From positions 372,001 through 436,000 of the forward strand of contig SMLU01000003.1 of NCBI GenBank assembly GCA_007859745.1: 64,000 bases of DNA, in the 5' to 3' direction. A program made the translations under genes and the position numbers. Under the pieces are notes generated by a model that saw only the letters and a program-made list of their open reading frames with translations, searched no databases and had not been told where the DNA came from. Positions 1-64,000 of the stretch are shown here, piece after piece (the stretch's first letter is position 1; each line of letters starts with the position of its first letter). Origin of the DNA: Phycisphaerae bacterium RAS1 (GTDB lineage: Bacteria > Planctomycetota > Phycisphaerae > UBA1845 > Fen-1342).

Positions 1-820
1 CGGAGCGCACATCAGCGGCAACGGCGGTCGCCACGTCCCCACCCACGTCCTCGGCGCGCTGCCCGGCGTCAGATCGGTACGGCGGGCGGTAGGTTCGTTT
101 GAGGGTTTCCGCCGTGTGAAAATCGACGCCGAGCGCTTCCTGCACGCCGGCGGTCAGGCTGTCGCCGGTGACCGACAGCCCGCGCACGAAGACGCAGGTC
201 TGGTTCTTGAACAGCACGAGCAGCGCGCTGTTCATGCCGATGTCCAGAACGCCCCAAAGTGCGGACGGTTCCGCGTCTGTCACCCCGCGCTGCGCGGCGC
301 GGACCAGGGCGCATGGCGCTGCGTCCACGCGAGCTGGAATCAACCCCACTTCGTCGAGCAGCCCGCACCAGACGTCCAACGTCTCGCGCCGCACGGCCGC
401 AATGAGTACGCCCACGCCGCCACGGGCCGCCTGCGGCAGCCTCCAGAAATCGACCTCCAGCTCGTCGGGCTCGGCCTTCATCTGCCGGGCCGCCTCGAAT
501 CGCAACATCGTCAGCCATTGCTCGCGCGGGCTGGACTCCATCGCCTCCGGAACGGCGGCAAAGTGAAACGCGACGTCGGGCGGCTTGAGCGCGACCGCGG
601 CGTCGCATCCCTGCCAGCGCTGCTGCCGCACCAGCCGCGCCACGCGCTGACGCACGATCGGATCTTCGCGCGGATCGGCCGGTCGATCGCGGAGCGGGTC
701 TTCGAGCAGGTTCCATCCGTCGAGCGCGATCCGATCGCCGCGGCGCGCCAGGCGGCACATTGCCACGCCGGCGGCGCCGACGTCCAGCGCGACTGCGGAT
801 TGTGAGCGTCGTAAGGCCAT
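1..820 (-). CDS. PilM-like actin-fold pilus assembly protein (3' end beyond window)
   Basis: The reading frame is open from an ATG at 820 to the window edge (273 residues seen). An actin/FtsA-like phosphate motif (VALDVGAAGVAMCRL) lies at about residues 9-24 and a second one (LDIGMNSALLVLF) near residue 192, as in PilM-type ATPases that sit on the cytoplasmic side of type IV pilus and some type II secretion machines and bind PilN. It follows the PilC/GspF gene on the same strand after 60 bases, which fits the pilus call. The C-terminal third is missing, so the second half of the actin fold cannot be checked. Family assignment is from motifs and context; a GspL-type protein is the main alternative. 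Confidence 0.75.
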   Translation of the reverse strand, partial: MALRRSQSAVALDVGAAGVAMCRLARRGDRIALDGWNLLEDPLRDRPADPREDPIVRQRVARLVRQQRWQGCDAAVALKPPDVAFHFAAVPEAMESSPREQWLTMLRFEAARQMKAEPDELEVDFWRLPQAARGGVGVLIAAVRRETLDVWCGLLDEVGLIPARVDAAPCALVRAAQRGVTDAEPSALWGVLDIGMNSALLVLFKNQTCVFVRGLSVTGDSLTAGVQEALGVDFHTAETLKRTYRPPYRSDAGQRAEDVGGDVATAVAADVRS

Positions 821-880
821 TCTGGCTCCACTGGCGAGTGCGGGCGCCGCGCCCGCACCGACCCTGTCGCTTCCATTCCG

Positions 881-2125
881 CTACGCCGCCGTGGCGATGT
901 CGAACAGCGGCATGAACAGCGAAATCGCGACGCCGCCGACCACCACGCCCAGCAGAATCAGGATCGCCGGCTCCAGGAGCCGCGTGGCGCTGCTGATCAG
1001 CGACTGGCTTTCCTCTTCCAGCCAGCTCCCGACGAATTCCATCGATTCGCCCAGCCGTCCGCTCTCTTCACCGGTGGAGATGGCCGCCACGACCGGCGGC
1101 GGCACGATCGGATAACTTCGCAACACCTGCGTCATCGACCGGCCCTCCGTCACGGCTGTCTCCAGTTCGTCCACGAGCTGGCGAAAGACGACGTTGCGGC
1201 TGACCTCGCGTCCGTGGCGAATCGCCTCCAGCAGCGGCACGCGGCTTCGCAACAGCGCCGCCCAGAGTTGCAGCAGCCGCGCAAACACCACCGCCGAGAC
1301 GGTCTTGCCGATCACCGGCAACCGCAGCACAACGCGGCTGAGCAGGTCGTTGCCCGATGGCGTGCGCGCCCAGAGGACGGCCAGCGCCGGCACGGCGAAC
1401 ATCCCGAGGAGCATCACCGGCCACCACGTCTGCAGGTGCGTGGACGCCGCCAGCATCAGTTTCGTGATCTGCGGCAGCTCGCTGTTCAGCATGGCGAAGA
1501 GGCTGGCGAAACGCGGCAGGACGAAGGTCGTCATCGTCACCACCACCGCGATCGAAAGCAGCAGCAGCATGGCCGGGTAGGCGACCGCCGCAATGATCCG
1601 CTTGCGGATGCGCGCCCGCAGTTCAAGAATGGCGGCGACACGTGTGAAGGACTCCGCCAGGCTTCCGGTGGATTCGCCGGCCTCGATGATGCTCAGCATC
1701 ATGCCGTTGAAGTAGCGCGAATGGCGCCGCAGCGCGTCCGACAGACTGACGCCGCCTTCCAGCCGTTCGGCCACGTCCGCCAGCAGGGCTTTCCACCCCG
1801 CGCGGCCGGGCTGCTCCTGCACCGCCCGAACGGCCGGCACGAGCGCAGCGCCGGCTTTCTGCATCATCGCCAGTTGCCTGGCGAACAGCACCAGCTCGGT
1901 CAGCCGGGCGCTGGCCGTCGTCCCGCCGGACGTGACCGCCGGCCGCGACGCCGCCGCTGCGCCCAGCGCGGCGCGCGCCCCGCGCAGCGCCGCATGGGGC
2001 TCCAGGGAGAGCACCATCAGCCCGCGCTGCAGCAGCTCGCGCTGCGCCGCGCGGCGATCGGCCGCCTCCAGCGTCTCAGTCAGCCGCGACCCCTGAGGGC
2101 TCATCGCGGTGTAGGAGAAAATCAT
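881..2125 (-). CDS. Type II secretion / type IV pilus inner-membrane platform protein (GspF/PilC family)
   Basis: A 414-residue protein of the usual GspF/PilC length. It shows the family's two homologous cytoplasmic domains (about 80-170 and 280-380) alternating with membrane segments near residues 180-207, 235-254 and 385-410. The N-terminus 'MIFSYTAMSPQGSRL' is typical of the family, and the 'GESTGSLAESF' and 'GEESGRLGESMEF' words mark the two repeats. The protein forms the inner-membrane platform on which the PilB/GspE ATPase acts. Its ATG overlaps the end of the upstream ATPase gene by 4 bp, so the two are probably translationally coupled. Whether the machine is a pilus or a secretion system cannot be decided here because no pilin or secretin gene is in the window. 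Confidence 0.93.
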   Translation of the reverse strand: MIFSYTAMSPQGSRLTETLEAADRRAAQRELLQRGLMVLSLEPHAALRGARAALGAAAASRPAVTSGGTTASARLTELVLFARQLAMMQKAGAALVPAVRAVQEQPGRAGWKALLADVAERLEGGVSLSDALRRHSRYFNGMMLSIIEAGESTGSLAESFTRVAAILELRARIRKRIIAAVAYPAMLLLLSIAVVVTMTTFVLPRFASLFAMLNSELPQITKLMLAASTHLQTWWPVMLLGMFAVPALAVLWARTPSGNDLLSRVVLRLPVIGKTVSAVVFARLLQLWAALLRSRVPLLEAIRHGREVSRNVVFRQLVDELETAVTEGRSMTQVLRSYPIVPPPVVAAISTGEESGRLGESMEFVGSWLEEESQSLISSATRLLEPAILILLGVVVGGVAISLFMPLFDIATAA

Positions 2126-3900
2126 GCGCAGGTCTCCTGTGCCTCGACGCCGGCGGACGGTCGTGCCGCACCGCGTTCGGCCCGCACGCGCGTGTCCGTC
2201 TCGATATGCGTAACGCGCAGCACCTCCTCCAGCGTGGAGATGCCGCGGTCGGCGATCTGCAGTCCGCTGGCACGCAGGTCAACCCAGCCCCCGGCCGTCA
2301 GGTGCCGGACCAGCTCATCCTCCGCCGTGCCCTGCTGCACCAGCGAGCGCAGCACGTTGTCCACAGTCATGATCTCGAAAGCCGCCACGCGCCCCGAGAA
2401 GCCCGTCCCGTGACATTTGCTGCAGCCCTCGCCTTTTCGGTAGATGCGGCGGTTCTCTCCCGCCCGGCCGGCGTCCGACAGCGCCGCTTCCGACGGGTAA
2501 TACGAGGCGATGCAGTGCGGGCAGTTCTTGCGAACCAGGCGCTGCGCCACCGCTCCCAAAAGCGCCGACGCCAGCAGGTACGGCTCGACGCCCATGTCGA
2601 TCAGACGCACAACCGCGCCGGGGCTGGTGTTCGTGTGCAGCGTCGAGAGCACCAGGTGGCCGGTGAGCGCCGCCTGCACGGCGACGCGGGCGGTCTCGCT
2701 GTCACGAATCTCGCCCACCAGGATGATGTCCGGGTCCTGCCGCAGGATCGAGCGCAGCGCCCGCGGAAACGACAAGCCGATCTGCTCGTTGATCTGGATC
2801 TGATTGACCAGGTCGAGCTGGTACTCGACCGGGTCTTCCACCGTCAGAACGTTGCGTCCGTAGTCCTTGAGCTGGTCGAGCGCACAGTAGAGCGTCGTCG
2901 TCTTGCCGCTCCCGGTCGGGCCGGTGACCAGCACCAGACCGTGCGGATTGCGCAGCATGCGCTGAAACTCGTCCAGCCCGGCCCCCTCGAACCCGAGCTG
3001 TTCCAGCGAGACATTGAGCTTCGAGGCGTCCAGGATCCGGATGACGACCTTTTCGCCCAGCAGCGTCGGCATGGTCGAGACGCGCAGGTCGATATTCCGC
3101 CCCTCCGCCACCACGTGCACCCGGCCCTCCTGCGGAAGCCGCCGCTCCGAAACGTCCATTTTTCCGATGACCTTGATGCGGCTGACGATCGCGGCGTGCA
3201 TGCCCGCCGGCGGAGTCATCAGGCACTGGAGCGTGCCGTCGATGCGATAGCGGATGCGCGTGCCGTTGCGGTCGGGTTCGACGTGGATGTCGCTGGCGTT
3301 GTGCCGGACGGCGGAGAGAATCGCCAGGTTGACGAGGTTGATGATCGGGCTGCCGTCGACCATGCGGTCGATTTCGGACGCGCCGGCGTCATCCGCCGCC
3401 TCACGCTCCACGACTTCCACGTCCGACTCGGTCAGCGATGTCAGGAAGGACTCGACGTTCACCTGCGATTTCAGGTACTTGTCGAGATATTCGCTGATGT
3501 TTGATTCGAGCGCCAGGACGGGGTTCACTTCAAACCCGGTGAGCTGCGCGATGCGATCGATCGTCGGCAGCGACTGCGGCTCGGCCATCGCGACGGTCAG
3601 CCGTCCCCCCACCAGGAAGAGCGGCAGCACCTTCAGGCGGCGGGCTTCGTCGTAGTCGATCAGCCGCGCCACTTTCGGATCGATCAGTCCGTGCCGCAGC
3701 GTGCAGCCGGGCACGCCGATCTGACGCCCGATCGCGTTGACGAGCGTATCGGAAGTGACGATGCCCAGATCGACCAGCGTCTCGCCCAGCCGCTTGCGGC
3801 CCGATTTTTGCGCTTCGAGGGCGCGTTGCAGGTCGTCTTCCTTGATGACGCCCTGCTCCAGCAGGAGATTGCCGAGTTTTTGCGAGCGCTTGAGCAACAT
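2122..3900 (-). CDS. Type II secretion / type IV pilus assembly ATPase (GspE/PilB family)
   Basis: A 592-residue hexameric motor ATPase. The N-terminal T2SSE domain (about 1-150) is present, followed by the ATPase core with Walker A (GPTGSGKTTT, near residue 325), a Walker B/Asp-box region (DIILVGEIRDSETA) and a conserved His box. The C-terminal tetracysteine zinc motif is complete: CPHC followed by CSKCHGTGFSGR. These features distinguish extension/secretion ATPases (PilB, GspE) from PilT-type retraction ATPases, which lack the N-domain and zinc motif. It is followed with 4-bp overlap by the PilC/GspF gene. The gap to the upstream STAS gene is 103 bases, so it probably belongs to the same signalling operon. 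Confidence 0.95.
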   Translation of the reverse strand: MLLKRSQKLGNLLLEQGVIKEDDLQRALEAQKSGRKRLGETLVDLGIVTSDTLVNAIGRQIGVPGCTLRHGLIDPKVARLIDYDEARRLKVLPLFLVGGRLTVAMAEPQSLPTIDRIAQLTGFEVNPVLALESNISEYLDKYLKSQVNVESFLTSLTESDVEVVEREAADDAGASEIDRMVDGSPIINLVNLAILSAVRHNASDIHVEPDRNGTRIRYRIDGTLQCLMTPPAGMHAAIVSRIKVIGKMDVSERRLPQEGRVHVVAEGRNIDLRVSTMPTLLGEKVVIRILDASKLNVSLEQLGFEGAGLDEFQRMLRNPHGLVLVTGPTGSGKTTTLYCALDQLKDYGRNVLTVEDPVEYQLDLVNQIQINEQIGLSFPRALRSILRQDPDIILVGEIRDSETARVAVQAALTGHLVLSTLHTNTSPGAVVRLIDMGVEPYLLASALLGAVAQRLVRKNCPHCIASYYPSEAALSDAGRAGENRRIYRKGEGCSKCHGTGFSGRVAAFEIMTVDNVLRSLVQQGTAEDELVRHLTAGGWVDLRASGLQIADRGISTLEEVLRVTHIETDTRVRAERGAARPSAGVEAQETCA

Positions 3901-4003
3901 GCCCTGTCAACCTTCGCGATCCTGTCGGATCGGCGCCCGGCCCGTCGCACGCGTACTTGCGCTGGGCGAACACCGGCCCACGGCCGGTTCCCCCCAGACG
4001 ACG

Positions 4004-4339
4004 CTAGAGGTAGCTTCGCACCGCCGATTCCACCGAGTCGTACACCGAAAGCTGCTTGAGCGTCCCGGTCAGGTAGAGCGCCTCACGCACCGTCTCGCTC
4101 AGCGACGCCACGCGCAACCGCAGCGCCGTCGACGATCCGGTCCGGGCCATTCTTACGAGACATTCGATCCCGGCGCTGTCCACGAATGGCACATGCGTCA
4201 TATCGATCACCAGCCGAACACCGCCGGAGCTGGTTTCGCCGCTCACGGCTTGCTCCACCGTTTCCGTGGAGGCCTCCGTGATGGCGTCGCGCGGCACAAT
4301 GACCGAAACGCTGCCCTGCCGTTCCACGTCGACCTTCAT
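4004..4339 (-). CDS. STAS-domain protein (anti-sigma factor antagonist type)
   Basis: A 111-residue single STAS domain. The phosphorylatable serine of the family is present in 'VPFVDSAGIECLVRM' (Ser about 55), so partner-switch control by an anti-sigma-type kinase is possible. No RsbW-like kinase or PP2C phosphatase is encoded nearby. It starts inside the end of the upstream GGDEF-like gene (4-bp ATGA overlap), so it belongs to the signalling operon. Its placement between cyclic-di-GMP-type proteins and the pilus motor genes suggests a switch role in motility or secretion, but that is inference. Confidence 0.85.
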   Translation of the reverse strand: MKVDVERQGSVSVIVPRDAITEASTETVEQAVSGETSSGGVRLVIDMTHVPFVDSAGIECLVRMARTGSSTALRLRVASLSETVREALYLTGTLKQLSVYDSVESAVRSYL

Positions 4340-6033
4340 GGGGCGCCCTCGCCTCTCGCAACGCCGCCGCGCGCGCCGGCGTCACGCGACAAACCCGGCG
4401 GCAAGCCTTCCATCAGGTCAGTGGCCATGTCGATTCGCTGGCTGCGGGCGTAATCCAGAAGCCCGAGCGCCCGCTCCAGCACCGCCTCGCCGCCTCCCGC
4501 GGCCAGACCGGCGGCGGTCGCGCCGGCATCGCCGTGGGCGAGGTCCGTTCCGACCAGCGAGAACGCGCCCGTTCCGGCCAGCCCGGCGCGAACCGCCAAC
4601 TGCGAGTCGCCCGACTCCCCCCGCGCCCGTGTCTCACCATCGGAAAGTTGAATCGGTGTGAGTACGTCGCTGCGCACGTGCTCGAGCAACTTCTCCGCGA
4701 TCAGCGTCCCCAGGGCCGAGTCCAGCCGGCGCAGAACGACGATGAAGCGATCGTCGCTGAAGCGACCGAGGATGTCGTCTGTGCGCACACGGGCGCGCAG
4801 CACCTGTCCGAGCTTCTCGATCAGCATGTCGCGCCGCCGCCAGTCGCCAGAGTCGTCGAGGCGGCGCATCCCCTCGATCGCGAGCGCCAGCACCATCGTC
4901 GGCTCGCCGTCGCGGGTCGAATTCCGCACGACCTCATTCACCTGTCTCAGCAACTCGGAGCGGTTCAGGATGCCGCTCTGCTGGTCGGTCTTTCGCGTCT
5001 GCGCCAGCGCCTGAAACGCGCGCACCGCCGCCCAGAACACCTGAATCTGGTCGCGCAGAATGCCCGCCATCGTCAGCCCCCCGAAGCCCTGCCGCCCGAT
5101 GGCCGCCACCGCCACCAGCCCGGCCGTGCGCCGGCCCGATCGAATCGGAAGCAGCCACGTCCAACGGTGGGACAGCACGTCCACATCAGAGCATGCGTTC
5201 GGGTCGCCGCCGCCCGGCTCGGACGACGGCTCAGCGGAGCGAAACGCCAATTCGTCGATCAACTCGCCGTGGTCCGGGTCGTCGGCCGCGTACACGCGGC
5301 CCGAGGTCAGCACATGCCCGATCAGGCCGATCCGGGCGCTGATGGGTTCGAGCGCCGCCCCGGCCGCCGGCGTGCTCAGACTCAGGAGCTTGTCGCCGTC
5401 ATCCGAAAGTCGAAACACCCGCACGCCGCGTGCCGCAAGCCGCTGTTGCAGCGTGTTCCGCAGGAACTGATCGAACACCGGCCAGGCCGCCGGCGCCGAG
5501 TCCATCCGTCCCACCGCCTCGCGGTCCAGCCAGGTCCCGAAGTCCATCAGGATGCCGCCGATGATGTCGTCGGGCGCCGAAGGAGTCATCCGCAACGTCG
5601 CCGTATCTGCTTCGTCGCGCAGCTCCCGATCCGGAACTTCCGCCGCATCGATAATCCGAACGCGCCGCGGCGCGCTGAGCGGCCGAACCTCGGCCGCCCC
5701 CGTGCCTGAAAGCAGGCCCAGCAAACCGAGCACGGCGGCGGCGATGACCGCAAAGGCGAGCTGCTCGGGCAACTGGTCGGTTGACTGCCGGCTCAACCCG
5801 ATCGTCAGGCTCAGGCCGACCACGACCCCCAGCCCGGCGCCAATGCGCGCCCCCAGGCCGCGCGCCAGGAGAATCAGCGAGGCGGACACGATAATGACGA
5901 CGAAGAAAACCAGCGCCGACCCGAATTGCGGGTAGTAGAGCCGCAGAAAGTGACAGCAGGCCGCGCCACCCGTGAGCAGGACGGCCGCGCCCACACGCTC
6001 CAGCAGCAGGCGATGTTCGGTGAACCAGTTCAT
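4336..6033 (-). CDS. Membrane GAF-like protein with degenerate GGDEF domain
   Basis: About 565 residues from the ATG at 6033 ('MNWFTEHRLL'), which overlaps the stop of the HD-GYP gene by 4 bp; the longer upstream reading frame is a shadow. Four hydrophobic segments occupy about residues 12-120, then a GAF-like region (about 160-330), then a GGDEF-fold region (about 385-540; 'SGILNRSELLRQVNEV', 'LALAIEGMRRLD'). The active-site GGDEF signature is replaced by 'FSDDRF', so diguanylate cyclase activity is doubtful. The protein may bind GTP or c-di-GMP as a receptor, or only dimerise. The next gene downstream (STAS) overlaps by 4 bp. Confidence 0.82.
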   Translation of the reverse strand: MNWFTEHRLLLERVGAAVLLTGGAACCHFLRLYYPQFGSALVFFVVIIVSASLILLARGLGARIGAGLGVVVGLSLTIGLSRQSTDQLPEQLAFAVIAAAVLGLLGLLSGTGAAEVRPLSAPRRVRIIDAAEVPDRELRDEADTATLRMTPSAPDDIIGGILMDFGTWLDREAVGRMDSAPAAWPVFDQFLRNTLQQRLAARGVRVFRLSDDGDKLLSLSTPAAGAALEPISARIGLIGHVLTSGRVYAADDPDHGELIDELAFRSAEPSSEPGGGDPNACSDVDVLSHRWTWLLPIRSGRRTAGLVAVAAIGRQGFGGLTMAGILRDQIQVFWAAVRAFQALAQTRKTDQQSGILNRSELLRQVNEVVRNSTRDGEPTMVLALAIEGMRRLDDSGDWRRRDMLIEKLGQVLRARVRTDDILGRFSDDRFIVVLRRLDSALGTLIAEKLLEHVRSDVLTPIQLSDGETRARGESGDSQLAVRAGLAGTGAFSLVGTDLAHGDAGATAAGLAAGGGEAVLERALGLLDYARSQRIDMATDLMEGLPPGLSRDAGARGGVARGEGAP

Positions 6034-7283
6034 GCCGCGCCCTCCGCGGCCGGCGCGCCAGCCGCCGGCGCCCCGTCCACGCAATGCGCAAAACGAAGGG
6101 CAAAGTCCTCCGCTTGCTCGCGGCGATAGGCGTCGAACCAGGCCAGGAATGCATCCGTGACGGTCGGTTCCGTGACCGTGCCGCGCCCTTCTCGCAGTAT
6201 GTCGAAGGCCTTCTGCACACCGAAGCTGGGGCGATACGAGCGGGTCGACGTAAGCGCGTCGAAGATGTCGACCACGTGGATGATCCGCGCCGGCAGGGGA
6301 ATCTGATCGCCCCGCAGCCCCTCCGGATAACCGCTCCCGTCCTGATTCTCGTGATGGTAGAGCACGGCGCCGAGCACCGGCTCGAAGCGCGAAACCGGCT
6401 TGAGCACGTCGTACCCCAGCCGCGGGTGCTTCTTCATCTCCTCGAATTCCTCCGGCGTCAGCCGGCCGGGTTTGTTGAGGATGTGCTCCGGCACGCCGAT
6501 CTTGCCCACGTCGTGCAACAGACCGGCCCACTCGAGCATCTGCAGTTGCCCGCGCGGCAGCCCGAGCGCCTCGCCAGTCATCCGCGCCAGCCAGCCGACG
6601 CGCTGCGAGTGGCCGCTGGTGTAGTTGTCCTTGGCGTCGATCGTATTGACCAGCGCCCGAACCGTCTCGATCGCGGTCTGCTGTAGCGAGCGGACCATCA
6701 GGATGTTGGTCAGGATGTACCCGCCGTAACCCAGCACCGACTCGGCCGCGAGCATGTCGCTGGAGTCGAAGGGCGGCTGGCCCGGCTCGCGCAGCGCGAT
6801 CACCACGCTGGTCTCCGCGTCCGCCTGCCGCAAGGCCGCCAGCAGCACCGGCCGCTCTCCCAGAATCGAGCGCGTCTTCTCGACCGGCGGCACGCGCACC
6901 CGCCGGGTGCTCCGCACCGCTTCAACCTCGTCGCGCAGGCATTCGCGGACGGCCTCCGCCGAAAGCGCCCGGCGGGAGGCGGCGGCGGCGGCCGGCATCT
7001 CGATCGAGTTGCAACCGTCGCCCGCGCACACAAACACCTCGGCGGCCGTCAGCATGCCCGCGTAACGCCGCAACAGCACGTCGCGGATGGCGTCCGGATC
7101 CTGGAGATTGGCGATGTGCTCGGTGATTTCAAATACGAGACTGAGCTGCTCGTAGCAGCGCAGCAACTCGCGTCCCAGATCCTCGTTTTCACGCTGAATC
7201 GCGCGAACCCGGCCCGGGTTCAGCTCCTCGACCAGCTCGTCCATCGCCGCCGCGTGAAAGCCGGCGGCCTCGAAGGCGCTCAC
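6030..7283 (-). CDS. GAF plus HD-GYP domain c-di-GMP phosphodiesterase
   Basis: About 417 residues from a GTG at 7283 that overlaps the stop of the receiver gene (GTGA); the longer frame upstream is inside that gene. The N-terminal half (about 40-185) is GAF-like sensory sequence. The C-terminal half has a full HD-GYP signature: 'LLHDVGKIGVPEHILNKPG' and 'HHENQDGSGYPEGLRG'. HD-GYP proteins hydrolyse cyclic di-GMP. All metal and substrate motifs seem intact, in contrast to the degenerate GGDEF protein encoded immediately downstream. The arrangement suggests that the kinase/receiver pair upstream controls c-di-GMP breakdown near the pilus motor. Confidence 0.92.
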   Translation of the reverse strand: MSAFEAAGFHAAAMDELVEELNPGRVRAIQRENEDLGRELLRCYEQLSLVFEITEHIANLQDPDAIRDVLLRRYAGMLTAAEVFVCAGDGCNSIEMPAAAAASRRALSAEAVRECLRDEVEAVRSTRRVRVPPVEKTRSILGERPVLLAALRQADAETSVVIALREPGQPPFDSSDMLAAESVLGYGGYILTNILMVRSLQQTAIETVRALVNTIDAKDNYTSGHSQRVGWLARMTGEALGLPRGQLQMLEWAGLLHDVGKIGVPEHILNKPGRLTPEEFEEMKKHPRLGYDVLKPVSRFEPVLGAVLYHHENQDGSGYPEGLRGDQIPLPARIIHVVDIFDALTSTRSYRPSFGVQKAFDILREGRGTVTEPTVTDAFLAWFDAYRREQAEDFALRFAHCVDGAPAAGAPAAEGAA

Positions 7284-7675
7284 GGCAGTTCTCCCGGGGG
7301 TGGGGCCGACGCGGCCAGGGCCGCCGCGCTCTCCACTTCGCGCAGCAGTTGTGACGGACTGAACGGCTTGGGCAGAACCGAGACGCGCGGGTCGCAGAGT
7401 TGCAGCAGAATGTCGGCCTGGTCGCAGCGCGAGGTGACCACGAAGACGCGCCGCAGCGTCGCACACGCGCCGAATGCACAGCGCGTCAACTCAATGCCGT
7501 CCATCTCCGGCATGTTCACATCCGTAATCAGCAGGTCCGCGGGCACGCCGCGCAGCGCATCCAGCGCCGCGGCGCCGTTGCACGCCTCAACCACGTCGTG
7601 CCCGTGTTTGCGCAGCCAGAGCGACATGACGTGACGGATGTGCGGCTGGTCTTCAGCTATGACGATGCGCGCCAT
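7280..7675 (-). CDS. Single-domain response regulator (CheY-like receiver)
   Basis: A 131-residue stand-alone receiver starting at the ATG at 7675 ('MARIVIAEDQPHIRHVM'). The phosphoacceptor Asp is in 'LLITDVNMPEMDG', the conserved Lys in 'VSVLPKPFSPSQ', and the acidic pair in 'IAEDQ'. There is no output domain. Its 5' end overlaps the upstream kinase gene by 23 bp and its stop overlaps the HD-GYP start, so it is almost certainly the partner of that kinase and acts by protein contact, plausibly on the HD-GYP or STAS protein. Confidence 0.93.
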   Translation of the reverse strand: MARIVIAEDQPHIRHVMSLWLRKHGHDVVEACNGAAALDALRGVPADLLITDVNMPEMDGIELTRCAFGACATLRRVFVVTSRCDQADILLQLCDPRVSVLPKPFSPSQLLREVESAAALAASAPPPGELP

Positions 7676-9527
7676 CAGCGACCTCGCTTGCAGGTGTCTT
7701 GCCGTCGGCGCCGCTCTCGCGGACCACCGGCAGCTCGACAATGAACGTCGACCCCGCCTCCGGAACGCTCTCCACCCGGATGGTCCCGCCGTGCATCCGG
7801 ACAATCTCGCGCGCGATCGCCAGCCCCAGCCCGGTGCCTTCCTCGGCCTCCACGGCGCTGGATTTCACGCGGTAGAACTTCTCGAATATCCGTTCCTGGT
7901 GCTCGGACGGGATGCCGATGCCCGTGTCGCTGATGCGCGTCCGCAGCAGGTTGTCGGCCGGCTCCACGTCCACGCGCACCGCCCCGCCCTTGGGCGTGTA
8001 CTTGATCGCGTTGCCGATCAGATTGGTCCATACCTGGTGCAGCCGCGGCTTGTCGCCTTGAACCATCGGCACCTTCGTCGGGATGCGCAGCGCCAGCTCA
8101 ATCGACTTGGCGTCCGCATGCGCCTGCATTTCCTGCGCCACCTGCCGCAGCGTCGCGTCAATCCGCAGCGGCACGCGCGTCAGCCGCGCCGCCCCGGCGT
8201 CAATCTGCGACACGCTCAGCACGTCCTCCACCAGCTTCGACAGCCGCCGCGTCTCGCTCATGATCACGTTGTAGCACTCGCGACGGGTCGCTTCGTCATC
8301 GAAGAAATCGTCCGAGAGCGTCTCGGTATAGGCCCGGATGTTGGTCAGCGGCGTGCGCAGCTCGTGCGTGATGTGCGTCAGGAACTCGTCCCGCTGGCGC
8401 TCCGCGTCCTTGAGCTGCGAGACGTCCTGCACCATGACGATCAGGTCGCCGCTGTGCTCGGCCACGTCCAGCCGCGACAGCCGCACCATCGTCTGTCGGC
8501 CGCGGTGCTCAATGCAGCAATCCGCTCCGGACCCGGCGCACGCCTGCCGCAGCCCCAGGATGCTCTCGCACACCGCCGGGCTGTCGAGCCGCGATTGCAG
8601 CGCCGCGTCGTCGGCCAGCTCGTCGCGCAGTTGCAGCAGCGCCGCCGCCGACGGATTCGCGTAGACAACGTTGCCCTCGTCGTCCACGCGCAGCACGCCG
8701 ATCGGCAGCGCGTCCAGAATGGCCTTGGATGAATACGAGTGCCCCGCCGTGCGGCCTTCCAGCGCCTGCGAGCAGCGGTAGCCGTCCAGTTGCTCCTGCA
8801 TCGAGCGGACCGAGCCGATCAGCGAATTCCACGCGCTCGAAACAGCCGAGGCCGTGTCCTGAATCGAAAGCAGCTCCAGCGACCGCTCGACGCCGCTGTG
8901 ATACGCCAGCAGATTGTCTTCCACGCTGGCGATCGGCCGCATCTGCCGGTCGGTGCGACGGTAAATCAGCCAGAACGCGCCCAGCGAGCACACGGCCACC
9001 AGGCCGTACGCCGTGCCCAGCGCCGCGGCGACCACCGGCGTTTCATCAACGGCGAAGGCCACCTCGACCACGCCGGCGGGCCGGTCGTCCGCGCCGCGCA
9101 GCTCGGAACGCAGACGCAGGGCGCCGCGCTCGTTCGCAACGTTGCCAATCGCCATGCGGAACCGCGCCGCGGGCGCCGCGCCGTCGGTCGCCGCCGCCTC
9201 AAGCTCGACCGAACAGGCGCGCACATCCGACAATCGTCCGAAGTCATTCACGATTCGCCGCAACTGCTCAGGGGGCGCCACATTCAAACTGGCCTGAAGC
9301 GCCCCGGTGAGCAAATTCATCATTTCCGGCGCCGCGGCCAGCGTCTGGTGCCGCGCCGATTCACGCAGAAGCTGCACGACGACCAGGCTGCTGGCCGCGA
9401 GGCTGGCGAGCATTACGACCATCGCCAGCAGCGCAAATGTGCCCAGACTCGGGCCGCGTCCGAAAAAGCGCAGCGCGCTTCGAAGGCGCCCGAGCAGGGT
9501 GGCTGGCTCTACGACCGCCGAGGGCAT
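7653..9527 (-). CDS. Membrane sensor histidine kinase with PAS domain
   Basis: A 624-residue kinase. Transmembrane helix 1 is at about residues 31-55 and helix 2 at about 172-195, enclosing a periplasmic sensor region of about 115 residues. A PAS domain follows near 268-390 ('ILDALPIGVLRVDDEGNVVY'), then HisKA with the phosphoacceptor His in 'THELRTPLTNIRAY', then HATPase_c with N box 'NLIGNAIKYTP', G1 'DTGIGIPSEHQERIFEKF' and G2 'GTGLGLAIAREIV'. All catalytic boxes are intact. It is the first gene of the minus-strand operon leading to the pilus/secretion ATPase. The 190 bases upstream hold no other gene and should contain the promoter. Confidence 0.95.
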   Translation of the reverse strand: MPSAVVEPATLLGRLRSALRFFGRGPSLGTFALLAMVVMLASLAASSLVVVQLLRESARHQTLAAAPEMMNLLTGALQASLNVAPPEQLRRIVNDFGRLSDVRACSVELEAAATDGAAPAARFRMAIGNVANERGALRLRSELRGADDRPAGVVEVAFAVDETPVVAAALGTAYGLVAVCSLGAFWLIYRRTDRQMRPIASVEDNLLAYHSGVERSLELLSIQDTASAVSSAWNSLIGSVRSMQEQLDGYRCSQALEGRTAGHSYSSKAILDALPIGVLRVDDEGNVVYANPSAAALLQLRDELADDAALQSRLDSPAVCESILGLRQACAGSGADCCIEHRGRQTMVRLSRLDVAEHSGDLIVMVQDVSQLKDAERQRDEFLTHITHELRTPLTNIRAYTETLSDDFFDDEATRRECYNVIMSETRRLSKLVEDVLSVSQIDAGAARLTRVPLRIDATLRQVAQEMQAHADAKSIELALRIPTKVPMVQGDKPRLHQVWTNLIGNAIKYTPKGGAVRVDVEPADNLLRTRISDTGIGIPSEHQERIFEKFYRVKSSAVEAEEGTGLGLAIAREIVRMHGGTIRVESVPEAGSTFIVELPVVRESGADGKTPASEVADGAHRHS

Positions 9528-9719
9528 CGGTTACTCACAATGCGGAACGACCATCATCCCGCTCTGGAGTATCGAACCGACGGGCCAGCGGCTTGGGGAA
9601 CAGGGCGCGCGGGGCGCGGGCGCAGAGGTGTTCCCGAGCCTCCCTGCTGAGCGCGTGAGCACACGATCGCGTCGTTTTTTAGGGACCCACGAACCCCCGC
9701 GCGCCCGGCGCCGCCCTAC

Positions 9720-10649
9720 CTACTTATTACCCCGGAACCACTCGATTGTCCGGCGGAACCCCGTGTGCCGATCCACCGTCGGCTGCCAACCCAGCAATGT
9801 CTGCGCCCGCGTGATGTCCGGCCGCCGCACGTCTGGATCATCCTGCGGGCGCGGCACGAATTGCAGCTCGCTGCGGCTGCCGGTCAGGGCGATCACTTCG
9901 CGCGCCACGTCGCCGATGGTCACCTCCAGCGGATTCCCGATGTTGACCGGTCCGGTCACGTCGCTGTTGATCAGGCGCATGAACCCCTCAATCAGGTCGC
10001 TGACGTAGCAGAAGCTGCGCGTCTGGCTGCCGTCGCCGTGGATCGTCAGCGGCTTGCCGTCCAGCGCCTGCGTAATGAAGTTGGGTAGCGCCCGCCCGTC
10101 CGCCGCGCGCATGCGCGGACCATACGTGTTGAAAATGCGCACCATCCGCGCGCTGACGCCGTGACGGGCCGAATACGCCGTCACGAGTGCCTCGGCAAAC
10201 CGTTTTCCTTCGTCGTAGCAGGAGCGTGGGCCGATCGGGTTCACGTTGCCCCAGTAGGTTTCCTTCTGCGGGTGCTCTTTAGGATCGCCGTACACCTCGC
10301 TGGTGCTGGTGTGGAAGTACTTCGCGCGTTTCTCACGCGCCAAGTCCAGCAGGTTCCACGTGCCGCGCGAGCACACCGCCAGAATTTCGAGCCGCAGCGG
10401 GTCAAAGTCAATCGGCGAGGCGGGACACGCGAGATTGCACACAAGGTCGAAGGCGCCTTCGGCCTTCAGCGGCTGCGTGATGTCATGTTCGACGAACTGA
10501 AATCGCGCGCTCGTCTGAAGATCATCCACGTTTCGCCGGGCGCCGGTCACGACGTTGTCGACGCCGACCACGGAATAGCCGTCATCCAGCAGCCTCTGCG
10601 TGAAGTGAAATCCGATGAAGCCCGCGCAACCGGCGACCAATGCACGCAT
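9720..10649 (-). CDS. UDP-glucuronate decarboxylase (UDP-xylose synthase), SDR family
   Basis: A 309-residue extended short-chain dehydrogenase. The NAD-binding GxxGxxG motif (GCAGFIGFHF) opens the protein. The catalytic Ser/Thr region is 'TSTSEVYGDPKEHPQ', and the Tyr-Lys pair is in 'CYDEGKRFAEAL'. 'RIFNTYGPRM' and 'DGSQTRSFCYVSDLIEGF' are close to the UDP-xylose synthase (UXS) consensus. The enzyme converts UDP-glucuronate to UDP-xylose with internal NAD+ recycling. UDP-glucose dehydrogenase, which makes its substrate, is divergently encoded 443 bases away, supporting the call over other nucleotide-sugar epimerases. Confidence 0.88.
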   Translation of the reverse strand: MRALVAGCAGFIGFHFTQRLLDDGYSVVGVDNVVTGARRNVDDLQTSARFQFVEHDITQPLKAEGAFDLVCNLACPASPIDFDPLRLEILAVCSRGTWNLLDLAREKRAKYFHTSTSEVYGDPKEHPQKETYWGNVNPIGPRSCYDEGKRFAEALVTAYSARHGVSARMVRIFNTYGPRMRAADGRALPNFITQALDGKPLTIHGDGSQTRSFCYVSDLIEGFMRLINSDVTGPVNIGNPLEVTIGDVAREVIALTGSRSELQFVPRPQDDPDVRRPDITRAQTLLGWQPTVDRHTGFRRTIEWFRGNK

Positions 10650-10779
10650 GCACCAAGCTCCTCATGCCTACATACGCGCCGCCGCAAAAGGGCGAGTCGT
10701 TCGCCCGGATGGCGCGCGTAGATTGCCATTCGCCCGGAGGGCGCGTGGGTTGTCGCCCGGAGGGCGCGCGTGGGTCGTC

Positions 10780-10950
10780 GCCCGGAGGGCGCGCGTTGGT
10801 TGCCAGGGACTTCAGTCCCTGGTTGCGATCTCGCCTTTGCATGCCCGCCCGGAGGGCGGACGACGCATGCGCCAGTCGCCCTCCGAGCGTCATGCGCCCA
10901 CCGCGAACCAGGGGCTGAAGCCCCTGGCAACCCACGCGCGCCCTCCGGGC
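10780..10950. repeat. Large imperfect palindrome with short direct repeats
   Basis: The 443-base gap between the UXS and Ugd genes holds no gene. It contains three near-identical direct words (CGCCCGGAGGGCGCG type, about 10731-10793) and a long inverted repeat: arm 10780-10824 against arm 10906-10950, about 45 bases each with few mismatches. Each arm has its own smaller hairpin (CCAGGGACTTCAGTCCCTGG in the left arm). Promoters for both divergent genes must lie here or just beside it. The palindrome may insulate the two transcription units; function unknown. Confidence 0.75.
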
Positions 10951-11092
10951 GTCTTACGGCGTCGGCCGCCACGTTCGGGAGCCGCCCGCGACCTCGCGCG
11001 ACTCTCCTGGCCTCCGCGACAGCGGGGCGATTATACGGCTAAACTACGCCGTCCGCGGCGGCCGCGAACCTGCCGCTCTTGAGGGAAATTGC

Positions 11093-12406
11093 ATGCGCAT
11101 CGCAGTCATCGGCAGCGGCTACGTCGGCCTCGTCACCGCGGCCTGCCTCGCGGATTCCGGCAATCACGTCACCGGTGTGGACATGGACGAGGGCAAGGTC
11201 CGCCGCTTGCGCGAAGGGCATGTCCCTTTCTTCGAGCCGGGCCTGAGCGAGCTGCTTACCTCGAACATGCAGGCCGGCCGGCTGCGCTTCACCACCGATT
11301 TGGGCCCTGCCGTCACGGGTGCCGAAGTCGTGTTCCTCGCCGTCGGCACGCCGCCCAAACCGGACGGCTCGGCCGACCTCTCGATGATCGAGGCCGCCGC
11401 CAGGCAGGTCGCCCAGTGTCTGACTGGCCCGTGCATCATGGTCGTCAAGAGCACCGTACCGGTCGGCAGTGGCGCGCGGCTCGACGAAATCGCCCGCCGC
11501 ACCACCAGCCACCGCTGCCCGGTCGTCAGCAACCCCGAGTTCCTCAAGGAAGGCGACGCCGTCAACGACTTCATGCGCCCCGACCGAGTCGTCATCGGCA
11601 CCGACGACGCCCACGCCGGCGACATCATCGCCGAGCTGTACGGCCCCTTCGTCCGCAACAACAAGCCGATCCTGCGCATGAGCCGCACGGCGTCCGAGCT
11701 GTGCAAGTACGCCGCCAACGCCTACCTCGCCACGCGCATCAGCTTTATCAACGAAATCTCGGAAATCTGCGAACGCTTCGGCGTCGACGTAAGCGAAGTG
11801 CGCCTGGGCATGGGAACCGACGCGCGGATCGGCCTGCACTTTCTATATCCTGGCGTCGGCTACGGCGGAAGCTGCTTCCCGAAAGATGTGCAAGCCCTGG
11901 CCAGCTCGGCCCGCAGCGTCGGCGCGACGTGCGAAATCCTCGACAGCGTGCATCGCCGCAACCAGACGCAGCGCGAGCGGATGACGCGCCGCATTCTCGA
12001 GCGCTTCAACGGCAACGTGCGCGGCAAGCGCTTCGCGGCCTGGGGCGTCGCCTTCAAGCCCAAAACCGACGACGTGCGCGAGGCGCCGGCCCTGAGCGTC
12101 ATCGAGGCGCTGCTGGCCGGCGGCGCCAGCGTCGCGGTGCACGATCCGAAGGCGATGGAGACGACGCGCGCGGTGCTCGGCTCGCGCGTCGAGTATTGCG
12201 AAGATGCGTACGCGGCGACGCGTGGAGCGGACGCGCTGCTGATCTTCACCGAATGGAACGAATTCCGCAGCCCGGATTTTCAGCGGCTGAAGTCCGATAT
12301 GAAGCAGCCGCTGATCTTCGACGGGCGGAATCTCTATGACGCCCGCACCATGCAGCGCTACAATTTTGAGTATCACAGCATCGGCCGCCCGACTGTGAAG
12401 CCGTAG
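11093..12406 (+). CDS. UDP-glucose 6-dehydrogenase
   Basis: A 437-residue NAD-dependent enzyme oxidising UDP-glucose to UDP-glucuronate. The N-terminal Rossmann motif is 'GSGYVGLVTAACLADSG' and the dinucleotide/hinge word 'VKSTVPVGSGARLDEI' follows. The catalytic Cys is in 'GVGYGGSCFPKDVQAL' (about residue 263), and the C-terminal UDP-binding domain contains 'WGVAFKPKTDDVREAPAL'. Length is normal. A GAGGGA ribosome-binding site sits 7 bases before the ATG. Together with the divergent UDP-xylose synthase it supplies UDP-glucuronate and UDP-xylose for cell-surface or exported glycans. The stop codon TAG is immediately followed by a family A hairpin. Confidence 0.95.
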   Translation: MRIAVIGSGYVGLVTAACLADSGNHVTGVDMDEGKVRRLREGHVPFFEPGLSELLTSNMQAGRLRFTTDLGPAVTGAEVVFLAVGTPPKPDGSADLSMIEAAARQVAQCLTGPCIMVVKSTVPVGSGARLDEIARRTTSHRCPVVSNPEFLKEGDAVNDFMRPDRVVIGTDDAHAGDIIAELYGPFVRNNKPILRMSRTASELCKYAANAYLATRISFINEISEICERFGVDVSEVRLGMGTDARIGLHFLYPGVGYGGSCFPKDVQALASSARSVGATCEILDSVHRRNQTQRERMTRRILERFNGNVRGKRFAAWGVAFKPKTDDVREAPALSVIEALLAGGASVAVHDPKAMETTRAVLGSRVEYCEDAYAATRGADALLIFTEWNEFRSPDFQRLKSDMKQPLIFDGRNLYDARTMQRYNFEYHSIGRPTVKP

Positions 12407-12452
12407 CGGCCGACCTCCGAGTCGGCCGTAGCGCCGGACCTCCGCGTCCGCC
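12403..12452 (+). repeat. Family A hairpin repeat, two copies after the Ugd stop codon
   Basis: Two tandem copies of a short palindrome: GGCCGAC-CTCCGA-GTCGGCC at 12408-12427 and GCCGGAC-CTCCGC-GTCCGCC (one mismatch in the stem) at 12433-12452, each preceded by GTAGC. The TAG in the first GTAGC is the stop codon of the Ugd gene. The same 26-base family occurs at 18627-18652, inside the GH38 gene at 47683-47834 and as an array at 51712-51867. Confidence 0.85.
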
Positions 12453-12456
12453 GGTT

Positions 12457-12536
12457 GGGTGGCACGGTCAAGCCGTCGCGATGAAGGTTTCTCGCTCGCG
12501 AGACGTCTTCGGCGCGACGGCTTGACCGTGCCACCC
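12457..12536. repeat. Perfect 24-bp inverted repeat
   Basis: The left arm 12457-12480 (beginning GGGTGGCACGGTCAAGCC) is the exact reverse complement of the right arm 12513-12536, with a 32-base spacer. The CGTGCCACCC word recurs just after the right arm (12543-12553). It lies between the Ugd and AmrS-like genes and could form a strong transcript hairpin; it may be a terminator without a T-run or a miniature mobile repeat. Confidence 0.85.
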
Positions 12537-12574
12537 GAAACGAGCGTGCCACCCACAAAGTCTGGGTGCTTTAC

Positions 12575-13705
12575 ATGCCCTTGCCTGTTGCAAACGACCG
12601 GAAGGTCTCGCTCAAGACGCTCCTCGCCGAGCACACCGCCCCGGCCGCCGAAGCGCTGATCCGCCGCGAAGGCGACGCCATCCGCTGCTTCTCCTGCGGC
12701 CACCGCTGCAAGGTCCTTCCCGGCCGCCCCGGCGTCTGCCGCGTGCGTTTCAACGACGGGGGCGTGCTGCGCGTGCCTTTCGGCTACGTCGCCGGGCTGG
12801 CCGCCGACCCGATCGAGAAAAAGCCCTTTTTCCACGCCTATCCCGGGGCGGAGGCCTTGTCGTTCGGCATGCTGGGTTGCGATTTTCACTGCGGCTATTG
12901 CCAGAACTGGGTCACGAGCCAGGCCCTGCGCGACGACGAGGCCGTCTCGCAGCCGCTGTACGTGACGCCCGAGCGCATCGTGCAGCTCGCGCTCGAGAAT
13001 GACTGCCGCGTCGTCACCAGCACCTACAACGAGCCGCTGATCACGTCAGAATGGGCGGTGGCGGTCTTCAAGCTGGCGAAGCAGGCAGGCCTGGCCTGCT
13101 CCTACGTCTCGAACGGCAACGGCACGCCCGAAGTGCTCGATTACATCCGCCCATGCGTCGATCTGTACAAAGTGGATCTCAAGGCCTTCCGCGACCGCAC
13201 CTACCGCGACCTCGGCGGCGTGCTCGACAACACGCTCAACACGCTGCGCCTGCTGAAAAAGCTCGACTTCTGGACCGAAGTCGTCACGCTCATCATCCCG
13301 GGCATGAACGATTCCGACGAAGAGCTGCGGGAGATAGCGGACTTCCTGGCCGGCGTCTCGCCCGACATTCCCTGGCATGTCACCGCGTTTCATCCGGACT
13401 ACAAAATGACCGACCCGCCGCGAACGTCGGTCGAAACGCTGCTGCGGGCGTGCGAGATCGGCAAGCGGGCCGGCTTGAAGTTTGTCTACGCCGGCAACCT
13501 GCCGGGCCTCGTCGGCGACCATGAAAACACGTACTGCCCGGCCTGTCGCGAGCTGCTGATCAAGCGCTACGGGTTTACGGTCCGCATGAACCGCATTACG
13601 GACGGCGCCTGCGCGGCCTGCGGCGAGCGCATTCCGGGCGTGTGGGGCGGCGCACAGAAGACGACACGCGGCGGCGCCGGAGCGCCGCGGCGCGTGCGGG
13701 CATGA
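12575..13705 (+). CDS. AmmeMemoRadiSam system radical SAM enzyme (AmrS-like)
   Basis: About 376 residues. The ATG at 12575 is chosen; a GTG at 12566 is also in frame. The radical SAM cluster motif CxxxCxxC is in 'GMLGCDFHCGYCQNWVTSQ' (about residues 107-125). An N-terminal zinc-type pair ('CFSCGHRCKVLPG') and a C-terminal set ('YCPACRELL', 'CAACGERIPG') match the AmrS/PFL-activase-like family that co-occurs with AmmeMemo proteins. The substrate of this family is not established. The usual AmrA/AmrB partners are not adjacent here. The stop overlaps the next ATG by 4 bp. Confidence 0.88.
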   Translation: MPLPVANDRKVSLKTLLAEHTAPAAEALIRREGDAIRCFSCGHRCKVLPGRPGVCRVRFNDGGVLRVPFGYVAGLAADPIEKKPFFHAYPGAEALSFGMLGCDFHCGYCQNWVTSQALRDDEAVSQPLYVTPERIVQLALENDCRVVTSTYNEPLITSEWAVAVFKLAKQAGLACSYVSNGNGTPEVLDYIRPCVDLYKVDLKAFRDRTYRDLGGVLDNTLNTLRLLKKLDFWTEVVTLIIPGMNDSDEELREIADFLAGVSPDIPWHVTAFHPDYKMTDPPRTSVETLLRACEIGKRAGLKFVYAGNLPGLVGDHENTYCPACRELLIKRYGFTVRMNRITDGACAACGERIPGVWGGAQKTTRGGAGAPRRVRA

Positions 13706-14058
13706 GAGCTCTGTTTGGAGTTCTTCGACGCCAACGCCGAGCGGTTTTCTGGGCGCTCGTCAGCGCGTGCGTCGGCGCGCTTCCCTTTCTCGTCGTACTC
13801 GTGTTAACGCTCTGGTCCGCGGCGAATCTAGACCTGGATTCGTATCCTGATTGGAAGGCTTGGACGATTCGGCGCGTTCTGCAGTGCCTCGCATGGGCCA
13901 TCGTCATGGCGGTTTTCTCCGGGGCAACCTGTGCGTGGCTGATCATTCGTTCGGACGTACGCCGCGCAAGCACTGAACCTCGTTGCCGGTGCTGCGGCTA
14001 CTGCCTGACCGGCCTGCCTACACGCCGCTGCCCCGAATGCGGCACGGATTTTGAGTAG
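13702..14058 (+). CDS. Small membrane protein with C-terminal zinc ribbon
   Basis: 118 residues from the ATG at 13702, which overlaps the stop of the AmrS-like gene (ATGA), so the two are probably co-translated. Two predicted membrane helices lie at about residues 13-38 and 56-80. The C-terminus is a CxxCxY...CPxCG zinc ribbon ('CRCCGYCLTGLPTRRCPECG'). A similar ribbon occurs at the N-terminus of the unrelated membrane protein at 30189-31136. Function unknown; the ribbon suggests a cytoplasmic docking or regulatory module. Confidence 0.75.
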   Translation: MRALFGVLRRQRRAVFWALVSACVGALPFLVVLVLTLWSAANLDLDSYPDWKAWTIRRVLQCLAWAIVMAVFSGATCAWLIIRSDVRRASTEPRCRCCGYCLTGLPTRRCPECGTDFE

Positions 14059-14088
14059 TTGCATTACTCTGGCGTCGAAGTACATAGC

Positions 14089-14094
14089 TATAAT
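14089..14094 (+). promoter_or_regulatory. Perfect -10 box for a possibly leaderless antitoxin transcript
   Basis: TATAAT ends 7 bases before the ATG at 14102, so transcription would start on or next to the start codon. A -35-like TTACTC at 14064-14069 is 19 bases upstream. No ribosome-binding site can fit between, which suggests leaderless translation. Confidence 0.55.
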
Positions 14095-14101
14095 CGCTGG
14101 T

Positions 14102-14320
14102 ATGAAAGCACGAATCCTCACCGGCTCGAAGAAGGAAATCGCCGATCAGGTCGTCGGCATCGACGGCGAGATCCGCGAGGCGATCGTCTTCATCGACGAG
14201 CCGGCGGTTCCGACGCCGGCCGGCGCTGACATCTTCGCCGAAATGGAGCCGTTCACGGTTCACGCGTCGCCCGCGGATGACTCGCGCGAGGCTGTCTATC
14301 GCCGCGGGGCGGACGAGTGA
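14102..14320 (+). CDS. Probable antitoxin partner of a PIN-domain toxin
   Basis: A 72-residue acidic protein starting at 14102 ('MKARILTGSKKEIADQVVGI'). I recognise no DNA-binding fold, but its size, acidity and 4-bp GTGA overlap with a downstream PIN-domain frame are characteristic of VapB-type antitoxin genes. A TATAAT box directly precedes the ATG. The toxin frame downstream is broken, so the antitoxin may be a remnant or may still act on other toxins. Identification rests on context. Confidence 0.6.
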   Translation: MKARILTGSKKEIADQVVGIDGEIREAIVFIDEPAVPTPAGADIFAEMEPFTVHASPADDSREAVYRRGADE

Positions 14321-14759
14321 TTCTGCTGGACACGAACATCCTCGCGCGAATCACGAACGCCGCCGATCCTCAGTGCGCCGTTTGTCGGACGGCGATCCAC
14401 AAGATGCTCGCGGCGGGCAAGCGGCTCGTCGTCTTTCCGCAGAGCCTCTATGAACTCTGGACCGTCGCCACGCGAAGCAGCGAAGCGCAAAACGGCTTGG
14501 GCATGAAGGTCGAGCAGGCGGCCCAATGGCTCAGTTTCTTTCTCCGCCGCTTTGCGCTCCTTCACGATCACCCGGACCTCCTCGCGCGCTGGCAAGTGCT
14601 TGTTAGGGACCACGGGATCACGGGATCACGGGGTTTCGGGCCCACGACGCTCGTCTCGTCGCCGCCATGGAGTGCTACGGAGTGCATGAACTGCTGACGC
14701 TCAACGCTAGCGATTTTCGAGGCTTCCCCGTTTCGGTCGCCAGTCCGGCCGCGATATGA
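14317..14759 (+). pseudogene. PIN-domain toxin (VapC-like), frameshifted by an 8-bp tandem duplication
   Basis: GTG start at 14317 overlapping the antitoxin stop. The N-terminus 'MILLDTNILARITNAADP' carries the PIN first acidic residue (LDTN). The frame runs correctly to 'LLARWQVLVRDHGITG', then leaves the family pattern and stops at 14697. Removing one copy of the 8-base repeat at 14611-14632 restores the expected end of a PIN domain: 'FRAHDARLVAAMECYGVHEL' followed by 'LTLNASDFRGFP', ending at TGA 14757-14759. The HDARL and NxxDF words are the conserved C-terminal PIN motifs. As read, the toxin lacks its last catalytic acidic residues and should be inactive. Confidence 0.85.
14611..14632 (+). 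repeat. 8-bp tandem duplication inside the PIN toxin gene
   Basis: CACGGGAT at 14611-14618 is repeated at 14619-14626 and followed by CACGGG. Deleting one unit restores the PIN reading frame, so this is the inactivating lesion, an expansion/contraction phase switch, or a sequencing error. Confidence 0.9.
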
Positions 14760-14892
14760 AATCGAGCGTTCCGATGCCAGAGCCGCCGCGCTCGCGGCCC
14801 GAGCGCGACATCTGCTCCGACTGTCCGGCTGGCCGCCAAACCTACCGCCGCGGCCAATGACTCCTGTCTCCTCGTCCGTTAGCATCATCACG

Positions 14893-15519
14893 ATGACCGA
14901 AGCAAGCAGCGCACCGATTCACCGCTGCCGCGTCATGCACGCGCTGGCCCTCGGCCTTGCGCTCTCCCCGCTCGCCGCCTGCGACCGCGATCCCGCATCC
15001 AGCGGCGCGAGCTCATCCCACGCACAGGAACGCCGGCAGGAGATGGTCGCGCCGCCCGCCAGCAAGCCGCGCTACGAATTCGCCCCCGGCCTGGCCGAAA
15101 AACACGCGGATATCGTCGGCTTTGTGCGCCAATTCCTCGAAACCTGCCTGGCCGGCGACTATGTCGGCTATCGCGAGATGGTCAGCCGCCGCCGCTCGCC
15201 CGAGACGCGCGAACGCTTCTCGCGCACGTTTCACGCCATCGAGCGGCTGCGAATCGAGTCGATCGAGACCACCCAGATTCCCGACCTGCCGCCGCCGGTG
15301 TACATCGTGACCAGCGCCGTCGAATTCCGGCCCGACTCCAAGCCCGCCTTCCGAGAGAGCCGCCGCGCGATCGCGATTCTGGTCTTCCGCGAGTTGGACG
15401 AATGGCGGATGGCCCCCGCCCCGTCGGAATTGCAGCCGACCGACCGGGACGAAGAGGAGGACGCTGAGTCGCAACCCGTGCTGCCCGACTATCCGTGGGA
15501 TGAACAGGGCGATGGATGA
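14893..15519 (+). CDS. Lipoprotein of unknown function
   Basis: 208 residues from the ATG at 14893; an ATG further upstream at 14857 and one at 14935 ('MHALALGLALSPLAACD') are possible. 'LALSPLAAC' is a lipobox, giving a lipidated Cys about 18 residues after the 14935 Met. The mature protein has an Ala/Ser/Pro-rich linker, then a compact region (about 70-180) resembling a SnoaL/NTF2-like fold in length and pattern, and an acidic tail ('DRDEEEDAESQ'). No motif names a function. The next gene begins 64 bases downstream after a family F palindrome. Confidence 0.7.
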   Translation: MTEASSAPIHRCRVMHALALGLALSPLAACDRDPASSGASSSHAQERRQEMVAPPASKPRYEFAPGLAEKHADIVGFVRQFLETCLAGDYVGYREMVSRRRSPETRERFSRTFHAIERLRIESIETTQIPDLPPPVYIVTSAVEFRPDSKPAFRESRRAIAILVFRELDEWRMAPAPSELQPTDRDEEEDAESQPVLPDYPWDEQGDG

Positions 15520-15546
15520 GGCACGCATCCGACGCAGGAACCAGAG

Positions 15547-15569
15547 ACCGGCCGGAGGCCGGCCCCCCA
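15547..15569. repeat. Family F palindrome
   Basis: ACCGGCCGGAGGCCGGCC followed by CCCCA, in the 64 bases between two genes. Nearly the same word (ACCGGCCAGAGGCCGGCC plus C-run) occurs at 39449-39471 upstream of nusA. The core GGCCGG-AGG-CCGGCC can form a hairpin. Confidence 0.75.
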
Positions 15570-15583
15570 CGCCGTTTTTCTTG

Positions 15584-16372
15584 ATGTTTCTCTTTTCACG
15601 CCTCTCTATTGCCGTTTGTTGTTTCTGCCCCCGGGCTTTTGCTCAGCCCTCCGTTGACGCCCGCGAACTCCCCGCTGAAGCACTCGCCGCACTCGACGCC
15701 ACGACCGACTTCACCATGAACTACGACCAGCCCGGCTTTTACGCCGTGCTCGAGTTCGTGAAGCGCTCGCCGCAGCCGCCCGGACACGCGCAGCCATCCG
15801 CCAGGCTGAATGATTGGCGCGTGCTCATCGATCGCCCCAACGACTTCCGCGGCGCGGTCGTCACGCTCAGCGGAAAACTCGGCCGCAATAAGTCCCCCTT
15901 TCTGCTCCAACGGCGGCCGGACTTGGGTGAGATCACGCAGCTTGAGCTGTACAGCGACACGCAACCGCTGGCATGCACCGTTATCTGCACCGAAAACGTC
16001 GGCGACCTGCCGATCGACGCCGAAGTCGAAGTCACCGGCTACTTTGTCCTCGCGCGGAACTACAAGGGCCCCGGCGGGCGCGTGCAGCAGGCGGCGGTGA
16101 TCGTCGCGCCGGCGCCAATCTCGTTCGCCCGCGCGCAGCGCAGCCTCACGCAGCGCTTCGATTGGCGCTGGCTGGCCGCGTCCGTCGGCGCGGCGGCCGT
16201 GGTTGTCTGGGTTGTCCTGCGCCGTGCTTCTCGTGGCGGCCGCACTGATATCCACTCCCTGCACGCGCGCACCGCCGCTCCGCAGAACCTGGCCGGCGAC
16301 CTGGCAGCCTGGGCATCGGACGCGCCGCCGTCGCCGCGAGCAGCGGAGGAACCCGATGCCCGAGATGGATGA
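15584..16372 (+). CDS. Exported or membrane-anchored protein of unknown function
   Basis: 262 residues from the ATG at 15584 ('MFLFSRLSIAVCCFCPRAFA'), which begins a signal peptide with probable cleavage after AFA. The mature part has an OB-fold-like word ('VVTLSGKLGRNKSPFLL', 'CTENVGDLPIDAEVEVTGYF') and a single C-terminal membrane helix at about 195-215 ('WLAASVGAAAVVVWVVL') followed by a short basic tail. Topology suggests a periplasmic domain anchored in the inner membrane. I do not recognise the family. Confidence 0.7.
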   Translation: MFLFSRLSIAVCCFCPRAFAQPSVDARELPAEALAALDATTDFTMNYDQPGFYAVLEFVKRSPQPPGHAQPSARLNDWRVLIDRPNDFRGAVVTLSGKLGRNKSPFLLQRRPDLGEITQLELYSDTQPLACTVICTENVGDLPIDAEVEVTGYFVLARNYKGPGGRVQQAAVIVAPAPISFARAQRSLTQRFDWRWLAASVGAAAVVVWVVLRRASRGGRTDIHSLHARTAAPQNLAGDLAAWASDAPPSPRAAEEPDARDG

Positions 16373-16404
16373 CAGGAACCACGCATGTCCTTTGAAAGCC
16401 AGAC

Positions 16405-17535
16405 GTGATCATCGACGTCCACTGCCACTACACGCTGACGCGGCACGTCGCGCACGATGCCGAGCGATTCTCATTCGAGCCGCGCGCGACTCCGCCCGGC
16501 GACCACGACCGGCATGGCGGCCCGGCGCTCCCGACCGACTACGACTCCTGCGTCTCCCCGCGCGCCCTGAACCGCCTCGCCTGGCGGGTCATGCGCCACG
16601 TCATGGGCGTCACCGGCGAGCCGGGCCCGCAACTGGATGAGCAGATCGCGGGCGGCTATGCCGAGCACCTGCTGGCGCCCGGCCCGATCGATCGCTACGT
16701 GCTTCTGGCCTTCGACGCCTACCACGACGACGCCGGCCGCCGCCCGCCGCTGCCGATCCGCGATTCCGACCTGGGCAGCGACATTTACACATCCAATACG
16801 CTGATCCGTGACCTGTGCCGCCGGCGCCCGTCGAAATTCCTGCTGGGCGCGTCGATCCACCCCTACCGCGAAAACGCGGTCGCCTGCATCGACGAAGTCT
16901 TCGCCGCCGGCGCGTGCCTCGTGAAGTGGCTGCCGCTGCATCAGAACATCAACATTCGCGACTCGCGCACGCTGGCCGTCCTGCGGCGCTGCGCCGAGCT
17001 TCACCTGCCGCTGCTCGTGCACTACAGCGAGGAGTTCACGCTGACGACGCAGCATCGCGAACATCAGCCGGTTGAGCCGCTGCTGGATGTGCTGCGCCGG
17101 CTCAGACGCGAGGGCCGCATGCCGCCTGTCATCGTCGCGCACGTCGCCACGCCCGCGCTGCCCTTCGGCGAGACGGCGTCGCACGAGGCGCTGCTCGACG
17201 CGCTGCAGAACGAATTCGCCGAGGCGCCGCTCTACGCCGATATCTCCGCGCTGGCAGTCTGGAGCAAGCATCGCTTCCTCCGCAGGCTGGCGCGCATGCA
17301 GCATCTGCATCACAAGCTGGTCTTCGGCACGGACTTTCCCGTGCCGCCGTGGACCGCCGCGCTGCGCCGCGACCTGGGCCGCTCCTACGCCGCGGTCAAG
17401 AGCGAAAAGTCGTGGGCGCAGCGCACAGCCCTCGCGATGCGCGGCATGGGATTCAACGAAATCGTGTTCCAGCAGGCGCCCCGAATTCTTGCGAACGTGC
17501 GAAACCACGGCATCGCCTCCCGGCAAATCGTATAG
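16405..17535 (+). CDS. Amidohydrolase-2-like TIM-barrel metal-dependent hydrolase
   Basis: 376 residues with a GTG start ('MIIDVHCHYTLTRHVAH'). The HxH metal motif of the amidohydrolase superfamily is at residues 6-8. Further metal/active-site candidates are 'VHYSEEFT', 'VIVAHVATP' (His) and 'KLVFGTDFPVPPW' (terminal Asp), which is the classic end-of-barrel motif of amidohydrolase_2 enzymes, a group that includes decarboxylases. 'ASIHPYRENAVACIDE' fits the barrel. The substrate cannot be inferred. It lies 32 bases after the preceding membrane-protein gene and may be in one operon with it. Confidence 0.82.
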   Translation: MIIDVHCHYTLTRHVAHDAERFSFEPRATPPGDHDRHGGPALPTDYDSCVSPRALNRLAWRVMRHVMGVTGEPGPQLDEQIAGGYAEHLLAPGPIDRYVLLAFDAYHDDAGRRPPLPIRDSDLGSDIYTSNTLIRDLCRRRPSKFLLGASIHPYRENAVACIDEVFAAGACLVKWLPLHQNINIRDSRTLAVLRRCAELHLPLLVHYSEEFTLTTQHREHQPVEPLLDVLRRLRREGRMPPVIVAHVATPALPFGETASHEALLDALQNEFAEAPLYADISALAVWSKHRFLRRLARMQHLHHKLVFGTDFPVPPWTAALRRDLGRSYAAVKSEKSWAQRTALAMRGMGFNEIVFQQAPRILANVRNHGIASRQIV

Positions 17536-17543
17536 TTTACTAC

Positions 17544-17777
17544 ATGTTCTTTCGCCGCCGCCGACGCTCGCCGCTGGCCTTTCTTCTCGCCATTATCGGC
17601 GCTCTGGGCTATTGGGGCGTGCGCTCCTGGCAGGGTCGGCCCGCCGCCGACGGCCTCCCGCGCGTAACCAGCGAATCCCCCCGGCGCACCAACCCGCTCT
17701 TCCGCAACACCGGCCGCACGGTCCAGACGCCCGACGGCGTCTATCGCCAGACGCGCGGCAGTTGGCGCCGCATGTAG
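17544..17777 (+). CDS. Small single-pass membrane protein
   Basis: 77 residues from the ATG at 17544, the end of a longer frame whose upstream part overlaps the amidohydrolase. A very basic N-terminus (MFFRRRRRSP) precedes a single helix ('LAFLLAIIGALGYWGVRSW'), consistent with an N-in signal anchor. The C-terminal 50 residues are basic and low in structure. It starts 8 bases after the amidohydrolase stop and lies upstream of the VWA gene, itself a similar single-helix N-anchored protein. Function unknown. Confidence 0.6.
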   Translation: MFFRRRRRSPLAFLLAIIGALGYWGVRSWQGRPAADGLPRVTSESPRRTNPLFRNTGRTVQTPDGVYRQTRGSWRRM

Positions 17778-17812
17778 AGCTTCGCTCTCCAAATCTCCCT
17801 TCGATTTGTAAT

Positions 17813-17840
17813 TGGCCCCGCCGCGCGGCGCGCATTACAC
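17813..17840 (+). promoter_or_regulatory. Candidate sigma-70-type promoter for the VWA gene
   Basis: TTGGCC at 17813-17818 and TTACAC at 17835-17840, spaced by 16 bases and ending 10 bases before the ATG at 17851. The -35 hexamer is the same as in the nusA promoter candidate. The match is moderate. Confidence 0.35.
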
Positions 17841-17850
17841 TTTTCTCACG

Positions 17851-18630
17851 ATGAGAATTCGAAGCCGTCCGAAATCCGTTCCCGGGATGATCGTGTTCCT
17901 GGTCATCATCGGATTCGTCGTCTTCGGCCGCATGAATCGCGGATCAAGAAACAGCGGCGGCGGCCAAGGCGGCGCTCCCGCCGCCGGGCGCAATGCCATC
18001 GACCTTCCCAGCGTCGATCAACGCCTGTGCACGGCCGTCGCGATCGTAGTCGACACCTCCGGCAGTATGAGCCAGACCGTCCGCGATGACGCCGGCCGAA
18101 AACGCGCCAAGCACGAAATCGCCCGCGAGGCGTTGCAGGGGATCATCGCCTACACCGCCGAGTGGAAGAAACAGCACGCCGAGCGCAAGCTCGAACTGGG
18201 CATCTTCGGCTTCAGCAGCGGCGTCGCGCCGATCCTGCCGATGGGCGAGTTCGACGCCGACCGTGCGACGGCCGCCATCGCCGGCTATCCCCCGCCCGGC
18301 GGCGGAACCGCCATCGGCCGCGCCCTGGAAACGGGCGCCAAGAGCATCTACGGCACCGGCTGCGTGCGCAAGTTCATCGTCTGCATCACCGACGGCGAGA
18401 ACACCAGCGGCCCGAAACCCGAACGCGTGGCGCAGCAGCTCTTCACCCAGACCGGCGGCGAGGTCGAGCTGCAATTCATCGCGTTCGACATCGAAGCCAA
18501 GCGCTTCAGCTTTCTGAGCGCGGTCAACGGCCACGTGACCGAAGCGTCCGACGGCCCGCAGCTCCAGGCGCGGCTGAGCGAGATATACGAAAAGCGAATT
18601 CTGGCGGAGTCAGAGGCCGAGAAGCCGTAG
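17851..18630 (+). CDS. Membrane-anchored von Willebrand factor A domain protein
   Basis: 259 residues from the ATG at 17851. An N-terminal helix ('MIVFLVIIGFVVFGRM', about 10-27) and a Gly-rich linker anchor a single VWA domain (about 60-250). The MIDAS motif DxSxS is intact ('VVDTSGSMSQTV'), as are the Thr ('GGGTAIGRAL') and the Asp ('CITDGENTSGP'), so divalent metal and ligand binding are likely. The protein should face the periplasm. The next gene on the strand encodes a substrate-binding/OmpA fusion with a similar N-terminal anchor, so they probably work together. The stop codon TAG is part of a family A repeat. Confidence 0.85.
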   Translation: MRIRSRPKSVPGMIVFLVIIGFVVFGRMNRGSRNSGGGQGGAPAAGRNAIDLPSVDQRLCTAVAIVVDTSGSMSQTVRDDAGRKRAKHEIAREALQGIIAYTAEWKKQHAERKLELGIFGFSSGVAPILPMGEFDADRATAAIAGYPPPGGGTAIGRALETGAKSIYGTGCVRKFIVCITDGENTSGPKPERVAQQLFTQTGGEVELQFIAFDIEAKRFSFLSAVNGHVTEASDGPQLQARLSEIYEKRILAESEAEKP

Positions 18631-18652
18631 CGTCGGACCTCCGTGTCCGACG
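18627..18652 (+). repeat. Family A hairpin at the VWA stop codon
   Basis: The TAG stop of the VWA gene lies in GTAGC, followed by GTCGGAC (18632-18638), loop CTCCGT and GTCCGAC (18645-18651). It is the consensus form of the family found after Ugd, inside GH38 and in the array at 51712-51867. It falls between the VWA gene and the substrate-binding gene. Confidence 0.88.
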
Positions 18653-18703
18653 ATCCGGGCACGAAACGCTGCGTTTGGCGAAAGCAACCATGGAGGAACA
18701 CAC

Positions 18704-20506
18704 ATGGGTCAGCCCAAAGCACCATTCTTCATCCTGCTCGTTCTGATTGTCGGCGGTTTGGTCACTTTCGCGGCCTATCGCGGCGGCATGTTCAGCGATA
18801 AGCCCGCAGCCGGCGGTTCGGGCGCGACGGACAAACCGACCGGCGGCGGCGACAAGCCGGCCGCGGGCGACAAGCCCGCGGCGGGCGGCGGGCAGCCCCC
18901 CGCCGGCGGCGCCGAGAAGATCGAAGCGCCCGACGAGGGCAGCCCGACCACGGTCAAAGAATACAAGTTCAAGCCCGCGGAGCGCCTGCCCGAAGTGAAG
19001 GGCCTCGCCGCCTACAAGCCGCTTCAGGACAACACCGTCCGCTTCGCCCTGAACGTCTGGGCCGGCTGGGGGCCGATCATCCTCGCCAACGACGGCTTCC
19101 GCGCCGGCAAGGAATGGAAAACGCCCGACGGCAAATCCTTCAAGGTCGAGCTGGTGCTGGTCGACAACCCCGTCGCCATGCGCGACGCCTATGCCTCCGG
19201 CGATGTCCACATCGGCTGGGCCACGCTCGACATGGTCCCACTGTTCCTCGAGGGCTTCGTCGACGCCTCCGGAAAACCGCGCGACAGCCGTGTCATGCCG
19301 CGCATCTACCAGCAGATCGACTACTCCTGCGGCGGAGACGGCATCGTCGTCCGCGAGGCGATCAAGAGCGTGGCCGACCTGCGCGGCAAGAAGGTCGTGC
19401 TGGCGCAGAACTCGCCCTCGCACTACTTCGCGCTCAACATGCTGGTCGCCGGCGGCGTGCAGCCGGCCGAGGTGACCATGATCTTCACCGAGGACGCCTT
19501 CCAGGCGGCCGCCGCGTTCAACGCGCAGAAGGAAATCGCCGCCGCGGTCACGTGGGCGCCGGACATCTACAACCTGGAGAAAGTCCGCGGCAATAAGCTG
19601 CTGGTGACGACCGCGACGGCCAACAAGCTGATCGCCGACGTCTGGTTTGCGCGGGCGGATTTCGCCAAGGACAACCCCGGCATCACCGAGTCGCTCTGCC
19701 GCGGCATCTTCGACGCCATGGAGTCTATGAAAGACGAAGCGGCGAAGAAGAAAGTCGCCGAGCTGATGTCCAAGCCGGAGGGTTACAACATCCCCGCCAG
19801 CGAGACGTTCAACATGCTGGGCGACGCGCACAACACGAACTGGGCCGAGAACTACCAGTTCTTCATGAACCAGAACAACCCGACCAACTTCGAGCGCGTC
19901 TGGAACCAGGCCTACTACCTGTATCGCCGCATCGGCGCGATCACGCACCGCGCGGTGCCCTTCGACCAGGTGATGGATTTCAGCGTCATCGAGAAGCTGG
20001 GGCGCGAGCCGAAGTACGCCAACCAGAAGGACGAATACCGGATGGAATTCGTCCCCAAGACGCTGAGCGAGATCAAGGCCGAGGATGAAATCCTCACCAA
20101 CACGGTCGTGATCCAGTTCTTCCCCAACAGTTGGGACCTGTCCAAGAAGGTCACGCGCAAGAGCAAGGAAGGCAAGGAAACCGAGGAACTCTACGATCCG
20201 AACGTCGACTTTGTGCTGGAGGACATCGCCAAGCTGGTGGGCACGTTCGGGATGGCGCGCGTCGTGATCGAAGGGCACACGGACGGCTCGATGAAAGGCC
20301 AGGTCTCGGCGGGTTTGGTGAAGGAGCTGTCGCTCAATCGCGCCAATTCAGTCAAGCAGGCGCTCGTGCAGAAATACAAGCTCGACCCGAACCAGCTCGG
20401 CGTCGAAGGCGTCGGCTGGGACCGCCCGGCGGATTCGTCGGACCCGACAAATCACACCAAGAACCGGCGGGTGGAGATCAAGGTCTATCCGGCGGAGAAA
20501 TCGTAG
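18704..20506 (+). CDS. Membrane-anchored periplasmic substrate-binding protein fused to OmpA peptidoglycan-binding domain
   Basis: 600 residues with a good GGAGGA ribosome-binding site. There is one N-terminal helix ('FFILLVLIVGGLVTFAAY', about 8-25), then a Gly/Pro/Lys-rich linker (30-70). An NMT1/SsuA-type solute-binding domain (about 85-390) follows: 'LNVWAGWGPIILANDGF', 'GDVHIGWATLDMVPLF', 'VVREAIKSVADLRGKKVVL'. The C-terminal OmpA-like domain (about 450-598) has 'VVIEGHTDGS' and 'TKNRRVEIKVYP', the peptidoglycan-contacting words. The protein would be fixed to both inner membrane and cell wall. No ABC permease or ATPase is nearby, so a sensor or scaffold role is as likely as transport. 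It follows the VWA gene after 73 bases. Confidence 0.88.
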   Translation: MGQPKAPFFILLVLIVGGLVTFAAYRGGMFSDKPAAGGSGATDKPTGGGDKPAAGDKPAAGGGQPPAGGAEKIEAPDEGSPTTVKEYKFKPAERLPEVKGLAAYKPLQDNTVRFALNVWAGWGPIILANDGFRAGKEWKTPDGKSFKVELVLVDNPVAMRDAYASGDVHIGWATLDMVPLFLEGFVDASGKPRDSRVMPRIYQQIDYSCGGDGIVVREAIKSVADLRGKKVVLAQNSPSHYFALNMLVAGGVQPAEVTMIFTEDAFQAAAAFNAQKEIAAAVTWAPDIYNLEKVRGNKLLVTTATANKLIADVWFARADFAKDNPGITESLCRGIFDAMESMKDEAAKKKVAELMSKPEGYNIPASETFNMLGDAHNTNWAENYQFFMNQNNPTNFERVWNQAYYLYRRIGAITHRAVPFDQVMDFSVIEKLGREPKYANQKDEYRMEFVPKTLSEIKAEDEILTNTVVIQFFPNSWDLSKKVTRKSKEGKETEELYDPNVDFVLEDIAKLVGTFGMARVVIEGHTDGSMKGQVSAGLVKELSLNRANSVKQALVQKYKLDPNQLGVEGVGWDRPADSSDPTNHTKNRRVEIKVYPAEKS

Positions 20507-20663
20507 CGGTGCAATGTCGAGTAGCGAATAGCGAATAGCGAGTTGTAGGGCGGACCGTTCCCACCATTCGGGGCGGAGGGGGCGATGGCCGGCGCGCTCG
20601 GCGCGTCGGTGTCGCGGCGCTCAATGGTCCTTCTTTTTTTGGTTTTTCTTGCTTTTTTTCTTG
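20507..20663. other. Intergenic region with short tandem word
   Basis: First part of the 321-base gap before the secreted-protein cluster. It starts with a tandem word (AGCGAATAGCGAATAGCGAGT, about 20524-20544), whose AGCGAGT core is complementary to the tandem ACTCGCT words at 24799-24842. It also holds T-rich stretches (20630-20660) on the strand of transcription. No gene seen. Confidence 0.6.
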
Positions 20664-20696
20664 CTCTCTCTCTCTCTCTCTCTCTTGTGCTATACT
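20664..20696 (+). promoter_or_regulatory. CT dinucleotide microsatellite abutting a -10 box
   Basis: Eleven CT units (20664-20685) are followed five bases later by TATACT (20691-20696), a good -10 hexamer for the secreted-protein cluster that begins at 20828. The microsatellite fills the position of the spacer and -35 element, so its length would change promoter geometry. The leader would be about 125 bases. Confidence 0.55.
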
Positions 20697-20827
20697 TCAC
20701 TTATAAGGCTCGGGTGTTCTTGGTGGGTCGATTTCGGGGTGGGTCGCGCCGGGCATTGAAGCAGGGTTGTCGGGTCGGTGCGTGAATTGACCGCGCCGCG
20801 GGTCGGGGCCGAGTGGAGGAACGACAC

Positions 20828-21220
20828 ATGCGATACGAAACCAAACGGTGGGCGGGCCTCGCTCTCACCCTGACCATGGTCGCGACGGCCAGCGCCGCCT
20901 CGTTCGAGTGGACCGGGCAGCGCGGGGCAAGCTGGAACAACTGCGACAACTGGACCTACACCGGACTTCCCGCCGCGTGTTACCCCAGCACTGCGTCCGA
21001 TGACGTGACGATTCCCTACGAGGACGGCGGGTGGCCGATCGACTTGATCAGCGTCGACCACGTGGACGACCTGACGATCTACGGCGACGTGACGTTCGGC
21101 CCGGTCAGCGGATCGCCGACGCTCAAGTGCGAGTCGCTCACCATCTCGACCGGCATCGCGGCGGCGGAGATCAACATCACGATCAGCGGCGCGACGCTTC
21201 AGGTCGTCGCCCCAGAGTAG
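20828..21220 (+). CDS. Small secreted protein related to the secreted protein at 22453
   Basis: 130 residues from the ATG at 20828 (GAGGAACGAC lies just before it). Signal peptide 'WAGLALTLTMVATASA' with cleavage after ASA. The mature part has a W-T-G...W-N-x-C-x-N-W pattern, then beta-rich Thr/Ile/Asp repeats ('DDVTIPYEDGG', 'DDLTIYGDVTFG'), typical of beta-helix or G8-like extracellular modules. The protein at 22453 opens with the same layout. It ends after the first module, as though the remaining solenoid were missing. Function unknown. Confidence 0.65.
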   Translation: MRYETKRWAGLALTLTMVATASAASFEWTGQRGASWNNCDNWTYTGLPAACYPSTASDDVTIPYEDGGWPIDLISVDHVDDLTIYGDVTFGPVSGSPTLKCESLTISTGIAAAEINITISGATLQVVAPE

Positions 21221-21229
21221 GAGCCAGAC

Positions 21230-22417
21230 ATGAAGGCGTACCGGCCAGTGTCAGGTCTTGTACTTGCGGCGCTGGTCGCGCTGCCGGCGCTGGGGCAGTC
21301 GCTTCCGGGCTACGAGCTGATTGACATCACACATACGCCGGACTGGTTTGAACGCGGTGCCCGCCTGAATACCCATGGTCAAGTGGTGTTTGCGCGCCGC
21401 TATATCTCTTCCGACGACCGGACAACGGAGATCATGCTGTGGGACAACGGCGTCCTGACGCAACTGACGAACGACTTTGTGCGCGATGAGTACCCCGACA
21501 TCAATGATGAGGGGACCATTGTCTGGAGTCGAGGCGTCGGCCCGGGTGAATCGCTCGAAGTGGTTGTCTTGCACGACGGATTGCTAACGCAGTTGACGAA
21601 CGACACGGCGCGCAATTGGGGAACACGCATCAATAGTGCCGGGCACATCGTCTGGTACAAATGGCGCGGCGCCGGCTGCGGCAACGCTTCGGCCGACGTG
21701 TGCCTGTACGACGGCGGCGAAGTCATCACGTTGGTCGGCGACGGGTGGTCCAACCAGGTGCCGTCCATCAACGACGCCGGTGACGTTGTCTGGACGAAGC
21801 TCAATTTCTGCAACTCCCCCCCTACGGGCGACGTCTATCGCTATCGTGACGGCGTCATCACACGACTCTCCAACGAACTGAGCGCGCCAGGCGTAGCTGC
21901 TTTGTCCAGGAACGGCGACGTGGCCTGGGCGCAGCGAAAGCCGCCGCTGTACGACTGGGAGATTGAGATTTGGCGTAACGGCGTAATCACGCCCTTTGCA
22001 TCGGGCGGTGGTGGCGTCCTGCTTAATGACCGCGGTGACGTCTTCTTCGACCGCTGGCATGATGACTCTCAGACGTGGCAGGTATGGCACTGGCGCGACG
22101 GCCTGTTTGAGCAGGTTACAACGGATCCGTACTGGAACTACATCAGTGGACTCAACGACCGTGGCGACTTCGTCTGGCACGCTCGAGATCCATTCGCAAC
22201 GGATATACGGTTCCTGCGGCGCCATGCCGTCGGCGATGTGACGTGCGACGGGACGATTGACGCGCTGGACGTCAGCGCGTTCATCTTGGCGCTGGCTGAC
22301 CCGGTGTTGTACTCAGTGAGCTTTCCCAGTTGTGATGCAGAGCTAGCGGACATGAATGAGGACGGGTGCGCGGACATACTGGATATCAACCCGTTCGTCG
22401 ATGCAATCGCGCATTGA
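21230..22417 (+). CDS. Secreted beta-propeller-like protein with dockerin-like C-terminus
   Basis: 395 residues. Signal peptide 'SGLVLAALVALPALGQ'. The body is built of about seven repeats of roughly 45 residues with the pattern 'IN..G.IVW...' plus '.L.DGG..T.LT.D', which suggests a propeller. The C-terminus (about 335-395) has two calcium-loop-like segments, 'GDVTCDGTIDALDVSAFI' and 'ADMNEDGCADILDINPFV', resembling type I dockerin repeats widespread in Planctomycetota. The same tail type ends the protein at 44834-45895. It starts 9 bases after the previous stop, so the two are in one operon. No enzyme motif seen. Confidence 0.8.
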   Translation: MKAYRPVSGLVLAALVALPALGQSLPGYELIDITHTPDWFERGARLNTHGQVVFARRYISSDDRTTEIMLWDNGVLTQLTNDFVRDEYPDINDEGTIVWSRGVGPGESLEVVVLHDGLLTQLTNDTARNWGTRINSAGHIVWYKWRGAGCGNASADVCLYDGGEVITLVGDGWSNQVPSINDAGDVVWTKLNFCNSPPTGDVYRYRDGVITRLSNELSAPGVAALSRNGDVAWAQRKPPLYDWEIEIWRNGVITPFASGGGGVLLNDRGDVFFDRWHDDSQTWQVWHWRDGLFEQVTTDPYWNYISGLNDRGDFVWHARDPFATDIRFLRRHAVGDVTCDGTIDALDVSAFILALADPVLYSVSFPSCDAELADMNEDGCADILDINPFVDAIAH

Positions 22418-22452
22418 CGGCAACGCGGTAGGAATTCATAGGAGCAACAACC

Positions 22453-23337
22453 ATGTTTGAACTTGACAGAAACGCATGGTGCCTGTGGGTGGTGCGCCTG
22501 CTTGTGTGCGTCGCGGCTTCATCCACAGCCGCGGCAACCAGCTATACGTTCACGGCGAACGGCAACGCCAGCGGCGATTGGGGCGACCAACAGAATTGGT
22601 CCCCGAGCACGGGCTACCCGATCGTCGGCGACACGGCCACGATCCCCAACGGCAAGACCTGCCTGGTCGAGCAGGCCAACCAGCGATGCCTGACAGTCAC
22701 CGTCAACAGCGGCGGCATCCTGCTGGTGAAAGGCCGCAACCTGACGATCGACTCCGGCATGCAAATCAACGGCGACCTGCAACTCAAGGAGGTCAGCAAC
22801 GTCCTCGGACGAATCTACTTCGAATCGGACATCCAGCTCAGCGGCAGCGGAAAAGTCGATGCGCGCGTCGCAAACGGACTGGGCCGCGGGGAGTTCCTCG
22901 GTTCAGGCAGCGCCTACGTTTACATCGGAAGCAGCCTCAGCGTCGTCGGCTCGCTCAACTTTTATTGCTGGGTGACCAACGACGGAACCATCGAGACGGA
23001 TGGCAGCGACGTGATGAACATCGGCCCGACCTCCGGATCCACGATCGCCGTGGACGGCGCTACGGGCGTGTTCGCCGCAAGCGGCGAACGCGAGATCACT
23101 TTCAATCGCGCCAGCCTGTCCTACGGCGGGCTGGACTGGCCGCGGAAGCTCTGGGTCAAGGAAGGCACCATCCGGCTGACGTCGAACTGCGTGTGCACCA
23201 ACGGCAAGTGGTCGGTTCTCATCGACGGCGGCGGAAAATTCATCGTCGAGACGAACGCCGCGTTTGCCAAGCCCCTGACTTTCTCGTGCGGCACGATCCG
23301 GCTCGCGCCAGAAGTGACGCTGGTGTTCACGCCGTGA
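22453..23337 (+). CDS. Secreted beta-solenoid (G8-like) protein
   Basis: 294 residues. The signal peptide ends about 'VCVAASSTAAA'. The first module has the W-G-D-x-x-N-W, P-x-x-G-D-T-A-T-I-P-N-G-K pattern of G8-like or cadherin-type extracellular domains, then beta-strand repeats ('GGILLVKGRNLTIDSG', 'GTIETDGSDVMNIGP'). No transmembrane segment or dockerin tail. A GGAGCAAC ribosome-binding site precedes the ATG. Third gene of the secreted cluster; likely an extracellular structural or adhesive protein. Confidence 0.65.
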   Translation: MFELDRNAWCLWVVRLLVCVAASSTAAATSYTFTANGNASGDWGDQQNWSPSTGYPIVGDTATIPNGKTCLVEQANQRCLTVTVNSGGILLVKGRNLTIDSGMQINGDLQLKEVSNVLGRIYFESDIQLSGSGKVDARVANGLGRGEFLGSGSAYVYIGSSLSVVGSLNFYCWVTNDGTIETDGSDVMNIGPTSGSTIAVDGATGVFAASGEREITFNRASLSYGGLDWPRKLWVKEGTIRLTSNCVCTNGKWSVLIDGGGKFIVETNAAFAKPLTFSCGTIRLAPEVTLVFTP

Positions 23338-23365
23338 GAATTGAGCTGACGCTCGCGCGTAGCGG

Positions 23366-23581
23366 TCAATCGCATTTGCTGCCGCCGGCCGACTCGCCGT
23401 CTCCGGTTCCCATCTCGCCGGCCTCTTCCGGCGTCAGCTCGCGGTTGATCGTGTACGCCTCGCGAAACCACAGCCCCAGATCGACCATCCGGCAGCGCTC
23501 GCTGCAAAACGGGTAAACGTCCGGCAGGTTGGCGGGGTAGTCCCGTCGGCGCCGGCAAATGGCGCACTCGTACGCAGGCAT
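23366..23581 (-). CDS. yacG: YacG-like zinc-binding protein
   Basis: 71 residues from the ATG at 23581. The YacG pattern is clear: CxxC ('CAICRRR'), 15 residues, then CxxxC ('PFCSERCRMVDLGLWF'), followed by the usual acidic and disordered tail. In Escherichia coli YacG binds and inhibits DNA gyrase through such a zinc finger. The tail here contains an extra Cys. The gene stands alone, convergent with the secreted-protein cluster and divergent from the RRM gene. Confidence 0.85.
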   Translation of the reverse strand: MPAYECAICRRRRDYPANLPDVYPFCSERCRMVDLGLWFREAYTINRELTPEEAGEMGTGDGESAGGSKCD

Positions 23582-23922
23582 GAGCGCAGTATATGCCGGC
23601 TTGACGCAAGGGAGTCCGACCCGCGAGCCGGTTCCGATGAAACCGCTTACAACGTGGCCGCGCAGGGTCAAGCTCCGTTTCGGCGTGGTTTCGGGGGGTT
23701 CCGAGTCCTTCAGAAATAATCTGCTCCGGCCCCTATCTTTCGTCCGCCGATCGGCTACACTCCTGGCGGTTGGTTTGCTGAAACAGGTCGTACGCACTGC
23801 TTGCCAGTCCCGCACCTCCTCGATCACCCGCCACCTTCCCGGTCGGAACTGTCGACCGCTTTCACGCGCCCCTGAAAGAGAAACTCCGGAGCGCAACCAG
23901 TGTTTTGCGAAAGGCAAAGCGT
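23582..23922 (+). other. 341-base intergenic leader of the RRM gene
   Basis: No gene seen. TACACT at 23756-23761 is a possible -10 box, which would give a 5' leader of about 155 bases for the RNA-binding protein gene. Cold-shock-type RNA-binding proteins often have long regulatory leaders; no specific fold was recognised here. Confidence 0.4.
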
Positions 23923-24222
23923 ATGAGTACGAAACTGTATGTCGGGAATCTGAGCTACAACGTCACCAGTGCTGACCTCGAGCAGCTCTTCCAGCCGCAT
24001 GGAACGGTCAAGAGCGCCCAGGTCATCGAAGACCGCGACGCCGGCCGGAGCAAGGGCTTCGGGTTCGTCGAGATGAGCTCGGCGGAAGAGGCCAGCAAGG
24101 CCATCCAGGCGCTGAACGGCCAGATGCACGGCGAACGCGCTCTGACCGTCAACGAGGCCAAGCCGCGCGCCCCGCGCACCGGCGGCAGCGGCGGCGGCGG
24201 CGGCTACGGTCGCCGCTACTAG
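23923..24222 (+). CDS. RRM-domain RNA-binding protein with glycine-rich tail
   Basis: 99 residues from the ATG at 23923. A single RRM fold covers residues 1-82, with RNP2 'KLYVGNLSY' and RNP1 'RSKGFGFVEM' both complete, followed by a short basic Gly-rich tail ('GGSGGGGGYGRRY'). This is the layout of the small RNA-binding proteins of cyanobacteria and Planctomycetota that bind mRNA and act in stress or cold adaptation. A strong intrinsic terminator follows at 24258-24293, so this is a monocistronic unit. Confidence 0.93.
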   Translation: MSTKLYVGNLSYNVTSADLEQLFQPHGTVKSAQVIEDRDAGRSKGFGFVEMSSAEEASKAIQALNGQMHGERALTVNEAKPRAPRTGGSGGGGGYGRRY

Positions 24223-24257
24223 TCGCGCGTCGAACGACGCGAGATTCGTCCAAGCAG

Positions 24258-24293
24258 GGCAGGGCGCGACTCCGATCGCGCCTTGCCTTTTTT
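24258..24293 (+). terminator. Intrinsic terminator of the RRM gene
   Basis: A 12-bp stem (24258-24269 with 24276-24287, one G-T pair) and a 6-base loop are followed directly by six T residues (24288-24293). It lies 36 bases after the RRM stop codon. This is the clearest canonical terminator in the window. Confidence 0.92.
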
Positions 24294-24363
24294 AGTTTGG
24301 TGCTCACCCGCGCTGCCGCGGCGGGCACGGCCCACCCTACAATGTCCGGCGAGGGACGAGGCT

Positions 24364-24654
24364 GTGGCAAATGAGAAGGCGCCGATCATCCGCCGCCGCG
24401 TGACGTTTTCAGGGCGCGTGCAGGGCGTCTTCTTCCGCGCCACCTCGGCTGAGATGGCCCGCGAGATGAAGCTCGCCGGATACGTGCGAAACCTCTCCAA
24501 CGGCGACGTGGAGCTGGAAGCGCAAGGCACGCCGGAGCAGATCGAGACACTGCTCCGTGCGGTCAGCGAGCACTACGGCAGGAACATCACCGGCCGGCAG
24601 GCGGCGGACGTCGCGGTGGTGGCAAACGAGCGCTCATTCGACATCCGGTATTGA
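24364..24654 (+). CDS. Acylphosphatase
   Basis: 96 residues from a GTG at 24364; an in-frame start further upstream would extend it without family support. The acylphosphatase signature is complete: 'FSGRVQGVFFRATSAEMA' with the phosphate-binding Arg, and 'GYVRNLSNGDVELEAQG' with the catalytic Asn. It hydrolyses acyl phosphates such as acetyl phosphate or carbamoyl phosphate. Length matches the family. It sits after the RRM terminator and before a repeat-rich gap. Confidence 0.92.
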   Translation: MANEKAPIIRRRVTFSGRVQGVFFRATSAEMAREMKLAGYVRNLSNGDVELEAQGTPEQIETLLRAVSEHYGRNITGRQAADVAVVANERSFDIRY

Positions 24655-24679
24655 CCCGCCCCCGCGCGGTATGAAACGA

Positions 24680-24725
24680 AAGCGAGCGCCCGGTGCGGGA
24701 ACCGTCCCGCTCCGGGCGCTCGCTT
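24680..24725. repeat. Family E hairpin
   Basis: A near-perfect hairpin: outer arms GCGAGCGCCCGG (24682-24693) and CCGGGCGCTCGC (24712-24723), inner arms GCGGGA and TCCCGC, loop ACCG. The word continuing to the right (TTGCGCTTCGCGTTCTGA) recurs in the 42967-43100 and 49415-49538 copies. It lies 25 bases after the acylphosphatase stop and may terminate transcription. Confidence 0.85.
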
Positions 24726-24796
24726 GCGCTTCGCGTTCTGACCTGATGAGCGCACCGGCGGGACGCCGATGCTCCCCCGGCGCGGAATTGCTACTC

Positions 24797-24845
24797 CCAA
24801 CTCGCTATCTGAACTCGCTACTCTGAACTCGCTACTCTGAACTTC
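24797..24845. repeat. Short tandem repeat, about 14-bp period
   Basis: Three consecutive ACTCGCT-ACTCTGA-type units (13, 14 and 14 bases) end where the lipoprotein gene on the minus strand stops. The AGCGAGT core also occurs, on the other strand, in the tandem word near 20524. Confidence 0.7.
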
Positions 24846-25897
24846 TACCGCACCGGCGCCCGGCTGTCGAAGTCGTGCACCACCTGCCCGCCCGAATCCG
24901 TCACGCGCCAGACAAGTTGCGGGAAGGGCGGCGTGCGGTCCTCGCGGAAGAACACGTACTCAATCCGCGCGCCGCGGACGAACTCGTCGCAGAGCGTCGC
25001 GGTCGCGGCGGTGTTGGACGGGGCCACGACCTGGAACGGGATGCCCGCGCCCAGGCACTGGCAAGCCGTGCCCTGGATCTCGGCCGGAATGCGGCGACCC
25101 GAGTTCTGTCCGAGACCGCGCGACCCGGCCAGCAGGTCGCCCTCGTCCACGTAGTAGAACGCGTCCTGCTGGCACGCCGGATCAAGAAGCCCGATGACGT
25201 TGGCACAGGGGTCGGGCGAGCCACGGCTGACTTTCAGCCCAGCCCCCTCGCCGGTGCCGGGGTTGTGGAACAGAATCTGGTTGGGAACGGGGACCTGCGC
25301 CCCGGCGCTGGTGAAAAAGGTGTCGAAAGTCGGCGTGCTGCCCTGGGCCGGTCCGATGCCGGAGGCCAGGTTGATGGTGGCGCCGGCGGAGCGGAATTGA
25401 CCGCTGCGATGGAAGTAGATCAGCGCCGGCCCGACGATGCACTCGTTTCCGAACGCCTGCGACTGCCCATCGACAACCTGCTGATAGCCGAACGCGGTAT
25501 AGAGCCCGATATCATCCTCGCACACGACGCCGTCCGGGTGCGTATCGCTGCGCACGAACGCGATCAGCGCCAGGAAATAGTGGATGAAATCCGGCGCCTG
25601 GTTGCGCATCGAGATTCTGATGAACTTCTGCGGCTGAGGCAGCGAGCAGGGGTCCGCATCGCTGCGGTTGCCGCTGCCCGTGTCGGTGTCCGTGTTGTCG
25701 TTCGCATTGTCAGCGCCGCCGCCTCCCCCACCGCCGTTCGTGCCGCCGGACCCGACGAACTGCCCAAGAAACCCCCCGCCCAGGAAGTCATTCAGGTTGC
25801 CCCCGCCCCGGCAGGCGGCCAGTCCGGCCAGCATCCCGAACGCCATGCCGACGGAGCCGATGATCGCGATTTTTGGTGCGAGGCGGCGAAATACCAT
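24845..25897 (-). CDS. Lipoprotein of unknown function
   Basis: 350 residues from the ATG at 25897 ('MVFRRLAPKIAIIGSVGMAF'); the longer frame upstream has no signal and is discounted. The lipobox is 'LAGLAAC'. A long low-complexity Gly and Asp/Asn/Thr-rich linker (about 35-85) precedes a compact Cys-containing domain (about 85-350) with no motif I can name. Proteins with this kind of linker and a paired-Cys surface domain are common in Planctomycetota. It is convergent with acylphosphatase and divergent from the response regulator. Confidence 0.75.
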   Translation of the reverse strand: MVFRRLAPKIAIIGSVGMAFGMLAGLAACRGGGNLNDFLGGGFLGQFVGSGGTNGGGGGGGADNANDNTDTDTGSGNRSDADPCSLPQPQKFIRISMRNQAPDFIHYFLALIAFVRSDTHPDGVVCEDDIGLYTAFGYQQVVDGQSQAFGNECIVGPALIYFHRSGQFRSAGATINLASGIGPAQGSTPTFDTFFTSAGAQVPVPNQILFHNPGTGEGAGLKVSRGSPDPCANVIGLLDPACQQDAFYYVDEGDLLAGSRGLGQNSGRRIPAEIQGTACQCLGAGIPFQVVAPSNTAATATLCDEFVRGARIEYVFFREDRTPPFPQLVWRVTDSGGQVVHDFDSRAPVR

Positions 25898-26028
25898 GAG
25901 GCGAACTCCACTACGTTGGCGGGCCGATGGCGTGATTTCACCACGGCCGCTTGCGATCCGGCCCTTGACGGCGTAAACCTCGCCTGTCGAAATATATCCA
26001 GCCCCAAAACTTCCGACAAGGTGGATAC

Positions 26029-26460
26029 ATGGCGGCGTCCGAATCCAATCCCGCCCCCGGCGGCCCCGGCGGGCCTTCGCCACGCGGCGCCACGGTGCTT
26101 ATTGCCGACGACAACCCGCAGATTCTGGAACTGCTGGAGGCCTACCTCGAGCCGCTGGAGCTCCGCATCGTCACGGCCACGGACGGCGAGGCGGCCCTGG
26201 CGGCGGTACGGGCGTCGCCCCCGGACCTGCTGCTTCTGGACGTGATGATGCCAAAACGAAGCGGGTTCGAGGTGAGCCGGATGCTGAAAGACGACCCGCA
26301 GTTTCAGCACATCCCGATCATCGTCGTGACCGCACTGAATGAGCTGGGAGACGAGGAGCGGGCCCGCGAGTGCGGGGCGGACGATTTCATCAGCAAGCCG
26401 GTCAACAAGCTCGTTCTGCTGGATCGCGTGCAGCGCGCCCTGGCCCGCCGAGCGACGTAG
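26029..26460 (+). CDS. CheY-like response regulator receiver
   Basis: 143 residues: a Pro/Gly-rich N-terminal lead of 20 residues, then one receiver domain. Acidic pair in 'VLIADDNPQIL', phosphoacceptor Asp in 'LLLLDVMMPKRSG', Thr in 'IIVVTALNEL', Lys in 'DFISKPVNKL'. No output domain. No kinase adjoins it, so its partner is unknown. The gene ends 54 bases before a partial family B repeat that borders the insertion sequence. Confidence 0.9.
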   Translation: MAASESNPAPGGPGGPSPRGATVLIADDNPQILELLEAYLEPLELRIVTATDGEAALAAVRASPPDLLLLDVMMPKRSGFEVSRMLKDDPQFQHIPIIVVTALNELGDEERARECGADDFISKPVNKLVLLDRVQRALARRAT

Positions 26461-26514
26461 AAGCGTGCGCCGCCACGCCGCAGCAATTGCGGTGAGACTG
26501 GCCGCCGCTGCCGG

Positions 26515-26536
26515 TCTTTCCGAGCCGCGACCGTGA
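26515..26536. repeat. Left half of a family B palindrome split by the insertion sequence
   Basis: Reads CTTTCCGAGCCGCGACCGTGA and is the reverse complement of the right end of the intact family B copy at 39358-39424. Its last four bases GTGA (26533-26536) are repeated on the other side of the insertion at 28032-28035. Confidence 0.9.
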
Positions 26537-28031
26537 GAGACTGAGAACTTTTCCTTTGGCCGGCGTCGGTTTCCTTGTCGCATGGTCTGCGGCTCGTGAT
26601 TCGCTTGTTTACTTCGGCTGCACCGGCGGGTTCATTCGCTCACCGTTGGTCAGGTGACGAGCTGCGCGGCGAAGTGCATCACGTTGTAGGCGAGGGCGGC
26701 CCAAAGGGCCTGGCAGCGTACTTTGGCCAGCCCGCGCACGACGCATTGCGCCAGTCCGCGATACCGTTTCAAGTCGGCGTTGACCGGCTCGGCGGTCGAG
26801 GCTCGCTGCTTATAGATCGTCTGGCCCGCCGGCGTTCCCATGCGCACGCGCCAGGCCGCCACGCCCGGACCGTCAGAGCGTTTGGGCGCAAAGCCCGCGG
26901 TGTCGTTCCCGGTCTTCTGCGGCGGCGCATAGATGCGCGTGCCCGCCGCTTCGGCGCGCTCGATCTCGGCCAACTGCACGTAGCCGCCGTCGAGCAGGTG
27001 CTCTACCACCTTCGCGCCGCTGCGCCGCTCCACCTGGGCGCGCAGCGGCGCTGCTTGCTGGTGGTCGCTGCGGGCCTGGGTGACGTCCACCCCCACAATC
27101 GCGCGGCTCTCCACGTCGGTTGCCAGTTGTACGTTATACGCCGGACGGTAGCCGCCGTCGGGCATCTTCATGACGCGCGCTTGCGGGTCGATCGTCGAGG
27201 CCCGCGGCTCTTTGGCACGCACGTCCGGCCGCTTGGACTGCTGCTGGTCTGCGCCACTCTTCGGCAACTCGGCCAACGCCGCTTCGATTCGCTCGACCCG
27301 CTCCCGGGCCGCACGCTCCTGCGCGGCACGCCGTCGCGCATCCGCGGCAGGGTTGTCCGACTGGGCCTTGACCGCCGCCACATGGGCGCGGGCTTCCGTC
27401 AGTTGACGCTGCAGCGTCGCCTCGCGGCGGAAGGTGTGCCGCCCGGCGTCGGCCCGCACCTTGGTTCCGTCCTGCGCAATCCGACGCACGCTCACGATCC
27501 GCTTGTGCATCAGCACCGCCAACACCTGCGAAAACAGTTCGTCCAGCGCCGCCCCGTGACCGACGCGGAAGTCATTCAACGTGTGATAGTTCACCGGCAC
27601 GCCGCCGCACAGCCAGCGAAAAGCGTCCTGGCAGCCGCAGCGTCGCTCGATCTCGCGCCCACTGCCAATCCCCTCGATCGTCGCGTACAGCCACAACGCC
27701 GTCAGCAACTGCGGATCCGTCGCCGGCCGGCCCGGCTCGTCGCCGCGCGCCTTGAGCGGGGCGCTGAACGCCGAAAGATCGAGCCGCTCCACGACCGACC
27801 AAACCGCCCGCGCCGCGTGATCCGCCGGCAGCAGATCCTCCAGACAGCACGGCAGCAGCAACGACTGCTCGCGATTCGGCCGCCGAAGCCGCGGCGGCTC
27901 CGCCAACGCACGCCGCCCCGTCGATTCCGATACTGGGTCGTTCATCACGGCATCCATTCCGGCAATCAGCATCGTCGTGTCCATGTCGAATAATGTACCA
28001 TCCCCGGCAAGGGGGATTTATTCTCACTCTC
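26537..28031 (-). mobile_element. IS1182-like insertion sequence with defined ends
   Basis: Ends were found by eye. The left end GAGACTGAGAA (26537-26547) and the inverted right end GAGAGTGAGAA (28021-28031) match at 10 of 11 bases, with weaker similarity over about 34 bases. The element is about 1495 bp, carries one transposase gene, and is flanked by a direct repeat GTGA (26533-26536 and 28032-28035), the expected 4-bp target duplication of IS1182-type elements. A 5-bp GTGAG reading is possible. The flanking sequences join to give a complete family B palindrome. Confidence 0.88.
26650..27984 (-). CDS. IS1182-family transposase
   Basis: 444 residues, full length and apparently intact. The N-terminal DUF772-type region has 'ATDPQLLTALWLYATIEGIG' and 'WLCGGVPVNYHTLNDFRV'. 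The DDE core includes 'VRRIAQDGTKVRADAGRHTF' (first Asp), 'AIVGVDVTQARSD' (second Asp region) and a C-terminal 'RASTAEPVNADLKRYRGL' (Glu). The coding-end arrangement within 26537-28031 is normal, so the element may still be mobile. Confidence 0.93.
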   Translation of the reverse strand: MDTTMLIAGMDAVMNDPVSESTGRRALAEPPRLRRPNREQSLLLPCCLEDLLPADHAARAVWSVVERLDLSAFSAPLKARGDEPGRPATDPQLLTALWLYATIEGIGSGREIERRCGCQDAFRWLCGGVPVNYHTLNDFRVGHGAALDELFSQVLAVLMHKRIVSVRRIAQDGTKVRADAGRHTFRREATLQRQLTEARAHVAAVKAQSDNPAADARRRAAQERAARERVERIEAALAELPKSGADQQQSKRPDVRAKEPRASTIDPQARVMKMPDGGYRPAYNVQLATDVESRAIVGVDVTQARSDHQQAAPLRAQVERRSGAKVVEHLLDGGYVQLAEIERAEAAGTRIYAPPQKTGNDTAGFAPKRSDGPGVAAWRVRMGTPAGQTIYKQRASTAEPVNADLKRYRGLAQCVVRGLAKVRCQALWAALAYNVMHFAAQLVT

Positions 28032-28082
28032 GTGAGGGAGCGGGGGCTGGAAAACCGCTTGCTGACGCGCGCGGCTCGGATC
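28032..28082. repeat. Right half of the split family B palindrome
   Basis: Begins with the duplicated GTGA, then GGGAGCGGGGGCTGG and the right part ACCGCTTGCTGACGCGCGCG-GCTCGGA. It aligns with the reverse complement of 39358-39424, so joining it to 26515-26536 recreates an uninterrupted family B element. Confidence 0.88.
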
Positions 28083-28088
28083 GACCCA

Positions 28089-29453
28089 TCAGTCGCCGCT
28101 CTTGCCCGGCGGTCCCAACAGCGAAAGCGCCAGCGACGTCAGACCGCGTACGCCGGTCGTAATGGTGGGTTGCGGGTCGAGATTGAACTTCGAGGAATGG
28201 GCCGGCGCCAGCCGCGGACCGTCGGGCCGCTTGCTGGCTTCGTAGACATCCATCCGCGCGCCGCCGAGCCAGAAAATGAAGCCCGGGCAGCCGGCTGTCT
28301 TGGGGAAGCGGCCGAAATCCTCGCCGCCCATCTGCGGGTCGATCGGGCTGATGCGCTCCGGGCCAACCACCTGCTTCAGCACCTCGACCGCCGCCGCTGT
28401 CAGCTCCGGATCGTTGTACGTCGCCGGCGTGAATTCCTCTTCGCGAATCACGATCTCCGGATCCTTGACGCAGCCCATCGCCCGGCAGGTGTGCGTCGTG
28501 ATGTCGCGGATGCTGTCGAGCAGCAGCTTGCGGTTGGCCTCGGCGTATGACCGCACCGTGATCTGCAGCTTCGCCTCGTCGGGAATGATGTTGTGCTTCG
28601 AGCCGGCGTGAATCGAGCCGACCGTCACCACGCCCGGCTCGATCGGGTCACGGCGGCGACTGACGACCGTTTGCAGCGCCGTAATGACCTGTGCCGCGGT
28701 CACAATCGGGTCGATGGTCTCGTGCGGCCGCGAGCCATGCCCGCCGCGGCCGAAGATCGTGATGTCCACCGAATCGACGTTGGCCAACGCCCAGCCGGAG
28801 GTGAAGGAGAGCGAGCCGGCCGGGATCAGGCCGGTGGTGTGCAGCGCGATGGCGAAGTCAGGCTTGGGAAACTTCTCGAAGATGCCGGCCTTGATCATCA
28901 TCAGCGCCCCCATGCCGATTTCCTCGGCCGGCTGGGCGACGATGAGCAGCGTCCCGCTCCAGCGATCTTTCAGTTGCATCAGCGTCTCGGCCGTGCCGAC
29001 CAGGCAGGTCTGGTGCATGTCGTGGCCGCAGGCGTGCATGATGCCGACGGTCTTTCCGTCCGGCGTGCCTGCGGTGACCTTGCTGGCGTAGGGCAGGCCC
29101 GTTTCCTCGACGATCGGCAGCGCGTCCATGTCGCCGCGGATCAGGATCGTCGGGCCGGGGCCGTTTTCAAGCAGGCCCACTACGCCGTAACCGCCGATGC
29201 CGCGCGTCACCTTGTAGCCGGCTTTTTCGAGCCGCTCGGCCGTCTTGCGCGAGGTTTCCTTTTCGTTGAGCGAAAGCTCCGGCGACCGGTGGAGGTCAAC
29301 GAAGTAATCGTTCCAGTTCGGGAGGTGATTCTGAACGTGGGTGTCGATGGCGCTGGCGAGGTCGGCGCGGTAGCTCGCGCGGACGGCGTTGTCGCCGGCG
29401 AGGGCTGACGAGACGAGCATGACGATGACGGGCACGGCGGAGCAACGATGCAT
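28089..29453 (-). CDS. Exported M20-family amidohydrolase (hippurate-hydrolase-like)
   Basis: 454 residues from the ATG at 29453; the upstream extension of the frame reads through repeat DNA. Signal peptide 'SAVPVIVMLVSSALAG'. The M20 metal ligands are visible: 'RGDMDALPIVEETGLP', 'HACGHDMHQT', 'QPAEEIGMGAL', 'ALHTTG', with the conserved dimerisation-domain word 'GRGGHGSRPHETIDPI' and a terminal ligand region 'MGGEDFGRF'. M20D enzymes cleave amide bonds of N-acyl amino acids. The secreted location is unusual for a cytoplasmic-type family but common for Planctomycetota homologues. Confidence 0.9.
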   Translation of the reverse strand: MHRCSAVPVIVMLVSSALAGDNAVRASYRADLASAIDTHVQNHLPNWNDYFVDLHRSPELSLNEKETSRKTAERLEKAGYKVTRGIGGYGVVGLLENGPGPTILIRGDMDALPIVEETGLPYASKVTAGTPDGKTVGIMHACGHDMHQTCLVGTAETLMQLKDRWSGTLLIVAQPAEEIGMGALMMIKAGIFEKFPKPDFAIALHTTGLIPAGSLSFTSGWALANVDSVDITIFGRGGHGSRPHETIDPIVTAAQVITALQTVVSRRRDPIEPGVVTVGSIHAGSKHNIIPDEAKLQITVRSYAEANRKLLLDSIRDITTHTCRAMGCVKDPEIVIREEEFTPATYNDPELTAAAVEVLKQVVGPERISPIDPQMGGEDFGRFPKTAGCPGFIFWLGGARMDVYEASKRPDGPRLAPAHSSKFNLDPQPTITTGVRGLTSLALSLLGPPGKSGD

Positions 29454-29509
29454 CTGAAACCTCGAAGTCAGCGGACAATTGACCATGAGACCAGTTCGCG
29501 CCGGGTGCC

Positions 29510-29612
29510 GCTGGCGGCTTGTCCGCCAGTGCTGCACGGGCGGCGAGCTGCCCGTGGCACCCGCGGCACCCGACGCCGAGGAGTGCAACTGGCGGCTTGC
29601 CCGCCAGTGCTG
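29510..29612. repeat. Family G palindromes
   Basis: Two copies of GGCGGCTTG(T/C)CCGCCAGTGCTG, at about 29511-29532 and 29591-29612. Each has a hairpin core CTGGCGG/CCGCCAG. Between them is another palindrome around 29546-29577 (CACGGGC/GCCCGTG). They lie between two minus-strand genes. Confidence 0.75.
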
Positions 29613-29620
29613 TTGCCGCC

Positions 29621-30196
29621 TCACGCCGCCAGACCCTCACGAACCTTGGCCTCGATCTGCTCGGCGTAGCCGCGGATGGTATCGCAAAAATGGGCCTCGG
29701 CGGCGGCGTTGGTCGGGAGCTGCTCGTCGATGCCGCGCTGCGCCAGGGCGTCGTTGATCGCCGCCGCGTCGCCGCTGCGCATGAGCTGCGCGAGCTCGTC
29801 ATTCGGCAGATTCACGTCCCAGACGAAAAAGAGCAGGTAGTGCCACAGCAGGTTGACATGCCGCGGCGGGCTGTCGTCGTTTACCGGTTCGATGGCCTCG
29901 TTGATGTCGCGGATTTTTTCGAGATAGGTCTCGTACATGTTCTCCTGCTTCAGCGTCTCCAGCACGCCCGCCATGCAGGCTTCAAACATCTCACCGGTGA
30001 CGCCCGGCTGCCAGCGGACGGTGTCGAGAAAGAAGAGCAGTCGGACCATGGTCCAGGTGGCCAGGTCGTCGAGGGAAAACTCGTCGAAGATCCCGAATTG
30101 CGCCAGCTCGGGGAACATCCGTTTTTGGACGGACTGGCCGGACTGGGAGGCGAGGATGCGGCCGAGGTGCGAAAAAAACGTCGTCTGATCAGGCAT
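29621..30196 (-). CDS. Conserved-looking protein of unknown function
   Basis: 191 residues, soluble, helix-rich and acidic, with no motif I recognise. Notable words: 'FGIFDEFSLDDLATWTMVRL', 'VNLLWHYLLFFVWDVNLPND'. It overlaps the upstream zinc-ribbon membrane protein gene by 8 bases, so the two are co-translated and probably act together. Codon use agrees with neighbours. Confidence 0.7.
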   Translation of the reverse strand: MPDQTTFFSHLGRILASQSGQSVQKRMFPELAQFGIFDEFSLDDLATWTMVRLLFFLDTVRWQPGVTGEMFEACMAGVLETLKQENMYETYLEKIRDINEAIEPVNDDSPPRHVNLLWHYLLFFVWDVNLPNDELAQLMRSGDAAAINDALAQRGIDEQLPTNAAAEAHFCDTIRGYAEQIEAKVREGLAA

Positions 30197-31136
30197 TGCG
30201 CTCCTCGCGCGGCGGTTTTTGGAGGTCGGTGCGTGTGCTGGTCTTGTAGTCAGCCCAGATCACCTTCGTCACTTCATCGTAATCGACATGCCGCTGGCTG
30301 ACACGCTCCAACATCCGCAGCGTCCGCCACGCCGCCAGCGACACCGCGACGGGAAAGACCACATCCAGCGTCGCGACGTACGCGGCCCAGGCGAGCGCCG
30401 CGCCGGCGGCGCGCGGCAGCGACCCGATGCCCGCCACGGCCGGACCGGTCCAGATCGCAGCCGCGAGCGGGACGCCGAGCGTTAGCAGCATTCCGACCAT
30501 GAATTCCAACCATTCCCGTGCTGCGCGGCGGCCGGACGGCTCGCACATTCCGCGCAGCAGCAGCCGCTCGATCATGGGCAAGACGGTGTTGCAGACCGCC
30601 ATGATTCCCACCAGCGCCGCCCCGACGCCCCAGATGTCCAGCGGCGGGCCGAATTGGAAGTGAAAATCATCGCGGAAGACGACGAGTGAGACGCCCCAGA
30701 ACGGCGGCAAGATCAGCGAGAGCAACCTCCACGTAACCCCGATCGCGCGATCAGGAAAGTCGCGCACGACCACGACGTACGTGAACCATGCCGCAGGCAG
30801 CAGCACGCCCATCGCCAGCGCGGTTGCGAGCCGATGTGCGCGAGCGTCAAAGTCTCCCGCGACGGGCAGAGCCACTGCCAGCGCCGCGCCGGCGGCGACC
30901 AGCCCCCAGCGCCACATCCGGCTCAGCCCGCGCACGCCGCGTTGTACGTCGCGCAGCCATTTCGCGTCGCAGAAAATCGCCCGGTTCTGACGCAGGCTGT
31001 CCATGACCGCCGCGCCGCATTCCGGGCAGTGGGCCGTCGGCGACTGGCCGCGCAGGTCGTAGTCGCAATTAGTACAGGGCACGCCGAAGGGCAGTGTGCC
31101 CGGAGGCGTCCGCAGGTTGTCCGCGTCGTTTGTCAA
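30189..31136 (-). CDS. Polytopic membrane protein with N-terminal zinc ribbon
   Basis: 315 residues. A ribbon CxxCxYDLRG...CPECG lies at about residues 21-42 ('CTNCDYDLRGQSPTAHCPEC'), followed by six or so membrane helices from residue 77 to 280 ('WGLVAAGAALAVALPVAG', 'LATALAMGVLLPAAWFTYVV', 'WRLLSLILPPFWGVSLVVF' and others), and a charged tail. The ribbon is like that of the protein at 13702-14058. Overlaps the downstream 191-residue gene by 8 bases. Function unknown. Confidence 0.75.
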   Translation of the reverse strand: MTNDADNLRTPPGTLPFGVPCTNCDYDLRGQSPTAHCPECGAAVMDSLRQNRAIFCDAKWLRDVQRGVRGLSRMWRWGLVAAGAALAVALPVAGDFDARAHRLATALAMGVLLPAAWFTYVVVVRDFPDRAIGVTWRLLSLILPPFWGVSLVVFRDDFHFQFGPPLDIWGVGAALVGIMAVCNTVLPMIERLLLRGMCEPSGRRAAREWLEFMVGMLLTLGVPLAAAIWTGPAVAGIGSLPRAAGAALAWAAYVATLDVVFPVAVSLAAWRTLRMLERVSQRHVDYDEVTKVIWADYKTSTRTDLQKPPREERNA

Positions 31137-31148
31137 ACTCGCCTCGAG

Positions 31149-31263
31149 CCGAGCCGCGCGCGGGAGTAAGCGGGTTGTCAGGCTCCACTCCCTTACGGTC
31201 GCGGCTCGGAAAGACCCGGTCGCGGCTCGGAAGGACCCGTTCGCGGCTCGGAAAAACCCGGTT
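31149..31263. repeat. Family B palindrome continued by a 21-bp triplication
   Basis: A diverged family B copy (31149-31213) is followed by three 21-base units GCGGCTCGGAA-nGACCCGnTn at 31201-31221, 31222-31242 and 31243-31263. The TTA at 31193-31195 inside the element is the reverse-strand stop codon of the glycosyltransferase, and the units encode its last residues as heptads (PSEPRPG type). Confidence 0.88.
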
Positions 31264-33271
31264 GCGTCAGTTGATCGACATCCTCTTCACGCAAACGATA
31301 GACCCACAGCGACCAGCCGACGCGCTCGTCCGGATGGCGCTGTCGCAGGCGGGCGATCAGCAGACGATACCGCAGCTCGGCGAAATCCCGCATCGCCCGC
31401 TCACGCCGCTGCGCGGCCTCTTGCGACTCGCCGGGCGGTGGTCCGGCCGCCGCGATCTCCGCCAGGCGTCGGTACAGCTCTTGCATCTTCGGATCGCGCC
31501 AGAACGACTCGCGGATCTCCGGATCGTACACGCCGACGAGCTGCGTCAGGCTGACGACGTACGTCCCGGCGGTCAGCGGCGCCCGCGGCTCGAACGGAAA
31601 ATAGCTCACGAGCGACTTCACGTCGAAACCGTAGCGGGCAGGGTCGGCGCTGCCGAAATAGGCGAGCTTCAGCTTCTCTGCCGGGTGGCGGCGGGCATAG
31701 GCGGCCAGGCGGTTCAGGTCCTGCCCCCAGTCGATGTTGCTGTCGACGACGTAGCGATGAGCCTCGCGCGGACCGCCGATCAGCTCATTGAAATAGGACA
31801 GATAGTGCGGGAACGCCAGCAGGTTGGCGCCGGCCAGCCATGTCAGCAGTGCGGTCAACGGTCCTGTGGCAACGAGCAGCCCACGCACTCCGCGTCGTCG
31901 TTTCGCATCCGGCGTTGCACCCATGGCCGTTGATGGGGCGCGCGGCAACCACGCCAAGGCGGCGCCCGCGATGACATAGATGATTGGGTACAGCGGCAGA
32001 AGATGCCGGTGACCGATGTTGATCCCGGATGCGATGGAGTTGAACGCGTAGGCTCCAAAGAACACGGCCAGTCCCGTGAAAAGAGCGCCGTCGGCCGGCC
32101 GCGCGCGACGGGTGACCACCGCCGCCAGCCCCGCGGCGAGCAGGATGAGCGTGGCGACCGGCGTCTTGATCAGGAACACGAGCGGAAAATAGGCACGAAA
32201 ACCCGTGGTTGAGAACTCGCCCATCAGATAGGACTCGCGCGACTGCGTGCCGCGCAAGGCGTACGTGAATCCGAACAGGTAGGCCTCGGGCAGGAGCCGC
32301 CGATCGCGGGCCCAGCGCAGCATCGGCGCCGCCCGCCGCATGGGCGACCCCGGCGGCGCGTCATTGAGCAGCCGCTCCCATTCCGCCTCCATGCTGGCCC
32401 GCGGCGAAATGGGCGGCGCGTCCTCGGGAAGCGCGGCTTCTGCACTCGGCATCGTTGCCGCCGTTTCGTCGGCGAACATGCTGTATCGCCACAGGTAGCA
32501 CGTCCAGATGATCGCCCAGACCGCGGGAATCAGCGCGGCTACCGCGACCAGCCGGGTCAGCGTGGCGCGTGTCCGCTGCGGCCGCGTGAGTTCCGCGCTC
32601 GCCGCGGGCCGAATCATGCGAACGAGCACAATCACGGCGATCGCCGCTCCGAAGACCGGCCAGGAGAACTTCACGAGCGCCAGCGCTCCCATCGCCCCAG
32701 CCGCCGCCAGCCAGCGAATGGCCGAAACGCGCTCCATCAGCCGCGCCAGCGTGAGCGCCGAAAGGAGTCCGCACAGCGTAACCGGCAGGTCGGTCGTCAC
32801 GAGGCGCCCATGCGCCAGCATCGTCGGGCAGAGCGCCGCCAGCGCGAGCGACAGCAGCGCCGCGCGCCCGCCGAACATCCGCCGCGCAATCGCCCAGATC
32901 GTCAGCAACGTGCAGAGCAGCAGCACGACCATCATCATCCGCCCCGCCCGCACGAGCCGCTCCGCGTCGTTTCCGCACGTGTAATACCAGTCGCGCCCGA
33001 CGCCGAAGGGATCCCGACGCAGCCAATGTCCGGTGGGAGACGGCCACGTCTGGCTCGATAAGAGCAGCGGCCAGGCGCACCAGTACTTGGCCAGCGGCGG
33101 GTGATCCGGGCCGAGCCGAAAATCGCCGCTGAGCAGGTTGCTCATTCCGGCGGAGAGGTGGCTGGTTTCGTCGAAGGTGAGGCTGTCGCCCCATAGCGAA
33201 AACACGGCGAGCATCGCCGCCGCCGACAGCAGACTCGCTACGAGAACCGGCTGCGTGGATCGACTGGACAA
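31193..33271 (-). CDS. GT39-like polytopic membrane glycosyltransferase (ArnT/PMT clan)
   Basis: 692 residues. The N-terminal loop has the clan's acidic signature 'GDSLTFDETSHLSAGM' (Asp-Glu pair) and 'RLGPDHPPLAKYWCAWPLLL', typical of GT-C glycosyltransferases using polyprenyl-phosphate sugars. About ten membrane helices run from residue 110 to 470. A periplasmic C-terminal domain contains 'YVVDSNIDWGQDLNRLAAY', often found in this family. The protein probably glycosylates proteins or lipids on the periplasmic side. The last 20 residues (heptads such as 'GPSEPRPGLSEPRP') come from repeat DNA and are not family sequence. Confidence 0.85.
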   Translation of the reverse strand: MSSRSTQPVLVASLLSAAAMLAVFSLWGDSLTFDETSHLSAGMSNLLSGDFRLGPDHPPLAKYWCAWPLLLSSQTWPSPTGHWLRRDPFGVGRDWYYTCGNDAERLVRAGRMMMVVLLLCTLLTIWAIARRMFGGRAALLSLALAALCPTMLAHGRLVTTDLPVTLCGLLSALTLARLMERVSAIRWLAAAGAMGALALVKFSWPVFGAAIAVIVLVRMIRPAASAELTRPQRTRATLTRLVAVAALIPAVWAIIWTCYLWRYSMFADETAATMPSAEAALPEDAPPISPRASMEAEWERLLNDAPPGSPMRRAAPMLRWARDRRLLPEAYLFGFTYALRGTQSRESYLMGEFSTTGFRAYFPLVFLIKTPVATLILLAAGLAAVVTRRARPADGALFTGLAVFFGAYAFNSIASGINIGHRHLLPLYPIIYVIAGAALAWLPRAPSTAMGATPDAKRRRGVRGLLVATGPLTALLTWLAGANLLAFPHYLSYFNELIGGPREAHRYVVDSNIDWGQDLNRLAAYARRHPAEKLKLAYFGSADPARYGFDVKSLVSYFPFEPRAPLTAGTYVVSLTQLVGVYDPEIRESFWRDPKMQELYRRLAEIAAAGPPPGESQEAAQRRERAMRDFAELRYRLLIARLRQRHPDERVGWSLWVYRLREEDVDQLTQPGFSEPRTGPSEPRPGLSEPRP

Positions 33272-33284
33272 GGGGACGAGCGTA

Positions 33285-35306
33285 TCAACCGACGCCGGCT
33301 TCCGCCAGCACGGCGGTGTGCGTCCGGACGCGCCGCGCGCCGTCGAGAACCGTGTCCACGAGCTTCTTGCGGTCGATGGGCTTGGTCAGGTAGGCGTCGC
33401 ATCCGGCGTCGAGGCAGCGCTGCTCGTCGCCGGCCATGGCGTGTGCGGTGAGCGCGACGATGCGCCGCTCGTAGCCGCGGCTTCGCAGCATCGCGGTCGC
33501 CGTGTATCCGTCCATGATGGGCATCTGCATGTCCATCAGGATCGTGTCGAACGGCGCATTAGTCGACGTCGCGACATTCGCCGCGTCGATGGCCGCCTGT
33601 CCGTTTTCGACGAGCACGACCTCGGCGCCGGCCTTGCGGAGCATCGCGGCGATCAGCCGCTGGTTGTCGACGCCGTCCTCCGCCACCAGAATGCGCCGCC
33701 CCTGAAGGGCGGAAGGACCGGGGACGGCCGTCGGCGCACCACCCTGCCGACCGGCCGCGTGCGGCGGCGGCTCGGGCTGCGCGGGCTGCTCGCACGGCTC
33801 GGCATCGATCGTCACCGTAAACGTCGATCCTTCGCCCAGTCGGCTTTGCACGACGACGTCGCCGCCGAGAGCCCGGGCCAGACGCCGGCAAATCGTCAAT
33901 CCCAGGCCGGTTCCGCCGAATCGACGGGACATGCTCTCGTCCGCCTGGGTGAACGGCTGAAAAATGCGCGCCAGTTGCTCGTCGCTCATACCGATGCCCG
34001 TGTCGCTGATCTGAAACTCCATTCGCGCGTCCGCGCCGGCTCCGCCGGGAACAAACCTCGCTTTCAGCCGGACGTCGCCGTGCTCGGTGAATTTCACCGC
34101 ATTCGCCGCGAGATTGATCAGAATCTGGCGCAGCCGGGTCGGGTCGGTCAGAACGCACGTCGGCACGGCCTCATCGCATTCGGCCCGGAAGTTGAGCGCC
34201 CGGGCGCGGGCCCGGTCAGCAAAGAGGCGATGAACGTCGTCGATGATCTGCCGCGGGTGGCAAACGAGGCGCTCGATGCGCATCTCGCCGGCGTCGATCT
34301 TGGACAGGTCCAGGATGTTGTTGATGAGTTGCAGGAGGTGCTCGCCGTTGCGGCGGAGGATGTCAGCCGCTTCGCGTCGTTCGGCCTCGGGCAGGCTTGC
34401 GTCCAGCAACTGCTCGGAGAATCCGACGATGGCCGTCATGGGGGTGCGGATCTCGTGGCTCATGTTCGCCAGGAAGTCGGTCTTCGCGCGGTTGGCCCGC
34501 ACCAGCTCGACGGTTCGTTCCGCGACGCGCTGCTCGATGGCCGCGTAGGACTGCTGCACCCGGTTCGCCATGTGGTTGAAGGCGCGGGCCAGTTCGCCGA
34601 TCTCGGCCGGAGCGGCTTCTGGCGCCCGCGTGGAGAGATCGCCTTCCGAAATCCGCTGCACCGCCCGCATCAGGTCACGCAGCGGGCGCAGCAGCCGTTG
34701 CACGGCGAGGACGGTCAGCACGATGGCCACGGCCAGCACGCCGGCCAGGGCGGCGATCGCGGTCCGGATGCGCGCCTGGATATCGCGCAGCAGGTGCGCC
34801 TTGCTGAACGTCAGCGCCAGAAACGCGATCGGTTCGTGTTGTGCCGCGGGCCGATCGGATTCGAGGCCCGCCTCCACGTCGTTTGATGTCTGCCAGAGCG
34901 GAACCAGTACGAGCAGGCTTGAATCGGTTGGGTATTGCAGCACGGCATCGCGCGCCATGGGCCGCGCCGCAAAGCAGGCCGGCGGGCGTTCGCATCCGGC
35001 CTCCCCCGGATCGACGTCCGAATACAGCGTCACACCGGACGCATCGCACACCCGCGCGCAACTCACCGATTCATCCTGCCCCGCCATTCCCAGGATACGC
35101 CCCACCTCCGCTTCCTGGCTCAGCAGGACTGCCGGCTCGATGGCGTCGGCGATGGCATCGGAGTATGCGTGCGCGTGCTGCGAGAACGCCCGCAACGCCT
35201 GCTCGTGCGTCTGGCGAATGAGCGCGGCCCCGACCAGAAACGTCGTGCCGGCCAGCAGCAACACGCAAAGGCCGATCGAGCGCCCGCGCAGGCCGACATT
35301 CAGCAT
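33285..35306 (-). CDS. Hybrid membrane histidine kinase with HAMP and receiver domains
   Basis: About 673 residues from the ATG at 35306, which has an AAGGTG site 8 bases upstream; an ATG at 35348 lacks one. Helix 1 at about 10-30 and helix 2 at about 185-205 enclose a periplasmic sensor. HAMP follows ('RLLRPLRDLMRAVQRISEGD'), then HisKA ('ANMSHEIRTPMTAIVGFSE'), HATPase ('NLAANAVKFTEHGDV', 'DTGIGMSDEQLARIFQPF', 'GTGLGLTICRRL') and a C-terminal receiver ('RILVAEDGVDNQRL', 'ILMDMQMPIMDGYTA', 'YLTKPIDRKKL'). It is divergent from the substrate-binding/TonB gene pair, so it may sense that pair's ligand. Confidence 0.94.
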   Translation of the reverse strand: MLNVGLRGRSIGLCVLLLAGTTFLVGAALIRQTHEQALRAFSQHAHAYSDAIADAIEPAVLLSQEAEVGRILGMAGQDESVSCARVCDASGVTLYSDVDPGEAGCERPPACFAARPMARDAVLQYPTDSSLLVLVPLWQTSNDVEAGLESDRPAAQHEPIAFLALTFSKAHLLRDIQARIRTAIAALAGVLAVAIVLTVLAVQRLLRPLRDLMRAVQRISEGDLSTRAPEAAPAEIGELARAFNHMANRVQQSYAAIEQRVAERTVELVRANRAKTDFLANMSHEIRTPMTAIVGFSEQLLDASLPEAERREAADILRRNGEHLLQLINNILDLSKIDAGEMRIERLVCHPRQIIDDVHRLFADRARARALNFRAECDEAVPTCVLTDPTRLRQILINLAANAVKFTEHGDVRLKARFVPGGAGADARMEFQISDTGIGMSDEQLARIFQPFTQADESMSRRFGGTGLGLTICRRLARALGGDVVVQSRLGEGSTFTVTIDAEPCEQPAQPEPPPHAAGRQGGAPTAVPGPSALQGRRILVAEDGVDNQRLIAAMLRKAGAEVVLVENGQAAIDAANVATSTNAPFDTILMDMQMPIMDGYTATAMLRSRGYERRIVALTAHAMAGDEQRCLDAGCDAYLTKPIDRKKLVDTVLDGARRVRTHTAVLAEAGVG

Positions 35307-35519
35307 TCGTGCGCACCTTGCCGGGCTGGCACTTCCCCGCTGATCCATGCATCGGAGCGGGTCGCGCCCGCGTTTCTCTTATCTATCGGCATGTATCGGC
35401 ATGTATCGGCGGCGGCGCGCGGCATCCGGTGTTCTGCTGAGCCGGACGGTCTGCGGAGCTTCAATCACAGCACCGATAAAGCTCTAAAGGGAATTCCTGC
35501 TGTTGGAGCGCCCGTCCGC

Positions 35520-36533
35520 GTGTCGCCCGCTGCCCGTCCCACCGCCGCGCCGCCTTGTCGACCGCGACCACTCCGACGGCCTGTCCGCGCGATCATCGGA
35601 ATCGCGCTGCTGCTGCTGGGGGCCGCGACCGGCGTGTTCGCAGGCGACGCCGATGCCCCGCGCGCGCTCGTCCTCTTCCCCGAAAAGGACGTCTATCGCG
35701 AGGCCGCCGACGAAATCCTCCGGTATTTGCGGCAACACGGCGATCGCGTCGAGTCGATTCCGCTTCCCGCAGGGGATGGGGACGCGCAGCAACGGGCCTT
35801 GGAGCGCTGCCGCGCCGAGCGTCCGGCGCTGATCATCACCGGCGGAACCGCCCTGACCGCCGACGCGCTCCGGGAAATCCCCGACGTCAACGTCCTCTTC
35901 TTCATGGTCCCCAATGCCGCCGACGCGCCGTTTCTGGAGGCGTCCGGCCCGCACCGCAACCGAGTCGCCGGCGTCTCCAGCGACGTCGCGCCGTCCGAGC
36001 AGATCGAGTGGGTGCGGCACAGCGCGCCGCGGACGCGCCGCCTGACCCTGTTCTACAGCGAGCGCACACGTCGCACCGCCGAGGCGCTGGACGCAGCGGT
36101 CCGCGCAGCGGGTGTGGAGTCGGTCCTGGTCGCCGCCCGCGTCGATCGATTCGCCGAAGCCACCGACGCGGCGGTGCACAACGGTTCAGACGGCGTGATC
36201 ATGATTCCCGACTCGCAGATCTACAACGCGGCCAGCATTCAGCATCTGCTTTTGTGGGGCGTGCGCGAGAAGCGGCCGGTGTGGGCGTTTTCAGACAAGG
36301 CCGTCAAGGCCGGCGCGTTTGCCGGGATCTACGCCGACGCCGGCGGCGTCGGGCGCCGTTGCGGCGAGCTCGCCGTCCAAATGCTGGCCGGGAAACCGCC
36401 GGCCGAGATCGGCGTCGTTGACTGCCACACCCCGCAGCGCGCCGTCAACCTGCACACGGCGGCGTTGATCGGTATTTCAGCCGACGACGCCCGCCGCGTT
36501 CCAAACGTCGAAGTGTTCGGAGACAAGCCATGA
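35520..36533 (+). CDS. Periplasmic ABC-type substrate-binding protein (TrpX-like family)
   Basis: About 337 residues from a GTG at 35520, followed by a basic lead and membrane signal 'AIIGIALLLLGAATGVFAGD'. Upstream starts in the same frame lie in antisense DNA of the kinase. The body fits the uncharacterised ABC substrate-binding family (Pfam ABC_sub_bind): 'RALVLFPEKDVYREAADEI', 'ALIITGGTALTADALREI', 'VNVLFFMVPNAADAPFL', 'GVIMIPDSQIYNAASIQ'. Its stop overlaps the TonB-receptor start by 4 bp. No permease or ATPase adjoins, so it may deliver the ligand to the receptor system or signal to the kinase. Confidence 0.82.
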   Translation: MSPAARPTAAPPCRPRPLRRPVRAIIGIALLLLGAATGVFAGDADAPRALVLFPEKDVYREAADEILRYLRQHGDRVESIPLPAGDGDAQQRALERCRAERPALIITGGTALTADALREIPDVNVLFFMVPNAADAPFLEASGPHRNRVAGVSSDVAPSEQIEWVRHSAPRTRRLTLFYSERTRRTAEALDAAVRAAGVESVLVAARVDRFAEATDAAVHNGSDGVIMIPDSQIYNAASIQHLLLWGVREKRPVWAFSDKAVKAGAFAGIYADAGGVGRRCGELAVQMLAGKPPAEIGVVDCHTPQRAVNLHTAALIGISADDARRVPNVEVFGDKP

Positions 36534-38563
36534 CGCAACACGCACCGCCACGGCGACCGCACCTGGCATGGCTGGCGACTTGTGCGACGTTGTGCGCAGT
36601 GACCGCGCCGCGCTCACCGGCTGCCGCGCCATCGCAGACCGCGTCGCAACCCGCCGTGAAGGAACCGCACGCCGCAGTCAACAACGACGACGACGTGGAC
36701 CTGCTGGACCTGGACGTGCCGGTCGTGGTCACCGCCGCGCGGCATGAGCAGCCGATCACCGGCGTGCCTTACGCCGTCAGCGTGATCACGGCCGAGGACA
36801 TTCGTCGCGCCGGAGCGCGCTCCGTTCCGGACGCACTGCGGCTCGTGCCCGGCGTGGACGTCGCGGACCTGGGCTACGGCAACGCGGCCGTTTCCCCCCG
36901 CGGGTTTCACGGCTTTCTGTCGCGTCAGGTGCTCGTTCTGGTCGATGGCCGCCAGATCTTCGACAGCTTTTTCGGCGGGACGCTCTGGGGAAGCTGGCCG
37001 ATCCTGTTGGAAGACGTGGATCGGATTGAGGTTATTCGCGGTCCGGCGGGCGTGACCTGGGGCGCGAACGCCGTCAATGGCGTGATCAACATCATCACGA
37101 AGGATCCCAAGGATCAGCAGGGCGTCACCGTCGCAGTGGGCGGCGGAACGCAGGCGACGCACCGCGAGTACGCCGGCGCGGCGTGGGCCGACGACAGGTT
37201 CAAGCTACGCCTCTCCTCGGAATACGAGCGAAGCCGCGGGTTTGGCGACGGTGGGACGTTTCTTCTCAGGCCCGACGATGCTTACATCGCGGCGCGCGGC
37301 TCCCTGCACCTGGTCTACAAGGCGACTCCGGTCGACACGCTTACGCTGTCGGCCGGCAGCAGCACGGTCGACAGCGGTTTCCCGCGCTCGGTTCAGGGGG
37401 GGCTTTTCGGATCGCGGCGGGACGAGTCCCAGGGCAATTTCGTGCTTGGGCGTTGGGAACACACGCTGGAGCCGGACAACGCCGTCGAATGGACGGTGTA
37501 CGTCAACGATTCCTTCGTCTCTCCGGGGCTGCGCGCCGTCGACTACCGCTACCAACAGTACGCCCTGCAGGTCAGTCACAGGTTTAAGCCGACCGACCGG
37601 CACGCGGTCACCTGGGGGTTCGATTCGCGCGGCGACGTGTTCGACGGCACAAACGCCGACCCGTTCATGTCGACGCGTGAGTATGCATCCAGCGGCATCT
37701 TCGGCCTGTACGCCGAGGACGCCTGGCAGTTTGCGCCGCGCTGGACGCTGAATCTCGGCGCGCGCGTCGACTACGACACGTACGGGGGTTTTCAGCCCAG
37801 CGGGCGCGCGGCGCTCTCGCATGAGCTCGACGAACGCTCGTCGATCTACGGCGCCGTGGCGCGGGCGTTCCAGACCGCGCCGGTTGGCGTGCGCTTTGTG
37901 GATGTGCCGTTCCTGGACGGTCTGGCGCGGGCCACGTCCAACCAGGAGGTCGATGCGCAGACGCTCATCGCCTACGAGTTGGGCTATCGCACGCGCCTGC
38001 TGGAGCGGCTCGACGCGCACGTTAATCTGTTCTGGAACGAGTACTCCGACCTGACGACGCTCAGCCCGCGCCTCGGGCCGCCGGGACTGATCAACCTGTA
38101 CGAAGACAACCGCGCCGAAGCCGGGATGTACGGAGCCGAAGTGGAGACGCGCTACAACATCAATAAGCAGTGGACGCTGCTGGCGCACTATACGTATCAG
38201 CAGCTCGGCTGGGCATCCTCGGCGCGCATCCAGGAAAAAGACATGATTTCTCCGCCGAAACACAAGTTCATGCTCGGGCCGCGCTGGAGCCCGCGCGACG
38301 ATTTGCATTTCTCAGGTCAGGCGCATTGGGTGGACGCGGTCGACGCCCCGAACCCCCTGAACCCGTTCGTGTCCCGGCAGATTCCGCCCTACTGGCGCGT
38401 CGACCTGCGGGCCGAATACGAATTCTGGGACAAGCGCGCGTCGCTGGCCGTCGGCGTAAGAAACCTGCTCGACGATCATCATCCGGAAGGCGCGACGCAG
38501 TTCCTGAACAACGTCGAATCGCCGCGAGTGATCTACGCCGAGATGCGAATTCGCTTCAAGTAG
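36530..38563 (+). CDS. TonB-dependent outer-membrane receptor
   Basis: 677 residues. Signal peptide at the N-terminus ('WLATCATLCAVTAPRSPAAA'). The plug domain (about 60-190) has 'VVVTAARHEQPITGVPYAVS', 'SVPDALRLVPGVDVADLG' and 'EDVDRIEVIRGPAGVTWGAN', followed by 'NAVNGVINIITKDP'. A beta-barrel fills the rest and ends in an aromatic-type final strand ('IYAEMRIRFK'). A TonB box-like 'DVPVVVTAA' precedes the plug. The closest-looking relatives are iron/cobalamin or peptide-type receptors; the ligand cannot be told. It is translationally coupled to the substrate-binding gene. Confidence 0.93.
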   Translation: MTQHAPPRRPHLAWLATCATLCAVTAPRSPAAAPSQTASQPAVKEPHAAVNNDDDVDLLDLDVPVVVTAARHEQPITGVPYAVSVITAEDIRRAGARSVPDALRLVPGVDVADLGYGNAAVSPRGFHGFLSRQVLVLVDGRQIFDSFFGGTLWGSWPILLEDVDRIEVIRGPAGVTWGANAVNGVINIITKDPKDQQGVTVAVGGGTQATHREYAGAAWADDRFKLRLSSEYERSRGFGDGGTFLLRPDDAYIAARGSLHLVYKATPVDTLTLSAGSSTVDSGFPRSVQGGLFGSRRDESQGNFVLGRWEHTLEPDNAVEWTVYVNDSFVSPGLRAVDYRYQQYALQVSHRFKPTDRHAVTWGFDSRGDVFDGTNADPFMSTREYASSGIFGLYAEDAWQFAPRWTLNLGARVDYDTYGGFQPSGRAALSHELDERSSIYGAVARAFQTAPVGVRFVDVPFLDGLARATSNQEVDAQTLIAYELGYRTRLLERLDAHVNLFWNEYSDLTTLSPRLGPPGLINLYEDNRAEAGMYGAEVETRYNINKQWTLLAHYTYQQLGWASSARIQEKDMISPPKHKFMLGPRWSPRDDLHFSGQAHWVDAVDAPNPLNPFVSRQIPPYWRVDLRAEYEFWDKRASLAVGVRNLLDDHHPEGATQFLNNVESPRVIYAEMRIRFK

Positions 38564-38580
38564 GCCGCGTCCGGCGCCCG

Positions 38581-39258
38581 TCAGACGCCGCGCTGCGTCG
38601 CCGGCCAGATCAGCTTGTGAAGCTGGTACATGAAGCGAACATCCAGCCGATCCGCCAGGATCCACGCCGCCAGTTCGGCCGGGTCGAGGCGCCCGCGGTA
38701 GAGCTTCAGCCCGCCGGCATCGGCCAGACCGTGGCCGACCACCGGTGAGAACAGTACGGGGCAGCGCTGCAGCAGGTTTCGCTCCCGAACCTGGTCGCGG
38801 GCCCACTCGTAGTCGCCGCGCGTGCCGATGACGAACTTGACTTCGTCGCGCGGCGTCAGCAGATCGATATTGCGATACTCGTTTCGCTCCACTTCGCCGC
38901 TGCTGGGCGTCTTCAAGTCCAGAATCCGGATGACGCGCGGATCGACGCGGTCCATCAAGATCGCGCCGGACGTTTCTAGCATGACCGTTTCGTAATCGTC
39001 CGCCAGCCGCGCCAGCAGCGGGTAGACGCCCGGCTGCAGCAACGGTTCGCCGCCGGTCACTTCGACGGCGCCGCACTCGAACACGGCGACCTGGCTGAGC
39101 ACGTCGTCGAGCGTCATCCAATCGCCTTCGAAGAACGAATACTCGGTGTCGCAATAGGTACAGCGCAGGTGGCAGCCGGTCAGGCGAATGAACACGCAGC
39201 GCAGGCCGGTGCGTATTCCCTCGCCCTGAATGGAGTGGAAGATTTCGTTGATGCGCAT
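38581..39258 (-). CDS. queE: 7-carboxy-7-deazaguanine synthase (QueE)
   Basis: 225 residues from the ATG at 39258; the longer frame upstream is translated repeat DNA. Radical SAM cluster CxxxCxxC is 'TGCHLRCTYCDTEYSFF' (about residues 30-45). The N-terminus 'MRINEIFHSIQGEGIRTG' and 'EVTGGEPLLQPGVYPLL', 'VMLETSGAI' are characteristic of QueE. It makes 7-carboxy-7-deazaguanine from carboxy-tetrahydropterin, the first committed deazapurine step to queuosine or related modified bases. No other queuosine gene is in the window. Convergent with the TonB receptor (17 bases between stops). Confidence 0.93.
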   Translation of the reverse strand: MRINEIFHSIQGEGIRTGLRCVFIRLTGCHLRCTYCDTEYSFFEGDWMTLDDVLSQVAVFECGAVEVTGGEPLLQPGVYPLLARLADDYETVMLETSGAILMDRVDPRVIRILDLKTPSSGEVERNEYRNIDLLTPRDEVKFVIGTRGDYEWARDQVRERNLLQRCPVLFSPVVGHGLADAGGLKLYRGRLDPAELAAWILADRLDVRFMYQLHKLIWPATQRGV

Positions 39259-39357
39259 TCGTGCGGGCTGGGCCGGGGGTGGATCCACGGCAGCAATTCT
39301 ATACCGCAGGTGTGGGCGTGGACGTCTCCGTCGATTCGATCCGAGCCGCCCGCAAGC

Positions 39358-39424
39358 AATCCGAGCCGCGCGCGTCAGCAAGCGGTTCTTCAACTACCCA
39401 CTCCCTCACGGTCGCGGCTCGGAA
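39358..39424. repeat. Intact family B palindrome
   Basis: Outer arms TCCGAGCCGCG (39361-39371) and CGCGGCTCGGA (39412-39422) are exact inverted repeats; inside are CGTCAGCAAGCGGTTCTT and CACTCCCTCACGGTC. It serves as the empty-site reference for the copy interrupted by the insertion sequence at 26537-28031, and relates to the 31149 copy. Confidence 0.9.
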
Positions 39425-39448
39425 AGAGCACTGAGATCGCTTCTTGAA

Positions 39449-39471
39449 ACCGGCCAGAGGCCGGCCCCCCA
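39449..39471. repeat. Family F palindrome
   Basis: ACCGGCCAGAGGCCGGCC followed by a C-run, in the 413-base gap between queE and nusA. Same family as 15547-15569. The rest of the gap is occupied by family B (39358-39424) and the nusA promoter and leader. Confidence 0.75.
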
Positions 39472-39495
39472 ACCCCCCACTCCCCCCCAGCGGCG

Positions 39496-39524
39496 TTGGC
39501 CAAAACCGCGCCCGCCGCTAGAAT
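39496..39524 (+). promoter_or_regulatory. Sigma-70-type promoter upstream of nusA
   Basis: TTGGCC (39496-39501), a 17-base spacer and TAGAAT (39519-39524). The leader to the GTG at 39672 would be about 140 bases and contains the palindromes around 39550-39620. Confidence 0.6.
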
Positions 39525-39671
39525 CTCCCCGACGTGACGGTCGTGCCCGCCTGTCGCGGGCGTCGATGGGTCGCCTCGTGCGGCCCATTTTCGTTGACGG
39601 ACCGTCCGGACAATCTGACGGCTGTGCGCCGCCGAGCGCGCACGACAACTGAATAGAAACGCGAGGACGCC

Positions 39672-41051
39672 GTGAGCCAGGACCTGATCCGCATCATCGA
39701 CAGCATTTGCCGCGACAAGAATATTGACCGCGACTCGTTTATCGCCGACCTGGAAGGGGCGATGGCCAGCGCGATCCGCAAGGCCTATACCGAAGAGACC
39801 GACGCCCAGGTCAAGATCGACATGATCAGCGGGACCATCACCGCCACGCGCGACGGCATCCCCATCAGCGTCACCGAACTCGGCCGCATCGCCGCCCAGA
39901 CCGCCAAGCAGGTCATCATTCAGAAGACGCGCGAGCGCGAGCGCGTCAGCATCTTTGAGGAATTCACGGACAAGCGCGGCTCGATCGTCACCGGCACCGT
40001 CACGCGCGTCGAAAACGGCAACCTGATCGTCAACATCGGCCGCACCGACGGCTTCCTGCCGCGCAGCGAGCAGATACCGGGCGAAACGCACCAGGTCGGG
40101 CAGCGCATGCGGGCCCTGATTCTGGAAGTGCGCGAACTGCCCAACCAGGTGAAGGTGATCCTGTCCCGCTCGCACCCCGAGTTCATTCTGCGCATGTTCG
40201 AGATCGAGGTGCCCGAGGTCGCCGAGCGCGTCATTGAGCTGAAGGCCCTGGCGCGCGAGGCCGGCTACCGCACCAAGGTCGCCGTCAGCAGCATCGACTC
40301 CAAGGTCGACGCGGTCGGCGCCTGCGTCGGCGTCCGCGGCAGCCGCATCAAGAACATCGTCGAGGAGCTGGGCGGCGAGAAGATCGACATCGTCCGCTGG
40401 AACGAGTCTTCGCAGATTCTCATTCAGAACGCGCTCAAGCCGGCTGAAGTGCAGGAAATCGCGCTGTGCTTCGAGCTGGGCAAGGCGACCGTGGTCGTCG
40501 CCGAGGACCAGCTCTCGCTGGCGATCGGCAAGCGCGGCCAGAACGTGCGCCTGGCGGCCCGGCTCACCGGCTGGGACATCGATATCCTCACGCCCGAGGA
40601 ATACAACAAGAACCTCGAGCTGCTCGAACGCACCATCCGCGCCGTCGAGGGCGGCGACGAGCTGCTGGTGGACAAGCTGGTCGCCTTCGGCTGCATCTCG
40701 GTTAACGACGTCGACGAGATCGGCCCGGACCCGCTCATTAATGAAATGGAAATGACCCGGGAGATGGCGGACAAGATCGTCGAGGCCTGCGGCGAGGAAT
40801 CGATCCGCATCGAAGAGGAAAAGGAAGCCGCCGATAAGCTCAAGCGCGAGCGAATCGCGATGGGTCTGCCGGCTGAAGAACCGCCGCCACCCGCGACTGA
40901 GAACCCACCGGTTGCCGCCGGCGACGAAACCGCATCGGCGACGGAGACGCCTGCCGACGTCGGCGATGCCGTTGGCGCGGAGGCGAACGCCGAGACGGCG
41001 GCCCCCGAAGAGCAGCGCGACCTGGCCAGCGAACCCGCGGCGCAGGCCTGA
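39672..41051 (+). CDS. nusA: Transcription termination/antitermination protein NusA
   Basis: 459 residues with a GTG start. Domain order: N-terminal RNA-polymerase-binding domain (1-125), S1 (about 130-200, '[20 protein letters not shown]'), KH1/KH2 (about 200-345, '[20 protein letters not shown]', '[20 protein letters not shown]'), a shortened helical region, and an Ala/Pro/Glu-rich acidic tail (about 400-459). Length is near that of other non-proteobacterial NusA. The usual neighbours rimP and infB are absent: both flanking genes (queE, DinB-like) are on the other strand. It has its own promoter. The tail may be lineage-specific. Confidence 0.96.
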
Positions 41052-41116
41052 GCCAGCGAATGGCCTCGGACTCCCACAACGGTGTGGCACGGACTAGTGA
41101 GCCTGTAACTTTTTTC

Positions 41117-41180
41117 GGGTGGAACGGGCATCTTGCCCGTTCCTGAGATCGTGGGGACGGGCGAGACGCCCGTCCCACCC
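41117..41180. repeat. Family C palindromic element
   Basis: Outer arms GGGTGGAACGGGC and GCCCGTCCCACCC flank two hairpins (ACGGGCATCTTGCCCGT and ACGGGCGAGACGCCCGT). It lies between the convergent nusA and DinB-like genes, preceded by a T-run, where a bidirectional terminator would be expected. Other copies: 50002-50089 (inside GH38) and 61178-61241. Confidence 0.9.
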
Positions 41181-41252
41181 AAATGTTCACGATCTCAATA
41201 GCCCGTGGGCGCCGACCATTGGCCGGCGCCGCACGAGGCTCTCGGATCGCTT

Positions 41253-42296
41253 CTAGCTTTCGACTTCCCGGCTCCAGAGCACCAGGTCCAGCCGCGGCGG
41301 CGCGACGTGATGCTGCCGCAGCATATTGGCGAGCTGCGCGCGGTGGTGCGTGCCGTGCAGGCAGAGTTGAAGCATCGTCTCCCCCAGTGCAAATTCCAGT
41401 GTCCGCTCGTCGCCGCGCCGCGCCCGAACGCGACGTTGAAGATCGGCGTTCGAGCAGCCGCGTAGGGAGTCATCACGCCGCGCCGCCGTCCGGGCGAACA
41501 GCTCGCGGAATTCCCGCAGCGACGAAGCCGCGTCAGATGGGTGGAAGTCGCGCACCGCGCCATCCGGCGTGTGCCAGTTCTCGCACCACCAGCGGTGCGT
41601 GTCGAGCATGTGCGCCAGCGTGCGGCCGATGCTGCCGTGTCCGATCTCGAAGGACTGGCTCAGCGCGTCATTCGGCAGCGACCCTGCGGCATCGAATATC
41701 TTTGCGTCCGCCCAGTCGGTATACGCGAAGTAGCGCCGCAGCGAGGCGGCGTCGAGCGGGGCGGATCTGAGGAACGGGGGCTGCTCCAGCTTCATGAAGA
41801 GGAAATCCAAACCGGGCGTTGCGGCGCCACAGCGACGGAGCATGTTCAGCGCCTGCGCCCGATGGTGCACCGCGTGGTTGCAGACGTGCATCATCTGATC
41901 GCCGAGACGCTGCGAGTAGGAATTCCCGTCCGGGTGCGAGTAGGTCAGCGGCTGCTGGATGGCGGCGTCGTCGAGCGCCTGGAGAAGGTCGTCACGCTCA
42001 CGGCTGGTGGCTCGCCAGCGCTGCCCGAGCTCATCGACCGGGAGCCGCGGGCTGTGCTCCGCCAGTCGCGCTTGCGGCACGTGTTTCCAGCGTTCGAGCC
42101 ATACCGCTTCAGCCGCCCACAAATGGTGCAGCGTGTCGCGCAGGCTGCCCAGGCCCATGGCCACGCCGGCGTCGAGCTGTGCGTCGCTCAGCGTCGCGGC
42201 CACCGAAAGAAGCTTGTCACGGGCCCAGTCGTGGTGCGCGAACAACGTGCGGATGGTGAGCCAGGGACCAGGGACGTTCGCGCGGCTGGAGGACAT
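41253..42296 (-). CDS. Tandem DinB/YfiT-like metal-binding four-helix protein
   Basis: 347 residues forming two DinB-like domains (about 10-165 and 185-340). Each has a His-box at its end: 'HVCNHAVHHRAQALNMLRRC' and 'CLHGTHHRAQLANMLRQHH', and a first His near the start ('HHLWAAEAVWLERW', 'HMLDTHRWWCENW'). The family binds metal through three His and is linked to thiol transfer or DNA-damage response in various bacteria. Internal duplication is unusual; most members have one domain. Convergent with nusA. Confidence 0.85.
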   Translation of the reverse strand: MSSSRANVPGPWLTIRTLFAHHDWARDKLLSVAATLSDAQLDAGVAMGLGSLRDTLHHLWAAEAVWLERWKHVPQARLAEHSPRLPVDELGQRWRATSRERDDLLQALDDAAIQQPLTYSHPDGNSYSQRLGDQMMHVCNHAVHHRAQALNMLRRCGAATPGLDFLFMKLEQPPFLRSAPLDAASLRRYFAYTDWADAKIFDAAGSLPNDALSQSFEIGHGSIGRTLAHMLDTHRWWCENWHTPDGAVRDFHPSDAASSLREFRELFARTAARRDDSLRGCSNADLQRRVRARRGDERTLEFALGETMLQLCLHGTHHRAQLANMLRQHHVAPPRLDLVLWSREVES

Positions 42297-42397
42297 TGGG
42301 ATCTCCAGCCGGGCATTCTACCGGCGCTCGCCCGCGTCGGCAGGCATGACCATCGCAGCGGGCGGCTACAAACCAGCGCCGTGGTGTTCCGACCCGC

Positions 42398-43129
42398 CTA
42401 CGACGGCGGCGCCCCCAGGGACGTCTGCTGCACGTTCCGCAGCTCGCGCTTCGTCATGTACTCTTCCGCCCGCGACAAAATCCCAAGGAACTGCCCGCCC
42501 GATACATACCCGTATTCGCCAATCTGCCCGCGAACGATCCCGCGGTAATTCAACTCGCGCCACGCGTAGCGCCCCAGCCCCGTCAGCCGCCAGTTCAGCC
42601 CGCTGTTTACGCCCGCCGCCCGGCACACCATGTATCCCACTTCGCTGCGGTTCACCACGTCATCCGCGTTCAGCCGCCAGCCGCCGTCGATGATCTTCAA
42701 CTCCGCGAGCTTGCCGCCCAGCGCCGCAAAGTCGCCGTTGAACACCTCGCCCGTGTGCAGCACGTACACCGCCCGATACGCCGCCTCCGCCGAAACGAAC
42801 GGCATCTCACCGATGTACTCCATCAGCTCGGCGTTGCCGCTGCGCGGAAGCGCCTCTGCCGGCTGGCTCGTCGCGCCGTGCGAAAGCGTCGCGCGGCAGC
42901 CGGCGGGCAGAGCGAGAAATAACGCAGGCAGCGACACGGCCGCCAACGCGAACAGGCGTCGAACTCCAGAACGCGAAGCGCAAGCCAGCGCCGGCCGCTG
43001 CCCCGTTTCAGAACGCGAAGCGCAAGCGAGCGCCCGGACAGGAACGCACCGGGTTTCAGAAACGCCCCGCGGCGGGCGCTGGCTCGCGCTTCGCGTTCCG
43101 AAAAGTCGAAGAGCCTCGCGCACCGTCAT
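42398..43129 (-). CDS. Lipoprotein of unknown function with a repeat element in its N-terminus
   Basis: 243 residues. The ATG at 43129 follows the porin stop directly (TAGATG) and has GGAG seven bases upstream, so it is well supported, and no other in-frame start follows before the signal core. Residues 1-11 ('MTVREALRLFG') are followed by about 43 residues translated from a family E repeat (with 'ALACASRSE' twice), then a lipoprotein signal 'FALAAVSLPALFLALPAGC' with lipobox Cys near residue 79. The mature domain ('AELMEYIGEMPFVSAEAAYR', 'SGLNWRLTGLGRYAWREL') resembles short outer-membrane lipoproteins; function unknown. Coupled to the porin gene. Confidence 0.72.
   Translation of the reverse strand: MTVREALRLFGTRSASQRPPRGVSETRCVPVRALACASRSETGQRPALACASRSGVRRLFALAAVSLPALFLALPAGCRATLSHGATSQPAEALPRSGNAELMEYIGEMPFVSAEAAYRAVYVLHTGEVFNGDFAALGGKLAELKIIDGGWRLNADDVVNRSEVGYMVCRAAGVNSGLNWRLTGLGRYAWRELNYRGIVRGQIGEYGYVSGGQFLGILSRAEEYMTKRELRNVQQTSLGAPPS
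42967..43100. repeat. Family E repeat cluster inside the lipoprotein gene
   Basis: Two direct copies of CAGAACGCGAAGCGCAAGC (42967-42985 and 43009-43037) and one inverted copy ending TCGCGCTTCGCGTTC (about 43083-43098). The whole block reads through in frame as residues 11-54 of the lipoprotein. Confidence 0.85.
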
Positions 43130-44590
43130 CTAGAAGCTCCACGTCAGCCCGGTGAACAGGAAATGCCGGTAGTCCTTGTCCTCGTACGCGTCGCCGGGGA
43201 AGAAGCTGCCCCAGCGCAGCGTCCACGACAGGTCCGACGCCAGCCGCCAGTTCACGAAATAGTCCATCTCCCAGCCGACGAACCCCTCCATCTGATCCGC
43301 GAGCGGATCACTGATCGCCGCCCGCGCGTGATGCTTGTTGTACAGGAAGAAATTCGCGCCCAGCTCCATGTCGCGCAGCAGCTCGACCTTCTCAAACGGC
43401 GCCAGCGACCCGCTCGCTTTCCACACGTGCAGGTTGCTCAGCGTCGGCGCCAGCGAAATGCCCGTGTCGCGGAAGCCGAAGCCCACAAAGCTGTTGTCCT
43501 CGCGCCCGTTGCGATTTCCACCCAGCGCGTTGGTCGGGCTGGAAAGCCGGTCCCCGTCGCCGCTGGCGAACATGTACTCAAACGCCGCCCGCGGCCGCGT
43601 CGGCAGGTCCCACAGGTACTCCAGTCCGGCGTTGAGTCCCCAGGCGTCGATGTAATCCTGTCGGAAGATCATCCCGTCGCCGTAGTTGTGCCCGCTTTCG
43701 TACGTCGCCTCGAACCAGTAATTCAGATTGTGCGCCAGCTCGCCGCGCGCCCCGCCGCCGAAATAGAACGAGTCGTAACTGTAGCTCTGGTACGGGTCGG
43801 CCGGCCGCTCGTCGATCTTGTCGTCGTTCCACAACGCGTAAACGAACGGGCGATGATGCTGAATCGCGTCATACGCGACCTGAACGCCGTAGAAGCGCCG
43901 GTTGCTGTGCGAATCCACCGGCCGGCTGCGGTCGATGTTCGGAAAGCTGGCGATGCTGCGGCCGAACAAACCGACGATGTTGAAGTCGTACAGCGTGCCG
44001 TCCAGCAGCACGGCATCCATCGGCATGTCCAGCACGTAGCCCGTGCCGAACTGCACGTTCTGCCGGCCGATGCGCAGCTTGAGCTGCGCCGGATCGCTCG
44101 GATCGGTCCAGCGAAACGCGCGGCCCACGTCGATCTGGTACCACGCCCGGTCGAAATTCGGCCCGACCCAGTCGCGCCGCCGGCCGGTGCGCTTCCCGAA
44201 CTCGTAGCCGAGATAGGATTCTTCGCGCGGCCCCTCGTCGCCGAAGTCGTAGTAGTCATAGCGCATCCGCACGCGGGCGAAGAACTCGTGCGCCCCGTTG
44301 TCGATGCTCAGCCGCGTCCACAGCGCCCCGCTGGGCCGCTGCAACACGCGCTGCCCCTGCTCGCCGTCGGAGAAATGGAACAGGTAGTAATCCAGCCAGC
44401 CGCCCCACTGCCAATCCAGCAGCGACTCCACCGGCGCGATCCGCTGCCGCTCGCGGTTCTTCTCGTCGTCGGCGATGCGCTGCTGCGTCAGGAAGCTGGC
44501 CGACCCGTCGCTCAGCACCTGCCCGGCGGCGCGCGACACGCCCAGATGCGCCAGCGCCGCAGCCGCCACCAGAAGAGTCCATCCACGCAT
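43130..44590 (-). CDS. Alginate-export-like outer-membrane beta-barrel porin
   Basis: 486 residues from the ATG at 44590. Signal peptide 'WTLLVAAAALAHLGVSRAAG'. The mature protein is a long beta-barrel with alternating patterns, ending in the aromatic C-terminal strand '...FLFTGLTWSF' required for BAM insertion. Words such as 'KLRIGRQNVQFGTGYVLDMP', 'LNYWFEATYESGHNYGDGM' and 'RPRAAFEYMFASGDGD' are typical of the alginate_exp family (AlgE-like, 18 strands). The natural substrate is not known for most members. Its stop directly precedes the lipoprotein start, so they form an outer-membrane pair. Confidence 0.85.
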   Translation of the reverse strand: MRGWTLLVAAAALAHLGVSRAAGQVLSDGSASFLTQQRIADDEKNRERQRIAPVESLLDWQWGGWLDYYLFHFSDGEQGQRVLQRPSGALWTRLSIDNGAHEFFARVRMRYDYYDFGDEGPREESYLGYEFGKRTGRRRDWVGPNFDRAWYQIDVGRAFRWTDPSDPAQLKLRIGRQNVQFGTGYVLDMPMDAVLLDGTLYDFNIVGLFGRSIASFPNIDRSRPVDSHSNRRFYGVQVAYDAIQHHRPFVYALWNDDKIDERPADPYQSYSYDSFYFGGGARGELAHNLNYWFEATYESGHNYGDGMIFRQDYIDAWGLNAGLEYLWDLPTRPRAAFEYMFASGDGDRLSSPTNALGGNRNGREDNSFVGFGFRDTGISLAPTLSNLHVWKASGSLAPFEKVELLRDMELGANFFLYNKHHARAAISDPLADQMEGFVGWEMDYFVNWRLASDLSWTLRWGSFFPGDAYEDKDYRHFLFTGLTWSF

Positions 44591-44833
44591 GCCGTTTACC
44601 GTTTTCGTTTCATGAGCCTCAGCCGCCGCGACGCACGAAAACGCGCCGCGGACCGCGCCGAAATGAGACGGCCGAGGATCGACGCCGCCCGGCTGCCGCC
44701 GAGCAACGGCGGTAGGATGCATCGCGGCGGGCGGGCTGTCAATTGCCGCGGAAGCCGACCCATCACGGACCGTATTACCCGTTTAGAGGATCGGCCGGGC
44801 GACCTGCACTTGAGTTCCTGTCGATGGGCTTGA

Positions 44834-45895
44834 TCAACCCGCAGAAAGCAGCGCTATGAACGGATTGATATCCAAAACATCAATGGATCCATCCAAGTTC
44901 ACGTCACAATTCTCCAGGCACGAAAACTGTGACAAATACGCGACCGGGTCCGAAATCGATAAAACGAAGGCGTTGATGTCGAGTACGTTGACGCTATCGT
45001 CGCAGTTGGCGTCGCCCGGAGTCTGGTTCGCACAGGGACACGGCGGCCCGCCAACGCATTCCGGCACGAAAATGCATTCTCCGAGGATGCAGCGCAGCTC
45101 GGTCGGCCCCCCGGGGCAATTCCCGACGCATGATGTGCCGGCGCCAAGGAACAAACCTCCCGCCGTCGCGCAATCGGCATCGCTGAGTAGCTCGCAATTG
45201 CAGCCCAACGGCTTGAGACAGCATGCGCCCGGCGCGGATGCGCCGACGATGTACGCGTCGGGCGACGCGGACCGTGTTCCCCCCGGCGCGTTCGCCGGGA
45301 GCGGGGGGTCGCCAAAGCCGAACTCAACCGTATGGCTGCCCGGGGCGGGGCAGAAGAACCCCCCGTCCGGGCCAAATTCGAGCCAGACTTCGCCACCCGA
45401 AGGTGAGGATATGTCTAAGTACCCGAGCAGGACGTGGCTGCCAGGAACTGCATCGGAGACGAATCCGTCTGCGTATGGGACGCGTCGCAGGCCGTAATGC
45501 TGCGAAAAAGCCGCGAATAGCAGAAAGTGCCCACCCGAAACCTGGGCAATCGTCCATCGGACGAGAGGCGGCCCGCCGCCGCTGAATGTCGGATTGAAAC
45601 CCGCGATTCCTGTGATGACGGCGTCCGGCGGAAGTTCCACCTGAAAATCCAGTCCGAGCCACGTCGTGAGATCATTGCCGGTCAACGCCTGAGCCCATAC
45701 GTAAACACGAGACGGCCCCACTGGAAACACCGGATCCGTCTGCTGCGGGACGGGTTGCGGCGCCGGCCGCGCCGTGTCCCACCCCTCGGCGGAGAGGTAG
45801 ACACGCAGCGTCTCGCCTCGCGCCGAAGGACTGCCGATCGAAGACGCGAAAGCGGCGCCCGAGAAACAAATCAGAGCGCGATAGAGGGCGTTCAT
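44834..45895 (-). CDS. Secreted protein with Cys-rich module and dockerin-like tail
   Basis: 353 residues from the ATG at 45895 (signal 'LICFSGAAFASSIG'). The first 220 residues form a beta-rich domain resembling secreted structural or cohesin-like modules ('DLTTWLGLDFQVELPPDAV'). A cysteine-rich GACC module (about 240-300: 'GACCLKPLGCNCELLSDADC', 'GGLFLGAGTSCVGNC') is followed by two calcium-loop repeats ('GDANCDDSVNVLDINAFVLS', 'VNLDGSIDVLDINPFIALLS'). The same tail type closes the protein at 21230-22417. It is a likely cell-surface or extracellular-matrix protein. Confidence 0.82.
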   Translation of the reverse strand: MNALYRALICFSGAAFASSIGSPSARGETLRVYLSAEGWDTARPAPQPVPQQTDPVFPVGPSRVYVWAQALTGNDLTTWLGLDFQVELPPDAVITGIAGFNPTFSGGGPPLVRWTIAQVSGGHFLLFAAFSQHYGLRRVPYADGFVSDAVPGSHVLLGYLDISSPSGGEVWLEFGPDGGFFCPAPGSHTVEFGFGDPPLPANAPGGTRSASPDAYIVGASAPGACCLKPLGCNCELLSDADCATAGGLFLGAGTSCVGNCPGGPTELRCILGECIFVPECVGGPPCPCANQTPGDANCDDSVNVLDINAFVLSISDPVAYLSQFSCLENCDVNLDGSIDVLDINPFIALLSAG

Positions 45896-46083
45896 GATCG
45901 ATTCCGCTGGAGGACTGGGAAGCGGCACCGGCGCAGAATCATTGGTCATTATCAAACGTGTGGTTAAGGCCGTCAACAGAAATCGCGAGCTACCGAATCT
46001 GACGCTTGAACCGATGCGACGACGCCTGGCCGGACCCATGGAAGTTAGAGAGAACGCGCTTCCGAAAGCCCATCGCACGTGGC

Positions 46084-49000
46084 TCACTCGCCCCTCAGCG
46101 CGAGCGTTCCAAAAAGCGACGCATCCTTTCCGCCGCTGATGCCGTCGCTCCACTCGGTCGCGCCGCGGAAGCCGTCGCCGTCATCGTCGCTGGCGGCGTA
46201 GGCGAAGCCGAGCTTCAGGCCGGGAGCGAAGCCGAAGCCGGGCAGATCGGTGAGGGGCAGTGCGATTTCGTACGAAATCCGCTGCCGACCGGCGTCATGC
46301 TTCATCGCCATCGTCGCGTCGTCGATCGGGCCGATGCGGCCGCCGGGGCCGGCGATCCAGCACCAGACCCGCGGGCCGTCGGGCGTCTGCGCGGCGCCGA
46401 ATTCGAACACGCCGTCGTAGGCGGCGGTGGCGGCGGGCTCGGGCGAGAGCGCCCACTGCACGCAGTCGCCGCGCCAGATCTGGGAGCCGCGGTTGGGTTG
46501 CGAGAACGTCTCGTCGGCGACATCGAAGGCGAAGTAGAGCGTGTCGGCGGACCAGCGGACGGCGCCGCGGATTTCGCCGGCGGGGCCGGAGGCGCGGGTG
46601 AACTCGGCGAGCTCCCATTCGGAGAGGTCGCCGTCGATGGTCGGACGGGATGTGGGTCGGGACGTCACCCCGCCGCTTGGCGCGGCGGGTTCGGACAGAT
46701 GCGAGGCCGGCGTTTCCGAACCCGCTGGGCTGTCCGAACCCGCCGGGCTGTCCGAACCCGCCGCCGGGCTGTCCGAATCCGCTGGGCTGTCCGAACCCGC
46801 CGCGCCAAGCGGCGGGTTGACGTTGCGAACCAATCGCGCCGTCTGCACCGGCACGACCGCGGCGGAAAGCGACGCCGTTCGACCGCTGGGGCCGATGACG
46901 CGCAACGTCGCGGTCTTCTCGGCATCGTTGGCGGCCGTTATTCGGAATCGCGTCGTCAGCCGCTGCTCGCCGTTGACCGTTTCAAACCGGCGATCCGCGA
47001 GTTCGGCGGTCCATCCGGGCGGCGTGTCGATCGTCACCTGTGCGAACTCGCTCAGCGACACAGCCCGCGTCACGATCGTCAGCTCCCCGCCGGCGCCTTC
47101 CTCGACGCGCACGCGGTCGGCGGCGACTTCCATGACGCAGCGGCTGGGATCGGACACGGTTGCGATGGTCTCGCTGTAGACGACGCGGCCGCCGTAGGTG
47201 AAACGCAGCAGCGCGTAGGAGTCGGGACATGCCGACGCAAAGGCCGTCGGCATGGCACCCGGCGCGATACCGAGCGGCGTATCGAATCGACACTCGCCGC
47301 CGGCGGGGATCGTGACGCGTCGTCGCCATTCCGGAATCGCCTCCCACGCCGCCAGCGGTGAAATCCAGCAGGCTTCGCCGCTGATCGGTCCGGCGGTGTT
47401 GTTGCGAATGGTCGCGGCGAGCGATTGTCCGACGGCGACGACGCGACGATCGACGGTGAGCGAGATCGGCTGCGGCAGTCGTTCGACGTCCCGGAAGGTT
47501 TCGGCGGGTTCAAGGTCTTGTGGTATGGGCTTCAAGCCCGTCGCGCGTGTTTCATCGGGCTTCCAGCCCGATGCACCATCCGAAATCACCTGCCCGCGCA
47601 GCTCGCGCAGCCAGACGCTGCCGGTGATTCTCCGCCCGGCGTCATCTGCATCGGCGTAGATCGTGATCAGCGACTCGTCACAGTAGCGTCGGCCCTCCGC
47701 GTCCGTTGTAGCCCGGCCGCCCTCGGCCGGCTGGCCCCCGGCCGATGTAGCCCGGCCGCCCTCGGCCGGTTCGTAGCGTCGGACCTCCGTGTCCGACGGC
47801 GTCTTCATCGCCGGACGCAGAGGTCCGGCGCTACGGTCGGCGCGCGCCGGCACGCGCAGCGTCGCGACGCCGACGCCGCTGGGGCGGATCGTCAGCGCCG
47901 CCGGCTCGATCGTCGCACCCAGTCCCGGCGGCGCTTCGAGCGTGAGCGTCGTATTGATCGTCCGCCCGCGGTCGTTGTTGAGAATTCGCACGGGAATATC
48001 GAGTGGCCTGTCGCCGAGTTCCGCCGAGCGCACATCGGGAACGACCGCGAGCATGCCGTTTCCGGTCGCGCCCTCGCCGCGGTTTTCGAGCCAGTATTCG
48101 CTTGGGGAAATGTCGCCATCGGTGGGGTCGAGGGAAGGGGCGTCTGCGTCCATCCGTGGCGAACGCATGTCGAATGCGACTGTTGTGAACTGGTTCGGGG
48201 ACAACGAGACGCGTGCCTGACCTGACTGGTACTCAAGGCCGGTGTTCGTCTCTGAACGCTCGGTCCCGTCTGTCAGGTACGTGCGGACGATCGGCCCGGG
48301 AAAGAAGAACGCGCATTCGCGCATCGAGCGGTCGCCGTTCCACAACCGCGCCACGAGACGCATCGCCGGGTCGCGCGCGGAATTCCAGCGCGCCTCCGGG
48401 AAGCCGACCGGCTTGAGCGCCATCAGCAGAGCGTCGCCACCCACGCGCATGCTTTCCCAGGTTTTCGGAAGGGCCGCGCCGCCTTCCCGCACGTTCAGCT
48501 TGCGGATGATGGGCGACTGATTGAACGACTGGGCGAGTGCCGACGGGCCGACCTCCGATGGACCGCCGCGCGGCACGACGGAGTATTCGAAGCCATGCGT
48601 GCCGTGCATCAGCTCTAGCGGCGAGCCGTCGGGGTGGCGCCGCGCCGGCCCGTCGATCCACACGCCTGCCGGCCAGGAGGGGCAGCTTCGCAACAGATTG
48701 ACCGCAGCGAGACCATCCTCGCGGATGTGCGCGCTGACAGAGCCGCGGTTGACGATCATTGGTCCGCGTTCGCGGCCCGCAGGCCAGCCGCGCCAATCCG
48801 AGCGCTCCGACCCGGCGATGTACAGTGCGAGTTCCTCACAGAGGCGCTCGATCGACGCATCGTCCGGAAGTTGAACGTTCGACGGCGAGTCGCTGCGCAC
48901 GGCTTCGCCGCCCGTGCCGATTGCGACGCGGAAATCCGGCAAGTTCGAATCGAATGCCAGGTCGCCGTAAGCGCGCGCGGCGCCGCGGCGGATGGTCGTC

Positions 49001-51675
49001 GTAATCCCGACGCGCGCCATCAGCTCCGCCAGGCGGTTGACGCGACCGGCGGTCGCCGGGCTTTCGTCGGCGTAGACGGCAATCTCACCGACCGCTGCGC
49101 CGCCGCGCAGCCCCGCCCACTGCCAGCACGTCTGATCCAGCGTCCACGGATCCTTCGCCGCGTCCACGTCGCGCGAGAACGGCCGGCCGATGACCGCGCC
49201 GCCGGTCTGATACACCGGCCGCAACCCCTCGGCGGCGAAGGGGAACTCGACGCGCAGAAGCTGGCTGCGGCCGCGCCAGTCGATGATCTCCGTGCGGCAG
49301 TCGATCCGCGGCGGACTGCTGCGCAGCGTGATCGTCTGGCGCTTGGTGAATTCGGGGTAGTCGGCTTCGATCGTCACGCTCTCGGCGGCTGACGCGCTGG
49401 TGTCGCCGCTTCGGTCAGAACGCGAGGCGCCAGCGAGCGCGGCCGGGAGAGACGCCCCGGAATCCGGCGAAACGGAGGCCGGCGCTGTCGCGAGGGGCGT
49501 TTCCGCCGCGGGCGCTTGCTGGCGCTGCGCGTTCTGAAATGCCGAAACGGCCGCCTCCGCGCCAGCGCGCGGAACAGATGCGCTCACCAGCCGGGCGCGA
49601 ACACTTGTGCCGCTGCGGCGTTTTCCGGTTGGAGCCAGGTGCCAGGGCCCTTCGCCGTGGCCGGGGAGCGATTCGTATTCTTCGCAGAGTACGACATCGT
49701 TGCCTGGGCCGCGGAGCAGTTCGCGCGATTCGCGCTTGTCGAACAGGCTGGTGATCGCCCCGCCATGAGACAGCGCGACTCTCACGCGCAGGTCGTCGTT
49801 TTCGAGCGTGACGACGTCGCCGTCGATGGTCTTTTTCGGTTGTGGCGTCGCGAGCGCGAGCTCGCGCAGATTGACGAGCTTGTAGCCGATGCCGGGCAGG
49901 TCTTTGGTCAGGCACGCACGCAACTCGCCGTCCACTTCGACGGTGATTTCCGCGTCCCGCCGCACGCCGGTCGAGTTCCAGACGATGTGCGTCGGCGTTG
50001 CGGGTGGAACGGGCGTCTCGCCCGTCGCCGGGACGGGCGAGACGCCCGTTCCACCCGTCGCCGGGACGGGCGAGATGTCCGTCCTACCCGCGGCGGACCG
50101 GCCGGGGGCGGCCGGGCTACCATCCTGGCCGGGGGCGGCCGGGCTACATTCCAAATAGGCCAGCGCGCGGTCGCGAATCTGCGTGGCGATGTCCAGGCAA
50201 TCGCGATAGGCGTAGAGCACGTCGATGTACACCTGATCCGACATCGACCCCGTCACGGCGTCATGATGGGCACAGAACAGAAGCTGCCGCCAGGCGCGGT
50301 CGATGCCGCGCCACGGGTAGTTCGCTCCCTCCAGCATCGCGATCGTCGCGAAAATCTCCGCGTCGCGCAGCGTCGTTTCGCACGCCCGCTGCGCCAGCTT
50401 CAGATCGGCGAACGACACCGGGCAGCCGGTGTAGATCGGGTTCATGTCGCGCGTAATCACCGGCACGACGATCTCTCGCCGCGCGATTTCCTGACGCACG
50501 GCCTCAAAATACGCCTCCGGCGTGCTGATGAGTGCCTTGGGCGAGAGGTACTTCGCGTTCCATTCGCGCACCGCCTGCCCCAGGTTCTCCATCGGGCGGA
50601 TGAAGTCGCTGTGCATCGGCAGCATGACATGATGCGTCAGCGCCGGCCGTTTCAGGTCTTCGAACATCGCCGCCATCAGCGCTTCGCGGACGCCGGCGTC
50701 GTCGGGGGCGCGGTTCGTACCCGGCGCGAGCTTTTCGTACGCGTAGCCGTAGTGCCCGGTCATGTAGTGCGTCAGGATGTTCCGCCCGTCGGGCGACATC
50801 CAGAAGAACTCCGACGGGAAGTTCACCTGCTCGCGCGGGGCGCCCCACTGGTGAAACGGCCCGCGGGCGAACGCCCCGGCGGTGTGGCCGGTATCGACCA
50901 TCACGCTCGGAAACGACGGGTCGTGGCCGAAGACGTCGCATTGCCAGAAGACCGACCCGTCGCCGCCGAGGATTTCCTTCTGGAAGAGTGTGCCGTAGAC
51001 GGCGTTGCGGATGGTGGATTCGAGGCTGATGAGCGTCGATGAGAGCTCGTTGTACGTACCGCCGACGATGCTGATGCGGCCCTCGCGGATGCGTCGCAGC
51101 AGCTCGTCGCGCTGCTGCGGCCGGGCCTCCATGAACGTCTTGAGATAGGGAAGCTGGTGCAGCGCGGCCCTGTAATCCGGGTCTTTTTCCACCAGCCGCA
51201 GGTTTTCCTGCACCAGCGTCAACCCCGGCGCGACGTTGGAGGCCAGCTTGTAGCCCGTCTCGCAATAATGCGCCTGCGTGTTCCACCAGACCGGGTCGTA
51301 GTGGAAGCCGGGGATGAAGTGCATCACCCAATCGCGATCGGGCGGCGCGAGCGTGACGGTTGCCTGCGATTCGACACCGTCCGACTCGCGCAGAAGGATC
51401 GTGAGCGGCGTCTTGCCGTCGCAAAGTGACAGCGGGATTTCAACGGCGAGCGATTCACCCGAGGTGAACCTGCCGCCGGCGCCGCCGACATCCTGCTGCG
51501 ACCGCGTCGCATTCTGCTCATCGAGCACACGAACGCGCAGCGGCGTTGCCAGCGCGCGGGTTGCGACGAGGTGAACGATCGCCTTCGAATCATCCTGCGG
51601 CCCGCGAACCAGCGACGTCGGCCGGACCTCGCTCGGAAAGACAGCCAGGAGCGCCACGAGTACGAAAACGTGCAC
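46084..51675 (-). CDS. Very large secreted GH38 alpha-mannosidase with C-terminal CBM9-like domain
   Basis: About 1863 residues from a GTG at 51675 (AGGG six bases before; signal 'VFVLVALLAVFPSEVRPTS'); an ATG at 51789 would start in repeat DNA. GH38 catalytic domain: 'PGFHYDPVWWNTQAHY' (zinc His-x-Asp, near 124) and 'VFWQCDVFGHDPSFPSVM' (nucleophile Asp, about 245), and 'FCAHHDAVTGSMSDQVYIDV' (about 470). The middle and C-terminal beta-domains of GH38 follow, then beta-sandwich modules and a C-terminal CBM9-like sugar-binding domain (about 1675-1860: 'IDGDLSEWELAEFT', 'DTLYFAFDVADETF'). Five repeat-derived inserts interrupt it at about 510-558, 712-754, 1280-1331, 1366-1385 and 1620-1669. 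The reading frame stays open through all five. Confidence 0.88.
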   Translation of the reverse strand: MHVFVLVALLAVFPSEVRPTSLVRGPQDDSKAIVHLVATRALATPLRVRVLDEQNATRSQQDVGGAGGRFTSGESLAVEIPLSLCDGKTPLTILLRESDGVESQATVTLAPPDRDWVMHFIPGFHYDPVWWNTQAHYCETGYKLASNVAPGLTLVQENLRLVEKDPDYRAALHQLPYLKTFMEARPQQRDELLRRIREGRISIVGGTYNELSSTLISLESTIRNAVYGTLFQKEILGGDGSVFWQCDVFGHDPSFPSVMVDTGHTAGAFARGPFHQWGAPREQVNFPSEFFWMSPDGRNILTHYMTGHYGYAYEKLAPGTNRAPDDAGVREALMAAMFEDLKRPALTHHVMLPMHSDFIRPMENLGQAVREWNAKYLSPKALISTPEAYFEAVRQEIARREIVVPVITRDMNPIYTGCPVSFADLKLAQRACETTLRDAEIFATIAMLEGANYPWRGIDRAWRQLLFCAHHDAVTGSMSDQVYIDVLYAYRDCLDIATQIRDRALAYLECSPAAPGQDGSPAAPGRSAAGRTDISPVPATGGTGVSPVPATGETPVPPATPTHIVWNSTGVRRDAEITVEVDGELRACLTKDLPGIGYKLVNLRELALATPQPKKTIDGDVVTLENDDLRVRVALSHGGAITSLFDKRESRELLRGPGNDVVLCEEYESLPGHGEGPWHLAPTGKRRSGTSVRARLVSASVPRAGAEAAVSAFQNAQRQQAPAAETPLATAPASVSPDSGASLPAALAGASRSDRSGDTSASAAESVTIEADYPEFTKRQTITLRSSPPRIDCRTEIIDWRGRSQLLRVEFPFAAEGLRPVYQTGGAVIGRPFSRDVDAAKDPWTLDQTCWQWAGLRGGAAVGEIAVYADESPATAGRVNRLAELMARVGITTTIRRGAARAYGDLAFDSNLPDFRVAIGTGGEAVRSDSPSNVQLPDDASIERLCEELALYIAGSERSDWRGWPAGRERGPMIVNRGSVSAHIREDGLAAVNLLRSCPSWPAGVWIDGPARRHPDGSPLELMHGTHGFEYSVVPRGGPSEVGPSALAQSFNQSPIIRKLNVREGGAALPKTWESMRVGGDALLMALKPVGFPEARWNSARDPAMRLVARLWNGDRSMRECAFFFPGPIVRTYLTDGTERSETNTGLEYQSGQARVSLSPNQFTTVAFDMRSPRMDADAPSLDPTDGDISPSEYWLENRGEGATGNGMLAVVPDVRSAELGDRPLDIPVRILNNDRGRTINTTLTLEAPPGLGATIEPAALTIRPSGVGVATLRVPARADRSAGPLRPAMKTPSDTEVRRYEPAEGGRATSAGGQPAEGGRATTDAEGRRYCDESLITIYADADDAGRRITGSVWLRELRGQVISDGASGWKPDETRATGLKPIPQDLEPAETFRDVERLPQPISLTVDRRVVAVGQSLAATIRNNTAGPISGEACWISPLAAWEAIPEWRRRVTIPAGGECRFDTPLGIAPGAMPTAFASACPDSYALLRFTYGGRVVYSETIATVSDPSRCVMEVAADRVRVEEGAGGELTIVTRAVSLSEFAQVTIDTPPGWTAELADRRFETVNGEQRLTTRFRITAANDAEKTATLRVIGPSGRTASLSAAVVPVQTARLVRNVNPPLGAAGSDSPADSDSPAAGSDSPAGSDSPAGSETPASHLSEPAAPSGGVTSRPTSRPTIDGDLSEWELAEFTRASGPAGEIRGAVRWSADTLYFAFDVADETFSQPNRGSQIWRGDCVQWALSPEPAATAAYDGVFEFGAAQTPDGPRVWCWIAGPGGRIGPIDDATMAMKHDAGRQRISYEIALPLTDLPGFGFAPGLKLGFAYAASDDDGDGFRGATEWSDGISGGKDASLFGTLALRGE
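46669..46816. repeat. In-frame palindromic insert in GH38 with tandem core
   Basis: Exact inverted repeats of 27 bases (46669-46695 and 46790-46816) enclose a degenerate tandem CCGAACCCGC-(C/T)GGGCTGT core, translated as SDSPAG units (residues about 1620-1669). It forms the linker before the CBM9-like domain. Confidence 0.92.
47521..47578. repeat. In-frame short palindromic insert in GH38
   Basis: TGGTATGGGCTTCAAGCCCG at one end and the inverted form CGGGCTTCCAGCCCGATGCACCA at the other, translated as about 20 residues (1366-1385). The leading half-word recurs at 62147-62165, where it contains the start codon of the CX4CH protein gene. Confidence 0.75.
47683..47834. repeat. In-frame family A / family D insert in GH38
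   Basis: Three family A hairpins (47683-47705, 47773-47799 and, inverted, 47810-47834) surround two family D words GTAGCCCGGCCGCCCTCGG (about 47708-47727 and 47746-47770). The block begins GTAGC and ends GCTAC and is translated as residues about 1280-1331 including 'SDTEVRRYEPAEGGRATS'. Confidence 0.9.
49415..49538. repeat. In-frame family E insert in GH38
   Basis: Arms of 26 bases (49415-49440, 49513-49538) are inverted repeats with few mismatches, containing the GAACGCG-GCGCCAGC words of family E. Translated as residues about 712-754, an Ala/Pro/Ser-rich stretch between two beta-domains. Confidence 0.9.
50002..50147. repeat. In-frame family C / family D insert in GH38
   Basis: Two-and-a-half family C units (GGGTGGAACGGGCGTCTCGCCC and inverted partners, 50002-50089) are followed by two family D words (about 50101-50122 and 50124-50147). 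Translated as residues about 510-558, immediately after the catalytic and three-helix part and before 'THIVWNSTG' of the GH38 C-terminal domain. Confidence 0.92.
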
Positions 51676-51711
51676 GCGGAACCCTCGCGTTAGAGGCGTT
51701 CTGATTTTTCT

Positions 51712-51867
51712 GTAGCGTCGGACCGCTGCGTTCGACGCTGAAATCGCCGTCGGACACAGAGGTCCGACGCTACAATCGCCGTCGGACACAGAGGTCCGAC
51801 GCTACAATCGCCGTCGGACACGGAGGTCCGACGCTACAATCGCCGTCGGACACGGAGGTCCGACGGC
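51712..51867. repeat. Tandem array of family A hairpins, 32-bp period
   Basis: One diverged copy (51712-51741) and four regular units with starts 32 bases apart (GTCGGAC at 51749, 51781, 51813, 51845). Each unit is GTCGGAC-ACAGAG or ACGGAG-GTCCGAC plus GCTACAATCGCC. Repeats are contiguous with no variable spacers, so it is not a CRISPR array. It lies between the PcrA stop codon and the GH38 start. Confidence 0.95.
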
Positions 51868-54222
51868 TTATCGCTCCAGCTTCGCAATCGGCGAGAGCTC
51901 GAGGATGAACGTCTTCTCGCCGTAGCCGGCGAACTTGATCGCCGCCCGCGTCTGTCCGTCGCCGGGCCGAATCCAGATCACCTGCCCCGGACCGTAGCGC
52001 TCATGCTTCACGAGCGTGCCCGTCTTCCAACCGGCGTAGCGTCCGCTGGGCGCAGCCGCCGGGATCGGCGGCTCGCCGTCGCCCAGCGAGCGACGCGTCG
52101 GACGGTCGGCGTCGATGAACGTCTGGTCAGGATCGGCGCCGCGCCGCAAGCCGCTCCGCGACGGCCAGGCCGGCGGCGCCGCGCGGCGGCGGCCGTCGCT
52201 CGCGTCGTAAAACGTGTTGTCCGGGTCGCCTTCGCTGCGGCCCGACTCGCTCCAGCGATGGCCGGCCGCCCCGGCCGCCGGCTGCCGCGCGCCGAAGTCT
52301 TCCCAGAGCGTCGCGTCGGGATGCTCGATCTCGCGCAGGAACTGCGAGCGCGAGCGGGGCGTCACGACGCCGCGCAGCAGGCGCTGCTCGGCGTAAGACA
52401 CGAAGAGCTGCTGGCGCGCCCGCGTCAGGCCGACGAAGCACAGCCGCCGCTCTTCCTCGACGTCGTCGCCTTTCAGGCTGCGCTCGTGCGGCAAAAGGCC
52501 CTGCTCCAGACCGGTCAGAAACACCACCGGGAATTCAAGGCCCTTGGCCGCGTGCAGCGTCATCATCATCACGTTGCCGCGCGTCGGATCGACGCTGTCC
52601 TGGTCGCTGGTGAGCGCCGTGCGGCTCAGAAAGTCCGCCAGCGTCGGCTCCTCGGCTTCTTCTTCATAGCGCAGGGCCGCGGTGACGAGCTCCTGCACGT
52701 TGGCCAGGCGGTCTTCTCCTCCGTCGTCGCGCTCCTCGCGCAGCGCGTCTTCCAGGCCCGTTTTCTTCAGCACCACGCTGACCAGGTCGGCGATGGCGGT
52801 CTGCGGCACGGCCGCCAGGTTGTCAATCAGCTCGACAAACGCCGCCAGGCGCTTCGCGGCGCTCCGGAGCGACGGAATCAGGTCCGCCCGCCGCAGCGTG
52901 GCCGGCAGCGGCTCCCCGGCTGCGTCGGCGGCCTCGATCAGCCGGACGAGCGTCGCGTCGCCGATGCCGCGCGGCGGCTCATTGATGATGCGGAGCAGCG
53001 CCACGCGGTCGGCCGGGTTGACCAGCACGCGCAGGTAGGCCAGCACGTCCTTGATTTCCTTGCGTCCGTAGAAGGCGACGCCGCGCGCGATCTGGTAGGG
53101 AATCGCCCGCATCCGCAGCGCGTCCTCCAGTCCGCGCGACAGGGCGTTGACGCGATAGAAGATCGCGAAATCACTGTAGCTGCGGCCGCCGCGATGCAGC
53201 CGCTGAATCGTGTCGGCGATCTTCTCGGCTTCGTTGCGATCCTCGCTGAAGCGCCACAGGCGCACCGGCTCGCCGGGCGGATTCTCCGTCCACAGCTTCT
53301 TGGCCTTGCGCTTGCGGTTAAACCCGATCAGCCGGTCGGCCACGTCCAGGACGCGGGCGGCGGAGCGGTAGTTCTGCTCCAGCCGCACGACGCGCGCGTC
53401 GGGATAGTCGCGCTCAAACTCGAGGATGTTGTTCAGGTCCGCGCCGCGCCAGCCGTAGATGCTCTGGTCCGGATCGCCCGTGGCGCAGATGTTGCGATGA
53501 TGCCTGGAAAGCGAGCGGGCGATGAGGTACTGGGCGTGGTTGGTGTCCTGGTACTCATCGATCAGCACGTAGCGGAAGCGGATGTTCAGCCGCTCGGTCA
53601 CGTCCGGATGATCGCGCAGGACGATGGCCACGCGCATGAGGAGATCGTCGAAATCAACCGCGTTGCGCTGCTCAAGCATCGCCTCGTAGACCGCGTAGAC
53701 GCGGGCCACGGCCTGCTCATCCAGGTGATTGGCGCGGGCCGCAAACAGCTCCGCCGAGTGCAGCTTGTTCTTGGCGTCGCTGATCTGCCAGACGATGCGC
53801 TCCGGATCCACCGTCTTGTCATTGATGCCGCATTGCTGCATCGCTTCCTTCACGCAGCGCAGCCGGTCCGCCTCGTCGTAGATTGAAAACCGCGCCTGCA
53901 CCCGCGCCAGCGGTCCGAACTCGCGCAGCAGACGCACGCCCAGCGCGTGAAACGTGTGCACCCACATGCCGCGCGCCACGCCCAGCTCGCCGATGCGGCG
54001 CTTCATCTCGTCGGCGGCCTTGTTTGTAAATGTGATCGCCAGCACGCACGCCGGCGGCACTCCCGTCCGCACGAGCTGCGCCGCGCGGCGCGTGATGACG
54101 CGCGTCTTCCCGCTGCCCGGTCCCGCCAGCACCAGCAGCGGCCCGTCGCGATGAAGAACGGCTTCGCGCTGCGGCGGGTTCAGGTCGGTCAGCAGCGCGT
54201 CATGGGCGACAAGATGCGACAT
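51868..54222 (-). CDS. UvrD/PcrA/Rep-family ATP-dependent DNA helicase
   Basis: 784 residues from the ATG at 54222 ('MSHLVAHDALLTDLNPPQRE'). All superfamily 1A motifs are present: Q motif 'LNPPQREAV', Walker A 'LAGPGSGKTRVIT', Ia 'AITFTNKAADEMKRRI', II 'YVLIDEYQDTNHAQY', III 'ICATGDPDQSIYGWRGAD', IV 'LEQNYRSAARVL', V 'VMMMTLHAAKGLEFPVVFLT', VI 'CFVGLTRARQQLF'. It unwinds DNA in nucleotide-excision and mismatch repair and clears RNA polymerase. A C-terminal Tudor-like region ('LVKHERYGPGQVIWI') fits PcrA. The stop is followed directly by the family A array. Confidence 0.95.
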   Translation of the reverse strand: MSHLVAHDALLTDLNPPQREAVLHRDGPLLVLAGPGSGKTRVITRRAAQLVRTGVPPACVLAITFTNKAADEMKRRIGELGVARGMWVHTFHALGVRLLREFGPLARVQARFSIYDEADRLRCVKEAMQQCGINDKTVDPERIVWQISDAKNKLHSAELFAARANHLDEQAVARVYAVYEAMLEQRNAVDFDDLLMRVAIVLRDHPDVTERLNIRFRYVLIDEYQDTNHAQYLIARSLSRHHRNICATGDPDQSIYGWRGADLNNILEFERDYPDARVVRLEQNYRSAARVLDVADRLIGFNRKRKAKKLWTENPPGEPVRLWRFSEDRNEAEKIADTIQRLHRGGRSYSDFAIFYRVNALSRGLEDALRMRAIPYQIARGVAFYGRKEIKDVLAYLRVLVNPADRVALLRIINEPPRGIGDATLVRLIEAADAAGEPLPATLRRADLIPSLRSAAKRLAAFVELIDNLAAVPQTAIADLVSVVLKKTGLEDALREERDDGGEDRLANVQELVTAALRYEEEAEEPTLADFLSRTALTSDQDSVDPTRGNVMMMTLHAAKGLEFPVVFLTGLEQGLLPHERSLKGDDVEEERRLCFVGLTRARQQLFVSYAEQRLLRGVVTPRSRSQFLREIEHPDATLWEDFGARQPAAGAAGHRWSESGRSEGDPDNTFYDASDGRRRAAPPAWPSRSGLRRGADPDQTFIDADRPTRRSLGDGEPPIPAAAPSGRYAGWKTGTLVKHERYGPGQVIWIRPGDGQTRAAIKFAGYGEKTFILELSPIAKLER

Positions 54223-54612
54223 GCGGCTGCTATAGCGGTTTTCACAGCCTGCGGCAATGAATCCGCTTGCCCTGTCCCGGAAGAGTGTGCCCAGTCTTCC
54301 GGGCGGGCGGAACTTTTCCGAACCCGCCGGTAGAGTCGAGACGTGGCGCGGTGGTCTAGGCGCGGCCGATCGGTTTTCGATCCATGCGTCGGTCGGAGCC
54401 TCGCGGGCCGTGCCTTGCACCGTTTTCACGTCCAGATCACGTGCGGCGCCCCCCCCCGGCGGCGCTGGTGCCAGCAACCTCCGCGCACGCCCGCGCAGAG
54501 TGCTTGACGCGCGGCTGCCGCAACTGCATCATTATCCACTTAGGTAAGGTTCCGGGCGATACCCGTCGGCGCGGCGGGCCCGGAGCAGTGGTCTCTTTGC
54601 GGAGTGGTTTCA
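54223..54612. other. 390-base region without a recognised gene
   Basis: Divergent intergenic space between the helicase gene and a small membrane-peptide gene. It includes a run of nine C (54449-54457). No repeat family from elsewhere was recognised and no RNA gene could be supported. Confidence 0.5.
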
Positions 54613-54747
54613 ATGAACGATACGACAAATCCTCTTGCGAACATCGGAAGCTTGCTTGCCGGCGGCGGCGTCATCGGCCTGCTGGTGCTCGGCATCGTCA
54701 TCTTTGTCCTGTGGCGCTTCTTCTTCAACGGCGGCAGCGGCGACTAG
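54613..54747 (+). CDS. 44-residue single-pass membrane peptide
   Basis: Open frame of 44 residues ('MNDTTNPLANIGSLLAGGGV'), with GGAG eight bases before the ATG. One strongly hydrophobic helix follows at residues 17-37 ('VIGLLVLGIVIFVLWRFFF') and the end is GGSGD. The composition is unlike chance translation of the region. It may be a small membrane regulator or a holin-like peptide; no family recognised. Confidence 0.55.
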   Translation: MNDTTNPLANIGSLLAGGGVIGLLVLGIVIFVLWRFFFNGGSGD

Positions 54748-54948
54748 TCCGTCGAGGTTCACGAGAATCCGCGGAGCACCGGGCGGCCCCTCGGGTCGGT
54801 TGGTGTTCCGCTGCTTTTTGATTCGCGGGGCGCACGCGGCCTTCGCCCGGCTATCATCTTCTTAGACCTCGCTCTCGCAGGTCAGTCCGGAACACCAGGC
54901 TGCACCGCGGGACACGCCGGCGTACGGCGGCGAGATCCCTGTCTTCGG

Positions 54949-55638
54949 ATGGCGCCCGCGATGGCCGACGGCCAGGCCGTGATTCCGCGCAGCACGCCCC
55001 TCTTCCCGCTTCCGGGCGTTGTGCTTTTCCCGCAGATGCTGCTGCCGCTGCACATCTTCGAGCCGCGTTATCGCGACATGATCGCGGACGCGCTTCAGGG
55101 CGACCGGATCATCGCCGTCGCGCTTTTGCGGCCGGGGTTCGAGCCCTACTACTACACCCGCCACGCACCGGTTTACGACGTGGCCGGCGTCGGCAGGGTC
55201 GTCGCCGCCGAACCCGCAGAAGAAGGCAAGTTCAATATCCTGGTGCAGGGGATCACGCGCGCCCGCGTTCTGGCCGAATCGACGCAGCGGTCCTACCGCA
55301 TCGCGCGCGTCGAGGCCATTCCCCCTGAGTGCGGTGCATCCCCGGAAGTTGTTCAGGAGCGCGCGGAAGCCCTGCTGGAGCTTGTCAGCAATGAGCCGCG
55401 GCTCGATCTCTGCCGCGTGCGGCGCTGGCGCGAGCTGCTTTCCAACGATCTCACGCTCACCGACGCGATCGACCTGATCGCCGCCGAGCTGCCGGTCGAG
55501 GCTGAGTTGCGGCAGTGCTTCCTGGACGAGCGGCGCGTCGCCGAGCGGTTGTCGATGCTCATCGAGCAGATCAAGACGCTATCGGCCGTTGTGCAGACGC
55601 GCTTTCGCATGCCCAATGGGCGCTGGTGCGGGAACTGA
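54949..55638 (+). CDS. Lon protease N-terminal (substrate-binding) domain protein
   Basis: 229 residues; a start at 54961 ('MADGQAVIPR') is equally possible. The N-terminal Lon domain pattern is clear: 'PLFPLPGVVLFPQMLLPLHI' and 'FEPRYRDMIADAL', then 'GKFNILVQGITRARVL'. No ATPase or protease domain follows, as in the stand-alone LON-substrate-binding proteins found in many bacteria. The helical C-terminus ('DERRVAERLSMLIEQIKTL') completes the domain. The function is unknown. Confidence 0.9.
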   Translation: MAPAMADGQAVIPRSTPLFPLPGVVLFPQMLLPLHIFEPRYRDMIADALQGDRIIAVALLRPGFEPYYYTRHAPVYDVAGVGRVVAAEPAEEGKFNILVQGITRARVLAESTQRSYRIARVEAIPPECGASPEVVQERAEALLELVSNEPRLDLCRVRRWRELLSNDLTLTDAIDLIAAELPVEAELRQCFLDERRVAERLSMLIEQIKTLSAVVQTRFRMPNGRWCGN

Positions 55639-55648
55639 ACGCAAGAGG

Positions 55649-57367
55649 TCACGCGCGTGCGGCGAACTCGTCAACCGGCGTCGCCTTGCGGATGACTCGC
55701 GTCAGATCGGCGTCGGTGGGTTGAGCGGCCGCTGCCTGAAGCGACTCATCAACGGCTGCGACGATCGACTCGCCGCGCGACCGAAACCGGCCGGCCTCCG
55801 CCGCAGATCGACCGACGGCCGCCGCCAGCCGCGATCCGATTTCCTCCAGCTCCCGCTCGAGAGCCGCGCGCAGCGCGCCGGCGACGGTGCGCTGAAGCGA
55901 CGGCCGCAAGCGGCGATCCAGCAGAAAGGGAGGCAGCCAGCTCACCAGCATCACCAACCCGCTGTGAACCAAGAAGGGCGTTCCGAGAAACGGCGCCTGA
56001 CCGCGCGAGGCGTTGAAGTAGCCGACAATCGCCGTATAGGCGATCCACGCCAGCGCCGCGCCCGGCAGCGCCACGGTCAGGAACCCGGTGGCGCGCCGCG
56101 CGAGACGCTGAAGCAGGTCGCCTGGGCGGCTGAGCGCCACGCGCAGTTCATCTCGGGCAGCCGCCGTAACCGCCGCCGCCGCGTCTCGCGCGGGCTCAGC
56201 CAGTGCCGCCATCGCCGGCGCGGAGGGCAGACCGTCGAGCCGCAGCCGCGTTTCGGCCTGGTCCAGCGCCGAGCGGACCTTCGCCTCGGTCCACTCGTCC
56301 CACAGTCCGTGTGCTGCCGCCGCCAGCTCGTCCGCCGGAGTCAGCTCGCGCGGCTCCACCGATCGAGGATTACGCAGTGCGGCGGCCTGGCGGCGGATGG
56401 CGCCAACCACGCCCCCGTGCAAGGCGGCGATCCGCCCGGCGGAGGCCTGAATCACCCACGTGGCCCCGTCGGCGACAGCCGCCGCTGTCTTGCTCCACTG
56501 CGACCGCCACCAGATTTCGAACTGCTCCCACTTTTCTTCGTCGCCGCAGCGCTGAATCGCTCCGCTCAGCATCTCGCGCAGCTCGCGCAGTCGCGCCGCG
56601 CAGCCCAGCCGCGCCAATTCCTCGACCCGGTGTGCACTTTGCAGCGCCCGCACCCGCGCGAGCAGCTCGTCCAATTGGTCCGGCGACGGCAGCCGCGGCG
56701 TCTGCGAAAGGCCGCACGTGCAGAAGACGAGCGGATCGGCGAATTCAGCGCCGCGCAGGATCGCCGCGAAGTCCTCGCGCTGCCGCAGGTCGCCCTCGTC
56801 CCAGCGGTTCATGACGAAGATCCAGCCATGCCGCCCGCCGCGCTGCTGCAGCACGCGCCATCCGGGGTCGTCGCGATAGCGCTCCGGGCTGACGACGTAG
56901 ATCACCAGGTCTACGTGCGGCAGCCAGGCGAGCGCCAGCCGGCGGTTGCTCTCCTCCACGCTGTCAATGTCGGGCGCGTCGATCCACGCGACGTTGGCCA
57001 GCGCGTCGCTGTGATGTTCGCGAATCTGCACCGATCCCAGCGGCAGCGCCGCGGGCAACTTCTCCGGCCGGGCCGCGGCCGGGACGTACAGCGTCACTTC
57101 GCGCGACGTCGGCCGCTGCACGCCCGTGCGCGCCAGCGCTTCACCGGCGATGCGATTCAGCAGGCTGCTCTTCCCGACCCCGGTCCCCCCGAAAAGCGCC
57201 GCCACTAGCGGCCGGGCGGCGCGCCCGGTGAACAGATCAGCGGGCGCGGCCTGCTCAATCGCCGCAAATTGAGACTGGTCCACGTCGCCGAGCCAGCCGG
57301 CCCGCACACCGTCGGAAATCCACTCTGCGGCCCGCGCGAAAAGCGCGTGGTACTCGTTCACGCACAT
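55649..57367 (-). CDS. Membrane-associated dynamin-like GTPase, second of a pair
   Basis: 572 residues. G1 'FGGTGVGKSSLLNRIAG' (about 60-76), G3-like 'WIDAPDIDSVEE', and a G4-like 'VMNRWDEGD', which departs from NKxD (N-R-W-D). After a helical region, two membrane helices ('LPGAALAWIAYTAIVGYF', 'HSGLVMLVSWLPPFLLD', about 450-510) precede a long amphipathic C-terminal helix. The layout resembles bacterial dynamin-like or YcjX/era-like membrane GTPases acting in membrane remodelling. Its start overlaps the end of the upstream GTPase gene by 10 bases, so the two are translationally coupled. Confidence 0.82.
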   Translation of the reverse strand: MCVNEYHALFARAAEWISDGVRAGWLGDVDQSQFAAIEQAAPADLFTGRAARPLVAALFGGTGVGKSSLLNRIAGEALARTGVQRPTSREVTLYVPAAARPEKLPAALPLGSVQIREHHSDALANVAWIDAPDIDSVEESNRRLALAWLPHVDLVIYVVSPERYRDDPGWRVLQQRGGRHGWIFVMNRWDEGDLRQREDFAAILRGAEFADPLVFCTCGLSQTPRLPSPDQLDELLARVRALQSAHRVEELARLGCAARLRELREMLSGAIQRCGDEEKWEQFEIWWRSQWSKTAAAVADGATWVIQASAGRIAALHGGVVGAIRRQAAALRNPRSVEPRELTPADELAAAAHGLWDEWTEAKVRSALDQAETRLRLDGLPSAPAMAALAEPARDAAAAVTAAARDELRVALSRPGDLLQRLARRATGFLTVALPGAALAWIAYTAIVGYFNASRGQAPFLGTPFLVHSGLVMLVSWLPPFLLDRRLRPSLQRTVAGALRAALERELEEIGSRLAAAVGRSAAEAGRFRSRGESIVAAVDESLQAAAAQPTDADLTRVIRKATPVDEFAARA

Positions 57368-59217
57368 CCCTCCGCTATCAGAGCGAGGGCGGCGTCGGCC
57401 GCCGCCAGTTCGCCGCGCGACAGCCCCATCACCCCTTCCCCGCGCAGGTTCTCCGCCGCCCGCTGCAGCGCCGGCGCCACCACCGCGTCCAGCAGGTCGC
57501 GCTGAACGGACTCGAGCTGCCGCGCCTTCAGTTTCGCGGCGGCGCGCGTAACGTATGTTCCGAGCGCGCCCTCGGTCAGCAGGCTCGTGAATGCCAGCAT
57601 CGCCGGAGCGAAAATCAGGTCATTCACGCCGGTGCCGCCCGTCTTGATCGCCAGCGCGACGCCCGCCACGTCCGTGGTGGCCCGCGCCGCGCGAAGCGTG
57701 TTCAGCAGGGCCGGCCTGCGCCGCAGCGACTCGTACATCTCGTCCGCCGCCGCGCGAATTTCAACATCCACCCGCCGCGCGTGATCCGTGGCTGCGGCGG
57801 CGAACGTGCTCTTCAGGCCGTCCTGGCTGTCGGCCAGCGCGCGAAACAGCAGTTTCCAGAACGCCGCCTCGGCGCTTCGCCCATCCGCCCGCCGCGCCGA
57901 TTCGCGCGTCAGCGCAGCCAGAAGATCATCCAGCACGTCCGAAAGCACCTGTCCCTCGACATTGGCGGTCCGCGCCACGCGGCCGTCAGCCCGCGCCGCC
58001 AGCAGCTCGCGCGCCGCCCGCCATAACTGCCGCGCCGGCCACGTCAGCGCCGCACGCACGTGCCCCAGCGCCGCCCCCACGCCGGGCAGCTCCAGCATCG
58101 CCAGCAGCGCGGCGCTGGCGCGGCGGAAACTGTCGTATCGCTGCGGGTGCTCCAGAAAGTCGCGGCGATAGGCTTCGACGCCGCCGGCCAGCGCCCCGCG
58201 AACCAGCTCGCGCCACGCGTCCGCCGCGGCGTGTTCCTGGCGCAGCGGCGCCGTCCATTCATCCCAGTGTGCCCGAATGAACTCGATCACGTCCGCCCCG
58301 GCGCAGCGCGTGGCGTCGCAGTCTCTCGACACAAGCGGCGCCACTGCCGCCAGCAGCTCCTGCGCATCCGCCGCACCCGGGGGAATGCCGTTCTCCCCCG
58401 TGACGTGCACCCGGAGCGAAACCACGCGAACCGTCGCCGCCAGATCGCCTGCTTCCGCGATGCGATCGCGGAGCGACGATTCGATTAGACCCTGATGCTC
58501 CGCCGCCAGCTTGTTAACGCAGATGACAATCGGCCGCCGCAGCCGCGCGACCAGCCGCAGAATCCGCCACGCCGCCAGGTCGGCGTATTTCTCCTTGCTC
58601 AGTACGAAGACATACGCATCCGCCAGCCCCAGCACCTCAAACAGACCGCGCCGGTAGCTCTGCGCCGCCAGCGAATCGAAGTCCGGCGTATCCCAAACAA
58701 CGCAGTCTCCCAGGCCGCGCGACTCATCGAAAAGTCCGCCGCTTGCTGGCGGCGAGGCGGGCACGTTCTGCAGCGACCATGCGTCCAGTTCCTCACGCCG
58801 CAGGTCGTGCGGCGCGGTCCGGCCGCGGCCGCCGAACAGCCCGGCAATCCACGTCTCATCCGACGCGTCCGGGCAAAGCCGAAAGCCCTGCGGATGAACG
58901 GTGAAACCGGCCAGCGGGCTGACTTGCGCCGCCGGCGCGGCGACCAGCAGATTGGTGATCGTGCTCTTGCCGGTTTGCGTCGGCCCGATGACGGCGACCT
59001 GGGTCGGCCGGTCGGCGTGCGACAACGGTCCGTATCGCAGGGCGGCCTCGGCCAGCGTCAGCGACGCCTGCGGCCCATCCGCTGCCGTGCGACCGTCGGA
59101 AATCGCGGCACAGCGCTCGTGCGCCGCCAGCAGTTCCCGCACGAACGAGTAGACCGTTCGCAGGGAATCGGTGGCACGCGCGGTCCAGCCTGCCGTCGGG
59201 CTGTCGGGAGTTTGCAC
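57358..59217 (-). CDS. Dynamin-like GTPase, first of a pair
   Basis: About 619 residues from a GTG at 59217 ('VQTPDSPTAGWTARATD'); an ATG at 59289 would add 24 residues without similarity to the rest. G1 'VIGPTQTGKSTITNLL', G3 'VVWDTPDFDSLAAQSYRRGL', G4 'VICVNKLAAEHQ' (NKxx rather than NKxD). A long alpha-helical stalk-like region covers about 270-560, with hydrophobic stretches near 520-570 ('NDLIFAPAMLAFTSLLTEGA'). It overlaps the next GTPase gene by 10 bases. The pair may hetero-oligomerise. Divergent from the zinc-ribbon gene. Confidence 0.82.
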   Translation of the reverse strand: MQTPDSPTAGWTARATDSLRTVYSFVRELLAAHERCAAISDGRTAADGPQASLTLAEAALRYGPLSHADRPTQVAVIGPTQTGKSTITNLLVAAPAAQVSPLAGFTVHPQGFRLCPDASDETWIAGLFGGRGRTAPHDLRREELDAWSLQNVPASPPASGGLFDESRGLGDCVVWDTPDFDSLAAQSYRRGLFEVLGLADAYVFVLSKEKYADLAAWRILRLVARLRRPIVICVNKLAAEHQGLIESSLRDRIAEAGDLAATVRVVSLRVHVTGENGIPPGAADAQELLAAVAPLVSRDCDATRCAGADVIEFIRAHWDEWTAPLRQEHAAADAWRELVRGALAGGVEAYRRDFLEHPQRYDSFRRASAALLAMLELPGVGAALGHVRAALTWPARQLWRAARELLAARADGRVARTANVEGQVLSDVLDDLLAALTRESARRADGRSAEAAFWKLLFRALADSQDGLKSTFAAAATDHARRVDVEIRAAADEMYESLRRRPALLNTLRAARATTDVAGVALAIKTGGTGVNDLIFAPAMLAFTSLLTEGALGTYVTRAAAKLKARQLESVQRDLLDAVVAPALQRAAENLRGEGVMGLSRGELAAADAALALIAEGCA

Positions 59218-59302
59218 AACGGGGTATTCTGCCCGCGCTCGTCCGAATTCGACAGTCGGCGACGCGATCCGCGGATGGGCCGGCGGCAACGGAGAGAGAG
59301 AG

Positions 59303-60205
59303 TTGGCGATTCAGTTCACCTGCGTCGGCTGTCAGCAGCCGATTGAAGTAGACGATGAACACGCGGGCCGCGCGGCGGCCTGTCCCTATTGCCGGCACGT
59401 GGTGACCGTCCCGCAGGCGTCAACCCTGCGCCGCGATGAGCCGGTGGCCGCCCGGCCGCTGGGTGAACCACCGCCGGTCGCCGGCCCCGACGCCGATGAA
59501 CTCGCGGCCCTGAAGCTGCTGGAGCTGCGCGAAAGCGCGTCGCGCGAGGAGCTGCGCGGAGCGTGGAGGAGCAAATCAGAAGCCTGGCATCCCGAGCGCG
59601 CCCCGGAGGCCCGCAAGGACGAGTACTACGAGCGATATCGCGCCTTGCAGGCCGCGTTCGACTGCCTCAGCCGAGCGCACAACGAAGGCCGACTCCCGCG
59701 CGGGACGCCGCCGTCCCCACCGCTTGAACGCTCTGAGTCCGGCTCACTTTCGCCCGACCGCTATGCGCCGATCGGCCCGCCGCCCCTGCATGTCGGCCCG
59801 CCGCCCGATGCCGCGTCCCGCGCCGCCCGGACCTACGGCCGCCGGGCGCTGGTCTGCTCCGCCCTCGTCGCCGTACTGATCAGTGTTCTGGCGGTCCGCT
59901 GGGCGATCGCCACGGTCAACCACCTGCCACCATCCATGGATCCGGCTGAAATGCAGCAGTACGTGCAGAAACCGGAAGTCCAGAAGGCGATCCTGCTCGA
60001 TCTGCAGAATGACAAGTGGTTCGCCGGCGCCCGCGTCGGCGGCGCGTTCTTCGGGCTTGTGGGGGTGGTGCTTGCGATCGTCAGCCTGCGCTGCGGCGGA
60101 CGGCGAAGCCTGGCCGCCATCGTCAGCCTTGTCATCTGCGCGCCGGTGGCGCTGTGTTGCATGGGGGATCTGGTGGCCATATTCGTTTCGTCAATGATGA
60201 ATTGA
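59303..60205 (+). CDS. Zinc-ribbon, J-like and transmembrane protein
   Basis: 300 residues from a TTG at 59303 preceded by GGAGAGAG. N-terminal zinc ribbon 'CVGCQQPIEVDDEHAGRAAAC-PYC' (about 6-30). A degenerate J-like region follows (about 75-125: 'LLELRESASREELRGAWRSK', 'AWHPERAPEARKDEYYERY') in which the HPD signature of DnaJ is HPE, so Hsp70 stimulation is unlikely. A Pro/Ser linker and three C-terminal membrane helices (about 175-200, 245-265, 270-295) complete it. The last 15 bases overlap the convergent hydrolase gene. Confidence 0.78.
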   Translation: MAIQFTCVGCQQPIEVDDEHAGRAAACPYCRHVVTVPQASTLRRDEPVAARPLGEPPPVAGPDADELAALKLLELRESASREELRGAWRSKSEAWHPERAPEARKDEYYERYRALQAAFDCLSRAHNEGRLPRGTPPSPPLERSESGSLSPDRYAPIGPPPLHVGPPPDAASRAARTYGRRALVCSALVAVLISVLAVRWAIATVNHLPPSMDPAEMQQYVQKPEVQKAILLDLQNDKWFAGARVGGAFFGLVGVVLAIVSLRCGGRRSLAAIVSLVICAPVALCCMGDLVAIFVSSMMN

Positions 60206-61135
60206 GGCCGGCCGGTATTCGAGCGTGCAGCGCTTCGCCGCCAGCGTCCCAAGCGACCCGTCGGCAAGCCAGCGGCGCCCGCCCTCATCACCGAGAACAT
60301 GCGCATCCAGGAACGCGGTCGTCGCGGCGCAAATCCACGAGTGATGCGCGGGGTCGGCCGTCGAGCGGGCCGCGATGCGCAGTCCGCTGACATCCGTGAA
60401 TGAGTAATGGTGGGCGCCGTCTATCAACATCATGTAGGCGTCGGCGAGTGAGATGCCCAGAAACGGGTCCCAGCGCCAGCGCAGCGGACGCTTGCCGGGC
60501 GGCTCGTCGCGCGTTCCGGTCATCAGCAGGCAGGGTTTGTCGATCTCGCTCCACGCGTCCGCCGCCGCTCCGAGCGTCCCCGCGCCGCTCGGTGACATCG
60601 CAATCGCCGCCCGGACACGCGAATCGCGGAAAGTCGCCGCCGGGCCGCGGCCCAGTTCAACCCGTTGCCCGACGACGGCCAGAGCGGTGTACGCCCCGAA
60701 CGAATGACCGGCGACGGCGACGCGCAGCGGATCAACCAGCGGAGCGAACGTGTCATGCCGCGCGATGTGGTCGATAATGAACGACACGTCCAGCGGACGA
60801 TGCCGCAGGTTCTCCGGGTCGGATGTGAAGCGCCGCACGGCAACGTCCAGCGGCTCGTTCACCGCGCGGAACGCGGCGGTGTCGCTGCCCGCATGCTGCA
60901 CGTGGATCACCAGCCAGCCGCGCGCCGCCAGGTGTTCCCCGAGAAATGCGTACCCGTCGCGCGAGCCGCCCAGGCCGTGACTGAAGACCAGCAGCGGCAG
61001 GCGGCGCGCGTCGGAAATCGCGTCTCCCGGCAGCCGCAGGCGGACCGGCACGTCGCGCCCGCGGCGCGCGTCGTGCCACGTCTCGGCGTGAACGGCCGCG
61101 GGGAATATCGTCCGCAGGGGGTCGTATGCCGGCAT
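60191..61135 (-). CDS. Alpha/beta hydrolase (PAF-acetylhydrolase/dienelactone-hydrolase-like)
   Basis: 314 residues from the ATG at 61135; upstream starts add translated repeat sequence. Nucleophile elbow G-x-S-x-G in 'VAVAGHSFGAYTALAV' (Ser about 156), oxyanion region 'LLVFSHGLGGSRDGY', Asp in 'KPCLLMTGTRDEPPG' and His candidate in 'LIDGAHHYSFTDV'. No signal peptide. Substrate unknown. The 3' end overlaps that of the convergent zinc-ribbon gene by 15 bases. Confidence 0.85.
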   Translation of the reverse strand: MPAYDPLRTIFPAAVHAETWHDARRGRDVPVRLRLPGDAISDARRLPLLVFSHGLGGSRDGYAFLGEHLAARGWLVIHVQHAGSDTAAFRAVNEPLDVAVRRFTSDPENLRHRPLDVSFIIDHIARHDTFAPLVDPLRVAVAGHSFGAYTALAVVGQRVELGRGPAATFRDSRVRAAIAMSPSGAGTLGAAADAWSEIDKPCLLMTGTRDEPPGKRPLRWRWDPFLGISLADAYMMLIDGAHHYSFTDVSGLRIAARSTADPAHHSWICAATTAFLDAHVLGDEGGRRWLADGSLGTLAAKRCTLEYRPASIHH

Positions 61136-61177
61136 TAGTCGTGCCTGACTATATCGCACCGCAGAGCCGAATCGTCC

Positions 61178-61241
61178 GGGTGAAGCGGGCATCTTGCCCG
61201 TTCCCCAGACCGCAGGGACGGGCGAGACGCCCGTCCCACCC
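61178..61241. repeat. Family C palindromic element upstream of thyX
   Basis: Same architecture as 41117-41180: GGGTGAAGCGGGCATCTTGCCC on the left and ACGGGCGAGACGCCCGTCCC on the right. Further half-copies of CGTCCCACCC follow to about 61300. It sits between divergent genes and must overlap the hydrolase and thyX promoter region. Confidence 0.9.
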
Positions 61242-61359
61242 GAATGTCCACAGCCTCAGACGCGCGTCCCACCCTTGGTCATTTCGCCCGTCCCACCCGC
61301 GGTTCTTTCGCCGCTTCGCCGCCCGGCTAAGATGCGCAGATTCATACAGGAGTCCGCAC

Positions 61360-62130
61360 GTGAAGATCGTCCGCGATCCCTCGGTGTATCTGGTCGGCCG
61401 GCAGACGACCGACGCCGCCGCCATCGAGCGGTTTCTGGCCGACCATCAGGCGAGCTGGTCGACCGACACCGAAGTCGGCGCCGAAAAGCTGTGCGAGATC
61501 GCCGGCCGGGTCTGCTACATGTCGTTTGGGAAAGGCCGAAAATCCAGCGCCGAGTACCTGGGCAACATCATCGAGATGGCCCACGGCTCGGTGCTCGAAC
61601 ACGCAGTCTGGAACTTCGTCATCACCGGTGTCTCACGCTCCTTCACGCACGAGCTGGTGCGGCACCGGGCCGGGTTCGGCTACTCGCAGCTTTCGCAGCG
61701 ATACGTGGATGAGAGCACGGCCGACTTCGTCGAGCCCGAGTGCATCGCCGACGACCCGGAGCTGCACACCGTCTGGCTCGAATCCGTCCGACAGTCGCAC
61801 GAAGCCTATATGAAGCTGGTCGAAGGGCTGGCGCGGCGCTTCGCAAGCGAGCCGTCCGCGACGCTGCGCCGAAAGCTGGCCCGCCAGGCGGCCCGCAGCG
61901 TGCTGCCCAACGCGACCGAAACGAAGATCTTCGTCACCGGCAACGGCCGCGCTTGGCGGCACTTCATCGAGGCCCGCGCCAATGAGCACGCCGAAGTGGA
62001 GATTCGAAAGGTCGCCGTCGCGATCCTGCGCGTGCTGCAGAAGGAGTCGCCCAATCTGTTCGGCGACTACACCATCACGACGTTGGCCGACGGCTTGGAG
62101 ATCGCCTCGACCGAGCACCGCAAGGTCTAG
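61360..62130 (+). CDS. thyX: Flavin-dependent thymidylate synthase ThyX
   Basis: 256 residues from a GTG at 61360, eight bases after AGGAG. The ThyX signature RHR-x7-S-x-RY is present as 'RHRAGFGYSQLSQRY' (about 103-117). Flavin/dUMP-binding regions 'HGSVLEHAVWNFVITGVS', 'LPNATETKIFVTGNGRAW' and 'IEARANEHAEVEIRKVA' are complete. It methylates dUMP with methylenetetrahydrofolate and FAD. A family C repeat lies 120 bases upstream. Confidence 0.96.
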   Translation: MKIVRDPSVYLVGRQTTDAAAIERFLADHQASWSTDTEVGAEKLCEIAGRVCYMSFGKGRKSSAEYLGNIIEMAHGSVLEHAVWNFVITGVSRSFTHELVRHRAGFGYSQLSQRYVDESTADFVEPECIADDPELHTVWLESVRQSHEAYMKLVEGLARRFASEPSATLRRKLARQAARSVLPNATETKIFVTGNGRAWRHFIEARANEHAEVEIRKVAVAILRVLQKESPNLFGDYTITTLADGLEIASTEHRKV

Positions 62131-62149
62131 GCTGATTGTGAGATGTGGT

Positions 62150-63319
62150 ATGGGCTTCCACCCGGTAAATCCGCCGCCCGACTTGCAGCCGGTTGCGACG
62201 CAGGCCCGCCCGCCGCGGGCGCCGCACGGATGGTTCGCCTGGGGGGTGAGTGTTGCGCTCATGGCGGTCTGCGCGAGTGCGCCGCGCGCCGTGGCGGACT
62301 GGGCCGACATCTATCTGACGAACGGCCTGGTCTTGCGGGCCGAAATCGAAGAGGAGGCCGACGCCGTCGTGATCCGCAACGAGGCCGGCACGGCGCGCAT
62401 CTTGCGAGCCGACATTCTCCGGATCGAGGTGCTGCGCGACTTGCGGCCGGCGGCTTCGCAGCCCGGCGCGCCTCCGCCGCAGGCCACACAATCCCGGCCA
62501 TCCGCAGCGGACCGGCAACCCAAATCCGCGCCGCCCGCCTCTCAGCCCACCGCATCATCCGCAGCGGCCGACGACGACGAGCCCGTCCCGGATGACGAAC
62601 GGCCGCGCGACGGCGCATTTCCGCCGCCCCCGTTGCTGACGCCGCGCGACATTCAGCGTTTGCGGATCAACGAGCTGAAGCTGAGCGGCCCGCCGGAGAA
62701 GGTCCGCGTGCGGCTCGGCGAGCGCGGCCAGAAGACCGACCTGGCCAAGCGCGTGCAGCAGGAGCTGGAGCAGCAACCAAGCGCCGACTCGCAGATCCTC
62801 CGCGTGCTCGCCCGCGGCGAGCCGCACGAAAAACTGCAGGCGATCGTCAAGGCCACCGGCGCGGCGCACGCAGACGAAATCGAAATCCAGAGCGATCCCG
62901 AGGCGTTCGCCCTGTTTCGACAGCAGATCGTGCCGCGCGTGATGCGCGGCTGCGCCCGCTCCGGCTGTCACGGCGGGGCCGAGGCACAGGCATTTCGGCT
63001 GCCCGCGGCCAGCGCCAGCAATGATGCGGCGGTGTACACCCTCTTCGCGATGCTCAACGAAATCAATCCCGGAAGCGGGGCGCTGATCGACCGTGCCGCG
63101 CCGGACCAGAGCCGGCTGCTCACTTTCATGCTCCCGGCGGCAGACAACCCGGCCCCCCATCCGTCCGTCGGCGACCGAAAGTTCACGCCGGTGCTGAAGG
63201 GGCGCAACGACCCGCAATTCGCGCTGATCGAGTCGTGGATCGCTTCGCTGCGCCGCCCGCGGCCGGACTACGGATTGGAATACGTCATGCCGTCGCCACC
63301 GCCCGGAACCAAGCCGTAA
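62150..63319 (+). CDS. Exported protein with CX4CH (possible variant haem) motif
   Basis: About 389 residues from the ATG at 62150; a GTG at 62138 is in frame. The signal region is 'WFAWGVSVALMAVCASA'. A domain at about 50-90 resembles planctomycete export proteins ('IYLTNGLVLRAEIEEEA'), then a Gln/Pro/Ala-rich disordered linker (about 100-165), then a helical domain. 'RGCARSGCHGGAEA' (about residues 266-278) is a C-x4-C-H sequence like the variant haem-binding motifs of Planctomycetota cytochrome-like proteins. No distal Met can be assigned. It follows thyX by 19 bases. The initial ATG lies within a repeat word shared with 47521-47540. Confidence 0.65.
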   Translation: MGFHPVNPPPDLQPVATQARPPRAPHGWFAWGVSVALMAVCASAPRAVADWADIYLTNGLVLRAEIEEEADAVVIRNEAGTARILRADILRIEVLRDLRPAASQPGAPPPQATQSRPSAADRQPKSAPPASQPTASSAAADDDEPVPDDERPRDGAFPPPPLLTPRDIQRLRINELKLSGPPEKVRVRLGERGQKTDLAKRVQQELEQQPSADSQILRVLARGEPHEKLQAIVKATGAAHADEIEIQSDPEAFALFRQQIVPRVMRGCARSGCHGGAEAQAFRLPAASASNDAAVYTLFAMLNEINPGSGALIDRAAPDQSRLLTFMLPAADNPAPHPSVGDRKFTPVLKGRNDPQFALIESWIASLRRPRPDYGLEYVMPSPPPGTKP

Positions 63320-63476
63320 GCCGTCCCTGCTCCAATAACATGTGGCCATCTGAAGAACCTCGCGATTGCCTCCCGCGAAAACGATGACGACGCCGGGTCG
63401 ATTCCGCCACGCCGCGCCGCCTATACTCTTCTGACGGTCCGTCGCCTTACCCCGCGGCGGCTCTGAGAGTACGCCA

Positions 63477-64000
63477 TGAAAAACGCGCGCCGTTTCGCCG
63501 CAAATCTGATCCTGCCCGCGCTCCTTCTCGGTTCGCCGGTGGCGCGCGCCGGCGGGCGGGCGTTCATGCTGGCGCTCAGCTACGACGAAAACGCCGTGCT
63601 CGAGGTCCACGCCGACGGATCCGTCGGCGATGCGATCCTGAACGGCAGTGACGGACTGGGCGGCCCGTTCGGCGCCAGCGCGATCGTGCGCGGCCCGGAT
63701 GACTGCCTTTACATCGGAAACTTCGACAGCCTCGAACTGCTGCGCATCTGCGGCTCACCGCCGCAGGTCACGGTCCTGGCCGACGGCGCCGACGGACTGA
63801 ACACTCCCGACGGCCTGGCGCCCGGAACCGACGGCGAAATCTACGTCGCTAATCGCTTCTCGCGGAACATCCTGAGGGTTGACCCGAACGGCGACGTTTA
63901 CGAAGTCGATGCGCTCGACGGCCGGCCGATGTGCATCGTCGCCGCCCCTGGGTGGCTCTTCGTGGCCGACGACCTGGGGAATATCTTCGGCTACGACGCC
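63477..64000 (+). CDS. Secreted NHL/SMP-30-like beta-propeller protein, 3' end beyond window
   Basis: 174 residues are visible from the ATG at 63477 and the frame is open at the edge. Signal peptide 'LILPALLLGSPVARAG'. Repeats with 'DGLGGPFGASAIVRGPDDC', 'NTPDGLAPGTDGEIYVANR' and 'NILRVDPNGDVYEVDAL' follow the pattern of six-bladed NHL/SMP-30-type propellers. Such proteins are frequent extracellular sensors or carriers in Planctomycetota. No enzymatic motif is visible in this part. Confidence 0.75.

Follow-up and report, generated by a model that had tools for sequence, protein, structure and literature searches.

The GH38 gene and its five inserts

The window analysed here is a stretch of 64,000 nt (G000:C3:372001-436000) from genome G000, which comprises 5.5 Mb in 7 contigs and is 99% complete. 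On its minus strand lies a frame (46084-51789) that is open throughout and has 1901 amino acids when counted from the farthest start; a home-made gene finder places the gene start at 51657 (-). The Pfam domains of the product (GH38N, mid and GH38C) mark it as alpha-mannosidase-like. The features of the locus are as follows, the net gains of the inserts being crude estimates relative to orthologues:

46084..51657, minus strand: GH38 alpha-mannosidase-like gene with five REP clusters, assigned by Pfam; the frame is open back to 51789
46667..46818, minus strand: insert 1, inverted R5 pair with short tandem copies in between; net gain about 58 residues
about 47520..47578, minus strand: insert 2, R4 unit and its inverted partner (partner recognised by eye); net gain about 33 residues
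47683..47834, minus strand: insert 3, units in the order R1, R2, R2, followed by an inverted pair of R1; net gain about 49 residues
49415..49537, minus strand: insert 4, inverted R6 pair, within the GH38C span; net gain about 58 residues
50004..50147, minus strand: insert 5, three R3 units, two of them as an inverted pair, then two R2 units; net gain about 43 residues
51712..51869, no strand assigned: five R1 units in an array that lies upstream of the GH38 gene and extends to the end of the next gene; absent from the earlier note

Five in-frame repeat blocks had been described in this gene by the earlier note, and all of them are present, with edges shifted by a few nt and the frame open. In all, they contain 15 units that belong to six repeat families (R1-R6), and every block includes one inverted pair or more (in insert 1, for example, the R5 units are at 46667-46691 and 46794-46818). 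Together the blocks span about 209 codons, close to the 200 or so repeat-derived residues estimated before. Each block had also been placed in a linker between domains; this does not hold for 49415-49537, which falls within residues 663-874, the span of Pfam GH38C. Elsewhere in the window, the frame at 44834-46153 (-) has a C-terminal part that resembles a dockerin-type repeat by eye, and the gene finder made no call there.

Repeat families and their distribution in the genome

R1 and R2 units consist of a GTAG foot and a stem of 7-8 bp, and R3 and R4 units have a GTGG foot. R5 and R6 units are palindromes found in inverted pairs, with no GTAG or GTGG foot in the patterns used. The families were counted in a census sample of 464 kb, made up of the window and 20 evenly spaced 20-kb stretches not picked for repeats, and the counts were compared with those in the reversed sequence. 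Pattern matches numbered 76 vs. 0 for R5 (a count that takes both strands, because R5 is a near-palindrome), 41 vs. 0 for R3, 40 vs. 1 for R1, 34 vs. 0 for R4 (28 of them at 5 mismatches, which may be R3), 10 vs. 1 for R2 and 13 vs. 3 for R6, the weakest family.

The 464 kb contain 160 units, including inverted pairs, and 119 of these units are intergenic. In the 20 stretches alone (the 400-kb sample), where predicted coding sequence makes up 77% of the bases, 107 of 129 units are intergenic, 9 lie over a gene end, and 13 are inside 9 predicted genes (two of the 13 being weak, R2 with 4 mismatches). Intragenic copies, which the earlier note had proposed to count, thus exist but are scarce, as expected if most genic insertions are purged; GH38, with 15 units in one gene, is an outlier. 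Of 11 R1/R2 units that overlap gene ends, 7 provide the stop codon through the TAG of their foot. Of the 6 frames of each consensus unit, 5 or 6 contain no stop; therefore frame neutrality as a selected property, proposed before, is unnecessary, because composition suffices. R1-like tandem arrays were also seen at G000:C4:394458-394729 and C1:1645796-1646503, with steps of 30 bp and 165 bp, respectively. The repeat that flanks the purH RAYT is rare, with no exact match in 464 kb and three loose matches in the 400-kb sample.

Judged by these sequence features, the GH38 inserts are REP elements, either GTAG/GTGG-footed or palindromic hairpins, and GH38 by itself is a rich instance of intragenic REPs, a kind already known.

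Orthologues and structure model of GH38

The 80 GH38 loci that were fetched come mostly from planctomycete bins. The clean gaps for which an orthologue alignment had been suggested are found: six orthologues (L041, L042, L044, L045, L046 and L083), which are 46-53% identical in the best segment, have a gap, or else a linker that is much shorter, at all five blocks; the row L043, in the wrong frame, was left out of this comparison. For a wider alignment, 7 + 31 sequences were chosen from the 80 loci. At block 4, none of 37 aligned orthologues has residues, and at block 5, none of the 37 reaches 80% of the span, one of them filling 61% of the columns.

A structure model of residues 140-1010, which covers inserts 4 and 5, has a mean pLDDT of 71.9 and a pTM of 0.75, and replaced an earlier, poor fold from 7 sequences (mean pLDDT 47.3). 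Both inserts appear as low-confidence loops on a confident fold, with pLDDT of about 23-38 over most of each, although this low confidence is partly built in, because few relatives have residues there. These comparisons support the reading that mobile palindromic repeats have entered GH38 in frame, with orthologues lacking them.

RAYT transposases flanked by the same repeats

Matches in G000 number 20 for Y1_Tnp and 25 for the model of REP-associated tyrosine transposases (NF047646). Of the six repeat families, four were found on the flanks of a RAYT in G000. R1 flanks a free-standing RAYT at C1:3081730 and, weakly, its neighbor at C1:3087005, and R5 flanks a free-standing RAYT at C4:706. The other two are embedded in other genes: R2 flanks the RAYT at C1:699246, which lies in frame inside a gcvP frame of 1228 amino acids, and R3 flanks the RAYT at C3:131537, in frame inside an ileS frame of 1436 amino acids. 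Neither R2 nor R3 flanks any other RAYT among the 26 RAYT loci with scanned flanks, and no cognate RAYT was found in G000 for R4 or R6. The valS frame (1581 amino acids) and the purH frame (961 amino acids) of G000 likewise hold RAYTs. One purH was found in this genome, and one ileS and one valS frame, plus two further frames of the same superfamily.

The earlier note had compared the GH38 blocks with the palindromic elements of Rickettsia and assigned them to the lineage itself. In-frame entry of mobile palindromes stands, but the elements are not an invention of the lineage like those of Rickettsia: they are GTAG/GTGG REPs, four families of which flank RAYTs, and the Rickettsia elements were set aside as a model on account of these feet and the cognate RAYTs.

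Several embedded RAYTs score below the NF047646 cut-off of 80, for example those in ileS (66.3), purH (66.3) and valS (24.7) of G000, the ileS one being also below the Pfam cut-off, as well as those in leuS of G057, the RarA-like gene of G023 and alaS of G018. The cut-off is exceeded by the gcvP RAYTs of G000, G010 and G109, and by those in leuS of G056 and in a methylase of G051.

Some further arrangements were seen in G000. Apart from the RAYT, the valS frame (L143:4680-9425:+) contains a cluster of three R1 units near residue 457, and the ileS frame (L142:4474-8784:-) an R3 unit near residue 1090. The free R5-flanked RAYT (L145, C4:1-1200; also L034) has a 12-unit R5 array at 41-bp steps on one side and three units on the other. 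At G000:C1:2614693-2619377 (L035-L039), four RAYT-like copies lie within 5 kb, three of them near-identical and in direct repeat.

Embedded RAYTs across the order and the phylum

With weaker matches included, 63 host genes with an in-frame RAYT were read in 46 of the 114 genomes of the order: purH (26), alaS (12), ileS (10), valS (4), DNA methylases (4), leuS (3), gcvP (3) and a RarA-like gene (1). Hosts were named by NCBIfam/Pfam for a part, and otherwise by BLASTP to those or by reading (one methylase, in G084). Among the matches listed in 27 genomes of the family, RAYTs lie in frames of 550-1686 amino acids, and the hosts read there are ileS, purH, gcvP, a RarA-like ATPase and alaS, in one case with two RAYTs in one frame. 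This alaS frame of 1686 amino acids (L206:4277-9337:-, in G018:C11) carries two different RAYTs at two places. A purH match is present in 102 genomes, and in 26 of the 102 a RAYT lies in the same purH loop, as part of a single unbroken frame in 20 cases, of a frame cut by contig ends in five, and of a purH broken into two frames in one (G010).

The RAYTs fall into two groups. The first, defined by matches to the ileS-embedded RAYT of G000, has 51 matches over the 114 genomes, 40 of them at 60 bits or more, and 37 of these 40 are in host frames (purH 19, ileS 10, gcvP 3, leuS 2, MmeI-like methylases 2, RarA-like 1), which leaves three outside host frames in the order. The second group, distantly related to the first, has 29 matches of at least 60 bits in the 114 genomes, of which 18 are in host frames (purH 7, alaS 6, valS 4, leuS 1); of the remainder, one is methylase-like by eye and ten are free or not assigned, six of the ten without fetched sequence. 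The frames of the second group left out as free or without an assigned host are G059:C21 (methylase-like by eye), G058:C75, G091:C20, G018:C5 and G084:C419. A long frame of 658 amino acids in G018:C17, in which no host was seen, was taken as spurious and excluded.

Outside the order, the first group has many free relatives: in a phylum sample of 392 genomes, 14 of the 22 non-own matches at 60 bits or more lie in frames shorter than 450 amino acids. The other eight are in frames above 450 amino acids, five of which are named hosts (valS 2, leuS, alaS and a flavoprotein); no host was recognized in the phylum-sample frames of G160:C32a, G233 and G174. Weaker matches in the phylum sample were placed in alaS, in a helicase and in four methylases. 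Restriction/DNA methylase frames with an in-frame Y1 transposase were also seen outside the order, in G281, G183, G146 and G369 (L272, L273, L276 and L277).

As read from these frames, the two RAYT groups of the order are largely predicted in-frame internal segments of PurH, AlaS, IleS, ValS, LeuS and GcvP, located at recurring loops. We consider it quite probable that the five GH38 inserts are REP clusters placed by RAYT/TnpA_REP transposases and that, more widely, the two RAYT groups reside in frame in housekeeping enzymes at recurring loops, where they would be frame-locked.

Insertion sites

In PurH, the residues that separate '...DAxAAxEL' from 'IKHTNACG' number 16-18 in five genomes and 30-58 in four; in the eight RAYT-bearing genomes that were measured, they number 242-545. 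The insert of G006 sits between residues 269 and 278 of 3zzm. The second RAYT group occupies the same place in four more genomes, and a single PurH loop hosts two distantly related RAYT groups. In the purH of G023, G020, G002 and G003 (L207, L216, L217 and L228), the loop is larger by only some 14-42 residues; it is possible that these slightly enlarged loops are REP-only inserts or scars. IleS has one site between residues 212 and 219 of 8c8v and a second directly before PYKTCIVLGH, and the AlaS and ValS sites are recurrent, too. All sites examined in solved structures are short loops.

Such recurrence might reflect tolerance only. REPs and RAYTs would insert randomly, survival being limited to the few loops of long conserved enzymes that permit it, and the recurrence of loops would then have no bearing on targeting or homing. 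This is possible, although we do not favor it: the scarcity of units in genes and the short loops fit it, as do the two distantly related groups in one purH loop. However, a random draw from one pool of elements is not expected to yield RAYT lineages that group by host gene, as they do in both groups, with 6 label changes in the first (the minimum, vs. 22.6 in shuffles) and 4 in the second (minimum 3, vs. 11.7 in shuffles). It is also at odds with a first group that is almost never free in the order (3/40).

History of RAYTs and their hosts

Clustering by host gene is also what would be seen if each of purH, ileS and alaS had acquired its RAYT in a single event early in the history of the order, with retention or loss since then and no spread between genomes. 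In the pair G107/G108, which share a genus code, dS is equal in the RAYT (0.644) and the C part of PurH (0.642) and higher in the N part (0.913), and both the equal dS and a weak agreement of trimmed purH trees (9 of 19 rows, rho 0.35, 41/999) speak for such vertical inheritance. A single clade of the ileS RAYTs of family f8 is likewise not rejected (p-AU 0.083). However, one clade is rejected for the purH RAYTs of family f1 (p-AU 0.018) and barely so for those of family f7 (p-AU 0.049), and purH holds both RAYT groups. RAYT and host distances disagree in the full sets, for which host distances are rough (permutations as high: purH 734/999, ileS 603/999), and the trimmed ileS trees (8 of 10 rows) show no agreement (370/999). 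Old vertical inheritance without spread is therefore rather unlikely in our estimation. It is likely that purH received a RAYT more than once, because the one-clade tests fail for f1 and, barely, for f7, and the comparisons suggest that RAYTs may have spread between genomes.

State of the embedded RAYTs

By a crude pattern search, the HUH pattern is present in 37/37 RAYTs of the first group and the Tyr pattern in 36/37, the one miss being cut by a contig end; in the second group the counts are 5/6 and 6/6, and the RAYT of G026 is without one HUH histidine. Usable dN/dS values come from the one pair G107/G108, with 0.13 for the RAYT, 0.11 for the C part of PurH and 0.34 for the N part, and with 0.21 and 0.94 for the 5' and 3' linkers; three alaS pairs have low dN, with dS high or saturated. 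An in-frame ATG is found near the RAYT start in 6/43, and GTG or TTG in more. The density of foot-plus-hairpin matches in RAYT flanks is six to seven times that of host control windows, and at least one tagged hairpin accompanies 33/43 RAYTs, with neither flank having one in the other 10/43.

Conserved motifs, repeated hits on the same genes and purifying selection in the one pair could be taken to mean that the RAYT is a domesticated domain, kept for a useful function in the host enzyme rather than by selfish persistence. We regard this as improbable: the RAYT is present in only part of the genomes (purH 26/102) and at different sites, and constraint alone is not proof of function, because an insert that folds badly would be purged, too. 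Inteins and bypassing elements are known inside genes, and the inserts might likewise be removed by protein splicing or bypassed by the ribosome, never becoming part of the working enzyme. This is very unlikely, as 20 of the 26 purH cases keep an open frame across both the REP linkers and the RAYT, which bypass would not need, and the Pfam/NCBIfam hits listed for the host frames scanned include no intein domain. Assembly error or contamination hardly comes into question: many genomes other than G000 are fragmented, and contig ends cut five purH cases, but G000 itself is in 7 contigs at 99% completeness, and 46 genomes show this architecture, the RAYT being flanked on either side by host homology within a single frame.

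Proposed mechanism and significance

For GH38, the direct support for in-frame REP clusters consists of the family membership of the units, the inverted pairs, the gaps in orthologues and the open frame, with two inserts seen as low-confidence loops. In the mechanism that we propose, RAYT/TnpA_REP transposases would have put REP clusters into GH38, and the copies now seen would be those with a frame-keeping length and no stop, translated as extra loops. By the same process, a REP-RAYT-REP insert without a stop would become an internal domain of the host enzyme. The host enzymes, of the PurH, AlaS, IleS, ValS, LeuS and GcvP type, are essential. The host's need for the downstream half would then keep the transposase frame open and expressed, i.e., frame-locked, and partial deletions of the embedded RAYT would be lethal, as in inteins, but without splicing. 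The fusion, or a fragment of it, might still act on REP DNA.

We hypothesize further, and give this slightly less than an even chance, that REP-RAYT elements are unspliced, frame-locked domains of essential enzymes that spread between genomes into the same purH, alaS, ileS and valS loops, in the manner of homing inteins, and drive genome-wide REP families, including those of GH38.

If a transposase sits in frame in an essential enzyme, host selection would keep its frame open and expressed, which would bear on the persistence of RAYTs. If the proposal is true, a foreign HUH nuclease domain, which transposase surveys have filtered out as fusions or errors, would be part of large housekeeping enzymes throughout a bacterial order. 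The purH loop occurs empty, slightly enlarged and RAYT-filled, and therefore offers natural replicates for the study of in-frame gene invasion.

Comparison with known systems

Inteins and homing introns are selfish, reside in frame or within genes, and recur at given sites of conserved genes, as do the embedded RAYTs. In contrast to them, the RAYT-bearing frames have no splicing domain listed in the scans, and the enzyme is an HUH transposase; the likeness to inteins is one of habit. The palindromic elements of Rickettsia are likewise palindromic repeats in frame inside protein genes, whereas the elements described here are short tagged units that are clustered and accompanied by RAYTs; the Rickettsia elements are also mentioned in PMC3733652.

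Known RAYT/TnpA_REP transposases (NF047646, PF01797), as described in sections of PMC6006769 and PMC8266576, share with those reported here the HUH and Tyr motifs, the flanking REPs and the kinship with IS200/IS605. They are treated there as separate genes, whereas the RAYTs reported here form internal parts of host enzymes; according to PMC6006769, a few TnpA_Y1 proteins of unexpected length were discarded, being regarded as fusions or annotation errors. In the open-access literature, at the level of titles and the starts of abstracts, we found no description of in-frame RAYTs inside host genes, which is no proof of absence.

The closest counterpart of the GH38 inserts is the GTAG REP superfamily, for which intragenic copies have been described (Di Nocera, 2013; PMC3733652). 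Going by its sections on REPs, the two are alike in the combination of foot and hairpin, high copy number, chiefly intergenic location, dimers, and RAYTs flanked by the same repeats, and also in feet that supply TAG stops to genes, inserts of 20-82 residues, and double inserts in one gene. That paper lists Planctomycetes and the verrucomicrobium O. terrae, which has GTGG feet. The GH38 gene differs in that a single gene has repeats of six families at five sites. The same sections contain REPs inside genes, whereas a RAYT in frame inside a host gene is absent from them and is a feature of the present system. The surprise came when the repeats were traced to transposases: RAYTs resident in frame in housekeeping enzymes.
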